Both the position numbers and the translations under genes were made by a program. Positions 1 through 54,712 of a DNA stretch of 54,712 nt are shown here, in pieces; the stretch's first letter is position 1; every line of letters starts with the position of its first letter. Location of the stretch: positions 1 to 54,712 of the forward strand of contig RZZN01000027.1 in assembly GCA_009929855.1 (NCBI GenBank). The letters run 5' to 3'. The notes under the pieces were generated by a model. The model was not told the DNA's origin, searched no databases, and worked only from the letters and a program-made list of their open reading frames with translations. The DNA comes from Gammaproteobacteria bacterium (GTDB taxonomy: Bacteria > Pseudomonadota > Gammaproteobacteria > Chromatiales > Chromatiaceae).

Positions 1-2
1 CC

Positions 3-167
3 ATCATCGCACTGACCGCCAATGCCTTTCCGGAGGATATCGCCAAGGCCGAGGCGGCCGGGATGAGCGACTATCTGAGCAAGCCGATCGATCTGCGGCG
101 CTTGCAGACCCTGCTGCACGACTTTCTTGTGGCTGGCGAGACGATCGAGCCAAGCGCCGCTGATTGA
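3..167 (+). CDS. Response regulator receiver domain, C-terminal fragment (hybrid kinase or regulator)
   Basis: Only the last 54 codons are inside the window; the frame enters from the left edge and stops with TGA at 165-167. The residues IIALTA, followed about 25 residues later by YLSKPID, are the beta4 and beta5 signature of a CheY-type receiver domain, including the conserved Lys of the KP motif. The protein ends about 20 residues after the domain, so the receiver is C-terminal, as in hybrid histidine kinases or stand-alone multi-domain regulators. Which of these it is cannot be told from the fragment. Its stop codon directly abuts the stop codon of the convergent ccmF gene, with no spacer. 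Confidence 0.85.
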   Translation: MIALTANAFPEDIAKAEAAGMSDYLSKPIDLRRLQTLLHDFLVAGETIEPSAAD

Positions 168-2099
168 TCAGCCGGATCCAACCCGCGTGCGGCGCGTCGC
201 CGCAAGCAGTCCACCCAGCGCCATGAGGGTCGCACCGGCCCAGAGCCAACCGATGAACGGCTTGCGATAGAGACGCAGACTCCAGGCCCGGCCACCGAGA
301 TAGTCACCCAGCGAGACATAGAGATCGCCAAACGCACCGACGTGCAGCGCGGCCTCGGTCATGGCCATGCGCGAGGCATTGTAGAGACGTTTCTCTGGAT
401 AGAGCGTCAGGCGACGTCCATCCGCGCGGACGACCTCGACGACCCCGCGATCGGCCACATAGTTCGGGCCAGTGTGCGCCGTCACGTCGCGCAAGGTGAA
501 ACGATGCCCAGCGAGCTCGACCGACTCGCCCACATCCAGGCGGACGTCGCGCTCGATCGAGTAGGCCGAGACCAGTGTGATCCCGACCACCAGCACCGCC
601 ATCCCGGTGTGGGCAATCTGCATCCCCACGAATCCGCGCGTCAGTCGGCGCGGCGCCGCAGCGCGCCCGTCGCCGCGTCCAGTCAGTCGCTCGATCAGAC
701 CCAGCACAAGCGTGAGGAGGATCCAAAAGGCCAGAAAGAGGCCCAGGCTGACCCAGGGACGCGCGCCGCCCTGCACCAAGGGGATGGCGACAGCCACCGC
801 CAAGGCGGCCGCGAATGCCCAGCGCATGCGCTTGACCAACCGGCGCGGATCGGCTCGGTGCCAATCGGTCAGCGGACCGATCGCCATCAGCATGAGCAAT
901 GGGGCCATCACCGGGACGAAGACCGCGTCGAAATAGGGCGGACCAACCGAGACCTTACCCAGTCCGAAGACATCGAGCAGGAGTGGATAGAGCGTGCCCA
1001 ACATGACTGTCGCCAGCGCCGCCATGAGCAAGAGGACATTGCCAAGCAGCATTGACTCGCGCGAGAGCCAGCCGAATCCGGCCAAGGCTGGGGTGCGCGG
1101 ATAGCGCCAGGCATAGAGTGCGAGTGAGCCACCGATGACCAGGGCGAGCAGGCCCAGGATGAAGAGTCCGCGCGTCGGATCCATGGCGAAGGCATGCACG
1201 GATGACAAGACACCCGAGCGGATCAGGAAGGTCCCGAGCAGCGACAATGAGAAGACGCCGATACTCAGAAAGAGTGTCCAGTGGAGCAAATGACCACGCC
1301 GCGCCGTCACCGCCAATGAATGGATGAGCGCGGTCGCCGCCAGCCAGGGCATCAGTGAGGCATTCTCGGTCGGATCCCAGAACCACCAGCCACCCCACCC
1401 CAGCTCACGATAGGCCCACCAGCTCCCGAGGGCGATCCCGATCGTGAGAAAGACCCAGGCCATCAATGACCAGGGCTGCACCCAGCGTGCCCAAGCCGAG
1501 TCCAGACGTCCGGCGAGCAGTCCCGCCACCGCGAATGCAAAGGTGACCGCGCAGCCGACATAGCCCATGTAGAGCAGCGGTGGGTGCAGGATCATCCCCC
1601 AATCCTGCAACAATGGATTGAGATCGGCCCCATCCGGCGGGACCGGATCGAGCCGGATGAAGGGGTTGGAGGTCAAGAGCACGAACGCGCTGAAACCGAC
1701 GCTGACCAGACCCAGCACCGCGAGCACCCGGACGCTGATCGCGGTGGGCAGACGCCGCCCGCGGCGCGCGAAGACCGCGCCCCAGCCCGCCAGCATCAGC
1801 ACCCAGAGCAGCATCGAGCCCTCGTGCGAGCCCCAGCTCGCGGTCAAGCGATAGTAGAGCGGGAGCTGGGAGAATGAGTTGTGTGCGACGTTCTTGACGC
1901 TGAAGTCGTTGACCGCGAAGGCGTAGGCCAAGAGGGCGAAGGCCAGGCCGACAGACATGAGTTGGCCGATGGCGGCCGAGCGAGCCACCGCCATGAGACC
2001 GGCATGGTCGTGCCGCAACCCGACCAGCGGCAGGGTGCCCTGCGCCAAGGCCAGCAGCAAACCGAGGATCAAGGCAACCTGACCGAGCTCTGGTATCAC
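168..2099 (-). CDS. ccmF: Cytochrome c-type biogenesis protein CcmF (heme lyase subunit)
   Basis: CcmF is the integral-membrane core of the System I heme lyase, which attaches heme to CXXCH motifs of apocytochromes in the periplasm. The 643-residue product is strongly hydrophobic with many membrane spans and carries the WWD signature GWGGWWFWDPTENAS at about residues 234-248. A large periplasmic C-terminal loop precedes the last span. I start it at a GTG (2097-2099) because VIPELGQ matches the family N-terminus and an AGAGG ribosome site lies about 9 bases upstream; the open frame reaches back to 2219 but adds an unlikely 40-residue leader. No other ccm gene is adjacent, so this is an isolated copy or a paralogue such as NrfE. 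Its neighbours are rich in multiheme cytochromes, which fits a specialised lyase role, but that is inference. Confidence 0.9.
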   Translation of the reverse strand: MIPELGQVALILGLLLALAQGTLPLVGLRHDHAGLMAVARSAAIGQLMSVGLAFALLAYAFAVNDFSVKNVAHNSFSQLPLYYRLTASWGSHEGSMLLWVLMLAGWGAVFARRGRRLPTAISVRVLAVLGLVSVGFSAFVLLTSNPFIRLDPVPPDGADLNPLLQDWGMILHPPLLYMGYVGCAVTFAFAVAGLLAGRLDSAWARWVQPWSLMAWVFLTIGIALGSWWAYRELGWGGWWFWDPTENASLMPWLAATALIHSLAVTARRGHLLHWTLFLSIGVFSLSLLGTFLIRSGVLSSVHAFAMDPTRGLFILGLLALVIGGSLALYAWRYPRTPALAGFGWLSRESMLLGNVLLLMAALATVMLGTLYPLLLDVFGLGKVSVGPPYFDAVFVPVMAPLLMLMAIGPLTDWHRADPRRLVKRMRWAFAAALAVAVAIPLVQGGARPWVSLGLFLAFWILLTLVLGLIERLTGRGDGRAAAPRRLTRGFVGMQIAHTGMAVLVVGITLVSAYSIERDVRLDVGESVELAGHRFTLRDVTAHTGPNYVADRGVVEVVRADGRRLTLYPEKRLYNASRMAMTEAALHVGAFGDLYVSLGDYLGGRAWSLRLYRKPFIGWLWAGATLMALGGLLAATRRTRVGSG

Positions 2100-2355
2100 G
2101 ATCGAATGGACCTCTTCATGCGGGCAGTGATCGAGGATGCCCGGATGGCATCCGGAATCGGCGAGACGCGACCGCATCGCCAAGCCGACCCCAAGCACTG
2201 CCGATCGGTGGCTGGCCAATCAGTCAGGCGCATGGCGGCGGCGCGGCCAGGTCGGCAGACTCGTTTCACGGGCATCATGGTGGTCATGGCATGCCACGGA
2301 TCTTGGGCGTCCGTGTTCTTGTCAATGAGAGTACTCCTCGGGCACGCTGCAAAAC

Positions 2356-2369
2356 TTGATGGTGATCAA
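2356..2369. promoter_or_regulatory. Perfect FNR/DNR-type box TTGAT-N4-ATCAA
   Basis: The site reads TTGAT, GGTG, ATCAA. The symmetry extends to 10-base arms, AAAACTTGAT and ATCAAGTTTT, around the 4-base centre. This equals the consensus for FNR and for the nitrogen-oxide regulators of the DNR group. It lies about 200 bases upstream of the CBS/HPP genes and about 260 bases upstream of ccmF, so either could be the target. The arms followed by T residues could also form a weak A+T-rich hairpin, but the position upstream of both genes favours an operator. Confidence 0.65.
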
Positions 2370-2464
2370 GTTTTTCATCCAAGATTGGTCGATCGCTCCA
2401 GATGAGACCCAGCTCATCGTGCTCGTCGCGTTGCATCGATCTCGCTGCGACGAGAGGTCACACC

Positions 2465-2478
2465 TTGACATGGGTCAA
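2465..2478. promoter_or_regulatory. FNR-family-like palindrome TTGAC-N4-GTCAA
   Basis: The site reads TTGAC, ATGG, GTCAA, with symmetry continuing one or two bases outward (CC and GG). Half-site spacing is that of the CRP/FNR superfamily, but the GTCAA core differs from classical FNR and resembles boxes described for some nitrosative-stress regulators. It is centred about 98 bases before the CBS-domain gene, nearer than the 2356 box. Confidence 0.5.
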
Positions 2479-2569
2479 GGCCAAGTCGGGGTCGGCGGGT
2501 TAGGCTGATGCCTCGCTCGACGATGCACTGGACATCCAATCAAGCACACGCCTCACGAGACCGAGCCCA

Positions 2570-3202
2570 ATGATCCAACATCCGACCGAGACGGGATTCG
2601 AGCGCGCCGCACACCCGGATGAGACCGCCGAGATCGAGCTTTCCGACGCCGACATCCTCGAGGCCATGCGCGAGATCCCGGGGTATCTCGACATCACCAC
2701 GGGCGATTTCAGGGCGCTCTACCATCTGGCCTACCGTCATGCGCTGGATCGGCTCTTCCAGGGTCTGACTGCCAGGCGCCTGATGCGCGATGGGATCATC
2801 GCACTCAGACCCGAGATGCGGCTGGCCGACGCCATCGCGCTCTTCACCGGCCAAGGGCTGAAGGCATTGCCGGTCGTCGCTCCAGACAGTCGCCTGGTCG
2901 GGATCCTGACCGTCACCGATGTCTTGCGTGCATTCGGGGTGAGCGATGTGCTGGAGCTCATCGAGCAGCAACTCACCGCGTCCAGGGTGCTCGGCGCCGC
3001 GCCATGCGACCAAGCGGTCGCCCGGCTGATGACCACCCCGGTGGTGAGCGTACCACCGGATGCCGGGTTCCGGCCGATCCTGGCCGCGTTCAATCGTCAC
3101 CCAGGACGCGCCATGCCCGTCGCGACTGTCACCGGCGAGCTCCTGGGTCTCTTGCTGCGCAAGGACTTCATGACCGCCTGCCACCTGGAAGGACCCGGCT
3201 GA
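2570..3202 (+). CDS. CBS-domain pair protein linked to HPP membrane protein
   Basis: The 210-residue soluble protein has a short N-terminal helical segment (residues 1-55) and two CBS domains. The first spans roughly 68-125 (LMRDGIIALRPEMRLADA, then VGILTVTDVLRAF); the second spans 140-205 (LMTTPVVSVPPDA, then LLGLLLRKDFM). CBS pairs usually bind adenine nucleotides and regulate a partner. HPP-family membrane proteins are often fused to CBS domains, and here the next gene encodes the HPP domain alone, overlapping by TGATG, so the pair is a split version of that architecture. The start ATG at 2570 follows two FNR-type palindromes. The ligand is unknown. Confidence 0.85.
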   Translation: MIQHPTETGFERAAHPDETAEIELSDADILEAMREIPGYLDITTGDFRALYHLAYRHALDRLFQGLTARRLMRDGIIALRPEMRLADAIALFTGQGLKALPVVAPDSRLVGILTVTDVLRAFGVSDVLELIEQQLTASRVLGAAPCDQAVARLMTTPVVSVPPDAGFRPILAAFNRHPGRAMPVATVTGELLGLLLRKDFMTACHLEGPG

Positions 3203-3747
3203 TGATGCAGGATTATTTCAAGAAGATGCGCGGCACCGCCCAATCCGCGCCGCCGCGCGTGAGTCACGCCGAGGTCATTTGGTCCTGGATCGGCGCATTC
3301 CTCGGGATCGCCGCGGTCGCCTGGCTGAGCCATTTGCTCTTCACCGGGACCGATCTGACACTGACCATCGGCTCGCTAGGGGCCTCGGCGGTTCTGGTCT
3401 ACGGGGCGGTGCGCAGCCCGTTGGCCCAGCCGCGCAACCTGATCGGCGGGCATGTCGTCTCGGCACTGGTTGGCGTGACGGCCTGGCAGTGGCTCGGCGG
3501 CGACCCTTGGCTGGCGCAATCGGTCGCGGTCGCCACCGCCATCGCGCTCATGCATCTGACCCGGACACTGCACCCGCCGGGCGGGGCCACCGCGCTGATC
3601 GCGGTCATCGGCTCGGAGGAGGTGCATGCGCTGGGCTATCTCTTCGTCCTGATCCCGGCCACACTCGGACCGCTCGTGCTCCTCCTGGTCGCGCTCATCG
3701 TCAACAATATCCCGGCGAATCGGCGCTATCCCGAGGTGTGGCTCTGA
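3202..3747 (+). CDS. HPP-family integral membrane protein
   Basis: This 181-residue protein has about four membrane segments (near residues 29-45, 53-70, 84-103 and 145-170) and the family-defining HPPGGATAL motif near residue 115. HPP proteins have been linked to nitrite transport in plants and cyanobacteria; the bacterial role is less clear. I start at the ATG overlapping the stop of the CBS gene (TGATG at 3200-3204), which indicates translational coupling; a second ATG follows immediately. The FNR/DNR boxes upstream and the octaheme nitrite reductase downstream support a role in nitrite or nitrogen-oxide handling, which is inferred from context. Confidence 0.85.
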   Translation: MMQDYFKKMRGTAQSAPPRVSHAEVIWSWIGAFLGIAAVAWLSHLLFTGTDLTLTIGSLGASAVLVYGAVRSPLAQPRNLIGGHVVSALVGVTAWQWLGGDPWLAQSVAVATAIALMHLTRTLHPPGGATALIAVIGSEEVHALGYLFVLIPATLGPLVLLLVALIVNNIPANRRYPEVWL

Positions 3748-3845
3748 GACCCAGACACTGGCCGAGTGTGTCACCCGATCGCCCCGACGGCGCGCTGCGC
3801 GAGCAGGCGCTCGAGGGGGTCGCGGGCTCGGCACGGATGGTCGGA

Positions 3846-5132
3846 TCAGCGATCAGGCAAGGACTCGGCAAGCACCCGGCACTGCTGCTGGTAGATCCTG
3901 ATCACGCCGATCAGGAGACCAAGCAAGACCAACTGTGACAGCACCAGCATGACGCCCGCTGGACGCGCCAGCTCGGGTCGCCAGAAGGCGCTGATCAAGA
4001 GTGCCACGGCGAGCAGATGCAGTGCGACCTGCGCGCGCGCCCAGGCCGCTGCAAGCAAGCGTCCCATGTGCGGGATGCGCAGATCGAATCGGCCAGTCGC
4101 CAGCTGACGGTGCTGGAGATGGAACCAGGCCAGGAAGGGGACGATCTTCAGCAGCATCCCCGCCGTCAGGCCGACCCCCAGCCCCAGCAACAGGATTGCG
4201 CCGATCAAGGTCGCTGAGGCCTCAAAGGACCAGAGCAAGACGGCGGCGATGATGGCGAGCATCGCCGCGAGCCAGTGCCAGAGTGTCGCATCGCCGGACC
4301 GCCGACCACGCCGAGCGAGCAGGGCCAGTGTGGCGAGGGCGAAGATCAGGAATCCCAGCGCCGACAATCCCAACAGGATTCGCGCCTGGATGTCCCAGCC
4401 GAGGATCCAGGCGATCGTGCCGAGTGCGATCGCGCCCAGGAGCAGGGGCGCCAGCAACCTGCGCAGGGGTGTCGGATACGCGGGGGTGACATAGAACATG
4501 GGCACCACCTGAATCCCGACACCCACGATCAGGCCGCCCACCCAGCCGAGCAGGCCCCAGGCGGCATGGATGTCGACCCAGCGCGTAAACTCGGGCAAGG
4601 GGATGCGCCCCACCAAGAAACCCACCAGGATGAGACCAAGCAGGAGTGTCATCAGAAGCGCGATGGCCGCCAGACGCAGCGCCAGGAGTGTTTCCGGTGC
4701 ACCGCGCGCGCGCATGAGCGCCAAGGCGACCGGAATCAGGAAAACCATCAGGCCGAGCCCAGTCAAGCCGCCACCGACCCACAGCCAGACGGCACTGCCG
4801 AGCCAGAGGCCGCCAGCGAGCAGGCTGGCGCCAAGCGCGAGGAGCACATGGGTCAGTGTCCCGACCAGATGCACCGCGGGCACCGGCGCGCCCGCGACGA
4901 CCGGCAGTATCTGCAGCAAGGCGCCACACATCACCTGCCCCAAATAGCCAAGCGCGATCAGATGGGTTGCCGCCAGTGTGACGGGTAGCCAGCGCGAGGT
5001 GAGCGGTGTGGCGCCCTCCCAGACCAAGATGAGGCCAACCGCGATCGCGAAGAGCGGGGCGGTGAGAAAGAAACGCGCTGGCACGGCGAAGGGCGGCGCC
5101 TGCTCGAGTGAAAGACCTGCGGTGTTGAGCAT
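3846..5132 (-). CDS. NnrS-like / heme-copper oxidase subunit I-like membrane protein
   Basis: The product is about 428 residues and almost entirely hydrophobic, with roughly 11-12 membrane spans. Histidines sit within helices in the contexts THLIALGYLGQVMCGALLQ and DIHAAWGLLGWVGG, followed by VPMFYVTP. This pattern recalls NnrS proteins and the catalytic subunit of cbb3-type oxidases. NnrS proteins contain heme and copper and protect against nitrosative stress. The family call is by motif resemblance only. It lies downstream of the octaheme nitrite reductase on the same strand, with a hairpin between them. The start is uncertain: I chose ATG at 5130-5132, which has no strong ribosome site, and alternatives exist at 5204 and 5252. 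Confidence 0.6.
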   Translation of the reverse strand: MLNTAGLSLEQAPPFAVPARFFLTAPLFAIAVGLILVWEGATPLTSRWLPVTLAATHLIALGYLGQVMCGALLQILPVVAGAPVPAVHLVGTLTHVLLALGASLLAGGLWLGSAVWLWVGGGLTGLGLMVFLIPVALALMRARGAPETLLALRLAAIALLMTLLLGLILVGFLVGRIPLPEFTRWVDIHAAWGLLGWVGGLIVGVGIQVVPMFYVTPAYPTPLRRLLAPLLLGAIALGTIAWILGWDIQARILLGLSALGFLIFALATLALLARRGRRSGDATLWHWLAAMLAIIAAVLLWSFEASATLIGAILLLGLGVGLTAGMLLKIVPFLAWFHLQHRQLATGRFDLRIPHMGRLLAAAWARAQVALHLLAVALLISAFWRPELARPAGVMLVLSQLVLLGLLIGVIRIYQQQCRVLAESLPDR

Positions 5133-5224
5133 GCGTGTGGACGGCGGCTGGGTCGGTTGAGCGTCGTATGGCGATGGTGACCGAGCATCCGCTCGTGGTC
5201 GCATCGAGCAGAGACCAAACGCAG

Positions 5225-5246
5225 CGAGCCGGCGGATGCCGGCTCG
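5225..5246 (-). terminator. Hairpin after octaheme nitrite reductase
   Basis: A perfect 9-base stem, CGAGCCGGC pairing with GCCGGCTCG around a GGAT loop, begins 24 bases past the stop of the octaheme cytochrome gene. There is no clear U-tract, so it may be a weak terminator, an mRNA-stabilising hairpin, or a processing site that lowers expression of the NnrS-like gene. Confidence 0.5.
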
Positions 5247-5270
5247 GGTCATCGTGGATGAAGGTGGCGA

Positions 5271-6971
5271 TTAGATCTTGTCGATCCCCTCGCCGATGGC
5301 CTCACGCAGCATCTTGATCGCATCCTGGCTGATCGTGATCGAGCGCGTCAAGGACTCCCGCGCCATGTCCGGATTGTGGAACCCATCCGAATTCTCGGCC
5401 GTCCACCATTCCCAATAGGTATGGGCCTCGTCGTGCGCGGCGCGCGCCTTGGCCAAGACCTCCTCGCTCGCGCCCTGACGCTTGGCCAGCGAGTAGATGT
5501 CGATGAAGCTCGCCAGCCAGAACTCGGCCTTGGTGATCTTGCCGCGGATGTACTCCTGGATGGCGTCGATCTGATACTCGGCCTCTTCGTCGCTCCAGCC
5601 CTCGTGACAGCTGACGCAGGTGTCCGCCTTCATGTAACGGGCGCTGCGCTGACCATGGAAGGTATAGGACTGACCGTCTGGGGTTTGCATCTTGGGCATG
5701 TGACAATGCTTGCATTCCACACCGGCACGCTCATGCTTGGAGCCCCAGTAGGTCTCGGTCTCGGGGTGCTGCAGCTTGGAGAGCAAGGCACCCGTGGCGG
5801 CATGCTTGAAGTCACGGAAATTGATCTGATCCGCTGCCGCGCGATAATCGAGCACGTTCTGCCAGAAGAAATGATTGGTCCGGCGATCGGTCATCTTCAC
5901 GCTGTACTCGCCCGTGCTGGTGTCGAATCCCGGGTTACAGTTGTACTCGACATGACACTGGGCGCACATGACATTTGAATCCGGCTTGCTGAGCAGACCG
6001 ATGGCGCGGAAATCCTCGCCCTCCTCGCCACCGCGCTTGAAGGTCACCTTGGTCATGGTCACCTCGGCGCTCTTCTCCGCATCATAGGGATAGGTCCCCA
6101 TCTCGCGATCCACCACGGCATTGATCAGACCATCACGCACCACCCGGGGCTGCGCCGAGTGCGGGTCGTGACACATGAAGCAGTTCAGGCCATGGTTCAA
6201 GGAGCGCGCGAAGTCGACCACATTGGATGTGCGCGCCCACTTGGCGTTCTCGTTCTCGTCGCCCATGTAGGCCCAATCCAGGATGTGGTCCATCGTCTTG
6301 CAGTTGAGGCACACCGGATTGGCCGCGGTGGCGGTCTGCGGCAGGAAGGCCTTCTGCTCCGAGGTCTCGGGCTCAGCGTCGGTCAGGACCGTCCAGGCGC
6401 CTTGGGCCGCACCGCGCCCATCGGTGATGTGGGTCCAGTCCTTCAACTGGAAGCGCCCGCCATAGGCACGGTCGACGATGAAATGGTCGACCAGCATGAA
6501 GACATGACTGCGCGGCTCGGCATGCTCCTTGGCAAAGCCATGACCGGCGATCAGCTTGTCGAACATGGGCGAGCGGCTCTTGAAGGAGGCCTTCTCGACC
6601 CGTGCCTTGGAATGCAGATTCACCTCGACGAACGAGTTGTACTGCATCAGATGACAGCTCGAGCAGACATCCGGGTTCATCAGCGTGATCGGACGCGCGC
6701 CGATGTTGTCTTCCTCGGCCTTGTCCAAATGCTCCTGGGCATCGTGACAGTAGGCACAGTTGACGGTGGCATGACTGCCGGTGCTATGAAACTCCTCGAT
6801 ATTGGTGTGGCATGAATAACATTCGCTCGTGTTCACGAGCTCGACCGGCGGAGCCTTCTCCTCGGGCGCCGCGGGTTTCGACGGTTCAGTCACATACCCC
6901 AGGGCCGTGCCGCCCAGGAGCAACAGTGTCAAGCCGAGCCCAACGCTCAGCTGATTCTTGTACCCCATCAT
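5271..6971 (-). CDS. Octaheme cytochrome c nitrite reductase, TvNiR type
   Basis: The 566-residue exported protein has a signal or anchor segment at residues 8-26 and eight heme motifs at Cys51, 72, 103, 221, 264, 336, 420 and 452. Seven are CXXCH; the fourth is CLNCK, the lysine-ligated catalytic heme typical of ammonia-forming nitrite reductases. From recalled TvNiR (Thioalkalivibrio) numbering, all the catalytic residues are in register: Arg168, Lys225, Tyr343, Gln401 and His402. Cys345 forms the Tyr-x-Cys pair that is covalently crosslinked in TvNiR. The predicted reaction is six-electron reduction of nitrite to ammonium; hydroxylamine and sulfite are possible alternatives. A GGAGGTGAG ribosome site precedes ATGATG at 6966-6971, which fixes the start; the frame is open to 7157 but would overlap fccB. 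It lies 172 bases downstream of fccB, same strand. Confidence 0.9.
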
Positions 6972-7143
6972 GCTCACCTCCGGTTTCGCGGTAACTCCGA
7001 GTGATGGAGCCCACTGCCGAGCCCCCTCGGAGACGGCGCGCGGCTGACATGGTCCGCGCTTTATCGTTGTCGCCCCGGATCCGGGTCGTTGCCCCCAGTG
7101 GGCTGCTCGAACCCCGTCCTCTCGCCGAGACAGCGAGCCAGTC

Positions 7144-8436
7144 TCAGGTGAATGCATCCGCCATCACGTTCTTGAACCAGCCGTCGGCATACTCCGCCTC
7201 CAGCTTGCGCTGGATCGGCAGCGCATCCACGGGTGAAATGCCTCCGGCCTCCTCGACATAGACGAATTGATTGTCTTCGACACGATAGACCTGGACGACC
7301 GAGACCCCATAGTCGGGCGCGACCAGGCTGTAGCAGGTATTGGCGTAATAGGGCACGGGCGGTGCCAGACCATTGAGCGCCGCGACGATGGCGCCGGCGG
7401 CGACCTTGGCTTGGGTCATGCCGATGTGCGCCGACTTCGGCATGGGGAATTCAGCCGTGCCACCGACACAGGCATCACCGACCACATAGATGCCGGGATG
7501 AACCGCCGATTCCATGGTCATGGGGACGACCTCGCACCAGCCGGCCGCGTTGGTCAGACCGGTCTCCCTGGCGATCGCGCCCGCGGTGTGACGCGGGATG
7601 AGATTGAGCACCGCCGCCGTGTGCTCGTCGAAGGTCGTCACCGCCGTCAAGGTATCCGCATCGACCCGCTCCACGGTGCCGCCCGCGGCGGCCGAGACCC
7701 ATTCGATCATGCCGGGATAGAGCGCCGCCCAGGCCTGCTCGAACAACACCCGTTTCGCAAACGAATCATTGGCGTCCAGGATGAGGACCTTGCTCTTGGG
7801 CTTGTCGTGGGTCTGGCAATAGTGCGCGACCTGCGCGGCACGCTCATAGGGTCCGGGTGGACAACGGAAGGGACCCTTGGGCACCGAGATGACGAACAGC
7901 CCGCCATCGGGCATGGCCTCGAGCTGCTGCTTGAGCAGCAGTGTCTGATCGGCACCCTTGTAGGCATGCGGGATGCGCGTGGCAACCTCCTCCGAGTAGC
8001 CTTCCACGCTGGCATAATCGAAGCTGATGCCGGGCGCCACCACGCAGGCGTCATAGCTCAAGGTCTGACCGCCCTGGGTGGTGACGGATTTCTTGACCGG
8101 ATCGATGGCTGTCACGGTCTCGTGCAGGAGCTCGACCCCCCGTCGGGCCAGGCCATCGTAGCCGATCTGTAGCGACTCGATGGTGCGATGACCGGTGACC
8201 ACCTCGTTGGAGAGCGGGCAGGAGGTATAGGTCGTGAGCGGCTCGATCAGGGTCACCTGGATGGCCGGATCGAGACGGCGGAGATATTTCGCGGCGGTCG
8301 CGCCGGCGAATCCGCCACCGACCACCACGACCCGCTTGGGCGCGGCGCCGGCCGCGGCGACCGGGACACTCAGGATGGACGTCAATGGCGCGGCGGCCAG
8401 GATCTGCATGAAGTGACGACGATTCATCTTGCTCAT
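7144..8436 (-). CDS. fccB: Flavocytochrome c sulfide dehydrogenase, flavoprotein subunit FccB
   Basis: FccB is the FAD subunit of periplasmic sulfide:cytochrome c oxidoreductase, which oxidises sulfide to sulfur or polysulfide. The 430-residue precursor starts with a Tat signal (NRRHFMQ at 5-11, hydrophobic to about 29). A dinucleotide-binding [11 protein letters not shown] follows at 36-46. Cys73 in YTSCPLSN is the expected covalent FAD attachment site, and Cys192 and Cys368 match the redox disulfide; all three are offset by exactly 31 from the recalled mature Allochromatium numbering (42, 161, 337). The chosen ATG at 8434-8436 has GAGGTGA about 7 bases upstream. It is 10 bases downstream of fccA, so the subunits are co-transcribed. 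Confidence 0.95.
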
Positions 8437-8446
8437 CCGGATCACC

Positions 8447-9064
8447 TCACTCGCTCTCGCCTTGGCCGCCGGTCTGGCTAGCATAGAATACAGACACCGC
8501 GGGAACATCCTTCTCCTTGATCTTTCTCATGTTTTGAGTCATCTTCTTGTGCGGGAGGGTGATGCTCTCGTCGCGGTACTTGAGCGTCTCCAGCTCCAGA
8601 TGACGCAGCCACTGACCGTCGAGACGCGGCGTATCCTCGCCGTCGGGCTCGGCACCGGTCTCGCCATGACATTTGGCGCACCGCTCGGTGGCGAATTTGC
8701 CTGAGCGCACCAGTTTGGCATCCAGCTCTTGAACCGCCGGCACCCAGGGCTTCTCAGCGAAATAAGCGGCCAGCGCGATGATCTCATCGTTGCTGTAGCC
8801 CGCGAGCAGCCGGCCCATGGTGGTGGAGAAGCGCTCGCCGGACTGCCACTCCAGCATCAGAGTCTCCAGGTACTCCCGGGATTGGCCAGCGATCGAGGCC
8901 ATCGAGCTCCCGGCGCTGACGCCGTCCATCCCGTGACAGTTGTTGCAGGTCGCGGCGAGTCCAGCGATCTTGCCATCGTCGGCGAACGAAACGTTCAAGC
9001 AGATCAGCAACGAGGCCGCGCTGAGCGCGCGCACGAGCGGCGCGTGCAGACGGATCTTGCACAT
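8447..9064 (-). CDS. fccA: Flavocytochrome c sulfide dehydrogenase, diheme cytochrome subunit FccA
   Basis: This is the electron-accepting cytochrome of FCSD. The 205-residue precursor has a Sec signal peptide to about residue 28 and two cytochrome c domains with CNNCH at 40-44 and CAKCH at 129-133. Candidate axial methionines are Met83 (STTMG) and one in HKKMTQNM. Length and two-domain layout match FccA and the cytochrome c4 fold. The ATG at 9062-9064 follows a GGAGGAG ribosome site. Two FNR-type palindromes lie upstream at 9135-9148 and 9173-9186. The next gene upstream encodes a close paralogue with identically placed heme motifs. Confidence 0.93.
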   Translation of the reverse strand: MCKIRLHAPLVRALSAASLLICLNVSFADDGKIAGLAATCNNCHGMDGVSAGSSMASIAGQSREYLETLMLEWQSGERFSTTMGRLLAGYSNDEIIALAAYFAEKPWVPAVQELDAKLVRSGKFATERCAKCHGETGAEPDGEDTPRLDGQWLRHLELETLKYRDESITLPHKKMTQNMRKIKEKDVPAVSVFYASQTGGQGESE

Positions 9065-9134
9065 TGGAATGACTCCTCCACATCCTGTTTTTGTTATGTC
9101 CGTCTACTTGTACAGTCTTGCAGGTGCCTCATCC

Positions 9135-9148
9135 TTGACCTGGATCAA
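9135..9148 (-). promoter_or_regulatory. FNR-type palindrome upstream of fccA (proximal)
   Basis: The half-sites are TTGAC and ATCAA with a CTGG centre; the perfect symmetry is ATCCTTGA and TCAAGGAT at 9131-9138 and 9145-9152. Its centre is about 30 bases before a possible minus-strand -10 element (TGTACA or TACAAG at 9107-9114). That is the geometry of class II activation by FNR/CRP family regulators. The fccA start codon is 71 bases downstream. Confidence 0.55.
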
Positions 9149-9172
9149 GGATCGGGCATCTTTGCGATCCGA

Positions 9173-9186
9173 TTGATTTCGATCAA
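9173..9186 (-). promoter_or_regulatory. Perfect FNR/DNR-type box TTGAT-N4-ATCAA upstream of fccA (distal)
   Basis: TTGAT, TTCG, ATCAA, flanked by A and T, is identical to the FNR consensus core. It lies between the stop codon of the upstream diheme cytochrome gene (9193) and fccA, 38 bases from the proximal palindrome measured centre to centre. Together they suggest oxygen or nitrogen-oxide responsive control of fccAB. Confidence 0.6.
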
Positions 9187-9192
9187 TGCACT

Positions 9193-9789
9193 TCAGCGCT
9201 GGCTGGCGAAAAAGGTCGAAACGGCGGTGAGATCCTCTGCCTTGAGCTTGCGCACGCTCTCCTGCATCTTCTCATGACTGAATGTGAGTCCCTCGTCACG
9301 GTATTTGAGCAACACCAGGTCGAGATACTCGACCCGTTGGCCATTGATGTAGGGGGTCTCCTCGGTCCTCGGCTTGCTGCCTCTCAAGCCGTGACAGCGC
9401 GCGCAGCGGCCCGCTGGGATCTTGCCTTGGGCCACCAGATCCGAGTCCAGCTCCTGCGCGGCCGGGGTCCAGGGCAGCGCGGCGAAATAGGCGGCCATGG
9501 CATTGATCTGATCCTCATCAAATCCCGCGAGCAGTGACCCCATCACGGTCGAGAAGCGCGTCCCGGTCCGCCACTCCTGCATGACCATGCGCAGATAGGA
9601 CTCGGGCTGACCAGCGATCGAGGGCATCGTCGCGCCGGCGCTCACCCCATCCTCGCCATGACACTGCTGACAGGTCGCGACCAATCCACGGATCTCGGGA
9701 GGCGCGGCCCGCGCCTCCAGGGCCAGGAGCCAGCACAGCGTGGCGGCGAAAAGGACCAGCCAGGACGCGTGGGGGGAATGCTCGCTCAT
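9193..9789 (-). CDS. FccA-like diheme cytochrome c (c4 family)
   Basis: The 198-residue precursor has a signal peptide ending around ARA at residues 26-28 and heme motifs CQQCH at 40-44 and CARCH at 129-133, exactly the positions seen in the neighbouring FccA. Shared stretches include DGVSAG, SIAGQ, MAAYFA/LAAYFA and LKYRDE, so the two genes are clear tandem paralogues, roughly half identical by eye. It could be an alternative cytochrome partner of FccB, an electron carrier from FCSD, or an independent cytochrome c4. The start ATG at 9787-9789 has a GGAG site upstream. The gap to fccA holds two FNR-type boxes, so the paralogues may be controlled separately. Confidence 0.85.
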   Translation of the reverse strand: MSEHSPHASWLVLFAATLCWLLALEARAAPPEIRGLVATCQQCHGEDGVSAGATMPSIAGQPESYLRMVMQEWRTGTRFSTVMGSLLAGFDEDQINAMAAYFAALPWTPAAQELDSDLVAQGKIPAGRCARCHGLRGSKPRTEETPYINGQRVEYLDLVLLKYRDEGLTFSHEKMQESVRKLKAEDLTAVSTFFASQR

Positions 9790-9837
9790 GTCATGGTCTC
9801 CGCGCTGATGGCCGCAGACTCCGGCCATGCGTGTGGT

Positions 9838-11313
9838 CTAGGATCGATCGATCGACAGCGTCTGGTGTGCGATGGGGATCATTCGCTCAGGTCTCTCCGC
9901 TGCTGGGACGTCGACGGCCGAGACGCCTTGCATCGCGCGCAGTGGCACTGTCTTGCCATTGATCGTGAGCAGCCCATCGCCGAGACGCAGGGCCGTGGCG
10001 ACGCGCCCATCCTGGATGGAGATCAATCCGCCGTATCGCCATTCATCGATCCGTGTCCTCGCCTCCTCGCGCGCGGCCGCCAACAGCGCCGCGTCGCGCG
10101 GCGCCATGCCGAGCAGGAGCAGTCGGCTCAACCAATCGAGCGCCTCCGTCTCGGGCATCGCCAGCTCGCCATCGATCCGCGCGCGTGTGAACACGAGTTC
10201 GGTGTCGGCGCGCGGTCTTGGCGACGACGACGCTGGATCAACGCGCAGGTCGAGTCGCCCGACCAGCGGACCGGTCGGCGCCACGAGACGCACCGGGTCG
10301 AGCAGCAGCCGCCCTTCGCCGAGCGCGCGCGCGAGTACCGGCAGCAGCGACTCCAGCGGATCAGTGACGGCCCCCCAGGATGACCAGCCAGCGGCTCGCG
10401 CCTGAACGAGTCGGGAGAGCGAAGCCACACCCTCGAGGAGCCGGTCAGGATCGAGTCGCTCGGCGACCAGTCCAACCTCGGCGTCGGCATAGTCGTGCAT
10501 GCCCACCCCGCACCTGTCCGCGGTGAGCACAAGCCGCAGGTCGCGGAGTCCTTGGCGCGACGCCTGTTGCACGCGCATCGATAGCGCCTCGGCGCGCAGA
10601 CCAGACCAGCTGCCCACGGTGTCATCCGCGTCAGGGGCCACCGGGCCCACGGCCCGCGCGGCATCCAAGCGGATCGTCGCGCCCTCATCCGCGTCCGGCT
10701 CGAGCGCCAGGCGCAGATCGGTGAGCGCCAGCAGCGGCGCGAGATCGGAAGAGACCTCCAGCTCGGGCAGGCTCAGCCAAGCCGAGCGCACCTCGCGCGC
10801 AAGCCCGACCCACAGCTCGCCGGCGAGCTCGCCATGTCGCACACCCAGCGACTCATGCGTCGCCTCGGCGCTGCCGGCCGGGGCGCGGACACTGAGCCGG
10901 ACCCCGTGATCGAGATGCGCATCGGTCTGAAGCGACAGGATCGGCACGGCCAGCGGCCGTCCACCCAGGTGGACATCCCTGATCTCGGCGCGGGTCTTGA
11001 TCCGCATGAGCGTGGGCGGCCAATCGCCGGCGAGCCAGAGCCATGGTCCTTGCTCGATGCGATTCTCGAGACGCACCCAGGTCGCGGCTGGGTCATCTGG
11101 CTGCGCACCCTGGATCAACAGCTCGATGCTGGTACCCGAGACGAGCCAGCCACGCCAATGACTCTCCCGCAGCACCGTCACCGCCGCCGGCTGGTCACGC
11201 AGACTGGTCAGGAGCGCCTGGTGGCCCATCATCGCGAGGACGCCCAACCCGGCGGGTCCCAGACCCAGGACCAGGGCGCTCGCCAGGATGAGGCCGATGA
11301 TCCAGCCTCTCAT
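9838..11313 (-). CDS. DUF945 (YdgA-like) family protein
   Basis: The 491-residue protein has one N-terminal membrane segment (residues 5-28) and a long, mostly beta-strand-like periplasmic region. The early portion, with [19 protein letters not shown], and the repeated LxxDPxRL pattern match the DUF945 family, known from E. coli YdgA. These are inner-membrane proteins of poorly defined function, possibly related to the AsmA/TAM superfamily. Its ATG overlaps the dxs stop codon (ATGA, 11310-11313), so it is translationally coupled to dxs. I see no link to isoprenoid synthesis in the sequence itself. Confidence 0.7.
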
Positions 11314-13277
11314 GGAGCACCGGAGGTCGTCTCGGTGGCATCGGCGTCATCCCCGGCACGACGTGCCCGCTCGGGAAAGCGTCGCGCATCGGCCTCGCGC
11401 ACCGCCGCGGCGATGCCCGCGGCATCGAGACCGCAGGCCGCGAGCTGCTCGGCATGCTCGGCATGCTCGACATACTGATCCGGCAGCCCCAGATGCAGAC
11501 AGGATGCCGAGATCCCCTGCCCCGCCAGCCACTCGGCCACCGCACTGCCCGCCCCGCCGGCGATCGTGTTCTCCTCGACCGTGACCAGCAGGTCATGCGC
11601 GCGCGCCAGCTCAGCGATGAGCGCGCCATCGAGCGGCTTGACGAAGCGCATGTTGGCCACCGTGGCGCCCAGGGTCTCGGCGGCATCCAGCGCGGGCTTG
11701 ACCATGCTGCCGAAGGCGAGCAAGGCGACCCCACGCCCGTGGCGGAGGATCTCGCCCCGGCCGATCGGCAGCGCCGGGGCGGTGGAATCGATGGGGACAC
11801 CCGGCCCCCCGCCTCGCGGATAACGCACCAGCGCCGGCCCCGGATGCTCGTAAGCGGTCGTGAGCATACGGCGACACTCGTTCTCGTCCGCGGGCGCCAT
11901 GATGATCAGATTGGGAATCGGCCGGCCATAGCTCAGGTCGAAGCTGCCGGCATGCGTCGCGCCGTCGGCCCCGACCAGACCGCCACGGTCGACCGCGAAG
12001 GTGACATCCAGCCCCTGCAGACAAACATCGTGGATGAGCTGATCATAGGCGCGCTGCAGGAAGGTCGAGTAGATGGCCACCACCGGCTTGAGTCCTTCGC
12101 ATGCCATCCCGGCCGCGAGGGTCACCGCGTGCTGCTCGGCGATCCCGACATCGAAATAACGATCGGGAAAACGCTTGGAAAAGAGCGAGAGTCCCGAGCC
12201 CTCGCACATGGCGGGCGTGATGCCGACGAGCCGGGGGTCGCGCTCCGCGGTGTCACACAGCCAGGCACCGAAGATCTGGGTATAGCTCAAGCCGCGCGAG
12301 GCCGCCTTGCGCAGCTCGCCAGTGTTGCGATCGAACGGTGTGACACCATGGAAAGCGACTGGATGACCTTCGGCGGGTTTGTAGCCATGGCCCTTCTGGG
12401 TCACCACATGCAGAAAACGCTGGCCGGGCATGTCCTTGATGTTGCGCAGCGTCTTGATCAGGGCATGGACATCGTGACCATCGATCGGACCGATATAGTT
12501 GAAACCCAGCTCTTCGAAGAGTGTGCTCGGCATCAACATCCCCTTCATGTGCTCCTCCCAGCGACCGACCAGATGACGCAGCTGCGGCATGCCGCGCAAT
12601 GCGCTCTTGCTGCCTTCACGCATCGTGGTATAGATCTTTCCTGAGAGGAGCCGGGAGAGATGATTGGTGATGGCGCCGACCGGCGGGGAGATCGACATCT
12701 CATTGTCGTTGAGCACGACGACCAGATCCACATCCATCGAGCCCGCGTGGTTCAGCGCCTCGAACGCCATACCGGCGCCCAAGGCGCCATCGCCGATGAC
12801 CGCCACCACGTCGCGTCGCGCGCCACGCTGACGAGCCGCCAACGACATGCCGAGCGCCGCGCTGATCGAGGTACTGGAGTGTCCGACCCCGAAGGTGTCG
12901 TATTCACTTTCCGAGCGCTTGGGGAAGCCGGAGAGTCCGGCCTTCTGGCGCAGCGTCGCCATGCGCTCACGCCGTCCGGTCAGGATCTTGTGCGGATAGG
13001 CCTGATGACCGACATCCCAGACCAGACGGTCATGCGGTGTCTCGAAGACATAGTGCAGGGCGACCGTCAGCTCGACGACACCGAGCCCGGCCGCGAGATG
13101 GCCGCCGGTCTGCGAGACGGTATCGATCAACAAACCCCGTAGCTCGCTCACCACCTCGGGGAGTAGGTGCTCCGGCAGCGCGCGCAGATCCGCCGGTGAA
13201 TCGATCGTGCCCAGCAATGAATGACGGTGCGGGGCGAGGCTGGGATCACTGGTGGTGCGATCAAGCATGGTCGGCAT
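11310..13277 (-). CDS. dxs: 1-deoxy-D-xylulose-5-phosphate synthase
   Basis: DXS condenses pyruvate and glyceraldehyde-3-phosphate to DXP, the first step of the MEP isoprenoid pathway, needed here for carotenoids, phytol and quinone side chains. The 655-residue sequence has the thiamine diphosphate motif GDGALGAG at 162-169 ending in LNDNEM. It also has [18 protein letters not shown] near 86-103 and the transketolase-type [13 protein letters not shown] containing the catalytic Glu. Length is slightly above the usual 620 because of about 20 extra N-terminal and 15 extra C-terminal residues. Translation may start at 13277 or at a Met three codons later. Confidence 0.97.
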
Positions 13278-13527
13278 TCACGCGTGTTCGTTAAAGGGCG
13301 GATAGTGTAGAACAATCGCCGCGCGACTGCCTGATTGCAAGATCGCGCTCCACCAGCCTCGATGTGTCAGCCAGGCTGTGATGAAGCAAGCGGCGTCGGG
13401 GGCTCCAGGCCCCAAGTCAGGATCCTCACGCACCGCGCGCCTGGTTGCAATCCTCGCGGGCGTTTTTCTGACACGCGCTCCGTCCGGCGCTCGTCCTCCT
13501 CACGCGGGACGGGACGTCCCAACGCCT

Positions 13528-14838
13528 TCAGCGTGACGCACCCTCGCCGTTCTGGTCGGATCGATCCAGCTGGATGACGAGCAGCGTCACGCCACCGGCA
13601 AGCGCGAGCAGCAGCACCCCGACCAGGGGGTTGACGAGCCAGTCGGGCGCTCCCAGCATCACCAGCCCAAGGCACAGCATCATGGTCCCGGAGAGCAGCT
13701 TGAGGACTCGGCCCTGACGCTCGCTGAGCTTCCTCGCCCCCAGCGTGAAGGTGAACAGCAGGACGATCGCCAGCAGCGGCAGCACATAGACCAGGTTGTA
13801 GAGTGCAAGATAGGCATAGTAGTGCGATGCCGACAGGTCGTTGAGCGTGAGGATACGGGTGTAGACCATCGGGAAACCGGCCGTGCAGAGCAGCTCGTAG
13901 CTGTTCGCCGCCAACGCCAGGACGAGCGTGCCGAGCAGCATGGCCCCGAGCCGCTCGGCCGCGAGCAGCGCGCGCATGCGTGCGAAGAGTCCGGGCTTGG
14001 CGCGCTGCGGGATCGCCAGTGTGGGGCCTTGCCGAAACCAGAAATAATCCTTGATGTTCAGCGTCCCGATCAGCAGCGCGACCAGCCCGGCGAGGGTCGT
14101 CAACACGGCCGCGCCGCCCACCACCAGAAAGAGATTCAACCAGGCGGCCATGAAGAAGAAATAGACCAGCCCGGAGAAGAGCACGAAGGTGCCACCGACC
14201 AGCAGCATGCGTGCGCGGCTGCGCGCGTGCACCATCAGGCTCAACAGGAAGAAGAGGACGAAAAAGGCGCAAGGATTGAAGGCATCGAGTCCAGCCAGCA
14301 CCAGCGTGAAGAGTGGGAGTGAAAGCTCGCCGAGATCGACCACACCCAGGAGCGGCAGCTGGACTTGGGACGGCGTTCTGGATGCCGACAGCTCCTCAGC
14401 CGCCGCGTCCAGCCCATTGTCTCCCGCGCACAGACGCGCCCAGGCGAGCACCTGGGCTCCGACCCCCTGGGCATGGTCGAACCCGGTGATCATGTGCCCA
14501 CAGACCAGGAAAGCCGGCACCGAGCGCGCCTCCTCGCCCAGTGCACGCGCCATCGTGACATAGCGCTCGACATGGGCGCGATCGGCGCCCAGCTCATACT
14601 CGCGGACCTGGATCCAGGGCTGCTGCGACTGGATCTGTGCGAGCCAATGCAATGCCTTGGCGCAATGCGGACAGGTTCTCGACCAAAAGAGGTGGATCAG
14701 GATCCGCGTCTCGCCCTGCTCATCGACCGCCACCCAATCCGCGCCGACCGTGGCGTCAGGCGTATCCTGGCCGATGACCGAGAGCGGCACCAGGAGGAGC
14801 GCCAAGAGGACAAGACCTCGGGCAGTCGTGAGATTCAT
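13528..14838 (-). CDS. DsbD/CcdA-like thiol:disulfide protein with N-terminal thioredoxin-like domain
   Basis: The 436-residue protein has a signal peptide (1-24), then a thioredoxin-like periplasmic domain with CPHC in FWSRTCPHCAKAL near residue 57. The C-terminal half has about six to eight membrane spans with the CcdA/DsbD cysteines, seen in AGLDAFNPCAFFVLFF and ELLCTAGFPMVYT. It is built to carry reductant from the cytoplasm across the membrane to a periplasmic CXXC, as in cytochrome c maturation or periplasmic thiol repair. Unlike classical DsbD, the thioredoxin-like part is N-terminal. GGAG six bases upstream supports ATG at 14838, inside a longer frame starting at 14850. It lies upstream of dxs with a 250-base gap. 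Confidence 0.8.
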   Translation of the reverse strand: MNLTTARGLVLLALLLVPLSVIGQDTPDATVGADWVAVDEQGETRILIHLFWSRTCPHCAKALHWLAQIQSQQPWIQVREYELGADRAHVERYVTMARALGEEARSVPAFLVCGHMITGFDHAQGVGAQVLAWARLCAGDNGLDAAAEELSASRTPSQVQLPLLGVVDLGELSLPLFTLVLAGLDAFNPCAFFVLFFLLSLMVHARSRARMLLVGGTFVLFSGLVYFFFMAAWLNLFLVVGGAAVLTTLAGLVALLIGTLNIKDYFWFRQGPTLAIPQRAKPGLFARMRALLAAERLGAMLLGTLVLALAANSYELLCTAGFPMVYTRILTLNDLSASHYYAYLALYNLVYVLPLLAIVLLFTFTLGARKLSERQGRVLKLLSGTMMLCLGLVMLGAPDWLVNPLVGVLLLALAGGVTLLVIQLDRSDQNGEGASR

Positions 14839-14986
14839 CGCACACTCCATGACTGATTCGAGCGTTGTTCACACCAGGCATCCACGTCGGGCACAGGACC
14901 CGCGTCCGTCAATCCAGGAGTCACGCGCCCGCGCTCGGTGACTGACCACGGCTCAGGCCGGACGTTCCACGATCACGGATGTCGCC

Positions 14987-16192
14987 TCATTCGTGACGCA
15001 ACGCCTCGATCGGATCGAGCTGGGCGGCACGCCGCGCTGGAAAATAGCCGAACAGGATTCCCACCATGGCTGAAAAGCCGAAGGCCGTGAGCACGATCGC
15101 ACCGTTGAAGACGTAGGGCACCCGCAGCAGCTGAGTCAGCCCGACCGACGCCACCAATGCCAGGAGGATGCCCAGCAACCCGCCGAGCGACGACAGGACC
15201 ACCGCCTCGACCAGGAACTGCATCAGCACCTCGCGCTCGAGCGCGCCGATCGCCAGCCGGATGCCGATCTCGCGGGTCCGCTCGGTGACCGAGACCAGCA
15301 TGATGTTCATGATCCCGATCCCCCCGACCAGCAGGCTCACGGCCGCCACCGCGCTCAGCAGGGCGGTGAGGATCTGGGTCGTCCCGGTCAGCATGGTGGC
15401 GATCTCCTGCATGTCGCGGACCGAGAAATTGTCCAGATCGCTGGGATGGACATGACGACGCTCGCGCATCAGCCGCTCGATGTCGGCACGCGCACGCTCC
15501 AGCGCAACCCCCTCGTGCACCGAGAGCTGGATCAGGGTCACGTCCTGGTTGCCGGCGATCCGCCGTTGAAAGGTCCGTAGTGGCATCAAGATGAGGTCGT
15601 CCTGATCCGCGCCCATGGCGCTCTGCCCCTTGCCCTCCAGCAGACCGATGACCTCGCAGGCGATCTGCTTGAGGCGGATGCGCGTACCGAGCGGATCCTG
15701 GTCGCCGAACAGCTCGCGCCGCACCGTGGCCCCGATCACGCAAACGGCGCGCCCGGCACGCAGCTCAGAGTCGGTGAAGAGACGCCCCTCGGCCAGCACC
15801 CAGTTGCGCACCGTGAAGAAGCGGTTGTCGGTACCCGTGACACTGGTCGACCAGTTGCGACTGCCGACGATGGCCGTCATGCCCTGCGCGGCGGAAGGGG
15901 CGATCGCGCGGATCGCCGGGATCTCGCGTTGCAGCGCCACCACATCCTCGAGCTTGAATGGCGGGGCATTGGCACTCGATCCTGGGCCCATCCGCTGCCC
16001 CATCCGAATCATCAAGAGATTGGTGCCGAGGCTCTCGATCTGCCGGGTGACCTGCAGTGTGGCCCCATCGCCGAGCGTCACCATCACGATCACCGCGGCC
16101 ACCCCGATGATGATCCCGAGCATGGTCAGGGCCGAGCGCAGCAGATTGCGTCTGATCTCGCGCAGGGCAAGCAGCAGGCTGTTGAAGAACAT
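14987..16192 (-). CDS. MacB-type ABC transporter permease
   Basis: The 401-residue permease has one N-terminal span (about 18-40, ending GVAAVIVMVTLG), a periplasmic MacB core domain (about 45-265), and three C-terminal spans in the FtsX-like domain (MNIMLVSVTERTREIGIRLAIGA and following). It ends with the typical FGYFPARRAAQLDPIEALRHE-like tail. It belongs to the MacB/LolC superfamily of tripartite exporters. The start overlaps the ATPase stop (TGATG at 16190-16194). With the ATPase and membrane fusion protein upstream it forms a macAB-like operon, here split into separate ATPase and permease genes. The substrate is unknown. Confidence 0.9.
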   Translation of the reverse strand: MFFNSLLLALREIRRNLLRSALTMLGIIIGVAAVIVMVTLGDGATLQVTRQIESLGTNLLMIRMGQRMGPGSSANAPPFKLEDVVALQREIPAIRAIAPSAAQGMTAIVGSRNWSTSVTGTDNRFFTVRNWVLAEGRLFTDSELRAGRAVCVIGATVRRELFGDQDPLGTRIRLKQIACEVIGLLEGKGQSAMGADQDDLILMPLRTFQRRIAGNQDVTLIQLSVHEGVALERARADIERLMRERRHVHPSDLDNFSVRDMQEIATMLTGTTQILTALLSAVAAVSLLVGGIGIMNIMLVSVTERTREIGIRLAIGALEREVLMQFLVEAVVLSSLGGLLGILLALVASVGLTQLLRVPYVFNGAIVLTAFGFSAMVGILFGYFPARRAAQLDPIEALRHE

Positions 16193-16896
16193 CAGCTCAG
16201 CGCCTCGTTGACGACCAGTCCGTCGCGAAAATGGATCACCCGATGGGCATAGGCGGCCATGTCGGCCTCGTGCGTCACCATCAGGATCGTGAGACCCCGC
16301 TCGCGATTGAGCTGGGTCAGCAAGGCCATGATCTCGTGACCGCGCGCCGTGTCGAGATTGCCGGTCGGCTCGTCGGCGAGCAGCAGGCTCGGCTCGGTCA
16401 CGATGGCACGCGCGATGGCGACCCGCTGTTGCTGACCGCCCGAGAGCTCGCCCGGGGTATGCCCTTCGCGCCCGCTCAATCCGACGCGCGCGAGGGCCTG
16501 GCGCGCCCGCGCGACCCGCTCGGACCGTGGCACGCGTCGATAGATCAGGGGCAGCTCGACATTCTCCAGCGCCGAGGTGCGCTTGAGCAGATTGAAGCCC
16601 TGAAAGACGAAGCCAAGCTCGTTGCGGCGCAAACGCGCGCGCTCATCACGGCTCAAGCCAGTGACAGCCAGACCACGAAAGCGATAGGTTCCGGCAGTCG
16701 GGGTGTCCAGACAACCCAGAATGTTCATGGCGGTCGACTTGCCCGAGCCGCTCGGTCCCATGAGCGCCACCAGCTCACCCGCCGCGATGCGCAGGTCGAT
16801 CCCGGCGAGCGCATGGACCGCGGCATCGCCTTGGCCATACACCTTGGTGACAGCGGTCAGCTCGATCAGCGGGATCGGAACGCTCAGCCCGGCCAT
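16192..16896 (-). CDS. MacB-type ABC transporter ATP-binding protein
   Basis: The 234-residue ATPase has Walker A GPSGSGKS at 47-54, the Q-loop GFVFQGFNLL, the signature LSGGQQQR, Walker B LLLADEPTGNLD and the switch His in VTHEADMA. This is the LolD/MacB subfamily pattern. The chosen ATG at 16894-16896 has GGGAG about 8 bases upstream; the frame continues to 17049 but that extension is Arg/Pro/Ala-rich and lacks a family match. It is translationally coupled to the permease. Confidence 0.93.
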   Translation of the reverse strand: MAGLSVPIPLIELTAVTKVYGQGDAAVHALAGIDLRIAAGELVALMGPSGSGKSTAMNILGCLDTPTAGTYRFRGLAVTGLSRDERARLRRNELGFVFQGFNLLKRTSALENVELPLIYRRVPRSERVARARQALARVGLSGREGHTPGELSGGQQQRVAIARAIVTEPSLLLADEPTGNLDTARGHEIMALLTQLNRERGLTILMVTHEADMAAYAHRVIHFRDGLVVNEALS

Positions 16897-17020
16897 GCAC
16901 CGCTCCCACGCCCGGACGGCACGGGCGCGGTGCGCCCGCGGACAGGCCGCGCGCCAGCCATGGCACGCGGTCCCCACTGGCCCACCCGAGCGGGCGCATC
17001 GAGGGATCGGCAGTCCGCGC

Positions 17021-18244
17021 TCATGAGGCGCCACTCGCGCGCGCCACACCGATCAGAACCGGCGTCCCGGGGGGGAGCTCCGCACTCAGCACCTGGGTCT
17101 GGATCCCATCCGTGGGGCCGAGCGCGATCGGCACCGCGCGGGGCTCGCCGGCCTCCAGGATCCAGACCTGACCCATGGCCTCCCCGCCGGTCTCGGCCCG
17201 GCGTGGACGTCGCGAGGACTGGGGTCGACGCGGCAGCAGCATGGCGAGCAGGCTCGGCGCATCGCCACCCGCGTTCTCGGCGAGCGGGGGCTGGAAACGC
17301 AGCGCGCTATTCGGGACCAGGACCGCGTCTTGGATCTCCTGGACCAGGATCTCGGCGGTCGCGGTCATGCCTGGACGCAGCGCCAGGTCGGCGTTGTCGA
17401 CCCGCAGCAAGGCCGCGTAGGTCACCACGCCATTGATCGTCTCGGGCGCATAGCGCACCTGGGTGATGGTCGCCGGAAAGTGCCGGTCCGGATAGGCATC
17501 CACCGTGAAGCTGGCCGACTGACCCGCTTGGACCTGGCCGACGTCGGCCTCGTCGACCGCGACATTGAGCTCCATGTGGGCCAGTGTCTCGGCCAGCGTG
17601 AAGAGCACCGGCGTCTGCAGCGAGGCCGCGACCGTTTGACCGGGCTCGACCTGCCGGCGCAACACCATGCCCTCGATCGGCGAGCGGATGATCGTCTTAT
17701 CCAGGTTCCAGCGATTCGCGTCGAGCTCGGCCTGAGCCTGCGCGACCTGGGCCTGCGCGACCGCGAGACCGGCGCTCGCCCGTGCCGCGGCGGCCGTGGC
17801 GGTGTCGAGCTCCTCGGGCGAGGCCATGCGCTTGGCCAGCAGATCACGGGTGCGCTGGAGCTTGCTGGCGGTCTCGCTCACCGTCGCCTCGGCCTCGCTC
17901 ACCCGCGCTCGGGCCAAGGCGAGCGAGGCCTCCGACTGGCGCATCTTGGCGCGAAACTGATCTGGATCCAGCTCAGCGAGGATCTGACCCGACTCGACCC
18001 GATCATTGAAGTCGACGAGGATGCGCACGATGGTTCCAGACACCTCGGTGCCGACATCCACCTGGTTGAGCGGCTCCAAGGTTCCAGTGGCGGTGACCCG
18101 CAGTGTCAGATCACCACGCTCGAGGGTGGCGGTGGTGAAGCGGACCGGCTCCGGCGGCCGGTTGATGCCCCACCAGATCCCACCGCCGAGCGCCAGGCCC
18201 ATCACCAGGACCACCAACCAGCCACGTGCGGCACGCGTGGGCAT
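17021..18244 (-). CDS. MacA-like membrane fusion protein (HlyD/RND adaptor family)
   Basis: The 407-residue periplasmic adaptor has an N-terminal membrane anchor (about residues 8-24). A biotinyl-lipoyl-like domain is split around a long coiled coil rich in Ala, Glu and Arg (roughly 95-185). Beta-barrel and membrane-proximal domains follow (IRSPIEGMVLRRQVEPGQ). It should link the MacB-type pump to an outer-membrane channel, whose gene is not in the window. I start at ATG 18242-18244 because a GGGAGG site is 9 bases upstream and the Met is just before the anchor; the frame is open to 18373. A disordered Arg-rich insert lies near the C-terminus. Confidence 0.88.
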   Translation of the reverse strand: MPTRAARGWLVVLVMGLALGGGIWWGINRPPEPVRFTTATLERGDLTLRVTATGTLEPLNQVDVGTEVSGTIVRILVDFNDRVESGQILAELDPDQFRAKMRQSEASLALARARVSEAEATVSETASKLQRTRDLLAKRMASPEELDTATAAAARASAGLAVAQAQVAQAQAELDANRWNLDKTIIRSPIEGMVLRRQVEPGQTVAASLQTPVLFTLAETLAHMELNVAVDEADVGQVQAGQSASFTVDAYPDRHFPATITQVRYAPETINGVVTYAALLRVDNADLALRPGMTATAEILVQEIQDAVLVPNSALRFQPPLAENAGGDAPSLLAMLLPRRPQSSRRPRRAETGGEAMGQVWILEAGEPRAVPIALGPTDGIQTQVLSAELPPGTPVLIGVARASGAS

Positions 18245-18538
18245 GGGCCTGGGCCTCCCAACAATGGGGTCGTCTAGCGGTGTCTGCGTCTGTGTCGTCT
18301 GCATCTGGCTGCTCGGAACTGGAGCGAGCAAAGCGGCGCGCATGATCCTGCTGGTCGGTCCAGGCCTAGCCATGCGTCGGATTTCGCCCGCTCACCAATA
18401 CGAACGGGATCAAAGTGAAATCTATCAATTGACTCAGATAAAACTACCCACGGTTTCCTGCTCCCCTGCCCTGATCACCGGCCCATTCTAATGAGCGACC
18501 ATGCAAGAACGATGGATCCGCCGGCAGGCGCGCCCAGA

Positions 18539-19480
18539 TCAAGGGCTGCGACCGCCAGCACGGGCGATGCTCGAGAGGATCGGGGGTGTCAGCGCGGCGC
18601 CCTGAGTGAGGACGAAGTCGCGAAAGGCATTGGCCGCCGGGGACAGCCGCTTGCCCTGGCGGTAGGCCAGATACCATTGGCGCCGATCAGGAAACCCCTC
18701 GACATCGAGGATCACCAGCCGTCCAGTCTCCAACTCGAGCTCCAGGGTATGCAATGACACGACGCTCAGTCCCAACCCAGAGCGCACCGCCTGCTTCACG
18801 GCCTCGTTGCGGGTCATCTGCATGCCGTGGCGGAGGATCAGGCCCCGCTCGCTGAAAAACCGCTCCATCGTCTGGCGGGTTCCCGATCCCGGCTCGCGCA
18901 TCACGAACACCTCCTCGGCGAGCCGTGTGGCCGGGATCCGCCGTTGGCTCGCCAGTGGATGCTCGGGCGGGGCGATCACCACCAATGGATTCTCCATGAA
19001 GGGCTCGGATTCGACCTCGACCCCGCTCGGAGGGATCCCCATCAGGACCAGGTCGACCGCGTTGTCGTGCAACAGTCGGATCAGACGCTCGCGGTTGGTC
19101 ACGTCGAGCTGGAGTGCGATACCCGGATAGTGCGTCTGAAAGCTCGCGAGCAGGCGCGGCGCGAAATAGTTGACCGTGCTGGCGACCGCCAGATGCAGCC
19201 GTCCCCGACTCACACCCTTGAGCGATTCCAGGACCTCCTGCAGCTCCCGCAAGGCATCGTTGATGCCGCGACCATAGTCGAAGACCTCGCGCCCAGCCCC
19301 GGTCAAGAGGATGCGATTGCCGAGTCGCTCGAACAGAGGCAGACCGACCTCCTCCTCGAGTTGACGCACCTGCATCGAGACCGCGGGCTGGGTGAGATGA
19401 AGCTCCTCGGCCGCGCGCGTATAGCTCAGATGGCGTGCCACCGCATCGAAGACCTTGAGCTGCCGAAGTGAAATATGCAT
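18539..19480 (-). CDS. cbbR: LysR-type regulator of the Calvin cycle genes, CbbR
   Basis: The 313-residue protein has an N-terminal winged helix-turn-helix (residues 4-63: LRQLKVFDAVARHLSYTRAAEE, then LTQPAVSMQVRQLE) and a type 2 periplasmic-binding-like effector domain. It is transcribed divergently from cbbL across a 276-base A+T-rich region containing several dyads. CbbR proteins sense metabolites such as RuBP or NADPH and activate cbb operons. The identification is by family and genomic position. Confidence 0.92.
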   Translation of the reverse strand: MHISLRQLKVFDAVARHLSYTRAAEELHLTQPAVSMQVRQLEEEVGLPLFERLGNRILLTGAGREVFDYGRGINDALRELQEVLESLKGVSRGRLHLAVASTVNYFAPRLLASFQTHYPGIALQLDVTNRERLIRLLHDNAVDLVLMGIPPSGVEVESEPFMENPLVVIAPPEHPLASQRRIPATRLAEEVFVMREPGSGTRQTMERFFSERGLILRHGMQMTRNEAVKQAVRSGLGLSVVSLHTLELELETGRLVILDVEGFPDRRQWYLAYRQGKRLSPAANAFRDFVLTQGAALTPPILSSIARAGGRSP

Positions 19481-19579
19481 GCGTTCCGACCCGATCTGCT
19501 AGTCCCGGCAAGACGTGACCAGACCTCGACTTCAATACACTTATTGATTATTTTCTACTTGACCGATGAGTCTGGACCG

Positions 19580-19649
19580 ATAGATATCAGTCTATACTTA
19601 TCGATGCTATAAGCAATATTAACTAGTAATTATATGGTTTTTCCATATA
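19580..19649. promoter_or_regulatory. cbbR-cbbL control region with three dyads
   Basis: Inside an unusually A+T-rich stretch there are three inverted repeats. Dyad A (19580-19595) is ATAGA and TCTAT separated by six bases. Dyad B (19597-19613) is CTTAT and ATAAG separated by seven, containing the LysR-type T-N11-A core. Dyad C (19631-19649) has perfect 7-base arms TATATGG and CCATATA around five T's. A TAA-N7-TAA, the general CbbR pattern, begins at 19610. A and B are candidate CbbR recognition and activation sites; C lies near the expected promoter or start of the leader. The cbbL start is at 19757, giving a leader of about 100 bases. Confidence 0.6.
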
Positions 19650-19756
19650 CTGCATTCCCAGGCTTCGGACGGTCAGTGAGACACCGCAAGGCCACAGATT
19701 CACCGGCCGGTCGAGACCGGCATTTTCATAACATCACTCCACGAGGACCAGCGAAC

Positions 19757-21175
19757 ATGGCGAAGACCTACAACGCGGGCGTCAAAGACTATCGCGAAAC
19801 CTATTGGATGCCGGACTACACCCCGAAGGACACCGACCTGTTGGCGTGCTTCAAGATCACTGCGCAACCTGGTGTGCCACGTGAAGAGGCCGCCGCCGCC
19901 GTCGCCGCAGAGTCCTCGACCGGGACTTGGACCACGGTCTGGACCGACCTCCTGACCGACATGGATCACTACAAGGGCCGCGCCTACGCCATCGAGGACG
20001 TGCCCGGCAACGATGAGGCCTTCTACGCCTTCATCGCCTATCCGATCGATCTGTTCGAGGAAGGCTCGGTCGTCAACGTCTTCACCTCGCTGGTCGGCAA
20101 CGTGTTCGGCTTCAAGGCCGTGCGTGCCCTGCGTCTGGAGGACGTGCGCTTCCCGATCGCCTATGTCATGACCTGCAACGGCCCGCCCCACGGCATCCAG
20201 GTCGAGCGCGACATCATGAACAAGTACGGTCGCCCGCTGCTCGGCTGCACCATCAAGCCCAAGCTCGGTCTCTCGGCCAAGAACTATGGCCGTGCCGTCT
20301 ATGAGTGTCTGCGCGGCGGTCTGGACTTCACCAAGGACGACGAGAACGTCAACTCGCAGCCCTTCATGCGCTGGCGTCAGCGTTTCGACTTCGTCATGGA
20401 CGCCATCGACAAGGCCGAGCGTGAGACCGGCGAGCGCAAGGGTCACTATCTGAACGTCACCGCCCCGACCCCGGACGAGATGTTCAAGCGCGCTGAGTAC
20501 GCCAAGGAGATCGGCGCGCCCATCATCATGCACGACTACATCACCGGCGGTTTCTGCGCCAACACGGGTCTTGCCCAGTGGTGCCGTGACAATGGCGTGC
20601 TGCTGCACATCCATCGCGCCATGCACGCGGTGCTCGACCGCAACCCCAACCACGGCATCCATTTCCGTGTCCTGACCAAGATCCTGCGTCTCTCCGGCGG
20701 CGACCATCTGCATACCGGCACCGTGGTCGGTAAGCTCGAGGGCGACCGCGAGTCGACCCTGGGCTGGATCGACCTGCTGCGTGAACCCTTCGTGAAGGAA
20801 GACCGCTCGCGCGGCATCTTCTTCGATCAGGACTGGGGCGCGATGCCTGGTGCCTTCGCGGTGGCCTCCGGCGGGATCCATGTCTGGCACATGCCGGCGC
20901 TGGTGACCATCTTCGGCGACGACGCGGTCCTGCAGTTCGGCGGTGGCACACTGGGTCATCCCTGGGGCAACGCAGCTGGCGCCGCGGCCAACCGGGTGGC
21001 GCTCGAGGCCTGTGTCGAGGCGCGCAACCAGGGCATCGCGATCGAGCGCGAGGGTAAGGAAGTGCTCACCAACGCCGCCAAGAGCAGCCCCGAGCTCAAG
21101 ATCGCCATGGAGACCTGGAAGGAGATCAAGTTCGAGTTCGACGTCGTCGACAAGCTGGATGTGGCGCACAAGTAA
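19757..21175 (+). CDS. cbbL: RuBisCO large subunit, form I (IA)
   Basis: This 472-residue enzyme carboxylates ribulose-1,5-bisphosphate in the Calvin cycle. Visible catalytic features are Lys167 in [16 protein letters not shown], the carbamylated Lys193 in [14 protein letters not shown], the HIHRAMHAV histidine, and loop 6 [10 protein letters not shown]. The sequence is of the proteobacterial green-type form IA, and the partner genes cbbS, cbbQ and cbbO define the IAq-type arrangement rather than a carboxysome cluster. The start at 19757 has a GAGG site; an in-frame upstream Met at 19634 is within the control region and not plausible. Codon use is strongly biased, as expected for a very highly expressed gene. 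Confidence 0.98.
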
Positions 21176-21294
21176 GCGACCAACGATGAGTGATCGGCTG
21201 TCGGCGATCGGCTCGGTGCGACTGGCTCACGATCCAGTCCCGAGCCGAGAGCCGACGGCGAACGACATGTACCCAATCTCGGAGAAGCATCCCA

Positions 21295-21651
21295 ATGAGC
21301 ACCATGCAGGACTATCAATCCAGCCTCGAGGATCCCAGCAGCCGTAAGTTCGAGACCTTCTCGTATCTGCCGGCGATGGATGCCGAGCGCATCCGCAAGC
21401 AGGTCCAATACATCGTCTCCAAGGGCTGGAACCCGGCCATCGAGCATACCGAGCCGGAGAACTCGTTCGACCACTACTGGTACATGTGGAAGCTGCCGAT
21501 GTTCGGCGAGACCGATATCGACACCATCCTCGCCGAGGCCGAGGCCTGCCACAAGGCGCATCCCGACAACCATGTGCGCCTCGTCGGCTATGACAACTAT
21601 GCCCAGTCCAAGGGCGCCGAGATGGTCATCTACCGCGGCACGCCGGTCTGA
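21295..21651 (+). CDS. cbbS: RuBisCO small subunit
   Basis: The 118-residue product matches form I small subunits: [10 protein letters not shown] near the start, [24 protein letters not shown] and the C-terminal [11 protein letters not shown]. It caps the L8 core to give L8S8. GGAGA lies about 10 bases before the ATG at 21295. The spacer to cbbL is 119 bases and contains no other gene. A strong terminator follows at 21696. Confidence 0.97.
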
Positions 21652-21695
21652 TCTCACGCGTTGCCAAGGCCAAGATCGAGATGATCGGATGACTG

Positions 21696-21732
21696 AAAAC
21701 CCCTGCTCCGCGCCGCGGCGCAGGGGTTTTTT
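21696..21732 (+). terminator. Rho-independent terminator after cbbS
   Basis: The arms AAAACCCCTGC and GCAGGGGTTTT are fully complementary around a G+C-rich 13-base loop, followed by further T residues. This is the clearest intrinsic terminator in the window. It separates highly expressed cbbLS from cbbQO and should reduce read-through so that the activase genes are expressed at a lower level. Confidence 0.93.
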
Positions 21733-21789
21733 CACGCTCCCAATCGGCCGTTCATGCCCCACCCGACAACAGAGGATCCCAAGCCAACG

Positions 21790-22596
21790 ATGCGCGAGAT
21801 CGACACAGACCAATATCTGATCCAACACGAGCCCTACTATTGCCCCGTCGCCAACGAGATCGCGCTGTACGAGGCCGCGTACGCGGCACGCATGCCGGTG
21901 ATGCTCAAGGGCCCGACCGGGTGCGGCAAGTCGCGTTTCGTCGAATACATGGCTTGGCGGCTCGGCAAACCGCTGATCACGGTCGCCTGCAACGAGGACA
22001 TGACCGCCTCGGACCTCGTCGGGCGCTTCCTGCTCGACATCAACGGCACCCGATGGCAGGACGGACCGCTCACCGTGGCGGCACGCATCGGCGCCATCTG
22101 CTATCTCGACGAGGTGGTCGAGGCTCGGCAGGACACCACCGTGGTCATCCATCCGTTGACCGACCATCGCCGCCAACTGCCGCTCGAGAAGAAGGGCGAG
22201 CTGGTCACGGCGCACCCTGACTTCCAGATCGTCATCTCATACAACCCAGGCTATCAGAGCCTGATGAAGGATCTGAAGCAGTCGACCAAGCAGCGCTTCG
22301 GCGCGCTCGACTTCGACTATCCCGCCACCGAGATCGAGACCGAGATCGTCGCCCACGAAGGTGGCGTCGATCGCGCCACCGCCGAGCGACTGGTGCAGGT
22401 CGCCCAACGTAGCCGCAACCTCAAGGGTCATGGTCTCGATGAAGGCATGTCCACGCGTCTGCTGGTCTATGCCGCACAGCTCATCGCCAAGGGCGTCGAC
22501 CCGGCCTCGGCCTGCCAGATGGCCCTGGTGCGGCCACTGACCGATGATCCGGATATGCGCGACACCCTGGATGCCGCAGTGAACACCTATTTCTAG
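21790..22596 (+). CDS. cbbQ: RuBisCO activase ATPase CbbQ (MoxR-type AAA+)
   Basis: CbbQ is the AAA+ motor that, with CbbO, removes inhibitory sugar phosphates from form I RuBisCO. The 268-residue protein has Walker A GPTGCGKS at 41-48, Walker B in [10 protein letters not shown], and an arginine-finger region near STKQRFGAL. The family N-terminal pattern QYL-x(3)-EPYY-x-PV-x-NE supports ATG at 21790; an alternative ATG at 21754 is in frame. It lies just downstream of the cbbS terminator, so it needs read-through or its own promoter, and I could not pick out a convincing one. Confidence 0.95.
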
Positions 22597-22778
22597 TGGC
22601 ACGCGCGGCCCGATGCACTTCACCTGGGCCGTCCAAGGACGGACCGCCGAGAATCCTCGGGGCGCGGCGCTGACACTGGACGCCGCTTGCAAGGCACCGG
22701 GCTCGCCGCGAGCCACTCATTGAGTATGACGTAGGACTCAGTCGGGACGCACCGGACTGGAACGACCTGGATCAAGCC

Positions 22779-25160
22779 ATGAGCATCGACTTCACCGACT
22801 CTCTCGCCTGCCTCAAGGCCGACGCGGGTCATCCGCACACCCAGGCGCTGGAGGCGAGCTACCACGAGGCCGCGCGTGTCATGTCCCCGCGTGGCCTCGA
22901 GCAGTATCTGAACGGAATCAAGGCCATGTGCGGGCTCAACAAGGGCGCCGACTTGGTCCTCACCTATGTGCAGGAGATGCCTGGGGTGTCCAAGGAGGTC
23001 GGCGAGGACATCATCCCCGATGTGGTGGGGGCGCTGATGAAGCTCGCCTCCCATACCTCCGGGACGGTGGTGGCATTGATCATGGCCAGCATGCCACTGG
23101 CGGCCAGCCGTCTGGGCGACGCCGAGGTGCTGCGCGGCTATCTCAACCTGCTGCACCAACTGGCTGGCAAGGCGCCACGCGGTCTGCGCCCGATGATGGA
23201 GAACATGGATGAGCTGCTCGCCAAACTGACCCTGGGTGGGCTGCGGCGCTGGGCGCTCTGGGGCGCGCAGGCCCATGCCCGCGACCTGGACGGTCAGATG
23301 GCCTATTTCGCGCTGCAGACCGAATCCGCGCGCGCGGTCCTGCAGAAAGAGCGGCGCGGCACCCTCTTCGTCGACAATCAGCGCAAGCTCAATTTCTATC
23401 TGCGCGCGCTCTGGGCGCGCGCCTTCTTCATGCGCCCGACCTCGGGCGACTATGAATCGCGCCAGGGGCTGCGACCCTTCATCGCGGACTTTCAGATCCA
23501 TCTGCCCGATGCCTTCGACAGCTATCGCGGCCTCTCGGGCATCGAGACCTATCGCGCCGCGGCGGCGCATTGCGCGGCCCACATGGTCTACACGACCCGC
23601 CCGATCAGCGCCGAGCAATTGATGCCGGCCCAGATGAAGCTGATCGAGCTGTTCGAGGATGCGCGCATCGAGGCACTCGCCATCCGCGACTTTCCGGGAC
23701 TGAAGAAGCTCTGGCTGTCCTTCTTCACCGCCCCGCTCGGTCCACTCGACGAGGCCATCGAGCTGCATCCCATGATGGATCTGATGCTGCGCCTGGCCCA
23801 GGCGCTGCTCGACGAGGACCATCGCGACGGTCTGGCGCTGATCGACGAGACCGCCGCCGCCTTCCGCGCCGCGCTCGCCGAGCGTGCCGAGGACAACCGC
23901 ATCAGCTGGGATGCTGGCGTCACCTTCTACAACCAGATCATCCAAAGCGTCGCGCTGCCCAACCTGCGGGTGCTGGAGAACTGGCCGATCCCCTATCGCG
24001 ACGACAACCGCTATGTCTGGGACTGCGGCGAGAACCCCTTCTTGAGCCAGGGTCTGGACTATCTGCCGGCCTCGCAACAGCAGGTGCGCAAGTCTGTCTC
24101 GGCCATCGAGCTGGCCAACGAGGTCGATGTCGAGACCGCTGGCGACGATGCCCAGGAGATCTGGGTCTGCGCCACCGAGTTTTTCCCTTACGAGGACGAG
24201 GGTGTCTCCTTCAACCAGATGGAGGGCAAGGAGCCGGTCTCCGAGCCCTATCACTACCCGGAGTGGGATTATCAGGTGCAGCTCTTTCGCCCCGATTGGG
24301 CGACCATCATCGAGCGCCGTCAAGGCCGCGGCGACCCGGAATCGATGGATGCGATCCTGACCAAGCACAAGCCCGTCGCCAGCCGCATCCGCCGCCTGAT
24401 CGACCAGCTCCAGCCGCAGGGCATCGTGCGCCGCCGCGGCTACGAGGAAGGCGAGGAGCTGGATCTGAACGCGGCCGTGCGCGCCATGATCGACGTGCGC
24501 CGCAGCATCATGCCGGATCCGCGCATCAACATCCGCATCACCCGTCACATCCGTGATCTGGCGATCCTGGTCCTCATGGATCTCTCCGAATCGACCAACG
24601 AGAAGGTCGGTGTCAAGCCCGGCGAGCCTGGCTACGCGGAGGCGCCAAGCATCCTCAGCCTGACCCGCGAGGCCACCGGGCTCCTGTCCTGGGCGATCGA
24701 CGCCATCGGTGACCGTTTCGCCGTGCATGGCTTCGCCTCGGACGGTCGTCACGATGTCCAGTACTATCGCTTCAAGGACTTCGAGCAGGCCTACGACGAT
24801 GTCGCCAAATCACGCCTGGCCGGGATGACGGGCGGACTCTCCACCCGCATGGGCGCGGCACTGCGCCACGCCGGTTGGCACCTGAGCCGTCAACCGGCGC
24901 AGAAGCGTCTGGTGCTCGTCATCACCGATGGCGAGCCGGCCGACATCGACGAGCGTGACCCCCAGTATCTGCGTCACGATGCCAAGAAGGCGGTCGAGGA
25001 GCTGCGCATGCGTGGCATCCACAGTTACTGTCTCACACTCGATCCGTTGGCCGACCGTTATGTGGCGCGCATCTTCGGCGAACATCAGTATTCGATCGTC
25101 GATCATGTCGAGCGCTTACCCGAGCGACTGCCCGCGGTGTTCGCGGCGCTGACAGGCTAG
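22779..25160 (+). CDS. cbbO: RuBisCO activase adaptor CbbO (von Willebrand A domain)
   Basis: CbbO bridges the CbbQ hexamer to RuBisCO through its VWA domain. The 793-residue protein has a long helical N-terminal half, an acidic middle and a C-terminal VWA domain with the MIDAS motif DLSES at 601-605, the threonine in GGLSTRMG and the aspartate in ITDGEPAD. Length agrees with other CbbO proteins. The 182-base gap after cbbQ contains no gene. Palindromic repeats follow the stop codon. Confidence 0.95.
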   Translation: MSIDFTDSLACLKADAGHPHTQALEASYHEAARVMSPRGLEQYLNGIKAMCGLNKGADLVLTYVQEMPGVSKEVGEDIIPDVVGALMKLASHTSGTVVALIMASMPLAASRLGDAEVLRGYLNLLHQLAGKAPRGLRPMMENMDELLAKLTLGGLRRWALWGAQAHARDLDGQMAYFALQTESARAVLQKERRGTLFVDNQRKLNFYLRALWARAFFMRPTSGDYESRQGLRPFIADFQIHLPDAFDSYRGLSGIETYRAAAAHCAAHMVYTTRPISAEQLMPAQMKLIELFEDARIEALAIRDFPGLKKLWLSFFTAPLGPLDEAIELHPMMDLMLRLAQALLDEDHRDGLALIDETAAAFRAALAERAEDNRISWDAGVTFYNQIIQSVALPNLRVLENWPIPYRDDNRYVWDCGENPFLSQGLDYLPASQQQVRKSVSAIELANEVDVETAGDDAQEIWVCATEFFPYEDEGVSFNQMEGKEPVSEPYHYPEWDYQVQLFRPDWATIIERRQGRGDPESMDAILTKHKPVASRIRRLIDQLQPQGIVRRRGYEEGEELDLNAAVRAMIDVRRSIMPDPRINIRITRHIRDLAILVLMDLSESTNEKVGVKPGEPGYAEAPSILSLTREATGLLSWAIDAIGDRFAVHGFASDGRHDVQYYRFKDFEQAYDDVAKSRLAGMTGGLSTRMGAALRHAGWHLSRQPAQKRLVLVITDGEPADIDERDPQYLRHDAKKAVEELRMRGIHSYCLTLDPLADRYVARIFGEHQYSIVDHVERLPERLPAVFAALTG

Positions 25161-25210
25161 CCCGGATCCAGCCTGCCCGTCCCATCCGCTCGACACGACC
25201 CGCACCCCCG

Positions 25211-25312
25211 GGGATCGCCGACTCGCCATCGGCGCCTCCAGCCTGCGCTTGCCGACTTGCAGTCGACAGCGCTCACTCGAATCTGGGGTCGCCGACTCGT
25301 AGTCGGCGCCAC
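25211..25312. repeat. Cluster of three REP-like palindromic units
   Basis: Three related units occur in about 100 bases. The first (25216-25234) and third (25290-25308) both begin CGCCGACTCG and end TCGGCG; the middle, diverged copy is near 25251-25270. Each can fold into a short hairpin around the GCCGACT/AGTCGGC core. They follow cbbO and resemble extragenic palindromic elements that stabilise or terminate transcripts. Confidence 0.6.
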
Positions 25313-25423
25313 CACCGCCGCCCGCCGCAGGTTCGCAGCACCCATTCAGGGCCAGAGGGATGGCCCCGATGTGCGCGATATCGGACGATAGGCCCTCGAG
25401 TTTCACTCACCATGGAGACAGCC

Positions 25424-25837
25424 ATGCAGCTCCTGTTCTTCACCAAGCTCTATCTGCTCACCGTCCCGGTCTTCTTCGCGATCGACCTGCTGTGGCTCGG
25501 CGTGATCGCCAAGGACTTCTATCGCGAGCAGCTGGCCCATGTCCTGAGCCCGACGGTCAACTGGCCCGCGGCCTTCTCCTTCTATCTGATCTATATCGCC
25601 GGAATCCTCTATTTCGCGGTCGCGCCCGCGCTTGCCGCCGATTCGCTTGGCCGGGCCCTGCTCAATGGCGCGCTCTTTGGTTTTTTCACCTACATCACCT
25701 ACGAGTTGACCAACATGGCCACCTTGCCCGATTGGCCATTGAAGGTGGTGCTGGTGGATACAGCCTGGGGGATCACGCTCTGTGCCAGCGTCGCCGTGGC
25801 GAGCGTCATGATCGGACGCGCGCTCTCGCCTGGCTGA
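25424..25837 (+). CDS. DUF2177 family membrane protein
   Basis: The 137-residue protein has four membrane segments and the DUF2177 features FAIDLLWLGVIAKDFYREQL near the start, AALFG-like NGALFGFFTYITYELTN, and a C-terminal WGITLCASVA. The function of this family is unknown. I start at ATG 25424, which has GGAG eight bases upstream; an earlier ATG at 25412 contains that ribosome site. It is convergent with the macroglobulin gene, with 50 bases between the stops. Confidence 0.82.
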   Translation: MQLLFFTKLYLLTVPVFFAIDLLWLGVIAKDFYREQLAHVLSPTVNWPAAFSFYLIYIAGILYFAVAPALAADSLGRALLNGALFGFFTYITYELTNMATLPDWPLKVVLVDTAWGITLCASVAVASVMIGRALSPG

Positions 25838-25887
25838 CGGATCGCGGACCCATCGCCAGCCTTGCCCGAACGAGGGGTCGACTTGGC

Positions 25888-28800
25888 TCAGTCCTGCCGT
25901 TTCGACACCTCCAGTCGCCCGGTTGCAGTCCAGGCGCGACGTTGGGGTCGGTACATGTCCTCGACCGTGGCGGCCGGATGGTTGAAGAGACCCGGCGAGA
26001 CCGCGCGCACCCGATAGGCGAGCTGGAAACGGGTCGGGTCGCTTGGACCACGCGTGAGCGCGGCGATGAATCGATCGGCACGAAACTCGGTGTGCTCGGC
26101 GCGCTCCTCCAGACCCAACCAGGGGATGTCGCGGATCTCGCCAGACTTGATCAGACTGGGATTCTCGATCTCCAGCCCGGCGGGCAAGGGGTCAGCGACG
26201 ATGAGACGCGCCTGACGCTGCGCATCGGCACTGATCGTCAGCACCACCACCAGCCGATCCCCCTGGGTGAGGCGCGCCGGATCGATGCGTCGCCCTTCCA
26301 GATCATAGTAGGCCCGCTCGATCTGGTACCCGACGCCGTCGGCCGGCGCGGGGGTCAGGGGAACACCGGCGACATGCAGCATCGCCGATAGCGGTCGCGC
26401 CCCCTGATTGATCAGGGTCAAGGGCAAGACAGTCGCGGATTCCGGCCCAATGTGACTCAACCAGGGTCCACCCCAGCGCTCGCCCTGGATGCTCAATTCG
26501 GGTCGCTCAGCGCCTTGCATCAAGGCATGGGCGGCGAGCAGCAGCCAAGCATCATCTTGAGTGCTGGTCGAGGTGCTGGCTGACCACTGCTGGTCAAGAC
26601 GCGCGGCCAGCGCTTGGCGGTCGACGACATCTGACCCGCTCTCGGCGGCCAGCGCCAGGACCGCGGCGGTGTCACGGAGCGCGGAGCCGAAATCGGTGCG
26701 CCAGGCGCCATCGTCCTCACGCCGGTCCAGATCAGCGACGGCGGCCGCGAAGGCCAGATCGGCCCGCGGCCGATCGCCGGAGAGCGCGAGCGCGGCGCCG
26801 AGCTGAGCCTTGGCCAAGGGTGTAGAGAAGGCAGCGAGCTTGATCTCGGCGTAATAGCGCAGATCGCCGATGGCCGCCCGAGCATTGCGCGCCAGGACAT
26901 AGAGCGCATAGGCGACCGATTCGCCACCCGAGCTGAAATCGGAGACATAGGCAAGCTGGTTGCGCAGATTCTCGAGCGCCAGGTCGAAGGCGCGATCGGG
27001 TACCGCATAGCCCTCCTCGCGCGCGCGGGTGAGGAAGTCGCTGACATAGGCGTCGAGCCAACCGTCGCTGCCACCGACGCCCCAGAGCCCAAAGCTTCCA
27101 TTGGCGGCTTGATTGGCCAAGACCTCGGTGATGGCCACGCGCACCCGCTCGTTGATCTCGGCATCGCCCCCGAGCCCGCTCGCCTTGGCGGCTTCATCGA
27201 GATAGAGCAGCGGCAAGGCACGACTGACCAGTTGCTCGGTGCAGCCGTAGGGATAGCGATCAAGCGCCATCACCAACCCGGCAACATCAAGATCGCCGGC
27301 CCCGGTGATCGAGACCCTGAGCTCGCTGGTGTCCGCTCGCAGCCCGCTCCAGAGTGTCTCGTCCAGCCGCAGCGCCGCACCCGGTGCGAGACTCACCCGC
27401 GAGACACGCGAGACCTTGGCATCATTGGCGCGCACCGGCACCCGCAGGGTCTTGGTCAGCGACTGCCCGTCCGGCGTGCGCAAACTCAGACTCAGCGTCT
27501 CGTCGCCGACCGCGACCGCCGCGAGCGGGATCTCGACCATCGCACGTGCGCCTGCCGCCAACATCAGGGTCTGCTCGCGCGCATGCGCCGGGATGCTCGC
27601 GTGGACCCCGCTGGTCTCGGCGCGCAGGAGCACCTCTCCCGCCGGCCCCTCGACATGATTGAGCTCGAGCAGTAGACGCGATTGATCAGCCGGCGCGAGC
27701 ACCCGCGGCAGGCTCGCCATCATCACCACCGGATCACGGACCACACGCTCGCTCACCGCATGGCCGACACCACGCGCGGACCAGGCCATGGCCATGAGCC
27801 GCAGCGTGCCGTTGAAATCGGGCAGGTCGAATCCGATGCGCGCCCTGCCCTGCTCATCGAGCCGGATGATTTCGGATTGGAAGGCGACCAGGTCCTCGGT
27901 CGGCGGCGGTCCCTCCAGACGGATCAGCCCGCCGTCACCGCCCGAGCGCACCGCCCCTGGAACGCCCTGCATACGATCGATGAGCTGACCGTAGAGATCG
28001 CGGATCTCCATGCCGAGACGGCGTTGGCCGAAATACCATTGGTCCGGTGCCGGCGCGGGATGACGGGTGAGATTGAGGATCCCGACGTCCACCGCGGCCA
28101 GGGTCGCATAGACCGCCTCGCCAGGGGCGGCGTTGAGCACCTGGACCTCGATATCGAGTCGTTGACGAGGCCGCGCGATTGGCGCCTCCCCCCCCGCGGC
28201 CTCGTCGAGTCGGACCTCGAGCCGACGCTCGGCCGGATCCACCCCGGCCCAGGTCAACCCGATGGCGCGCCCGGGCATGCGTTGCGCCGCCAAGTCCAGC
28301 GGGCGGTAGAGTGTCGCGGTGACATAGGCGCCCGGCCCCCAGTCAGGGGTCACTGGCAACTCGATGGTCGCGCCCTCCGCCGGGACCTCCAGTGTGCGCA
28401 AGGCGATCAGACGCTCGTCCACCACCATCACCAGCGCCAGGCCTGGAAAACGCGGCTCGATGCGCGCCTTGAGGACCTCGCCGACTCGATACTCGGCCTT
28501 GTCGAGCGACACCTTGAGCAGATCCGGTGTGTCGAGTGCACGCGGCGCGACATACCAGCCGGCCTCGAAATCCAGATCCACGGGCAAGGCGCGGGCGTCT
28601 GGTCCGTCGACACGCAGCCGATAGGCCCCCCACTCGACCCGCGCCTCGATCGCGGCGACCGCGGTCTGGGCATCGGCCGCGCCGGGTGCCAGGGTGCCCG
28701 AGGCCACGCGCTTGGTCGAGACCACCGGCTCGTAATTCCAGGTGCCGTCCGCTTCGTACCATTGGAAGCTGGTGTCGAGACGCGACAGGGTCCAGCGCAG

Positions 28801-31437
28801 ACCCGCGGGGTCCAGGCGGTGACCGTCGGGGTCGAGCAGCAGGATCTCGAAACGGGCGTTGCCACCCTCCTCCACCCTGGTCTCGAAGAGCGGCTTGACG
28901 CCGATGCGGGGTTGGTCGGGGCGCACCGGCAGGGTCAGGACACGCTCGACCGGACGTGTCTCGCCACCCAGTAGGCGCACCCGCAGCTGCGCCTCCAGGG
29001 GTCGGCTGGTGGGCGGCGCCACGGGCGGCTGCAAGAGCAGCGTCGCCGCGCCCTGGGCATCGGTCCGGGTCGGGGCCAAGGGCTCGAAGAGCGGATCGAG
29101 CGGCTCGCTCAGGAGCCCGAAGCGATAGCCAGGCAGGTCGGCCAGACCCGCGGCCGGCTTGAGCTGGATCTCACCCTCGACGCTCACCTCGGCGGCGGGC
29201 GCGCCGAACAGGTGACGGGCGGCCAGGGCGATCATGGGCGGCGCGGCCGGGTCCAGTGTCGTCACCGGACTGGTGAGCTCGAAGGCAAGCCGCTCCGGCT
29301 CGAAGTCCTCGACCAGAAAGCTCACCTCGGCCAGGGGCGCGGCCTGGGGGTCGGCATGGACCGCCGCGCGCCAGGTTCCGCGCATCGCGCTGCGGCTCAG
29401 ATCCAGGGTCGCGCGATAGCCCCCCAGCCCTTGGTCGGTGGCCAGTGCCCGACCCTGCTCGACCCCATCGGGACGCTTGTAGATGAATGTGATGGGCAGC
29501 TCGCCGAGCGCCTCGGCCCGGTTGTCACGCACCAGGGCGGTGAGCTGGACGGTCTCGCCGGGGCGGTAGGCCCCGCGCTCGCTCACCAGATAGACATCGA
29601 GCGGTCGCGGTGGCGGTCGACCGATCACGCCGCGATCGCTGAGATCGAAGGGACCCGCGGTCAGATCGAGAAAGCCAAAATCACCATCCGCGCCCTCGGC
29701 GATCAAGACCACCGGGGTATTGCCACCAGTGCCACGCAGCAGGCCCGGCGCGAAGCGCGCGTAGCCCGCCTCATCGCTCGTCGCCTCGCCCAGGATCTCG
29801 TCATTGCGCGCGATCAGACGCAGCCGCGTGCCCGCCAGTGCCGCGGCGCTGGAGAGCGCGCGCGTCATGACATGCAGACCATCATTGCCTTGCAAGGTCG
29901 CCAGACCCAGGTCGGAGACCAGGAACCATTGGGTGGCACTCACCTCCGCGTCACGGCGCGCATTGTTGGGCACCGCGGTCATGGCATAGACGCCGGGGCG
30001 CAGCTCAGGGATCAGCTCGCCCACGGGGATCGCGGTGGTGATCTCGCGATTGAGCGCCTGACTGGCGGGGGTCGCGGGCTCGATCCAACCCGTCCAGATC
30101 ATCTCCCCCGAGCGCTCGGCAATCTGCTTGGCATCCCAGGTGGAGAGCTGCTGGCGAAACGACCCGGTGGCGATCGTCGAGGCGAGCGCCCGATCGCCGA
30201 GCCGATAGACGCTCGCCTCGATGCGATCGGTATTGACCGAGATCATTGGAAGCGATGGCTGTCCACCCTTGGGCAGGACATAGGCACGCCCGAGGAATCG
30301 CACCATGGGCGAGCGGTCGCGCACGAACACGTCCAGATCAGCCCCCTTGCTCAAGACCTCGCCATCGGCGGCCGGCAATCCCGCGCGCACCTGAAGACGA
30401 TAGCGTCCGCCGTGCACGACGCCGTCCACGCAGATCTGTTGGGCCTCGACCTCGATCGGCAGCTCGGCCTGGTCGATGACACGGACGAAATCAGCCAGCG
30501 CGCCGCGCTCACGGGCCAGTGGATCGCTGAGCTGGATACAGATGCGTGGGCTCGCGGCATCGGCATCGACCGTATGGCCGATGATGCGAAAACCCTGCTC
30601 GGCAACCAGACGCTCATAGTGCTGGCGCGCCGCGCTGTCCTCGACCAGCGCGAGCGAGTCGCGCCAGGCACGGATCGCGGGACGCCATTGCTCGCGCTGG
30701 ACGAGCGTCCGCGCGAGCATGGCAAGCACCTGGGCACGCTGCTCGATCCCCTCGGACCGCCAATAGGCATTGATGGCGGCGCTGCTCGCATCCTGGGCCA
30801 GGGTCTGGCGCGCCGCCCAGTCGCTCGGCCGCGCCGCGAGCGCCGCGCGGGCCAAGGCGAGCCAGAGTGTCGCATCGTCGGGCGTGATGCGCAGCGCGGC
30901 GGCATACCGATCTGCGGCACGCACTGGATCATTGGCCGCGAGCGCGCGCTCGGCCTCGGCCAACAGGGCCGCGCTGGGGCGCTCGGGCGCGCTGGCCGCG
31001 GCGATGCGGCTCACCAGCGCGCGCGCGGCCTCCAGATCGGCACGTGGCACGAAGCCCAGCTCGGCGGTGCGGATCGCCTCGAGATCGGCGCGCGGCAGAC
31101 TCGTTCGATCCATCTGGATACGACCGGAGACGGCACTCGGGAAGGGGCGCGGGTCGGCGGCCGATGACTTCAAGAAGCACCAGCCGACCTTGGCGTTGAA
31201 GGTGAAGGCCTGGCAGCGCGGATCATCGAGACAGGCCCCTTGGCAGGTCTGGAGATCGACCTCTTTGAGCGTGTCGTAGTCCGCGCCGAAATAATCCACG
31301 CCAGGGGTGAGCAGGATCGCGCGCGCGCTTGGCTCTCCCGCCCCGGCCAGCGCGGATGCGCACCAGAGGAGCAGGACCAGACCCCGGACGAACAGCGGCG
31401 CGCGCGGCGGCATGATGCGTGATTGGCGAGTACCCAT
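25888..31437 (-). CDS. Alpha-2-macroglobulin family protein with thioester and PAN/apple-like domain
   Basis: Bacterial alpha-2-macroglobulins are periplasmic, peptidase-trapping proteins. This 1849-residue protein has a signal sequence (about 10-31), a PAN/apple-like Cys-rich segment (about 62-95: CQGACLDDPRCQAF, then VGWCFLKS) and a helical TPR-like region (about 150-290). Macroglobulin beta domains follow (e.g. LVSERGAYRPGETVQLTALV). The thioester CTEQ lies at residues 1399-1402 (27232-27243), inside the alpha/alpha toroid. GGAGGG six bases before ATG 31437 fixes the start. It resembles the large YfhM-type subgroup, but the usual partner pbpC is not adjacent. The PAN-like addition is the notable feature. 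Confidence 0.9.
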   Translation of the reverse strand: MGTRQSRIMPPRAPLFVRGLVLLLWCASALAGAGEPSARAILLTPGVDYFGADYDTLKEVDLQTCQGACLDDPRCQAFTFNAKVGWCFLKSSAADPRPFPSAVSGRIQMDRTSLPRADLEAIRTAELGFVPRADLEAARALVSRIAAASAPERPSAALLAEAERALAANDPVRAADRYAAALRITPDDATLWLALARAALAARPSDWAARQTLAQDASSAAINAYWRSEGIEQRAQVLAMLARTLVQREQWRPAIRAWRDSLALVEDSAARQHYERLVAEQGFRIIGHTVDADAASPRICIQLSDPLARERGALADFVRVIDQAELPIEVEAQQICVDGVVHGGRYRLQVRAGLPAADGEVLSKGADLDVFVRDRSPMVRFLGRAYVLPKGGQPSLPMISVNTDRIEASVYRLGDRALASTIATGSFRQQLSTWDAKQIAERSGEMIWTGWIEPATPASQALNREITTAIPVGELIPELRPGVYAMTAVPNNARRDAEVSATQWFLVSDLGLATLQGNDGLHVMTRALSSAAALAGTRLRLIARNDEILGEATSDEAGYARFAPGLLRGTGGNTPVVLIAEGADGDFGFLDLTAGPFDLSDRGVIGRPPPRPLDVYLVSERGAYRPGETVQLTALVRDNRAEALGELPITFIYKRPDGVEQGRALATDQGLGGYRATLDLSRSAMRGTWRAAVHADPQAAPLAEVSFLVEDFEPERLAFELTSPVTTLDPAAPPMIALAARHLFGAPAAEVSVEGEIQLKPAAGLADLPGYRFGLLSEPLDPLFEPLAPTRTDAQGAATLLLQPPVAPPTSRPLEAQLRVRLLGGETRPVERVLTLPVRPDQPRIGVKPLFETRVEEGGNARFEILLLDPDGHRLDPAGLRWTLSRLDTSFQWYEADGTWNYEPVVSTKRVASGTLAPGAADAQTAVAAIEARVEWGAYRLRVDGPDARALPVDLDFEAGWYVAPRALDTPDLLKVSLDKAEYRVGEVLKARIEPRFPGLALVMVVDERLIALRTLEVPAEGATIELPVTPDWGPGAYVTATLYRPLDLAAQRMPGRAIGLTWAGVDPAERRLEVRLDEAAGGEAPIARPRQRLDIEVQVLNAAPGEAVYATLAAVDVGILNLTRHPAPAPDQWYFGQRRLGMEIRDLYGQLIDRMQGVPGAVRSGGDGGLIRLEGPPPTEDLVAFQSEIIRLDEQGRARIGFDLPDFNGTLRLMAMAWSARGVGHAVSERVVRDPVVMMASLPRVLAPADQSRLLLELNHVEGPAGEVLLRAETSGVHASIPAHAREQTLMLAAGARAMVEIPLAAVAVGDETLSLSLRTPDGQSLTKTLRVPVRANDAKVSRVSRVSLAPGAALRLDETLWSGLRADTSELRVSITGAGDLDVAGLVMALDRYPYGCTEQLVSRALPLLYLDEAAKASGLGGDAEINERVRVAITEVLANQAANGSFGLWGVGGSDGWLDAYVSDFLTRAREEGYAVPDRAFDLALENLRNQLAYVSDFSSGGESVAYALYVLARNARAAIGDLRYYAEIKLAAFSTPLAKAQLGAALALSGDRPRADLAFAAAVADLDRREDDGAWRTDFGSALRDTAAVLALAAESGSDVVDRQALAARLDQQWSASTSTSTQDDAWLLLAAHALMQGAERPELSIQGERWGGPWLSHIGPESATVLPLTLINQGARPLSAMLHVAGVPLTPAPADGVGYQIERAYYDLEGRRIDPARLTQGDRLVVVLTISADAQRQARLIVADPLPAGLEIENPSLIKSGEIRDIPWLGLEERAEHTEFRADRFIAALTRGPSDPTRFQLAYRVRAVSPGLFNHPAATVEDMYRPQRRAWTATGRLEVSKRQD

Positions 31438-31708
31438 AACGGCCCTCCGATGGTCCTGGAGATCGATCGACTCGACCACTCTAGACCGCGGGCGGGTGGC
31501 GGTAAAGTCGAGCCGGCACTCGGCGCGTGCCAGCGAGCGGCGTGCGCTGAGCGCCAAGCCGCCGTCAGGCCGGCGTCGACCGCCGCTCGCTGCGCCAGAC
31601 AGCGGTGATCCGCGAGCCTTGAGGATCCTTCCGGTGATCTGGATCCTGATCACCCAGGCCTGGAATCATGGGCGCGATGGAATGACTGGTCGGCGGGACG
31701 ACTGGCGC

Positions 31709-32326
31709 CTAATTGCGCCGACAGTGCTGCAGTTGGCCATAGTAGGTCTTGGCTTGCGCATCGACGCGACGAGCGGTGCGCATCAACCAGGCCTTCTGGC
31801 GATAGCTGCCACGCTCGAATCCACGATGACCCTCGTGATAGGCGAGATACTGGCGATAGCCATCCGATTTGGGGATCCCGAGCACACGTTGACTGACATC
31901 GGTGTACCAACCGACGAAATCGACCGCATGGGCGAAGTCGGTGCGCTTGGCGCGCCGGTTACCGGTCTGATCCCGGTACCAGTCCCAGGTCCCATCGATC
32001 GCCTGAGGATAGCCGAATGCGCTGGACACGCGCCCTGGTGGGCGGGCGTCGTGCCGGAAGCTGGACTCGGCCTGGATGATGGCCAGCTGGACATGGATGG
32101 GCGTGCCCCACTTGCGCTCGGCTCGCTTGGCCGCCTTGTACCAGCTCGGGCGCTCCTGGAAGATCGCGCAGGCATCGAGTGGGCGCGCGGGCGGTGGTGG
32201 CGCTGAGGCGCATCCCGCGAGGAGCAGGCTGGCGCCAAGGATCCACCCGAGCGCCCGCGCGATCGACCAACCCGGGCTGAAGACCCTGGGTCCGATGAGC
32301 GGATGGAGATCTGTTTCAGCCGGCAT
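31709..32326 (-). CDS. Lytic transglycosylase-like (lysozyme fold) lipoprotein
   Basis: The 205-residue protein has a lipoprotein signal with lipobox LLAGC (Cys39) and a Pro-rich linker. A lysozyme-like domain follows, with a likely catalytic Glu87 in AIIQAESSF and the SSAFGYPQAIDGTW segment that corresponds to the G-Y/L-x-Q motif of SLT domains. Aromatic residues follow (YRQYLAYHEGHRGF). It likely cleaves peptidoglycan from the outer membrane. The ribosome site is weak and the start could be internal. It lies 271 bases upstream of the macroglobulin gene, same strand. Confidence 0.78.
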   Translation of the reverse strand: MPAETDLHPLIGPRVFSPGWSIARALGWILGASLLLAGCASAPPPPARPLDACAIFQERPSWYKAAKRAERKWGTPIHVQLAIIQAESSFRHDARPPGRVSSAFGYPQAIDGTWDWYRDQTGNRRAKRTDFAHAVDFVGWYTDVSQRVLGIPKSDGYRQYLAYHEGHRGFERGSYRQKAWLMRTARRVDAQAKTYYGQLQHCRRN

Positions 32327-32487
32327 TCGCGTGGCCTGGTACGCAAAATCTTGACATCATCCACTAACACTTATCAATTGTAGGGGTTAATATCAAAAGG
32401 CTAGACGATGCGATGGCCGTCCCAGCCCGGGAGGACCATCTTGCTTAACACCACCTGAACCTCATCCTAACCGAAAGGGGGATTTCC

Positions 32488-33135
32488 GTGGACAAATCCA
32501 AGAGCGCAGCCTCGAGCGTCACATCAACAAAAACCAAAGGCGTCGCGCAAAGCTCCTTATCGGCAGCCCTGCTGCCAACGATCGTGCTCTATGTCGCCGC
32601 TGTCGTCCTCGTCATGTTCACGCGTGATGACCCCGCATCCACCATCGCCTACTGGGAGACCTTCATCCCAGTCGTGGCCTTCATCTCGCTGATGTCCGGC
32701 TTTGGACCGGCCTACGTGCGTGAACAATCCCACCTGGCCTACATCCTCAAGCAGATCCTGCACTGGGGGATCGTCATCGGCATGCTCTGGCTGCTGCACA
32801 CCCACGGGATCCGCGGCGCGCTCAGCGACCCACAATACCTGCTGGTGCTGATGTACACGCTGGCTCTCACGGTGCTGCTCGTCGGCCTGCACCTGGACTT
32901 CAAGCTCATCTTCTTCGGTGCCTTCCTCGCCTGCTGCGCCTATCTGCAAGCAGCGCCCGAGAATGTCGCCCTCCTTGGGCTGATCGGCGATACCTTCGGC
33001 ATCGCCAACGCCCAGGAAAAACCGCTCACCATGATCATCGGCATCGCGGTCGTCGCCTTCCTCGCCAATGCGCTGATGCTCATCGGGACACGCGGTGCCG
33101 TCATGTCAAAACGGGTCAGCGAAGCCAAGCGTTGA
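32488..33135 (+). CDS. Unknown integral membrane protein
   Basis: I do not recognise the family. The 215-residue protein has a polar N-terminus rich in Ser, Lys and Thr, then five or six membrane segments (about 30-47, 58-73, 90-107, 117-135, 138-152 and 183-203). It starts with GTG at 32488, supported by AAAGGGGG about 8 bases upstream. A TTGACA hexamer at 32351-32356 may be the -35 box of its promoter, but the -10 region is poor. The gene is followed after 304 bases by a cytochrome b561 gene in the same orientation, so a redox link is possible but unproven. Confidence 0.75.
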   Translation: MDKSKSAASSVTSTKTKGVAQSSLSAALLPTIVLYVAAVVLVMFTRDDPASTIAYWETFIPVVAFISLMSGFGPAYVREQSHLAYILKQILHWGIVIGMLWLLHTHGIRGALSDPQYLLVLMYTLALTVLLVGLHLDFKLIFFGAFLACCAYLQAAPENVALLGLIGDTFGIANAQEKPLTMIIGIAVVAFLANALMLIGTRGAVMSKRVSEAKR

Positions 33136-33439
33136 CGGCGGCTCGAGGCCGCTCACCCCAATCCATGGTCTGGGACCTGAGCGGCTTCCCCGAATGACAC
33201 GCAAGTCACGATCTGTTTTCAACACCCCACGCTCGGTGACAGCCACCCCGGCTCCTCTGGATCGCGCCAAGTATCCGTACCACGCCAACGGAGCCGGGGC
33301 ATCGAGCCCACTGCAGCCCATGCGCAGGGGCCAGCGTGGGAGCGGCTGGCCACGCATCCCGGCGCGCTCGCGACTGGAAGCCTGACTCGAATTACCGGAT
33401 CATTCGCGGGGGCAAGCCGTCCTAACGGAGATCACTCAT
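33136..33439. other. Intergenic region with hairpins, no gene seen
   Basis: The gap begins with a short hairpin, GCGGC and GCCGC around TCGAG, just after the upstream stop codon. It also contains a wider inverted repeat, with arms CCCCGGCTCC (33246-33255) and GGAGCCGGGG (33290-33299). I find no open frame with a ribosome site, and no tRNA fold. Confidence 0.5.
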
Positions 33440-34003
33440 ATGGCAAAGACACGCGTCATCACCAAATACAACATCCTCGCACAAGCCTTCCACTGGGTCG
33501 TGGCCATCTTGCTGTTCGGCCTACTCGGCACGAACCTGCTGCGCGAGCTGTCCGAGCAGGGATCGGGCATGCGGGAGATCTGGCTGAACATCCATATGTC
33601 GCTGGGGATCCTGCTGTTCGGGATCGTGATCCTGCGGCTCGTTTGGACCAAGATCACCCGCCAGCCAGAGCCACTGCCCGGCATGCGCATCACCCAGCTC
33701 TTCGCCAAGCTGGTCCACGTCCTTCTCAACCTCGCGACCCTGCTGGTCCCCATCGGCGGCTATCTGCGAATCGCCTCCAAGGATCTTCCAGCCGACTTCT
33801 TCGGAACCGCGATCCCCTCCATCATCGGGGACGTGCCCTGGATCCACGACATGGCCAAGATTGGTCATGGCGAGTACATGGAGCTCTTCTTCTATGTGCT
33901 GATCGGTCTGCACGTGCTGGCGGCGCTGTGGCATCAGTACATCAAGCGTGACGGCGCCCTCGATCGCATCCTGCCTTGGGGCAAGCCACCCACGGTGGCC
34001 TGA
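33440..34003 (+). CDS. Cytochrome b561 family protein
   Basis: The 187-residue, four-span protein has the histidine pattern of bacterial cytochrome b561: AFHWVVA (His18), NIHMSLGIL, LVHVLLNL and GLHVLAALWHQY. These should ligate two b hemes for quinol-linked electron transfer. GGAG lies about 10 bases before ATG 33440. It ends shortly before the convergent xseA. The physiological partner is not evident. Confidence 0.9.
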   Translation: MAKTRVITKYNILAQAFHWVVAILLFGLLGTNLLRELSEQGSGMREIWLNIHMSLGILLFGIVILRLVWTKITRQPEPLPGMRITQLFAKLVHVLLNLATLLVPIGGYLRIASKDLPADFFGTAIPSIIGDVPWIHDMAKIGHGEYMELFFYVLIGLHVLAALWHQYIKRDGALDRILPWGKPPTVA

Positions 34004-34115
34004 GTCGCACCGACGCGCATGCGCCGCATGGCCGTCGGTCAGACGTCCAACGGCGCGCGCCGCCGACCACGTCAGCCGCGTCAGCGGCTCGCGTGACCCC
34101 CACCCGGTCCGCGCA

Positions 34116-35492
34116 TCAGTCTGGATCAGCCGTCGCCTCGACCACGGCGCGCAGTGCGCCGCGTGCCAGTCGCGCCTGGATGCGGGTGCCCGGCTGGACC
34201 TGCTCAGCCGCGTGCAAGACCGCCCCATCGGACAATCGGGTGACGATGGCATAGCCACGCGCGAGCGTCGCCAGCGGACTCAGTGCCTCGAGTCCAGCCG
34301 CGGCACGCGACAGATGCTCGTGCCGTGACTCGGTCAATCGCGCGCCCGCGCGCGCGAGCCGCCGCTCCAGCATCGCCAAGGTCTCTCGCGGATGACCCAG
34401 ACGACGCATCGGCGAGACACGCAGCAAACGCGCGGCCAACGGGCTCGAGCGCGCGTGCAGACGGGCCAGACGGCCCGCCAGCAGACCGAGCAGACGTTGC
34501 TCGAGTCGATCCAGACGTTGCGCGCGCTGCTGCAGGCGCGTGGCCGGATGCAGCAGCATCAATTGCCGGCCGAGCCCATCGAGACGCTGACGCAAGGCGT
34601 GCCGCCGCCGGCTGGCGGAACCGAGCAGACGTGTCCTCTGGACCGTCACACGCTGCCTCAGATGCTCAGCCGAGGGCGCGACCAGCTCGGCCGCCGCCGA
34701 TGGGGTGGGCGCGCTTCGATCGGCCGCCAGATCGGCGATGCTCAGATCGATCGCGTGACCGATCCCGGTGATGACGGGGATCGCCGAGGCGCGGATCGCC
34801 CGTGCCAGACGCTCGTCGTTGAAGGCGCCGAGATCCTCGAGCGAGCCGCCGCCACGGGCCAGGATCAAGACATCGCACTCGGCCCGAGCATTGGCCAGGG
34901 CGAGCGCCGCGCACAGCGAGTCGGGGGCAGTGGCGCCCTGCACCTGGGCTGGATAGATGATCACCGGCAGGGCCGCGAACCGACGCCTGAGCACGGCGAG
35001 CAGGTCGCGCAGCGCCGCGCCGCTCGGCGAGCTGATCAGACCGACTTGGCGAGGATAGCTCGGCAGTGGCCGCTTCGCGGTCTCATCGAAGAGTCCCTCG
35101 GCGGCCAGTCGTCGCTTCAAACGCTCCAGCTCCAGTCTCAGCGCACCCTCGCCGCCTGGCTCCATGTGCTCGACCACCAACTGGAAATCACCCCGCGGCT
35201 CGTAGAGTGTCACGCGCGCGCGCACCACCACGGACTGGCCATTGTCTGGCGCGAACCCAAGCAGGATCCGCTTAGGCTTGAACATGGCACAACGCACCTG
35301 AGCGACCGCATCCTTGAGCGTGAAATAGAGATGCCCGGAGGAGGGTCGCGCGAGGTTGGAGATCTCACCCTGGACCCACAGCAAGGGGAAGCTGCCATCG
35401 AGCACGGCGCGCACCTCGGTGGTCAGACGCGAGACCGAATAGAGGTCGCGCGACCCATCAGACGCTCCGATCAGTGTGGCGGAAAAGGTCAC
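34116..35492 (-). CDS. xseA: Exodeoxyribonuclease VII large subunit
   Basis: XseA with XseB degrades single-stranded DNA. The 458-residue protein has an N-terminal OB-fold (LWVQGEISNL, SGHLYFTLKD), the core with SSPSGAALRDLL (catalytic Asp), ARGGGSLEDLGAFNDE, and a helical C-terminus. The usually invariant GHETD motif reads GHAID: the catalytic His and Asp are kept but the Glu and Thr between them are changed. xseB is not adjacent. It is divergent from the DsrC-like gene. Confidence 0.95.
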   Translation of the reverse strand: MTFSATLIGASDGSRDLYSVSRLTTEVRAVLDGSFPLLWVQGEISNLARPSSGHLYFTLKDAVAQVRCAMFKPKRILLGFAPDNGQSVVVRARVTLYEPRGDFQLVVEHMEPGGEGALRLELERLKRRLAAEGLFDETAKRPLPSYPRQVGLISSPSGAALRDLLAVLRRRFAALPVIIYPAQVQGATAPDSLCAALALANARAECDVLILARGGGSLEDLGAFNDERLARAIRASAIPVITGIGHAIDLSIADLAADRSAPTPSAAAELVAPSAEHLRQRVTVQRTRLLGSASRRRHALRQRLDGLGRQLMLLHPATRLQQRAQRLDRLEQRLLGLLAGRLARLHARSSPLAARLLRVSPMRRLGHPRETLAMLERRLARAGARLTESRHEHLSRAAAGLEALSPLATLARGYAIVTRLSDGAVLHAAEQVQPGTRIQARLARGALRAVVEATADPD

Positions 35493-35779
35493 ATGGATTC
35501 TCCTCGATCACGCCTGGCCGAGCGGCGCAGACAGGCGGCGGCGGGGTGTCCCCTGTGGAGACGATCCTCCAGTCCCACCCTTGCCGGCCCGCTCGGTGGC
35601 GAGCGATTCACGGTTGACGGGCATCCCGGCAAGCTTGACACTGCCCGGTGCCTAGCCAGATGACGCGCCGCCACCAGGCCGGCACGCTCGGGACACGGGC
35701 CAGGTCGCGACCGCGGCACCCGATCCGCACCCAGCCGCGGGGCACATGATAACCACCCAGACTCGAAGAGGAGAGCAGC

Positions 35780-36139
35780 GTGGCAGACAGCATGAGTGAG
35801 ATCATGAATCCGGGCGCGGTGGTCCGCGATCCCGAATTTCCGAATGCCCCACAGGATTGGACCCGCGAGCAGGCCACGGCGGCCGCGCATGCCGACGGGA
35901 TCACCCTGACTGCCGATCATTGGGAGACGATCAAGGCACTCCAGGGTTACTTCGCGCGTCATGCCAAGCCGAACGTACGCGAGCTCCATGACGCGCTCGA
36001 GGAGTCCTTCCATGAGCGCGGTGGCCTCAAGCTGCTCTATGGCCTCTTCCCGGGCGGCCCGGTCGCGCAAGGCTGCCGTTTCGCGGGGCTCCAGCCACCA
36101 TCCGGCGCCGTCGACAAATCCTTCGGCAGCGTGCAATAA
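35780..36139 (+). CDS. DsrC/TusE-family protein lacking the C-terminal CysA
   Basis: DsrC carries sulfur as a trisulfide on two C-terminal cysteines during sulfur oxidation. This 119-residue homologue keeps the family core (DHWETIKALQGYFARH and LLYGLFPGGPVAQGCRFAGL). Cys99 is equivalent to DsrC Cys100 (CysB), but the position of the penultimate catalytic Cys111 (CysA) is Ala110, followed by a nine-residue tail ending SVQ. Canonical DsrC has both cysteines, TusE keeps CysA, and regulatory homologues lack both, so CysB alone is unusual. It starts with GTG at 35780, behind AGGAGAG. A role in persulfide transfer, or as a regulator or decoy, is speculative. A strong hairpin follows. Confidence 0.85.
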   Translation: MADSMSEIMNPGAVVRDPEFPNAPQDWTREQATAAAHADGITLTADHWETIKALQGYFARHAKPNVRELHDALEESFHERGGLKLLYGLFPGGPVAQGCRFAGLQPPSGAVDKSFGSVQ

Positions 36140-36147
36140 GGCGAGCC

Positions 36148-36179
36148 GCGTCGGCCGGCCACCAGGGACCGGCCGACGC
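36148..36179 (+). terminator. Strong hairpin after DsrC-like gene
   Basis: A perfect 11-base stem (GCGTCGGCCGG with CCGGCCGACGC) and a 10-base loop begin 9 bases after the stop codon. There is no U-tract, but in a high-G+C genome it is a plausible terminator or transcript 3' end. Confidence 0.6.
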
Positions 36180-36570
36180 ACCACACCCCGGACACTGCGC
36201 AAGCGCACGCCCCCAAGCCTCTCGGAAACGCACCCACGGCGTGACCCTTGACGCACACGCCGGCTGATTCCAAACAACCACTTGAGCACGAATTCTCGAA
36301 TTCCACGAAGCCTCGAGACGATCGATGATCGATCCGCGCTCGACATCATATTCCATTCGTGCATTTGCTGGCGCGTGCCAACGACTTAAAAAAGCCCCTT
36401 GATCAGTGAGATGATACTCAGCGACTCCCAATGATCGCACCTGGATCACCATCCAATCCTACACTGCACGATCGGAATGCCGTTTCATCGCCAGACTGAC
36501 AAGATATCAACTCGCTTCAACAATGAGTGCAATCCTGCTGACACAGCAATCTTTTTTGTTCGGATAAACC

Positions 36571-36599
36571 TTGTCAACCAGGATCTCTCGGCCTATTCT
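36571..36599 (+). promoter_or_regulatory. Sigma70-type promoter for the serine hydrolase
   Basis: TTGTCA (36571-36576) and TATTCT (36594-36599) are separated by exactly 17 bases, inside an A+T-rich stretch. The implied start is near 36606, about 128 bases before the ATG at 36734. Confidence 0.55.
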
Positions 36600-36733
36600 T
36601 GAACTCACCTGCACTGGCCTCTCCCCGACGGACATCATCAACACGAGCTGGTTGGCTCAGCTGCCGATCATCCGCGTCCGCCGGACCGGGCGCGGTGCAC
36701 GACAACCGAGCTCGCAACGAGAGGGAGCCGCTG

Positions 36734-37693
36734 ATGAAGCCATCGCAAGACGTCACACCCCATTCGATCATCACCGAAGAAGACCACGCCTTCTGTCGCG
36801 ACCGCCGCAGTTTTCTCGCCATGCTCGCCGCGACCTCGGCGGGTCTGGTGCTGGGAGCCCCCAACTATGCGGAGGCCGCGTCCCGCCATGCCTCACTCCA
36901 ACATCAGGTCGTCGATCTCGTGACACGCATGCGTCGCGAGGGACTTTTGCAGGAGGGCGAGAAGAGCTCCTGGTCGGTCTATGACTTCACCACCCGCAAG
37001 AAACTGGTCTCGATCAACGAGGCCTTGCCGCGCCAAGCCGCCAGCATGATCAAGCCGTTCGTCGCCCAGGCCTACTTCTTCCAGATGGAGCAATCGCGCG
37101 GACGGGTGCCCTACACGGAAGAAGTCCGCCATGCCATGGAGCAGATGATCCAACGCAGCAGCAACTCCCAAACCAACCGCATCATGGATCTGGTGAGCGA
37201 GCACCAAGCACATCGTGGCCCGGCCGATGTCGAGGCGGTGTTGAAGCAGCGCGCGCCCGACGTCTTCAAGGAGACCCAGATCGTCGAACGCATCCCGGTC
37301 ACCGGTCAGACCTATCGCAACCGCGCCTCAGCGCTCGACTACAGCCGGTTCCTGCTCTCGGTCTGGGACGATCGTCTGCCACAGAGCCGCGAGCAGAAAC
37401 GTCTCATGGGTCTACCAAGCGGCGACCGCTTGTCGAAGGGGCTCGCCGGTCTCCCCGAAGAGGTCCGCGTCTACAACAAGACCGGATCGACCGCCATGTG
37501 CTGCGGCGACATGGGCATCCTCGAGATCCCGGACCAGCGTGGCCGCTATCATGCCTACACCCTGGTGGGCATCATCGAGCGGCCAACCCGGGCCGAGAAC
37601 TATGGGGCTTGGATCAAGAATCGGGGAAATATCATTCGTCGGGTGTCGAATCTGGTATATCTTGAAATGAAGAATCGCCATCGGCTGGTCTGA
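36734..37693 (+). CDS. Tat-exported serine hydrolase of the class A beta-lactamase fold
   Basis: The 319-residue protein has a twin-arginine signal (RDRRSFLAMLAAT at 22-34, cleavage near residue 49). The penicillin-interactive motifs follow in order: SMIK at 104-107 (SxxK), SSN at 142-144 (SxN), and KTG in VYNKTGST near 253. The spacing fits beta-lactamase/transpeptidase folds, but no clear Omega-loop ExxLN is seen. I therefore call it a serine hydrolase or cell-wall peptidase rather than a resistance enzyme. GAGGGAG precedes ATG 36734; the frame is open to 36599 without support. Confidence 0.8.
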   Translation: MKPSQDVTPHSIITEEDHAFCRDRRSFLAMLAATSAGLVLGAPNYAEAASRHASLQHQVVDLVTRMRREGLLQEGEKSSWSVYDFTTRKKLVSINEALPRQAASMIKPFVAQAYFFQMEQSRGRVPYTEEVRHAMEQMIQRSSNSQTNRIMDLVSEHQAHRGPADVEAVLKQRAPDVFKETQIVERIPVTGQTYRNRASALDYSRFLLSVWDDRLPQSREQKRLMGLPSGDRLSKGLAGLPEEVRVYNKTGSTAMCCGDMGILEIPDQRGRYHAYTLVGIIERPTRAENYGAWIKNRGNIIRRVSNLVYLEMKNRHRLV

Positions 37694-37817
37694 CCCGATC
37701 GCCAGACCGCACCATCTCCTGTGCCCGCGCCCGTGGGCTCGGACCATCGAGCGTCACGCGTGCATCCAAGCTGACCGTGTGGCGGATCAGGAGACGATCA
37801 CTGCCACAGGAGGACAG

Positions 37818-38855
37818 ATGAATGCCCCGTCCGGTCACCCGCGCAGTCCGCTCGACCACGTCAGAGCCCCTCGGCGCGTCGAGTGGCGCGCCTTGACCAA
37901 TCGCGCGCCACCACTCGCACTCCTCGCCATCCTGCTCTGTCTTTGCGCGATCCCGCTCCCGGCCAGCGTCGCCGCGAGCATCGCGTCAGAGGGAGCCGAC
38001 ACGGCTCATTCGCCCGCCGCCGCCGAGCGCCAGGCCTGTCTGCGTTGTCACGCCATGCCGACCCTCGCCTATCGCGAGCCGACGACGGGTGACATCGTCA
38101 GTCTCCATATCGACCCACACGCGCTCGCCGACTCGGTGCACGGCCAGCTTGCCTGTCTCGACTGTCACCGCCGCAGCTATCGGCGCTACCCGCATCCCGA
38201 GCGTGCCGCTCCGCGCGAATTCGATTGTATCGGCTGTCATCGCGACGACGACGCGGATCTCGGGCGTCAATGGCTCGGTATCGACGCCGAGTTCCAGCGC
38301 AGCGTGCATGCTGTCTCGACATCGCCTCGGGCCGCCAATTTCGATTGTCATACCTGTCACGATCCGCACCGCTTCCGCCCGGCCGCGGTCGGCGAGCCAC
38401 TCACTGAGATCGTCGCGCGCCACAACGCGGTCTGTCTCTCCTGCCATCGGCGTCTGCTCGAGCCGCAGCGACGCAGTCATGCCTGGCTGCCCAATCGCGA
38501 TGCGCACTGGCAAGCGGTCCGCTGCATCGACTGTCACACACCGCCCGCGCGCGAGGCCAACCATGAGGTCCTCGCCGCCGAGCAGACCGAGCGCAACTGT
38601 GTCGGCTGCCATTCCAGCGATCCAAGACTCCTCGCCGGACTCTATCGGTTCAGGTCCGAGGAAGAGATCGCACGCCGCGGCCTGCTCGCCCAGGCACTCT
38701 TCAACGAGGCCTATGTCATCGGCATGAGCCGCAGCCCCCTGCTCGATCGGCTCAGTCTGATCATCCTGGGTCTGCTGATCCTGGCACTCGCCGCGCATGG
38801 CATCGGCCGTTATCTGGTTCATCGAGCCGGACGTGATTCGCGAGGACGGGCATGA
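37818..38855 (+). CDS. Seven-heme c-type cytochrome with C-terminal membrane anchor
   Basis: The 345-residue protein has a signal sequence (about 31-53), seven CXXCH motifs at Cys74, 113, 137, 177, 206, 236 and 261, and a C-terminal membrane segment at about 312-330. Extra histidines (HIDPHALADSVHG, HDPH, SHAWLP) suggest bis-His ligation throughout. I do not recognise a named family; the layout recalls NapC/NrfB-like or quinol-linked multiheme electron-transfer proteins. AGGAGG lies five bases before ATG 37818; an earlier in-frame start at 37779 is less likely. The stop overlaps the cytochrome b gene (ATGA, 38852-38855), so the products are probably made stoichiometrically. Confidence 0.85.
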   Translation: MNAPSGHPRSPLDHVRAPRRVEWRALTNRAPPLALLAILLCLCAIPLPASVAASIASEGADTAHSPAAAERQACLRCHAMPTLAYREPTTGDIVSLHIDPHALADSVHGQLACLDCHRRSYRRYPHPERAAPREFDCIGCHRDDDADLGRQWLGIDAEFQRSVHAVSTSPRAANFDCHTCHDPHRFRPAAVGEPLTEIVARHNAVCLSCHRRLLEPQRRSHAWLPNRDAHWQAVRCIDCHTPPAREANHEVLAAEQTERNCVGCHSSDPRLLAGLYRFRSEEEIARRGLLAQALFNEAYVIGMSRSPLLDRLSLIILGLLILALAAHGIGRYLVHRAGRDSRGRA

Positions 38856-39493
38856 CGACACTCTATCTCTATCCCCTCTGGGTCAGGGTATGGCATTGGC
38901 TCAACGCCATCCTGTTTCTCGTCTTGATCGCCTCCGGGGTCAGTCTGCATTACGCCGGAACGACTTGGTTGATGCCATTCGCGACCGCGCGCATCCTCCA
39001 CAATGTCGCCGGCATCCTGCTCACACTCGGTTGGATCGGCTTCGTCATCGCCAATGCCCGCACCGCGAACGGGCGCCACTACCGCATCAGGCCGCGGACG
39101 CTGATCGGCGATCTGATCGCCCAGACACGCTACTATCTCCATGGGATCTTCCGCGGTGAGCCCCACCCCTTCCATGTCGAGCCCGAGCGCAAGTTCAACG
39201 CGCTCCAGCAACTCAGCTATCTGGGCGTGATGTATGGCCTGATGCCATTGCTCATCCTCAGCGGCTGGGGCTTTCTCTTCGCCGTCTATCTGCCTCCGAC
39301 CCTGTTCGGGCTTGGCAGTGTCTGGGTCGTGGCGCTCACCCACGTGGCGGTGAGCTATCTACTGGTCCTCTTCCTCGTGACTCATCTCTATATCATCACC
39401 ACTGGTGAGACGGTCTTCGCAAACCTCCGCGCCATGCTCACTGGTTGGCATCGCGCTGACTCATCGTCCACCTCCCGGTCCGAATCCTCATGA
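38852..39493 (+). CDS. Cytochrome b subunit (hydrogenase/formate dehydrogenase gamma-like)
   Basis: The 213-residue membrane protein has four spans and histidines in the positions used for two b hemes in Ni,Fe-hydrogenase, formate dehydrogenase and thiosulfate reductase cytochrome b subunits: VRVWHWLNAILF, ARILHNVAG, and THVAVSYLLVLFLVTHLYIITTGE in the last helices. Such subunits exchange electrons with the quinone pool. It lies between two multiheme c genes, overlapping each by ATGA, so it is the likely quinone-reactive core of the predicted complex. The tail is Ser/Arg-rich. Confidence 0.88.
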   Translation: MTTLYLYPLWVRVWHWLNAILFLVLIASGVSLHYAGTTWLMPFATARILHNVAGILLTLGWIGFVIANARTANGRHYRIRPRTLIGDLIAQTRYYLHGIFRGEPHPFHVEPERKFNALQQLSYLGVMYGLMPLLILSGWGFLFAVYLPPTLFGLGSVWVVALTHVAVSYLLVLFLVTHLYIITTGETVFANLRAMLTGWHRADSSSTSRSESS

Positions 39494-41655
39494 ACGATCG
39501 TCTCTCCGCACTCCTCGCCTCACGGCCACTGCGGCGCCTACTGATCGCGGTCGGCGCGCTGGCCCTGCTCGGTGCACTCTTCAGCCTCCTCTACCCGCTG
39601 GTGTTCGAGACCTACGTCGGAAAGGTCAACGCACCCTTGACCTTCAGCAGCAGCCAGACGCTGAACGATGATGAATTCGAGGCACTGGCGGCCGAGTTGA
39701 GCTGGAGCGCGCGGCACGCGGCAGCCGCAGCGATCGTCGGCGGTGATCCCGAGAGCTTCGAGCGACAGGTCAAGATCGAGATGCTGATGCAGACGCCATC
39801 GCGGATGCGCGAGCATGAGCCCTCGCACATCAAATATTTCCGTGATGCCGGCATTCGTCGCTACGAGGGTCCAAAGACCTGCTTGGAATGCCACGCGACC
39901 ATGCGGGTGCGCGACCAGGAGGGCCGAGCCCAGGTCGTCGACACCCTGGACGATCTCGTCAATTCAGTGCATTTCAAGTTTCAGAGCGACGCGGGTGGTG
40001 GCTTTTCGACCTTCGGCTATGATGGCCGTCGGGTCAACGCCCCGGGCACGCGTCCCATCCCGATCGGCAAGATCAATCGTGCCTGCGGGATCCCGGGCAG
40101 CTTCTCCTGGACCGGCTGGGCGGCACTCATCGCGGCCCGCCCCGAGGCGGCGCAGGGTGCCATCGAGATGCGCAGCGAGGGCTGTGGCCAGTGTCACATC
40201 GGCGGCAATTATCAACCCGCCACCGAGAAGATGATGCCGATCGGCGATGTGCCCGAGGTGGCCAAGGAGGGGATCGACTGTCTGATCTGTCACGCCGCCG
40301 AATATGACATGAACCAGCGCTACGTGATCGAGGACTCGGCGGGGCTGCGCTGGAACCAGGACCGCAGCCTGCGCGCCGCGCTCACCGTCGGCCAAGCGAC
40401 GACCCGCAATTGTCTGCTCTGTCACCAACACAACATGGGCGGCGATGCCTACGCGCACAACGAGGCCGCCCAGGCACTCGGCGAGCACAACCCGCGACTG
40501 CTGCACAAGGGCGCCAAGCGTGGCAATCCATTCAGCCCCGAATCCGATGTCCACGCCGCCGCCGGACTGCTCTGCACCGACTGTCATGTCCCGCAAGGTC
40601 ACAAGATCCCACGCGGTCTGATGGGTGTGGATCTGGTCGCCAACGACCTGCCCGAGGTCGAGGTCTCCTGCGTCAAGTGTCATTCGGAGGCCCCGCACAA
40701 CCGCTCCCAGCACAAGGCGCTGCTCAACGGACACCTCGACCGGCTCGCCTGCACGACTTGCCATGTGCGGTCGTTGGAGGAGAACAACGTGGTCCTGCGC
40801 GACTGGGTCCATCCGACCTGGGACCCGGAGGAGGGCATCTTCAAGGCGACCGACATCTATCGCTCAGGCGCGGTCGGTCAGGGCTTCACCTTCCTCTGGT
40901 TCAATGGCAACGGCACCTTCCTTGCGAACGCGCTCGGCAATCATCCAGACGGATCGAGCACCTATGATCCATTGATGCAGCAGCTCGCGCGCATCGAGGA
41001 TCCCGAGGTGATCGCGGCGGTGCGGGCGCGGGCCACCGAGCTGAAGGAGACCTACCCACACATCGACATCGATGACTATGTGCGGGCCGCGACCGATCCG
41101 CTCTCCCAGCTCACGCCCGAGCAGCTCGAGCAACGCCGCGCCCTGCTCGAGCGCAACCTGCGGGTCCACATGGACGAGGGACAGAGCAAGCTCTATCCAT
41201 TCAAGCTCTTCAACGCCATGATGTACGAGGATCTGGGCAACCAAGGCCCCTTCGGCGCCATGATCCTACCCTTCGATTACGCGACCTATCACGAGACGGG
41301 CGACAGTCAGGCGGCCATGATCCAGGCGATCCGCGATCCGATCGTGCGGCGGATGTACGAGACGCCCTTCAAGCTCTACATGATGGACGAATTCATGGCC
41401 TATTTCGGTGTCGCCGAGGGCTGGCGCACCCAGTATCCGCTGGCCAGCGGCGAGCTGCGCGATGTAGAGCCGCGCTGGATGCGCCAAATGGGCTCGCTCA
41501 AGATCAGCCATGGCATCCAGCCAGTGGGCCGTGACTGCATCGAGTGCCACTCACCGAACGGTATCCTCGATTACCAGGGGCTCGGCTACTCGCCCGAGCG
41601 CGCCGCCGAGCTGCAACACCTGGATATCGTCGAGAATCTGCGCCCGGCAGGCTAG
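39490..41655 (+). CDS. Membrane-anchored octaheme cytochrome c (Otr-like, substrate unknown)
   Basis: The 721-residue protein has an uncleaved N-terminal anchor (about 16-38). Eight CXXCH motifs lie at Cys131, 232, 264, 308, 362, 394, 421 and 683. The first seven sit within 300 residues, with a heme-free stretch of about 260 residues before the last. The segment CGIPGSFSWTGW between hemes 1 and 2, then GCGQCHIGGNY, GIDCLICHAAEYD and NCLLCHQHNMGGDA, resembles the plan of octaheme tetrathionate reductase (Otr) and related proteins, but I cannot assign it firmly. No CXXCK is present, so it is not TvNiR-like. It overlaps the cytochrome b gene (ATGA at 39490-39493). It is the likely catalytic or terminal subunit. 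Confidence 0.82.
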   Translation: MNDRLSALLASRPLRRLLIAVGALALLGALFSLLYPLVFETYVGKVNAPLTFSSSQTLNDDEFEALAAELSWSARHAAAAAIVGGDPESFERQVKIEMLMQTPSRMREHEPSHIKYFRDAGIRRYEGPKTCLECHATMRVRDQEGRAQVVDTLDDLVNSVHFKFQSDAGGGFSTFGYDGRRVNAPGTRPIPIGKINRACGIPGSFSWTGWAALIAARPEAAQGAIEMRSEGCGQCHIGGNYQPATEKMMPIGDVPEVAKEGIDCLICHAAEYDMNQRYVIEDSAGLRWNQDRSLRAALTVGQATTRNCLLCHQHNMGGDAYAHNEAAQALGEHNPRLLHKGAKRGNPFSPESDVHAAAGLLCTDCHVPQGHKIPRGLMGVDLVANDLPEVEVSCVKCHSEAPHNRSQHKALLNGHLDRLACTTCHVRSLEENNVVLRDWVHPTWDPEEGIFKATDIYRSGAVGQGFTFLWFNGNGTFLANALGNHPDGSSTYDPLMQQLARIEDPEVIAAVRARATELKETYPHIDIDDYVRAATDPLSQLTPEQLEQRRALLERNLRVHMDEGQSKLYPFKLFNAMMYEDLGNQGPFGAMILPFDYATYHETGDSQAAMIQAIRDPIVRRMYETPFKLYMMDEFMAYFGVAEGWRTQYPLASGELRDVEPRWMRQMGSLKISHGIQPVGRDCIECHSPNGILDYQGLGYSPERAAELQHLDIVENLRPAG

Positions 41656-41658
41656 CAC

Positions 41659-41689
41659 GGGAGACCTCCGACCAAGCGCCGGAGGATCC
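41659..41689. terminator. Hairpin between convergent genes
   Basis: CCTCCG (41665-41670) pairs with CGGAGG (41680-41685), and the stem continues imperfectly with GGGA and TCCC outside. It begins just past the octaheme gene stop and faces the convergent membrane protein gene. No U-tract is present. Confidence 0.4.
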
Positions 41690-41731
41690 CGCGGGCACCA
41701 TCGCGCCTTGTTCCCTGTCCCGCGTCCGACG

Positions 41732-42130
41732 CTAGCCGCGCTTGAAGAGCCGCTCGATCAGCGTCGCCATCGATCCACCACCACGCCCGATGAGGCGAGG
41801 CGCAAGCAGCAGAAGCGCTGGCGCGGTCAAGAGCGGCACCAGATAGACCAGCAAACCCGTCGGATCATCGAGCAGGGTGCGCTGAATCAGCGCGCTCAGC
41901 AGCTGCAGGCCGGCCAACGCCAGGATCATGGGTGGCCGGGCGGGGACTGGCATGAACCAGACGATGATCGACAAGATCAGATAGGGGATCATCCAGGTGG
42001 CCAGCAGCAGCGGATCGAGCCGATGAGCACTCTCGAAATGAGGCACCACGGCGACCAGGAATGACAAGGCAAAACCCACGACCAACGTCAGGAAGACCCA
42101 GATCTCATGGCCCTCGTAACTCTCCTCCAT
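41732..42130 (-). CDS. Unknown small membrane protein
   Basis: The 132-residue hydrophobic protein has about four membrane segments (13-33, 43-60, 68-88 and 98-113) and a basic C-terminus. No family is recognised. I start at ATG 42130, with AGG about 9 bases upstream; another ATG is three codons earlier. It is convergent with the octaheme operon and separated from mutS by about 200 bases, and nothing in it suggests heme or metal binding. Confidence 0.6.
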   Translation of the reverse strand: MEESYEGHEIWVFLTLVVGFALSFLVAVVPHFESAHRLDPLLLATWMIPYLILSIIVWFMPVPARPPMILALAGLQLLSALIQRTLLDDPTGLLVYLVPLLTAPALLLLAPRLIGRGGGSMATLIERLFKRG

Positions 42131-42333
42131 TGCAAGCATCCTCGTGTTGTCGTTCGATGACGAGATGCGACGGCCGCGATCGTCATGGCGAGTCCACCCG
42201 ATCGCTGCACGCCATCCCTCCCGGCGGCTGACGGCTCAGCACTGTCGGTCAGCCTAGGATAGCCGCACTCGCCGCGCCAAGACACCCAGAGCAGCGCCAC
42301 GCGCGGTCCTGGCCGACCCCGCGCAGGCCACTC

Positions 42334-44943
42334 CTAGCCATGCCCCGGTGGACTCGGAGACGCGCCGAGCGCGAGCGCCTTGAGCCGATAGATGAGCTCG
42401 AGCGCGGCCTTCGGTGTCAAGGTATCTGGGTCGATCGACTCGATCGCAAGCGCGAGCGGATGCGGCTCGGCGGGCGCTGACACTGGATCGGGATCGAGTG
42501 GAAAAAGCGTGAGTTGGACCGCGTCGCGCTCGGCATGGCGCCGCGCCCCGGCCTCGAGCTCGCGCAGTCGCTCGCGGGCGCGCCGAATGACAGCAGGGGG
42601 GACGCCAGCGAGTGCCGCCACCGCCAGACCATAGCTCTGGTTGGCCGGACCTTCGCGCAGTGCATGCATGAAGACGATGCGATGGGCGTGCTCGACCGCG
42701 TCGAGATGCACGTTGGCAATCCCGGGGTATTCCTCCGGCAGGGTGGTCAGCTCGAAATAATGGGTGGCGAAGAGACTGAATGCGCCGATGCGGGTCGCCA
42801 GCTCGACGGCGCACGACCAGGCGAGCGAGAGCCCGTCGAATGTGCTGGTGCCGCGTCCGACCTCATCCATGAGCACCAGGCTTTGGGCGGTCGCATTGTT
42901 GAGGATGTTGGCGGTCTCCTCCATCTCGACCATGAAGGTGGATCGTCCCCCGGCCAGGTCGTCCGCGGCCCCGATGCGCGAGAAGATCCGATCGACCGGG
43001 CCGATCCGCGCCGCGCTCGCTGGAACGAAGCTGCCGCTGTAGGCAAGTAGGACGATCAGTGCATGCTGACGCATGTAGGTCGACTTACCGCCCATGTTGG
43101 GACCCGTGATGATCAGCATGCGGCGACGCCGGTCCAGACGCAGTCCGTTGGCGATGAATGGCCCGTCGCGGACCGCCTCGACCACTGGATGGCGCCCATC
43201 GGTGATCTCGATCTCGATCTCGTCGGTCAGACGTGGCCGTGTCCAGTCCAAGGCTCGCGCCCGCTCGGCCAGATTGGTCAGCACATCGAGCGTCGCCACC
43301 GCCTCGGCCGTGCGCTGCAGCCCCACCAGCGACTCGGCGAGCCGCGCGAGCAGATCCTCGTAGAGCGACTTCTCGCGAGCCAGCGCGCGCTCACGGCTAC
43401 TCAGCACCTCGTCCTCGAAGCGCTTGAGCTCGGGCGTGATGTAGCGCTCCACCCCCTTGAGCGTCTGACGCCGGCTGTAATCGGATGGCACCTGCTCGGA
43501 TTGGGCGCGTCCCAGCTCGATGTAATAGCCGTGCACCCGATTGTAGCCCACCTTGAGTCCCGGGATCCCCGTGCGCACACGCTCGCGCGCCTCCAGGTCG
43601 AGCAGGAAACGATCGGCGTTGGCCGACAATGCACGCAGCCGATCCAGCTCAGGGTCATAGCCAGGTGCCATGACCCCGCCATCGCGGATCAACATGGGCG
43701 GCTGGGCGATGATGGCGCGCTCGAGCAGATCCAGGGTCTCTGGATGGGTGCCGATGCGCTCGCTCAGATCGAGCAACAATGGATCATCGGTGGCGCCCAG
43801 GGGCGCGCGCAGCGCGGGGATCCGAGTCAAGCCCTCGCGCAGCACCGCGAGATCGCGCGGCCGCGCCGAGCCCAAGGCGACACGCGAGAGGATGCGCTCC
43901 AGATCGCCGATCTCGGCAAGGGTCTCGTGCAGCATGGCGCCATCGCCCCGCTCGATCAGGGTCGCGATGGCGGCATGTCGTGACTCGACCAGAGCGCGCT
44001 CACGCAACGGACGGCCCAACCAACGTTTCAGCAGGCGACTACCCATGGCGGTCGCGGTGCGATCGAGCACGCCGGCCAGGGTATGCTCGGGACGACCGCC
44101 GAGACTCTCGGTGATCTCGAGATTGCGCCGGGTCGCGGCGTCCAGGATGAGTGATTGATCGCGTTGCTCGGTGGTCAGACCACGCACATGCGGGAGCGCG
44201 CCGAGCTGGGTGTCGCGCACATATTGCAGTAGACAGCCTGCCGCCCCCACGGCTAGATCGAGCCCGGCGCAGCCGAATCCATGCAGGTCGCGCGTGCCGA
44301 ATTGGTCGCAGAGTAGACGCGTGGCGCTCTCCCGATCGAAGTGCCAGCTCGGGCGGCGCGTGAGTCCCTGCTCGAGTCGCAAGGTCTCGGGCAGTTGGCT
44401 GTCCTCCGCGATCAGGGTCTCGGCCGGTTTGAGCCGCTCCAGCTCGCTGGTCAAGGCCTCGAGGCCGCCCACCTCAAGGACCGAGAAGCGTCCGCTCGCC
44501 AGCTCCAGGACCGCCACGCCGTAAGCGGCACGCCCCTCGGCGATCGCGACCAGCAGACTCTCTCTCCGCTCATCGAGCAAGGCCTCATCGGTCAGGGTGC
44601 CAGGCGTCACCACCCGCACCACCTTGCGCTCGACCGGACCACGGCTCTGCGCGGGATCACCGACCTGCTCGCAGATGGCGACCGAGACCCCCTTGCGGAC
44701 CAGTCGCGCCAGATAGGCCTCGGCGGCATGATAGGGCACGCCGGCCATGGGGATCGGGCGACCCGCCGACTGGCCACGCTTGGTCAAGGTGATGTCGAGC
44801 AACCGCGCCGCCCGCTCGGCGTCCTCGAAGAAGAGCTCGTAGAAATCGCCCATGCGGTAGAAGAGCAGCAGATCCGGATACTCCGCCTTGAGACGAAGAT
44901 ACTGCTGCATGACTGGGGTGTGTTGGCTGAAGGGATCGGACAT
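42334..44943 (-). CDS. mutS: DNA mismatch repair protein MutS
   Basis: MutS recognises mismatches and recruits MutL. The 869-residue protein has the N-terminal mismatch-binding F-x-E motif region ([17 protein letters not shown] at about 29-45). The C-terminal ABC-type ATPase carries [15 protein letters not shown] near residue 615, [20 protein letters not shown], and [14 protein letters not shown]. Length is normal for MutS1. The start is at 44943. The divergent gap to the next gene carries a large palindrome at 44962-44988. Confidence 0.97.
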
Positions 44944-44961
44944 GAAGGGCGCGTGTCACAC

Positions 44962-44988
44962 TTGACCTGGGTGTCTGGATCAGGTCAA
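44962..44988. promoter_or_regulatory. Palindrome between mutS and divergent gene
   Basis: Perfect 8-base arms, TTGACCTG and CAGGTCAA, are separated by 11 bases and lie 19 bases upstream of mutS. The spacing is too wide for an FNR-type box. Each arm also offers a TTGACC -35-like hexamer for outward transcription, so it could be an operator or the overlapping divergent promoters. Confidence 0.35.
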
Positions 44989-45090
44989 CGATACCCCGAG
45001 TCGATGATGCGGGCCATGACCAATCCTCACCGCGGTCGCTGGCGCACTCGAGCGATGCCAATCCGCCTCTCGAGCGGGTAGAATCGCGCC

Positions 45091-45651
45091 ATGCAACGCG
45101 ACTTCAAGATCCCCAAGCTCTACAAGACACTCTTGATGCTGGCGCTCGTCTTCGGCCCCTTCTACTGGCTGGCCTTCACCGAGGACGGGCAATGGCGAAC
45201 CGACCTGGCGCTCATGTTCTTGTTGGGCAAACCCGAGATCAACCTGGCCGTGGATACCCTGACACCCGCGGTGACCGAGGGCCAGATCCGCGAGACCTTC
45301 CCCAAGCTCGCGCTGGAATGCGCCGATGGACCCAATCCATTCGGCCAGCGACTCTGCGCCGCTGCGATCGGCGCCTTCAACGGGATTCCAGCGGCATCCC
45401 TGACGCTCTTCTCGCGCGAGGACCAGCTGACGGCGGTCAAGATCCAGTATCGCCGGGCCTATCATCAGCGGATGCGCGATTGGGTCGAGGCGCGCGTTGC
45501 CGAACACACCATCGATCAGCCAGCCGAGATCGCGCAGTCGGTGGCAAGCTGGACCTTGGCGCATGGGCGTCTAGTGATGCGCGACGGAGCGCTGCAACCC
45601 GATGAGGAGCCCGCGCTCTTCTGGCTGGCACGCACGGCACCGGGGCCCTGA
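45091..45651 (+). CDS. Unknown protein with N-terminal membrane anchor
   Basis: The 186-residue protein has one hydrophobic segment (about 10-28) followed by a soluble, presumably periplasmic region with two cysteines (LECADGPNPFGQRLCAAA at 74-91) that could form a disulfide. No family is recognised. It is divergent from mutS and convergent with a TSUP permease gene. Confidence 0.65.
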   Translation: MQRDFKIPKLYKTLLMLALVFGPFYWLAFTEDGQWRTDLALMFLLGKPEINLAVDTLTPAVTEGQIRETFPKLALECADGPNPFGQRLCAAAIGAFNGIPAASLTLFSREDQLTAVKIQYRRAYHQRMRDWVEARVAEHTIDQPAEIAQSVASWTLAHGRLVMRDGALQPDEEPALFWLARTAPGP

Positions 45652-45658
45652 GCCAAGC

Positions 45659-45677
45659 GGCGGGATGCGATCCCGCC
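45659..45677. terminator. Bidirectional hairpin between convergent genes
   Basis: GGCGGGAT and ATCCCGCC form a perfect 8-base stem with a GCG loop, 8 bases after the upstream stop codon and 30 bases before the convergent TSUP stop. There are no flanking T-runs, but its position supports a shared terminator. Confidence 0.6.
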
Positions 45678-45707
45678 TCGCCCGCGACGCCACCAGCAAT
45701 GCGCCGC

Positions 45708-46469
45708 TCAGCCACCCGCAAGCTGATCCCACAAGAGCTTGGCCGAGATCAGGATGGACGAGACCACCAGGATCGGCCGCACCAGTGCCGCGCCGTGCTT
45801 GAGAACCAGGTGCGAGCCCAGCCAGGCCCCGATGAGTTGGCCGGCTGCCATCACCGCGGCCAGCATCCAGACCACCTGCCCGGCATGGGCGAAGAGGATC
45901 AAGGCGGCCAGATTACTGGTGAAATTGAGCAGCTTGGTGTGTGCCGTGGCACGCCGCAGGTTGTAGCCGAGCAGGGCCACATAGCCGATCGCGAAGAATG
46001 TCCCGGTCCCCGGCCCGAAGAAGCCGTCATAGAAGCCGACCCCGACACCGACCGTCAGTGCAAAGGTCGGGGTTGCGATACGCCGATGCGAATCCAGATC
46101 AGAGACCCGCGGCGAGAACAGGAAATAGAGCGAGAAGCCCAGGAGCAGCAAGGGGATCAGCTGGCGCAGCAGCGCGCTGTCGATCTGTTGGACCGCGATC
46201 GCCCCAAGCATCGCGCCCACGAAGGTACAAGCTACGGTGAATGACACCGCGCGCGGATCGACCCAGCCTTTGCGCATGAAATGGAGCGTTGCCGTCCCGC
46301 TGCCGAAGACGGCCTGGGCCTTGTTCGTCGCCAGACTCTCCACCGGAGCGAGCCCCGCCCAGAGGAGCGCCGGGATGGTGATGAGACCACCCCCGCCGGC
46401 GATGGCGTCGACGAAGCCAGCCAACAGCGCTAGACCAAAGAGCGGTGGCGCGAGCGCGATCAGGTCCAT
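45708..46469 (-). CDS. TSUP family (TauE/SafE) permease
   Basis: The 253-residue membrane protein has about seven to eight spans in two pseudo-repeats. The diagnostic pairs are GFVDAIAGGGGLITIPAL with NKAQAVFGSGTA, and GFYDGFFGPGTGTFF with HTKLLNFTSNLAAL. TSUP proteins move sulfite, sulfonates or other organic anions. In a sulfur oxidiser, sulfite or sulfoacetate export is an attractive guess, but the sequence does not specify the substrate. Confidence 0.9.
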   Translation of the reverse strand: MDLIALAPPLFGLALLAGFVDAIAGGGGLITIPALLWAGLAPVESLATNKAQAVFGSGTATLHFMRKGWVDPRAVSFTVACTFVGAMLGAIAVQQIDSALLRQLIPLLLLGFSLYFLFSPRVSDLDSHRRIATPTFALTVGVGVGFYDGFFGPGTGTFFAIGYVALLGYNLRRATAHTKLLNFTSNLAALILFAHAGQVVWMLAAVMAAGQLIGAWLGSHLVLKHGAALVRPILVVSSILISAKLLWDQLAGG

Positions 46470-46696
46470 GGCGAGTGTTCTGCAGGCATCGGACGGATCT
46501 GCTCGGACTCGCTCACACGGACATCATGACCGCGACATGGCCACAGGTTTCGGGCCGCTTCGATCGAGCTGTCGAAGCAGGACCAGGCCGCTCTGGGCAA
46601 TCTGCGCTCACCGCCAGCATCGCGCGCTTGACGCCACACAGGATCCAATCCAGCCTTGCGACACGTTGCAAGCAGCCGCTGATCGGCGTCAGGCTC

Positions 46697-47683
46697 TCAT
46701 GATCCTGACCCTGTCGCGCGCGCCGGATCACCAGGGTCATTTTCCCGCTTCGCCGATCGGGTCTCGCATCGACTGCCATCGTTCATCTCGAGCGAGTGCG
46801 ACCGCTTCTGGCCAATATAGAGCAGCTGGGTTCCGGCCCCGACGCGAGCGGGCTCGTCGTTGAGAAGCTGGTAGACATAGTCTGGGATCAGCTCAATATC
46901 ATCATCGCCGGTCAAGATGACTCGTAGCGCTCGCCGCAAGCGCCTGACTCGATTGCCCAGATGCCACCTCAAGCGATCAAGCTTGGATAACCGCCATGCG
47001 TCCTGCCATGACAGAATCCGCGGCGGCAACTTGGCTTCGCCACGCAGAAAACCTCGATACCTCTCGAAGAATTCGCTCGTGAACTCGATCTGATGGATCA
47101 CCACCTGATCGAAACCCGCGATCTCCATGTCGGCTTCCAGCGAGCTTGCCGTGAAGGACCGTTGATGCTGCCATCGGTGAAAAACCTTGTTACAGACTGG
47201 ACATAATGCAGCATTCAATTCAAGATCTTCAGAATTGGGCGTCGTCACGATCAACTTTCCGCCTTCACGCACGTATTGACCGAGCCCGGAGAGGAATGCC
47301 CCATATTCATCCTCGAGGACGTGCTCGATGACTTCACACAGTAAAACCACATCGAATTGGGTCTGATCCAAGCGATCCACACATCCGAGAAACGCCACCT
47401 GATCGCCAAACCGACCCTCCAATCCCTTGCGACGTTCCTGTGATGGCTCGTAGGCGGCGATACGCAAGTTATTTCTGACCAGCTCCGCAGCCAAATCGCC
47501 ATCACCGGCCCCAAGGTCGAGGTGTGTTCCGTGTGGGCTGAGATGCTTCCAGACTGCTGACACGACGCTCGGGGCCGCGGTTCTGCTGAAGCTCAGCTCA
47601 GCCAATCGTGTACTAGAGACGCCATCCCAGAATCTGTTGACGAGATCGGGAGTCCAGTCCAAGGGTTTGGGTCTTTCCGCCAT
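46697..47683 (-). CDS. SAM-dependent methyltransferase (surface polysaccharide type)
   Basis: The 328-residue protein has the class I SAM-binding motif LDLGAGDGDLA at about 55-65 and VVLLCEVIEHVLEDE near 112-126. A CPVCNKVFHRWQHQRSF segment, typical of methyltransferases found in O-antigen clusters, lies near 162-178. It probably methylates a sugar or lipid-linked glycan made by the neighbouring genes. The A+T content is clearly higher than in the rest of the window, suggesting recent transfer. The last 30 residues are low-complexity and may differ from homologues. Confidence 0.82.
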   Translation of the reverse strand: MAERPKPLDWTPDLVNRFWDGVSSTRLAELSFSRTAAPSVVSAVWKHLSPHGTHLDLGAGDGDLAAELVRNNLRIAAYEPSQERRKGLEGRFGDQVAFLGCVDRLDQTQFDVVLLCEVIEHVLEDEYGAFLSGLGQYVREGGKLIVTTPNSEDLELNAALCPVCNKVFHRWQHQRSFTASSLEADMEIAGFDQVVIHQIEFTSEFFERYRGFLRGEAKLPPRILSWQDAWRLSKLDRLRWHLGNRVRRLRRALRVILTGDDDIELIPDYVYQLLNDEPARVGAGTQLLYIGQKRSHSLEMNDGSRCETRSAKRENDPGDPARATGSGS

Positions 47684-47951
47684 GTCTACTCCTTCGATTC
47701 GGTTGGCCCGGCTCAGTCATCCGCCCAAGTCAGGATCTTGGATGACGCTGAGCACCCGCGACATCTCGGACTCCGCGTCAATCGCGATCAGCCTGCGTGG
47801 GTGGTCAGGGACCACATGAGCGTCATGAATCGAGCCTGCCTTCGATCGTGCCAATTCACGCGGGATCAGCCCCGGGAATCGCTGGAGATGTCCGAGCAAG
47901 GCTCATCGCGCTGTCGAGCGGAGATCGAGACGACGCATCAAGCTGACGCGG

Positions 47952-49252
<1,301 letters not shown>

Positions 49253-49256
<4 letters not shown>

Positions 49257-50050
49257 AGCCGGTCACCAAAGGCCAGCTTGGCGCGGCTGAAGGTGGTGAC
49301 CGCAAAGCCCAGCAGGAAGGGCGCGCTCCCACAGAAGAGGATCCAGGACAAGGGATGCTCGATGCGTCCGAAGTAGAAGACATCCTGGAAGCACCAGACC
49401 ATGTAGCTGAAGGGGTTCAGATGGAGCAGCAACTCGCCGAGCGGCGGCAGCAGCCCGGGATAGAGCAGGATGGGCGTCATGAAGAGGTTGGCGGTCGCAA
49501 ATACGGTGACCAGATCCTTGATGTCACGGATGAAGACGCCCAGACCCGAGAGTGCGTAGGCGGCCGCGGCCGCATGCAAGAGCAATGCGAGCCAAACCAG
49601 CGGGATCAGCACATAGGTCCAGGGCAAGGCCCTGCTCTGGACGATCTCGTAGAGGATCAGGAAGAGCGTGGCCACGATCAGATTGGGCAAGGCGGCCAGC
49701 ACGGTCTTGATCGGGAGGATCTCGATCGGAAAGACAATCTGCTTGACCAGATTGCGATTGGACGAGATGGTCGTGGTCGCGCGGTTCATGATGTCCTGGG
49801 CGGTCAGCCAGGGAATGAGTCCGGCCAGGATGTAGGTGGTCAGGTCGCGTGGCAGCTCGTAGGTGTCGCCCAGCTTGCCCGGGAAGATCACGTTGAAGAT
49901 GACCGCGTACAGGATCATCAAAAAGATCGGATGACCGATGACCCAGGCCGAGCCCAGGACCTGGCCGACATAGCGATCCCGCAGCTCGCGACGTGACATC
50001 TCCCAGATCAAGAGATGATGTCGACGAAAAAGCGCAATGAAGTCATTCAT
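49253..50050 (-). CDS. wzm: ABC-2 type polysaccharide export permease (Wzm-like)
   Basis: The 265-residue permease has six predicted spans, an N-terminal amphipathic segment (WEMSRRELRDRYVGQVLGSAW at about 16-36) typical of Wzm/KpsM, and a conserved NPFSYMVWCFQDVFY near the C-terminus. It is the transmembrane partner of the Wzt-like ATPase, coupled by ATGA. Confidence 0.92.
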
Positions 50051-50514
50051 CCCGTGTATACCTACCCTGCATCGGACGCCGTGGACTGGTCACCGAGCAG
50101 GATCGGCGCGTCAGTGACCTGGTCTCGAGCGGCCCTGGCGCGGCGACCCGCGAGCGGTCTGGGCAGCCAGGCACCGCTTGGGCCTGACCGGCAACCCCGA
50201 GCGCCGCCTCGCTGGGACGACCCGATGCGTCGAAGCAGGTGACGATAGCATGGATGACAGTGGTCGGATAGTTGGCCGAGCCGCGCGCGGCGGCATGGCC
50301 CCGCGATGTCTTCAGATGAACCGGCGACCCGGCTATACTTGCAACCCTTCACCACCGCCGCGTGCCGAGAGCGGGTGCGCGACCGGAGACCGACCCGCGC
50401 GTCTCCATCGACCGAGCCGCTCCAGCCATTGCCGCGACGGCGGTCGCGACAGACTGACACGCCCCGGTGAGCCATCATCGATCCTCCCTGCCGACTCGCA
50501 ATCAGGACCCTTTC
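50051..50514. other. Divergent intergenic region, no gene seen
   Basis: 464 bases separate the permease and glycosyltransferase genes. No supported gene was found. A candidate promoter facing the glycosyltransferase is TTCAGA (50311-50316), a 17-base spacer and TATACT (50334-50339). Confidence 0.45.
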
Positions 50515-52305
50515 ATGGTGAAGGATTCCAGTTCCGACCCCGAGGGCGCGCACGCGGATGATCCGCGCATCCGCGCCGCACTCCACTGGTGCCGCGATGC
50601 CGGGCTTGGCGAGCTGGTGCTGGCGGTGCCCTTCACTTTGCGAGCGGACGCGGTGACCGAGCTGCTGGGCGAGCCTGGGGTGAGTCATCTGGTCCTGTCG
50701 ATCGACACCGCCCGGGACGCGACGGACGAGCGCTGCGCGACCTTCCTGCCCGCTGAGTATTCCTGGCGCTTGCCCGCGCAGATCCCCAGTACATTGGTGC
50801 TCATCGCCCCCCGCACACGCATCACCGCGCCGATGATCCGCGCGGCCATGCTGGCCGGCGTGCGCCGGATGATCTACTGGAGCGTCGACGACTGGGCCCA
50901 GGAGAGCATCTGGTCGCTCGCCGCGTCCAAGCTCGTCGGCAAGCTCGGTGCCGGTCTCCAGCTGATCGGCGAGCGCTCGGTCGGTCTGGTGCCGGCCGTG
51001 ACCGATGTCCTCTATGCCCGCGGGATGACACGGGCGCTGCGCGCCAGCGCCACCCTGGGTGTCGGCTCGACGCTCCCCGGTCGGCTGTTGATCGCCTGTC
51101 CGACACTGGTGGCCGGGGGCGCCGAGCGCCAGATCCTCAACACGGCGCTCGGATTGCGTGACCGCGGGATGACCGATGTCAGTCTGCTGGTCGCCAACCT
51201 GAGCAGGCGCCCAGGCAACGACTTCTTTCTGCGCCCGCTCCTGGATGCAGGCATCCAAGTGAACGAGCCTCAGGGTCCAACCGATCAGTTGGAGGAATGG
51301 ATCCACTTTCGTGACGATCCCAATTTGGCGCGCCGGATCCATCAGACCCGTAACCTTTTGAGCGGCCTGCCGGCACAGCTTCGCCAGGACATCCTCGATC
51401 ACTATCTCGCGCTGCGCGAGCTCAGGCCCTCGGTGGTCCATTGCTGGCTGGATTACAGTAATGTCCGCGCCGGTCTAGCGGCCCTGCTCGCTGGCGTGCC
51501 CAGGGTGGTGCTCTCAGGGCGCAATGTCGGACCCAAGCACTTTCCATACATCTTCGACGCGACCATGCGCGCGGCCTACCGAACACTTGCAGCCCATCCT
51601 CAGGTCATCCTGGTCAACAACAGTCATGCGGGCGCCGCGGACTATGCAGACTGGCTCGGGCTGCCAATCGAGCGCTTCCGTGTCATCTACAATGGGATCG
51701 ATCTCGATGCGGTACGGCGCCCCGAGCACGCATCCATCCGTGCCTTTCGCGCCGGGCTCGGGATCGATGACACCAACCGAGTCGTGGGCGGGATGTTCCG
51801 ATTCTCGCCCGAGAAGCGGCCCCTGCTCTGGCTGGAGACGGCGATCCGGCTGGTCAAGACCGACCCGGCGGCGCGCTGCCTGCTCTTCGGGGAGGGACCG
51901 CTGGAGCCCGAGATGCAGCACCTGCTGAGCTCGGCCGATGTCGGATCCCGGGTGAGGATCCTCGCGCCGACCCGCGAGAGCACGCTCGCGCTGGCCGCGC
52001 TCGATGTCCTGCTGCTGACCTCGCGCTGGGAAGGCACGCCCAATGTCGCGATCGAGGCGCAGACCCTGGGCACACCTGTCGTGGTAACCGGTGGGGGTGG
52101 GGCGCGAGAGTCATTCGCGCCTGGCGTGACCGGCCTGTTCGTCGAGACGGCAAGGGCTGAGACACTCGCCAGCGCGGTCGAGCAACTGCTCGAGGACCGC
52201 GATCTGCGCGAGGGGATCGGCACACTCGGACGACGCTTCGTGCAGGAGCGCTTCGGCATCGATCGCATGATCGATGAGACACTCGCGCTCTACGAGACAC
52301 ACTGA
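50515..52305 (+). CDS. Family 4-type glycosyltransferase with long N-terminal extension
   Basis: The 596-residue protein has an N-terminal region of about 190 residues of unknown fold. A GT-B domain then starts at RLLIACPTLVAGGAERQ (GGAERQ at 201-206) and ends with the GT4 motif SRWEGTPNVAIEAQTLGTPVV. It should transfer a sugar from a nucleotide donor during polysaccharide assembly. The N-terminal part is not typical for GT4 enzymes and may bind a lipid or partner. ATG 50515 has AGGA about 9 bases upstream; a GTG at 50467 is an alternative. Confidence 0.85.
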   Translation: MVKDSSSDPEGAHADDPRIRAALHWCRDAGLGELVLAVPFTLRADAVTELLGEPGVSHLVLSIDTARDATDERCATFLPAEYSWRLPAQIPSTLVLIAPRTRITAPMIRAAMLAGVRRMIYWSVDDWAQESIWSLAASKLVGKLGAGLQLIGERSVGLVPAVTDVLYARGMTRALRASATLGVGSTLPGRLLIACPTLVAGGAERQILNTALGLRDRGMTDVSLLVANLSRRPGNDFFLRPLLDAGIQVNEPQGPTDQLEEWIHFRDDPNLARRIHQTRNLLSGLPAQLRQDILDHYLALRELRPSVVHCWLDYSNVRAGLAALLAGVPRVVLSGRNVGPKHFPYIFDATMRAAYRTLAAHPQVILVNNSHAGAADYADWLGLPIERFRVIYNGIDLDAVRRPEHASIRAFRAGLGIDDTNRVVGGMFRFSPEKRPLLWLETAIRLVKTDPAARCLLFGEGPLEPEMQHLLSSADVGSRVRILAPTRESTLALAALDVLLLTSRWEGTPNVAIEAQTLGTPVVVTGGGGARESFAPGVTGLFVETARAETLASAVEQLLEDRDLREGIGTLGRRFVQERFGIDRMIDETLALYETH

Positions 52306-52561
52306 CCGATGTGGCGCTCGATCCTGCCCTGCTGCGGAGCGGTCCAGGGTCATGCGATCTCCCAGGCAGGCGATCATTGTCCGATCCAGTCGATCAGATC
52401 CCAACGCGCTCGGCCGCGGGGACGAGGGCATCACGCATCGATAGTCAAAGAAGGGATCAGGGTTGTGGCACACCGCCTCGGTCAGACCTGGCTCGACCCT
52501 CGACGCATGCGCAGGGTTCGACTGATCGACCCGTTCAATTCAACCACGAGGCAGCGCTGAC

Positions 52562-54421
52562 ATGTGCGGGATTGCTGGACTCCTGACGACACCCGGTCTC
52601 TGGGATCGGACCGACCTCGAGGCCATCGTGCGAGCCATGCGCGACACCATGGTCCATCGCGGTCCAGATGCGGCCGGGGTCTGGCTCGACCCGGCGGGCG
52701 GTTGCGCACTGGGTCATCGGCGGCTATCGATCATCGATCTCTCGGACGAGGGTCGCCAACCCATGGGCAACGCCGACGGCTCGGTGCAGGTGACCTTCAA
52801 CGGCGAGATCTACAACCATGAGTCGTTGCGGGCCGATCTGATCGCACAGGGTCACCGTCTGCATTCTCGGACGGATACCGAGGTCATCCCGCATCTGCTC
52901 CAGGATTTCGACATCGAGCAGGTCGACCGGCTCGACGGGATGTTCGCATTCGGACTCTGGCACCGGCCCAGCCGGCGTCTGCTGCTCGCCCGCGACCCCT
53001 TCGGCAAGAAGCCACTGTATTACGCCCAGGGTCCAGGGTGGTTTGCCTTCGCCTCGGAGCTCCAGGCGCTCACCCGGGTGCCCGGCTTCGATCCGACCAT
53101 CGACCACGAGGCCCTGGCCTACTATCTGCTCCTGCAATATGTCCCCGCGCCCTTCAGCATCTATCGCTCGGTGCGCAAGCTGCCGCCCGGCTCGACCCTG
53201 GTGGTGGAGACCGCCGATGACCGTCTGAGGGTCGGCGAGCCGCACGGCTATTTTCGCTTCGAGCCGCGCGAGCCCAGTGCGCTCGCCGCGCCCTCGCTCG
53301 CGGAGCGCACCGAGGCGTTGCGCGAGCGGGTGCTGGAGGCGGTGCGCAAGCGACTCATGAGCGATGTCCCGTTGGGGGCCTTTCTCTCCGGCGGGGTCGA
53401 CTCGGCCCTGGTCGCGGCCATGGTGACCCGCGAGATCGGACGACCGCTCAGCACCTTCTCGATCGGCTTCGCGGGCACCAGCGAGACCGAGCATCACTAC
53501 GCCCGGGAGGTCGCCGACCATCTCGGGACCGATCATCACGAGGAGATCCTCAGCCCAGACGCACTTCAACTCGTCCATGAGATCGCCGACCGTCTCGACG
53601 AGCCCAATGGCGATTCATCCTGCCTGCCGACCTATCTGCTCTCTCGGTTCACGCGCGAGCATGTGACCGTGGCACTCTCGGGCGACGGGGGCGATGAGCT
53701 CTTCGGCGGCTATGGGCGGTATCGCGACACCCTGATGGAGCAAGGCAACTGGCTGCAGCGTCAGCTGCGCGCGGTGCGCACCGGGCGCCGCTATACCCCG
53801 GCGGATGCCTATCTCTCGCCTCGCTGGCTGATCTTTCAGCCCGAGCAGATCGGTGGGCTCACCGGAGGACTGCCACCCGCGGTGGCCGCTTCACTCGCGC
53901 ACTGGCGCGCGGCACTGAATGATCCGGCGCAACCCCTGCTGCACCGGATGCGCGCCCTAGATGCCGCGACCTATCTGCCCGGGGCCGTGCTTCCCAAGGT
54001 CGACCGCATGAGCATGCAGGTCTCGCTGGAGGTGCGCTGTCCGCTGCTCGACCGAGGCGTGGCCGAGCTGGCGCATGATCTGCCGCTCGCGGCCTGTTGG
54101 GATCCACCCGCCGAGACCAAGCGCATCCTGAAACGGCTGGCGACACGCTATCTGCCCGCCGAATGGATGCATCGACGCAAGATGGGGTTCGGTCTGCCAT
54201 CCAACACCTGGTCGAACCAGCGGACACTCCAGCTTGCTCGAGAGCTCCTGCTGTCATCCGATGGTCGTCTGCGAGGTCTGCTGGATCAGCAGGCCTTGGC
54301 AAGACTCGTCGCTCAACAGGCTCGGCCTGAGCACTTTTCGGTGTATCAGCTCTGGCCACTGCTCATCTTGGAGCTTTGGCTGCGGCGTGCGGCGAGCCGC
54401 TCGAGTGCGGGATCGACATGA
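52562..54421 (+). CDS. asnB: Asparagine synthetase (glutamine-hydrolysing)
   Basis: The 619-residue enzyme begins with the catalytic Cys2 (MCGIAG) of the Ntn glutaminase domain, with MVHRGPDAAG and FNGEIYNHE. The synthetase domain has the PP-loop SGGVDSAL (Ser276-Asp280), ALSGDGGDELFGGYGRY, and LPKVDRMSMQVSLEVRCPLLD. Copies inside polysaccharide clusters often amidate uronic acids or supply asparagine-like groups, so a cell-surface role is as likely as a general one. It overlaps the next small gene by ATGA. Confidence 0.93.
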   Translation: MCGIAGLLTTPGLWDRTDLEAIVRAMRDTMVHRGPDAAGVWLDPAGGCALGHRRLSIIDLSDEGRQPMGNADGSVQVTFNGEIYNHESLRADLIAQGHRLHSRTDTEVIPHLLQDFDIEQVDRLDGMFAFGLWHRPSRRLLLARDPFGKKPLYYAQGPGWFAFASELQALTRVPGFDPTIDHEALAYYLLLQYVPAPFSIYRSVRKLPPGSTLVVETADDRLRVGEPHGYFRFEPREPSALAAPSLAERTEALRERVLEAVRKRLMSDVPLGAFLSGGVDSALVAAMVTREIGRPLSTFSIGFAGTSETEHHYAREVADHLGTDHHEEILSPDALQLVHEIADRLDEPNGDSSCLPTYLLSRFTREHVTVALSGDGGDELFGGYGRYRDTLMEQGNWLQRQLRAVRTGRRYTPADAYLSPRWLIFQPEQIGGLTGGLPPAVAASLAHWRAALNDPAQPLLHRMRALDAATYLPGAVLPKVDRMSMQVSLEVRCPLLDRGVAELAHDLPLAACWDPPAETKRILKRLATRYLPAEWMHRRKMGFGLPSNTWSNQRTLQLARELLLSSDGRLRGLLDQQALARLVAQQARPEHFSVYQLWPLLILELWLRRAASRSSAGST

Positions 54422-54618
54422 AAAGCAGCCGTGCATTGAGAATCATTTTTCACATGACGCTCATCTGTCTCGCGGGGTGCTATGGCGTATTGGTTGGAAA
54501 ATTTCAGCTACCTCCGTACTCAATGCTGAAGGCCGGATACGAAATGATGGCCGGGGTTGATCATCATCAATCCGAGGTAGCGCATCCTGAAATACCGGCG
54601 CAAACCCCTAGCCAATAA
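54418..54618 (+). CDS. Small membrane protein coupled to asnB, possibly truncated
   Basis: The 66-residue product has one membrane segment (about 8-27) followed by LPPYSMLKAGYEMM and a polar tail. The anchor plus 'PPYS' segment resembles the N-terminus of some larger polysaccharide-associated or sulfotransferase-like proteins, so this may be a truncated remnant or a genuine small protein. The start overlaps the asnB stop (ATGA). Base composition is A+T-richer than asnB. The downstream bases to 54712 do not obviously continue the frame. Confidence 0.55.
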   Translation: MKSSRALRIIFHMTLICLAGCYGVLVGKFQLPPYSMLKAGYEMMAGVDHHQSEVAHPEIPAQTPSQ

Positions 54619-54712
54619 GTCGTTGACATAAAATTTTCGGCATCAGTGACGGCAGGACTCGTTTGCGGTCAGTTGTCGGTTCGTACCGTCATCGAGAGTC
54701 GTGAAATGCCCC

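Follow-up and report, generated by a model that had tools for sequence, protein, structure and literature searches.

Three adjoining genes of a purple sulfur bacterium, read from the sequence as a predicted membrane complex set, were found to form a gene unit that spans several bacterial phyla and is carried mostly by sulfur bacteria. The trio is tentatively proposed to be a quinol-linked periplasmic reductase of a sulfur compound, a reading to which we give somewhat less than an even chance. All three genes lie on the forward strand of the analyzed stretch of 54,712 nucleotides (the window). The first (37818..38855, 345 aa) encodes a heptaheme c-type cytochrome (h7) that is predicted to be exported and has a C-terminal membrane helix with H327. 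The second (38852..39493, 213 aa) encodes a b561-type cytochrome b (PF01292), probably a diheme, quinone-reactive subunit, and the third (39490..41655, 721 aa) an octaheme c-type cytochrome with the heme plan of Otr and an N-terminal membrane anchor, which is probably the catalytic subunit.

The ATGA overlaps originally noted at 38852 and 39490 are both present, and the seven and eight CXXCH motifs counted give the expected total of 15 c-type hemes. In 10,000 composition-kept shuffles of each protein, the mean number of chance motifs was 0.04 for the heptaheme and 0.014 for the octaheme protein, with a maximum of 3 and 2, respectively. The hydrophobic segments are likewise consistent with the predicted opposite anchors, located at the C-terminus of the heptaheme and at the N-terminus of the octaheme protein. 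A likely ribosome-binding site (AGGAGG) for the ATG at 37818 was read directly from the sequence at positions 37808..37813 of the forward strand, and a scan for promoters and terminators gave no signal above chance. The gene upstream of the trio was assigned to PF13354 by Pfam.

The three genes were found in the same order and on the same strand in 74 of the 80 named relatives (out of 131) covered by the neighborhood counts, which agrees with the predicted conservation of the trio. The six exceptions comprise four cut or chimeric contigs, one split locus and one locus without the b gene in between; the largest gap between trio matches was 263 bases. Carriers belong to the Chromatiaceae, Thiomargarita, Magnetococcales, Ignavibacteria, Bacteroidetes and Poribacteria, and the named relatives of the octaheme are 57-78% identical to the window protein. 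In one Melioribacteraceae genome (L094, the same as L135) h7 and b are fused in one open reading frame directly 5' of the octaheme gene. Among 146 genomes of the family, the octaheme was identified in 50, h7 in 51 and both in 49, and 1 of 369 genomes of the class carries the octaheme. On plasmids, only a 29% stretch of the octaheme was matched at 28% identity in five records, one of which is annotated as a tetrathionate-reductase-family octaheme, and the plasmid search with h7 gave zero matches. No relative was found in the viral contigs searched. Two further alignments consisted of the window with 46 of the 80 loci and of the window with 36 loci.

The heptaheme protein has hydrophobic segments at residues 33-51 and 312-330 according to hydropathy, and matches the Pfam families Paired_CXXCH_1 and Cytochrome_C7. 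All seven motifs, seven other histidines and H327 were invariant in 76 of 76 rows of the conservation alignment (window and 75 loci). Since the number of invariant non-motif histidines before the last helix equals the number of hemes, h7 appears to be a wire and not a catalyst. The AF model of residues 45-345 reached a pLDDT of 82.5; a search of its fold against the PDB gave no significant match, and the best solved sequence relative was 28pb_A.

The cytochrome b was matched to PF01292 with an E-value of 1.8e-23, and thus belongs to a quinone-reactive type, as expected from the prediction that it can reach quinones. His15, His50, His164 and His178 were invariant in 50 of 50 rows (window and 49 loci; the motif used failed to capture 31 of the 80 loci). 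These four residues make the predicted two hemes likely, the number itself being one that we infer. The closest model was the PhsC-type thiosulfate reductase cytochrome b of NCBIfam (PRK15006), which lies within PF01292 together with FdnI and the hydrogenase cytochromes b. The trio subunit shares family, length and core histidines with it, whereas its score of 198.4 bits is just below the curated cut-off of 204 and its partners are multiheme c proteins. In the list of open reading frames around the trio, none of the adjoining genes was recognized by eye as PhsA- or PhsB-like. The match to FdnI (1kqf_C) had an E-value of 0.0044. The proximity to the PhsC-type model supports the quinone side of the proposed complex.

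For the octaheme, the predicted Otr-like plan is backed by heme order, fold match and HHalign in agreement. The only significant PDB match of its model in Foldseek was 1sp3 (E 1.8e-11, target TM 0.49, rmsd 12.2), which is a match of the plan, and HHalign against the Otr family gave a probability of 99.9. Both proteins have eight CXXCH motifs in the same order, a long gap before heme 8, mostly matching positions of the distal histidines and an invariant GK...C before heme 2. The trio protein differs from Otr in an extra invariant His, Lys343 and Arg344, in its larger size (721 aa), in the membrane anchor and in its fixed partners h7 and b. Its assignment as Otr itself was rejected, because it scored 80.4 bits against the TIGR04315 cut-off of 375, lacks the Otr lysine, and a true Otr is encoded by a separate gene of the same genome (597.4 bits). 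Separate ONR-like genes are also found there. Lys153 of Otr is presumably the lysine ligand of the active heme. At the Otr lysine position, K266 was invariant in 17 Otr proteins and the aligned residue 322 was a lysine in 1 of 81 trio octahemes. The 17 proteins come from 20 loci, of which L123 (ten motifs) and the fragments L124 and L125 were excluded.

The heme-free stretch between hemes 7 and 8 (residues 426-682; 40765..41535, forward strand) was found to be 257 residues long, close to the 260 originally given. The distance from the heme-7 to the heme-8 motif is 262 residues, compared to 180-187 in the 17 true Otr proteins. Mean column conservation was 0.74 for residues 427-560 and 0.80 for residues 561-682, compared to 0.80 for the heme core (226-426). 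A separate domain, suggested earlier for this stretch, is therefore unsupported: the gap is also long in Otr, 1sp3 is the sole significant fold match, and residues 561-682 are well conserved.

The octaheme has a single N-terminal hydrophobic region, beginning at residue 17. Nine non-motif histidines and one free cysteine are invariant, which points to a catalyst rather than a wire. This cysteine, Cys199, is the sole non-heme cysteine of the protein and is part of the conserved loop GKIxRACGxPGSF(S/T)WTGWA beside heme 2 (residues 193-211; 40066..40122, forward strand), which is proposed to be an active-site loop. K194, R197 and C199 were identical in 81 of 81 rows (window and 80 loci); the rows were chosen by the letters RACG, by which none of the 80 loci was dropped. 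Model confidence is low at residues 193-209, and the putative active site was assigned from the alignment and from what is known of Otr.

The sulfite reductase MccA has a CX15-17CH heme motif, and HAO carries a tyrosine-crosslinked P460 heme. The octaheme is a multiheme protein like NrfA, ONR, HAO and MccA, which are periplasmic catalysts, and has a short stretch around two hemes in common with NrfA. In contrast to these systems, it contains neither CXXCK, all eight motifs being CXXCH, nor CX15-17CH, and a scan of the protein for C-X5..17-CH found none. Its sequence and fold matches to them were weak or insignificant (E 4.1 for the fold against 1fgj, HAO). Identity with ONR/NrfA or MccA is ruled out by the heme motifs.

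No named complex with this exact set of subunits had been expected, and none was found characterized in the literature and data searched; the set is less new than assumed, since CbcABCDE and a b561-octaheme pair precede it. The nearest named complex found, judged by gene content from descriptions, appears to be CbcABCDE of Geobacter, in which a cytochrome b is accompanied by c-type proteins with 7 and with 11 hemes (PMC10989804). An adjacent 7-heme c protein and inner-membrane cytochrome b and a further multiheme c protein are common to both, whereas CbcABCDE has the 11-heme CbcC, the monoheme CbcD and the membrane protein CbcE, and the trio one 8-heme protein with the Otr plan. CbcBA is described as transferring electrons between quinones and periplasmic cytochromes (PMC10553843). 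The b561-octaheme pair of C. okenii and A. vinosum appears in the Chromatium okenii genome paper as conserved in purple sulfur bacteria, with no function given (PMC6374484). The locus tags Alvin_1092/1094 were considered for the trio and were located in the fcc region instead.

According to the proposed mechanism, the three subunits would form an inner-membrane, quinone-linked multiheme oxidoreductase. The diheme cytochrome b would oxidize quinol, and the electrons would then enter the heptaheme wire, whose C-terminal helix may pack against b, and pass on to the periplasmic domain of the octaheme with its Otr heme plan. The active site of the latter would be altered, with no Otr-type lysine and with invariant Cys199, Lys194, Arg197, Lys343 and Arg344. 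The substrate could be a polythionate, a polysulfide or sulfane sulfur related to sulfur globules, and its reduction might provide a sink for electrons in the absence of light or of an alternative acceptor.

A sulfur substrate is suggested by the genomic company of the trio. Of the 32 carriers taken from beyond the named Chromatiaceae rows, some of them incomplete bins, 23 had dsrA above the cut-off, compared to 60 of 185 sampled genomes of the window's class, an unmatched control as the 32 carriers are mostly Magnetococcales. Seven of the 32 have no sound dsrA (two Ignavibacteria/Melioribacter, Poribacteria, two Bacteroidetes, a Hainich bin and one Magnetococcales bin) and two others only fragments below the cut-off, so that the link to Dsr is not strict; kinship confounds it as well. 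Within the family, the octaheme is missing from at least 71 of 121 genomes with dsrA over the cut-off. A photosynthetic reaction centre was identified in 47 of the 50 octaheme-carrying family genomes; conversely, of the 57 genomes of the family that encode a reaction centre, 47 carry the octaheme. The associations with dsrA and the reaction centre support a sulfur substrate, as does the C. okenii paper, where the b561-octaheme pair is described as conserved in purple sulfur bacteria and induced by sulfide in A. vinosum, and stored sulfur as a possible electron sink to H2S (PMC6374484).

A Hyb-type (H2:quinone) hydrogenase operon, complete or cut by the contig, divergently adjoins the trio in 7 of the 62 loci with at least 2.5 kb upstream of h7, which supports the reductive direction; it is missing from the other 55, and no relative was found in the window. 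The opposite direction, in which the trio oxidizes a periplasmic reduced sulfur compound and feeds the quinone pool during sulfide-dependent growth, is possible but unlikely. The b561 and octaheme genes, conserved in purple sulfur bacteria, are reported to be up on sulfide in A. vinosum (Weissgerber 2013, as cited in PMC6374484), which fits an oxidative role equally well and thus counts against the reductive reading. Larger 7- and 8-heme cytochromes, possibly those of the trio, were raised in A. vinosum on pyrite (PMC11267869), and the share of reaction-centre genomes with the octaheme also fits oxidation. The similarity of b to a reductase-type cytochrome b and of the octaheme to a reductase fold argues against it, as do the quinone-reducing type of the neighboring hydrogenase and the listing of FccAB and SQR for sulfide in C. 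okenii (PMC6374484). A narrower version of the preferred reductase reading is considered improbable. Here, the trio would be the missing quinol:stored-sulfur reductase, passing electrons from glycogen or H2 to stored sulfur in darkness or when no other acceptor is available, by a new active site of the Otr fold with a catalytic cysteine and no lysine-ligated heme, in globule formers such as purple sulfur bacteria, Thiomargarita, magnetotactic cocci and a tubeworm symbiont.

The original prediction had named a quinol-linked reductase or an oxidase of a sulfur or nitrogen compound; the quinone-reactive b agrees with the quinol link, while the nitrogen option was weakened. NapA and NarG were both not found (E 1e-100) in 51 of 80 carriers, including the window's own genome, although not all bins are complete and nitrite could be supplied externally. 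Two of the 32 carriers (G336, G343) are omitted from these counts, their dsrA coordinates being those of the included G033 and G128. A quinol-linked reductase of nitrite, hydroxylamine or another nitrogen oxide, comparable to Otr, NrfA and ONR and serving ammonification or detoxification, is judged quite improbable. Shewanella Otr can reportedly reduce both nitrite and hydroxylamine (so the title of Atkinson 2007), and the weak NrfA matches of the octaheme point the same way; the missing CXXCK, the invariant Cys199 of the putative active-site loop, although Otr also has such a cysteine, and the separate Otr and ONR-like genes in the same genome speak against it. Least probable of all is a substrate-free conduit to soluble cytochromes or the cell surface, a role suggested for the Cbc complexes of Geobacter; the trio resembles CbcABCDE in gene content (PMC10989804). 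The pyrite-grown A. vinosum cells with their larger multiheme cytochromes (PMC11267869) would fit it, and in one Magnetococcales genome a true Otr that carries a membrane helix is encoded next to a related cytochrome b and an ArrA-like molybdoenzyme, which indicates that such octahemes may act as relays. However, only 3 of 80 loci (L083, L097 and L100) showed additional genes encoding at least three CXXCH motifs, and residues 561-682 and the Cys199 loop are conserved like the heme core, beyond the seeming need of a relay.

The trio is thus a putative respiratory complex that is kept as a unit from Chromatiaceae to Ignavibacteria, and its reaction is testable because the hosts include cultivable purple sulfur bacteria. 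If it reduces stored sulfur, an old physiological gap would be filled; if it oxidizes a sulfur compound, one more quinone entry point would be added. In either direction it would be an example of the rewiring of the Otr fold.

The neighboring genes gave little further clue, since beyond the trio no gene cluster occurred in more than 20 loci. The clustering took the longest open reading frames, and shadow frames displaced some real genes, for which reason the hydrogenase was recounted by tblastn; the octaheme itself was retained in 67 of 80 loci. Of the two clusters with 20 loci, one is a shadow frame of the trio and the other consists of two-component kinases. Smaller clusters comprise an ankyrin-like protein (14 loci) and a sigma-54-like regulator (12 loci), and ABC transporter genes were found in 9 loci, the list of the window being counted.

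The three genes are a real, conserved unit, for which no characterised counterpart was found in the searched literature. The genes for the heptaheme c (h7; 37818-38855), the b561-type cytochrome b (38852-39493) and the octaheme c protein (39490-41655) are all located on the plus strand, and these coordinates bear out the ATGA overlaps that join the cytochrome b gene to both neighbors. Heme-motif counts of the heptaheme and the octaheme were far above those of shuffled proteins. Hydropathy shows an export segment at the N-terminus of the heptaheme and a helix at its C-terminus, several membrane segments in the cytochrome b and a single N-terminal anchor in the octaheme; this supports the anchoring assumed in the original prediction (heptaheme by its C-terminus, octaheme by its N-terminus). 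Judging from the charged ends of the sequences, both c domains would be periplasmic. The host is a purple sulfur bacterium of Thiocapsa type, Thiocapsa being nearest to the window among the tree rows.

A scan of genome contigs with the octaheme resulted in 131 relatives, 80 of which were retained as loci. The trio was complete in 74 of these 80, with order and strand unchanged and at most 263 bases between matches; the genes are therefore kept together elsewhere, the absence of which had been named as an argument against the complex. Among the exceptions, two loci start within b (L073, L087) and one within the octaheme (L082), whereas L064, where the final b residues are fused to an unrelated frame, looks chimeric. 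In L090 the unit is split: an h7-b pair (L137) occurs in this genome on a different contig. In an Ignavibacteria locus (L080) h7 adjoins the octaheme without b between them, and related cytochromes b are found elsewhere in the genome. One Melioribacteraceae genome has h7 fused with b in a single open frame 5′ of the octaheme (L094 and L135, one locus).

Within 146 genomes of the family Chromatiaceae, the octaheme was found in 50, h7 in 51 and both in 49. At the thresholds used, the mismatches were one genome with the octaheme only (G082) and two with h7 only (G019, G027); G027 holds octaheme pieces. In G019 (88% complete), a heptaheme of the trio family lies at C230:1264-2094 (minus strand; E 6e-83), the octaheme being absent at the threshold used. 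Across 369 genomes sampled from the Gammaproteobacteria, an octaheme match at E 1e-60 was obtained in the window's own genome only.

In the heptaheme, the 7 heme motifs and 7 further histidines before the last helix are invariant (76 of 76 rows), giving one partner per heme, and the protein is predicted to be an electron wire. An eighth invariant histidine, H327, lies within the C-terminal helix (76 of 76 rows). No significant match was found for the heptaheme model among PDB folds. Other multiheme c proteins with a similar terminal His-Gly helix are encoded 5′ of related cytochromes b in carrier genomes (L136, L139, L140), and the pair looks like a reusable c-b module, a generalization that we infer. 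L136 and L140, in an Ignavibacteria genome (G341), are 13-heme c proteins whose terminal His-Gly helix is a membrane helix; one of the cytochrome b genes beside them continues, without a break in the frame, into a region bearing 5 CXXCH. L139, in a Magnetococcales genome (G347), is a true octaheme tetrathionate reductase (Otr; 532.9 bits with TIGR04315) that carries a membrane helix at its C-terminus; it adjoins a related cytochrome b as well as a fragment of an ArrA-like molybdoenzyme, and is an Otr incorporated in a quinone-linked module.

The predicted Otr-like plan of the octaheme was supported by sequence and by fold. Otr 1sp3 was matched in the PDB at E 1.9e-12 with the sequence alone and 1.8e-17 with a profile, and HHalign against 17 true Otr gave a probability of 99.9 across residues 231-440. 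The AlphaFold model (mean pLDDT 79.7, pTM 0.82) had 1sp3 as its sole significant fold match (E 1.8e-11, target TM 0.49, rmsd 12.2), which is a match of plan more than of detail. Membership in the Otr family itself was rejected (80.4 bits against the TIGR04315 cut-off of 375). A separate true Otr is present in the window's own genome (G000:C150, 597.4 bits).

The pair K266-H267 (numbering of the Otr L117) is invariant among the 17 true Otr. By counting along 1sp3, K266 is Lys153, which we take to be the ligand of the catalytic heme. In contrast, only 1 of 81 trio octaheme rows has a lysine at this position, and 13 of 81 have one anywhere among the segment's first nine letters. The trio octaheme has its own invariant residues: nine non-motif histidines, one free cysteine (Cys199), K194, R197, K343 and R344. 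By analogy with Otr, where an invariant GK...C likewise precedes heme 2, Cys199 is tentatively placed in the heme-2 pocket. Model confidence is lowest at residues 191-210, the C-terminus excepted, yet conservation is among the highest in the windows that begin at 190-192, as would be expected of a loop over a cofactor missing from the model.

A heme-free stretch of about 260 residues had been suggested as possibly holding a separate domain. Its length was confirmed (257 residues), whereas the domain reading was not supported: the 17 true Otr also have a long gap between the heme-7 and heme-8 motifs (180-187 residues, compared to 262 in the trio octaheme), and the second half, which includes the best-conserved 20-residue window (start 578), is conserved to the same degree as the heme core. 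The stretch is rather read as belonging to the catalytic unit or to the subunit contact.

The trio most probably forms a quinone-linked multiheme complex on the Otr fold, parts of which had been recorded earlier in purple sulfur bacteria. No paper on the trio as a complex was seen among the titles and abstract openings listed by searches of open-licence literature; as a candidate new complex it stands in this respect, but a b561-octaheme pair was already reported. In Chromatium okenii, according to PMC6374484, cytochrome b561 and an octaheme c-type cytochrome have adjacent locus tags and are homologous to A. vinosum; the paper states, citing Weissgerber 2013, that both are conserved in purple sulfur bacteria and raised on sulfide. 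Since C. okenii LaCa holds the trio (L074), this pair very probably represents the trio genes. The same paper considers stored sulfur as a possible electron sink, reduced to H2S. For A. vinosum, one 7-heme and two 8-heme cytochromes, which may or may not be the trio proteins, are listed in PMC11267869, where the larger ones are raised on pyrite and carry no annotated function. The make-up of the Geobacter quinone oxidoreductase CbcABCDE is given in PMC10989804.

Among 32 carrier genomes chosen outside the named Chromatiaceae rows, dsrA was above cut-off in 23 (family, 121 of 146; class, 60 of 185). The link to Dsr is not strict, since 7 of the 32 have no sound dsrA and 2 have fragments only. 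In the family, the octaheme tracks the photosynthetic reaction centre: the two occur together in 47 genomes, the octaheme alone in 3, the reaction centre alone in 10 and neither in 86 (Fisher p 1e-24, inflated by kinship). Of 80 carriers, 26 had NapA, 11 had NarG and 29 had at least one of the two; neither was found in the window's own genome. The trio is therefore assigned to some Dsr-type sulfur bacteria as an extra, not to nitrate respirers.

In 7 of the 62 loci having at least 2.5 kb upstream of h7, a divergent operon of the Hyb type, with small subunit, HybA, HybB and large subunit genes, lies 5′ of the trio (L031, L039, L043, L048, L050, L070, L075). HybA and HybB of L031 were above the NCBIfam cut-offs; the large subunit of L075 was outside the contig search matches. 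Within the 9 kb downstream, L026, L027, L028, L043 and L070 have another hydrogenase pair, which is more distant (44-52% identity). These neighbors suggest a chain from H2 via quinone to the trio in the species concerned, leaning toward reduction; the neighborhood is partly due to shared descent, and no hydrogenase relatives were found in the window. The trio is highly likely to form a quinone-linked complex in the membrane, the octaheme being its working end. Its substrate is probably a sulfur compound; that it acts chiefly as a reductase of such a compound is a tentative reading, held with less than even confidence.

Two further clusters near the trio, named by sight, are an ankyrin-like exported protein in 14 loci and, divergently oriented, a sigma-54-like regulator in 12, mostly in Magnetococcales (L084, L085, L089, L092, L093 and others). 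The window also encodes a second b561-type cytochrome b (33440-34003, plus strand; PF01292, 6e-23), preceded by an ORF (32488-33135) with no match in a Pfam search. Elsewhere in the window, a nitrite-reductase-type cytochrome is strikingly paired with a sulfide dehydrogenase: an octaheme nitrite-reductase-like protein (5271-7157, minus strand; PF02335, 8e-50; seven CXXCH and one CXXCK) adjoins an Fcc-type sulfide dehydrogenase flavoprotein (7144-8508) and two diheme c genes (8447-9064 and 9193-9828).
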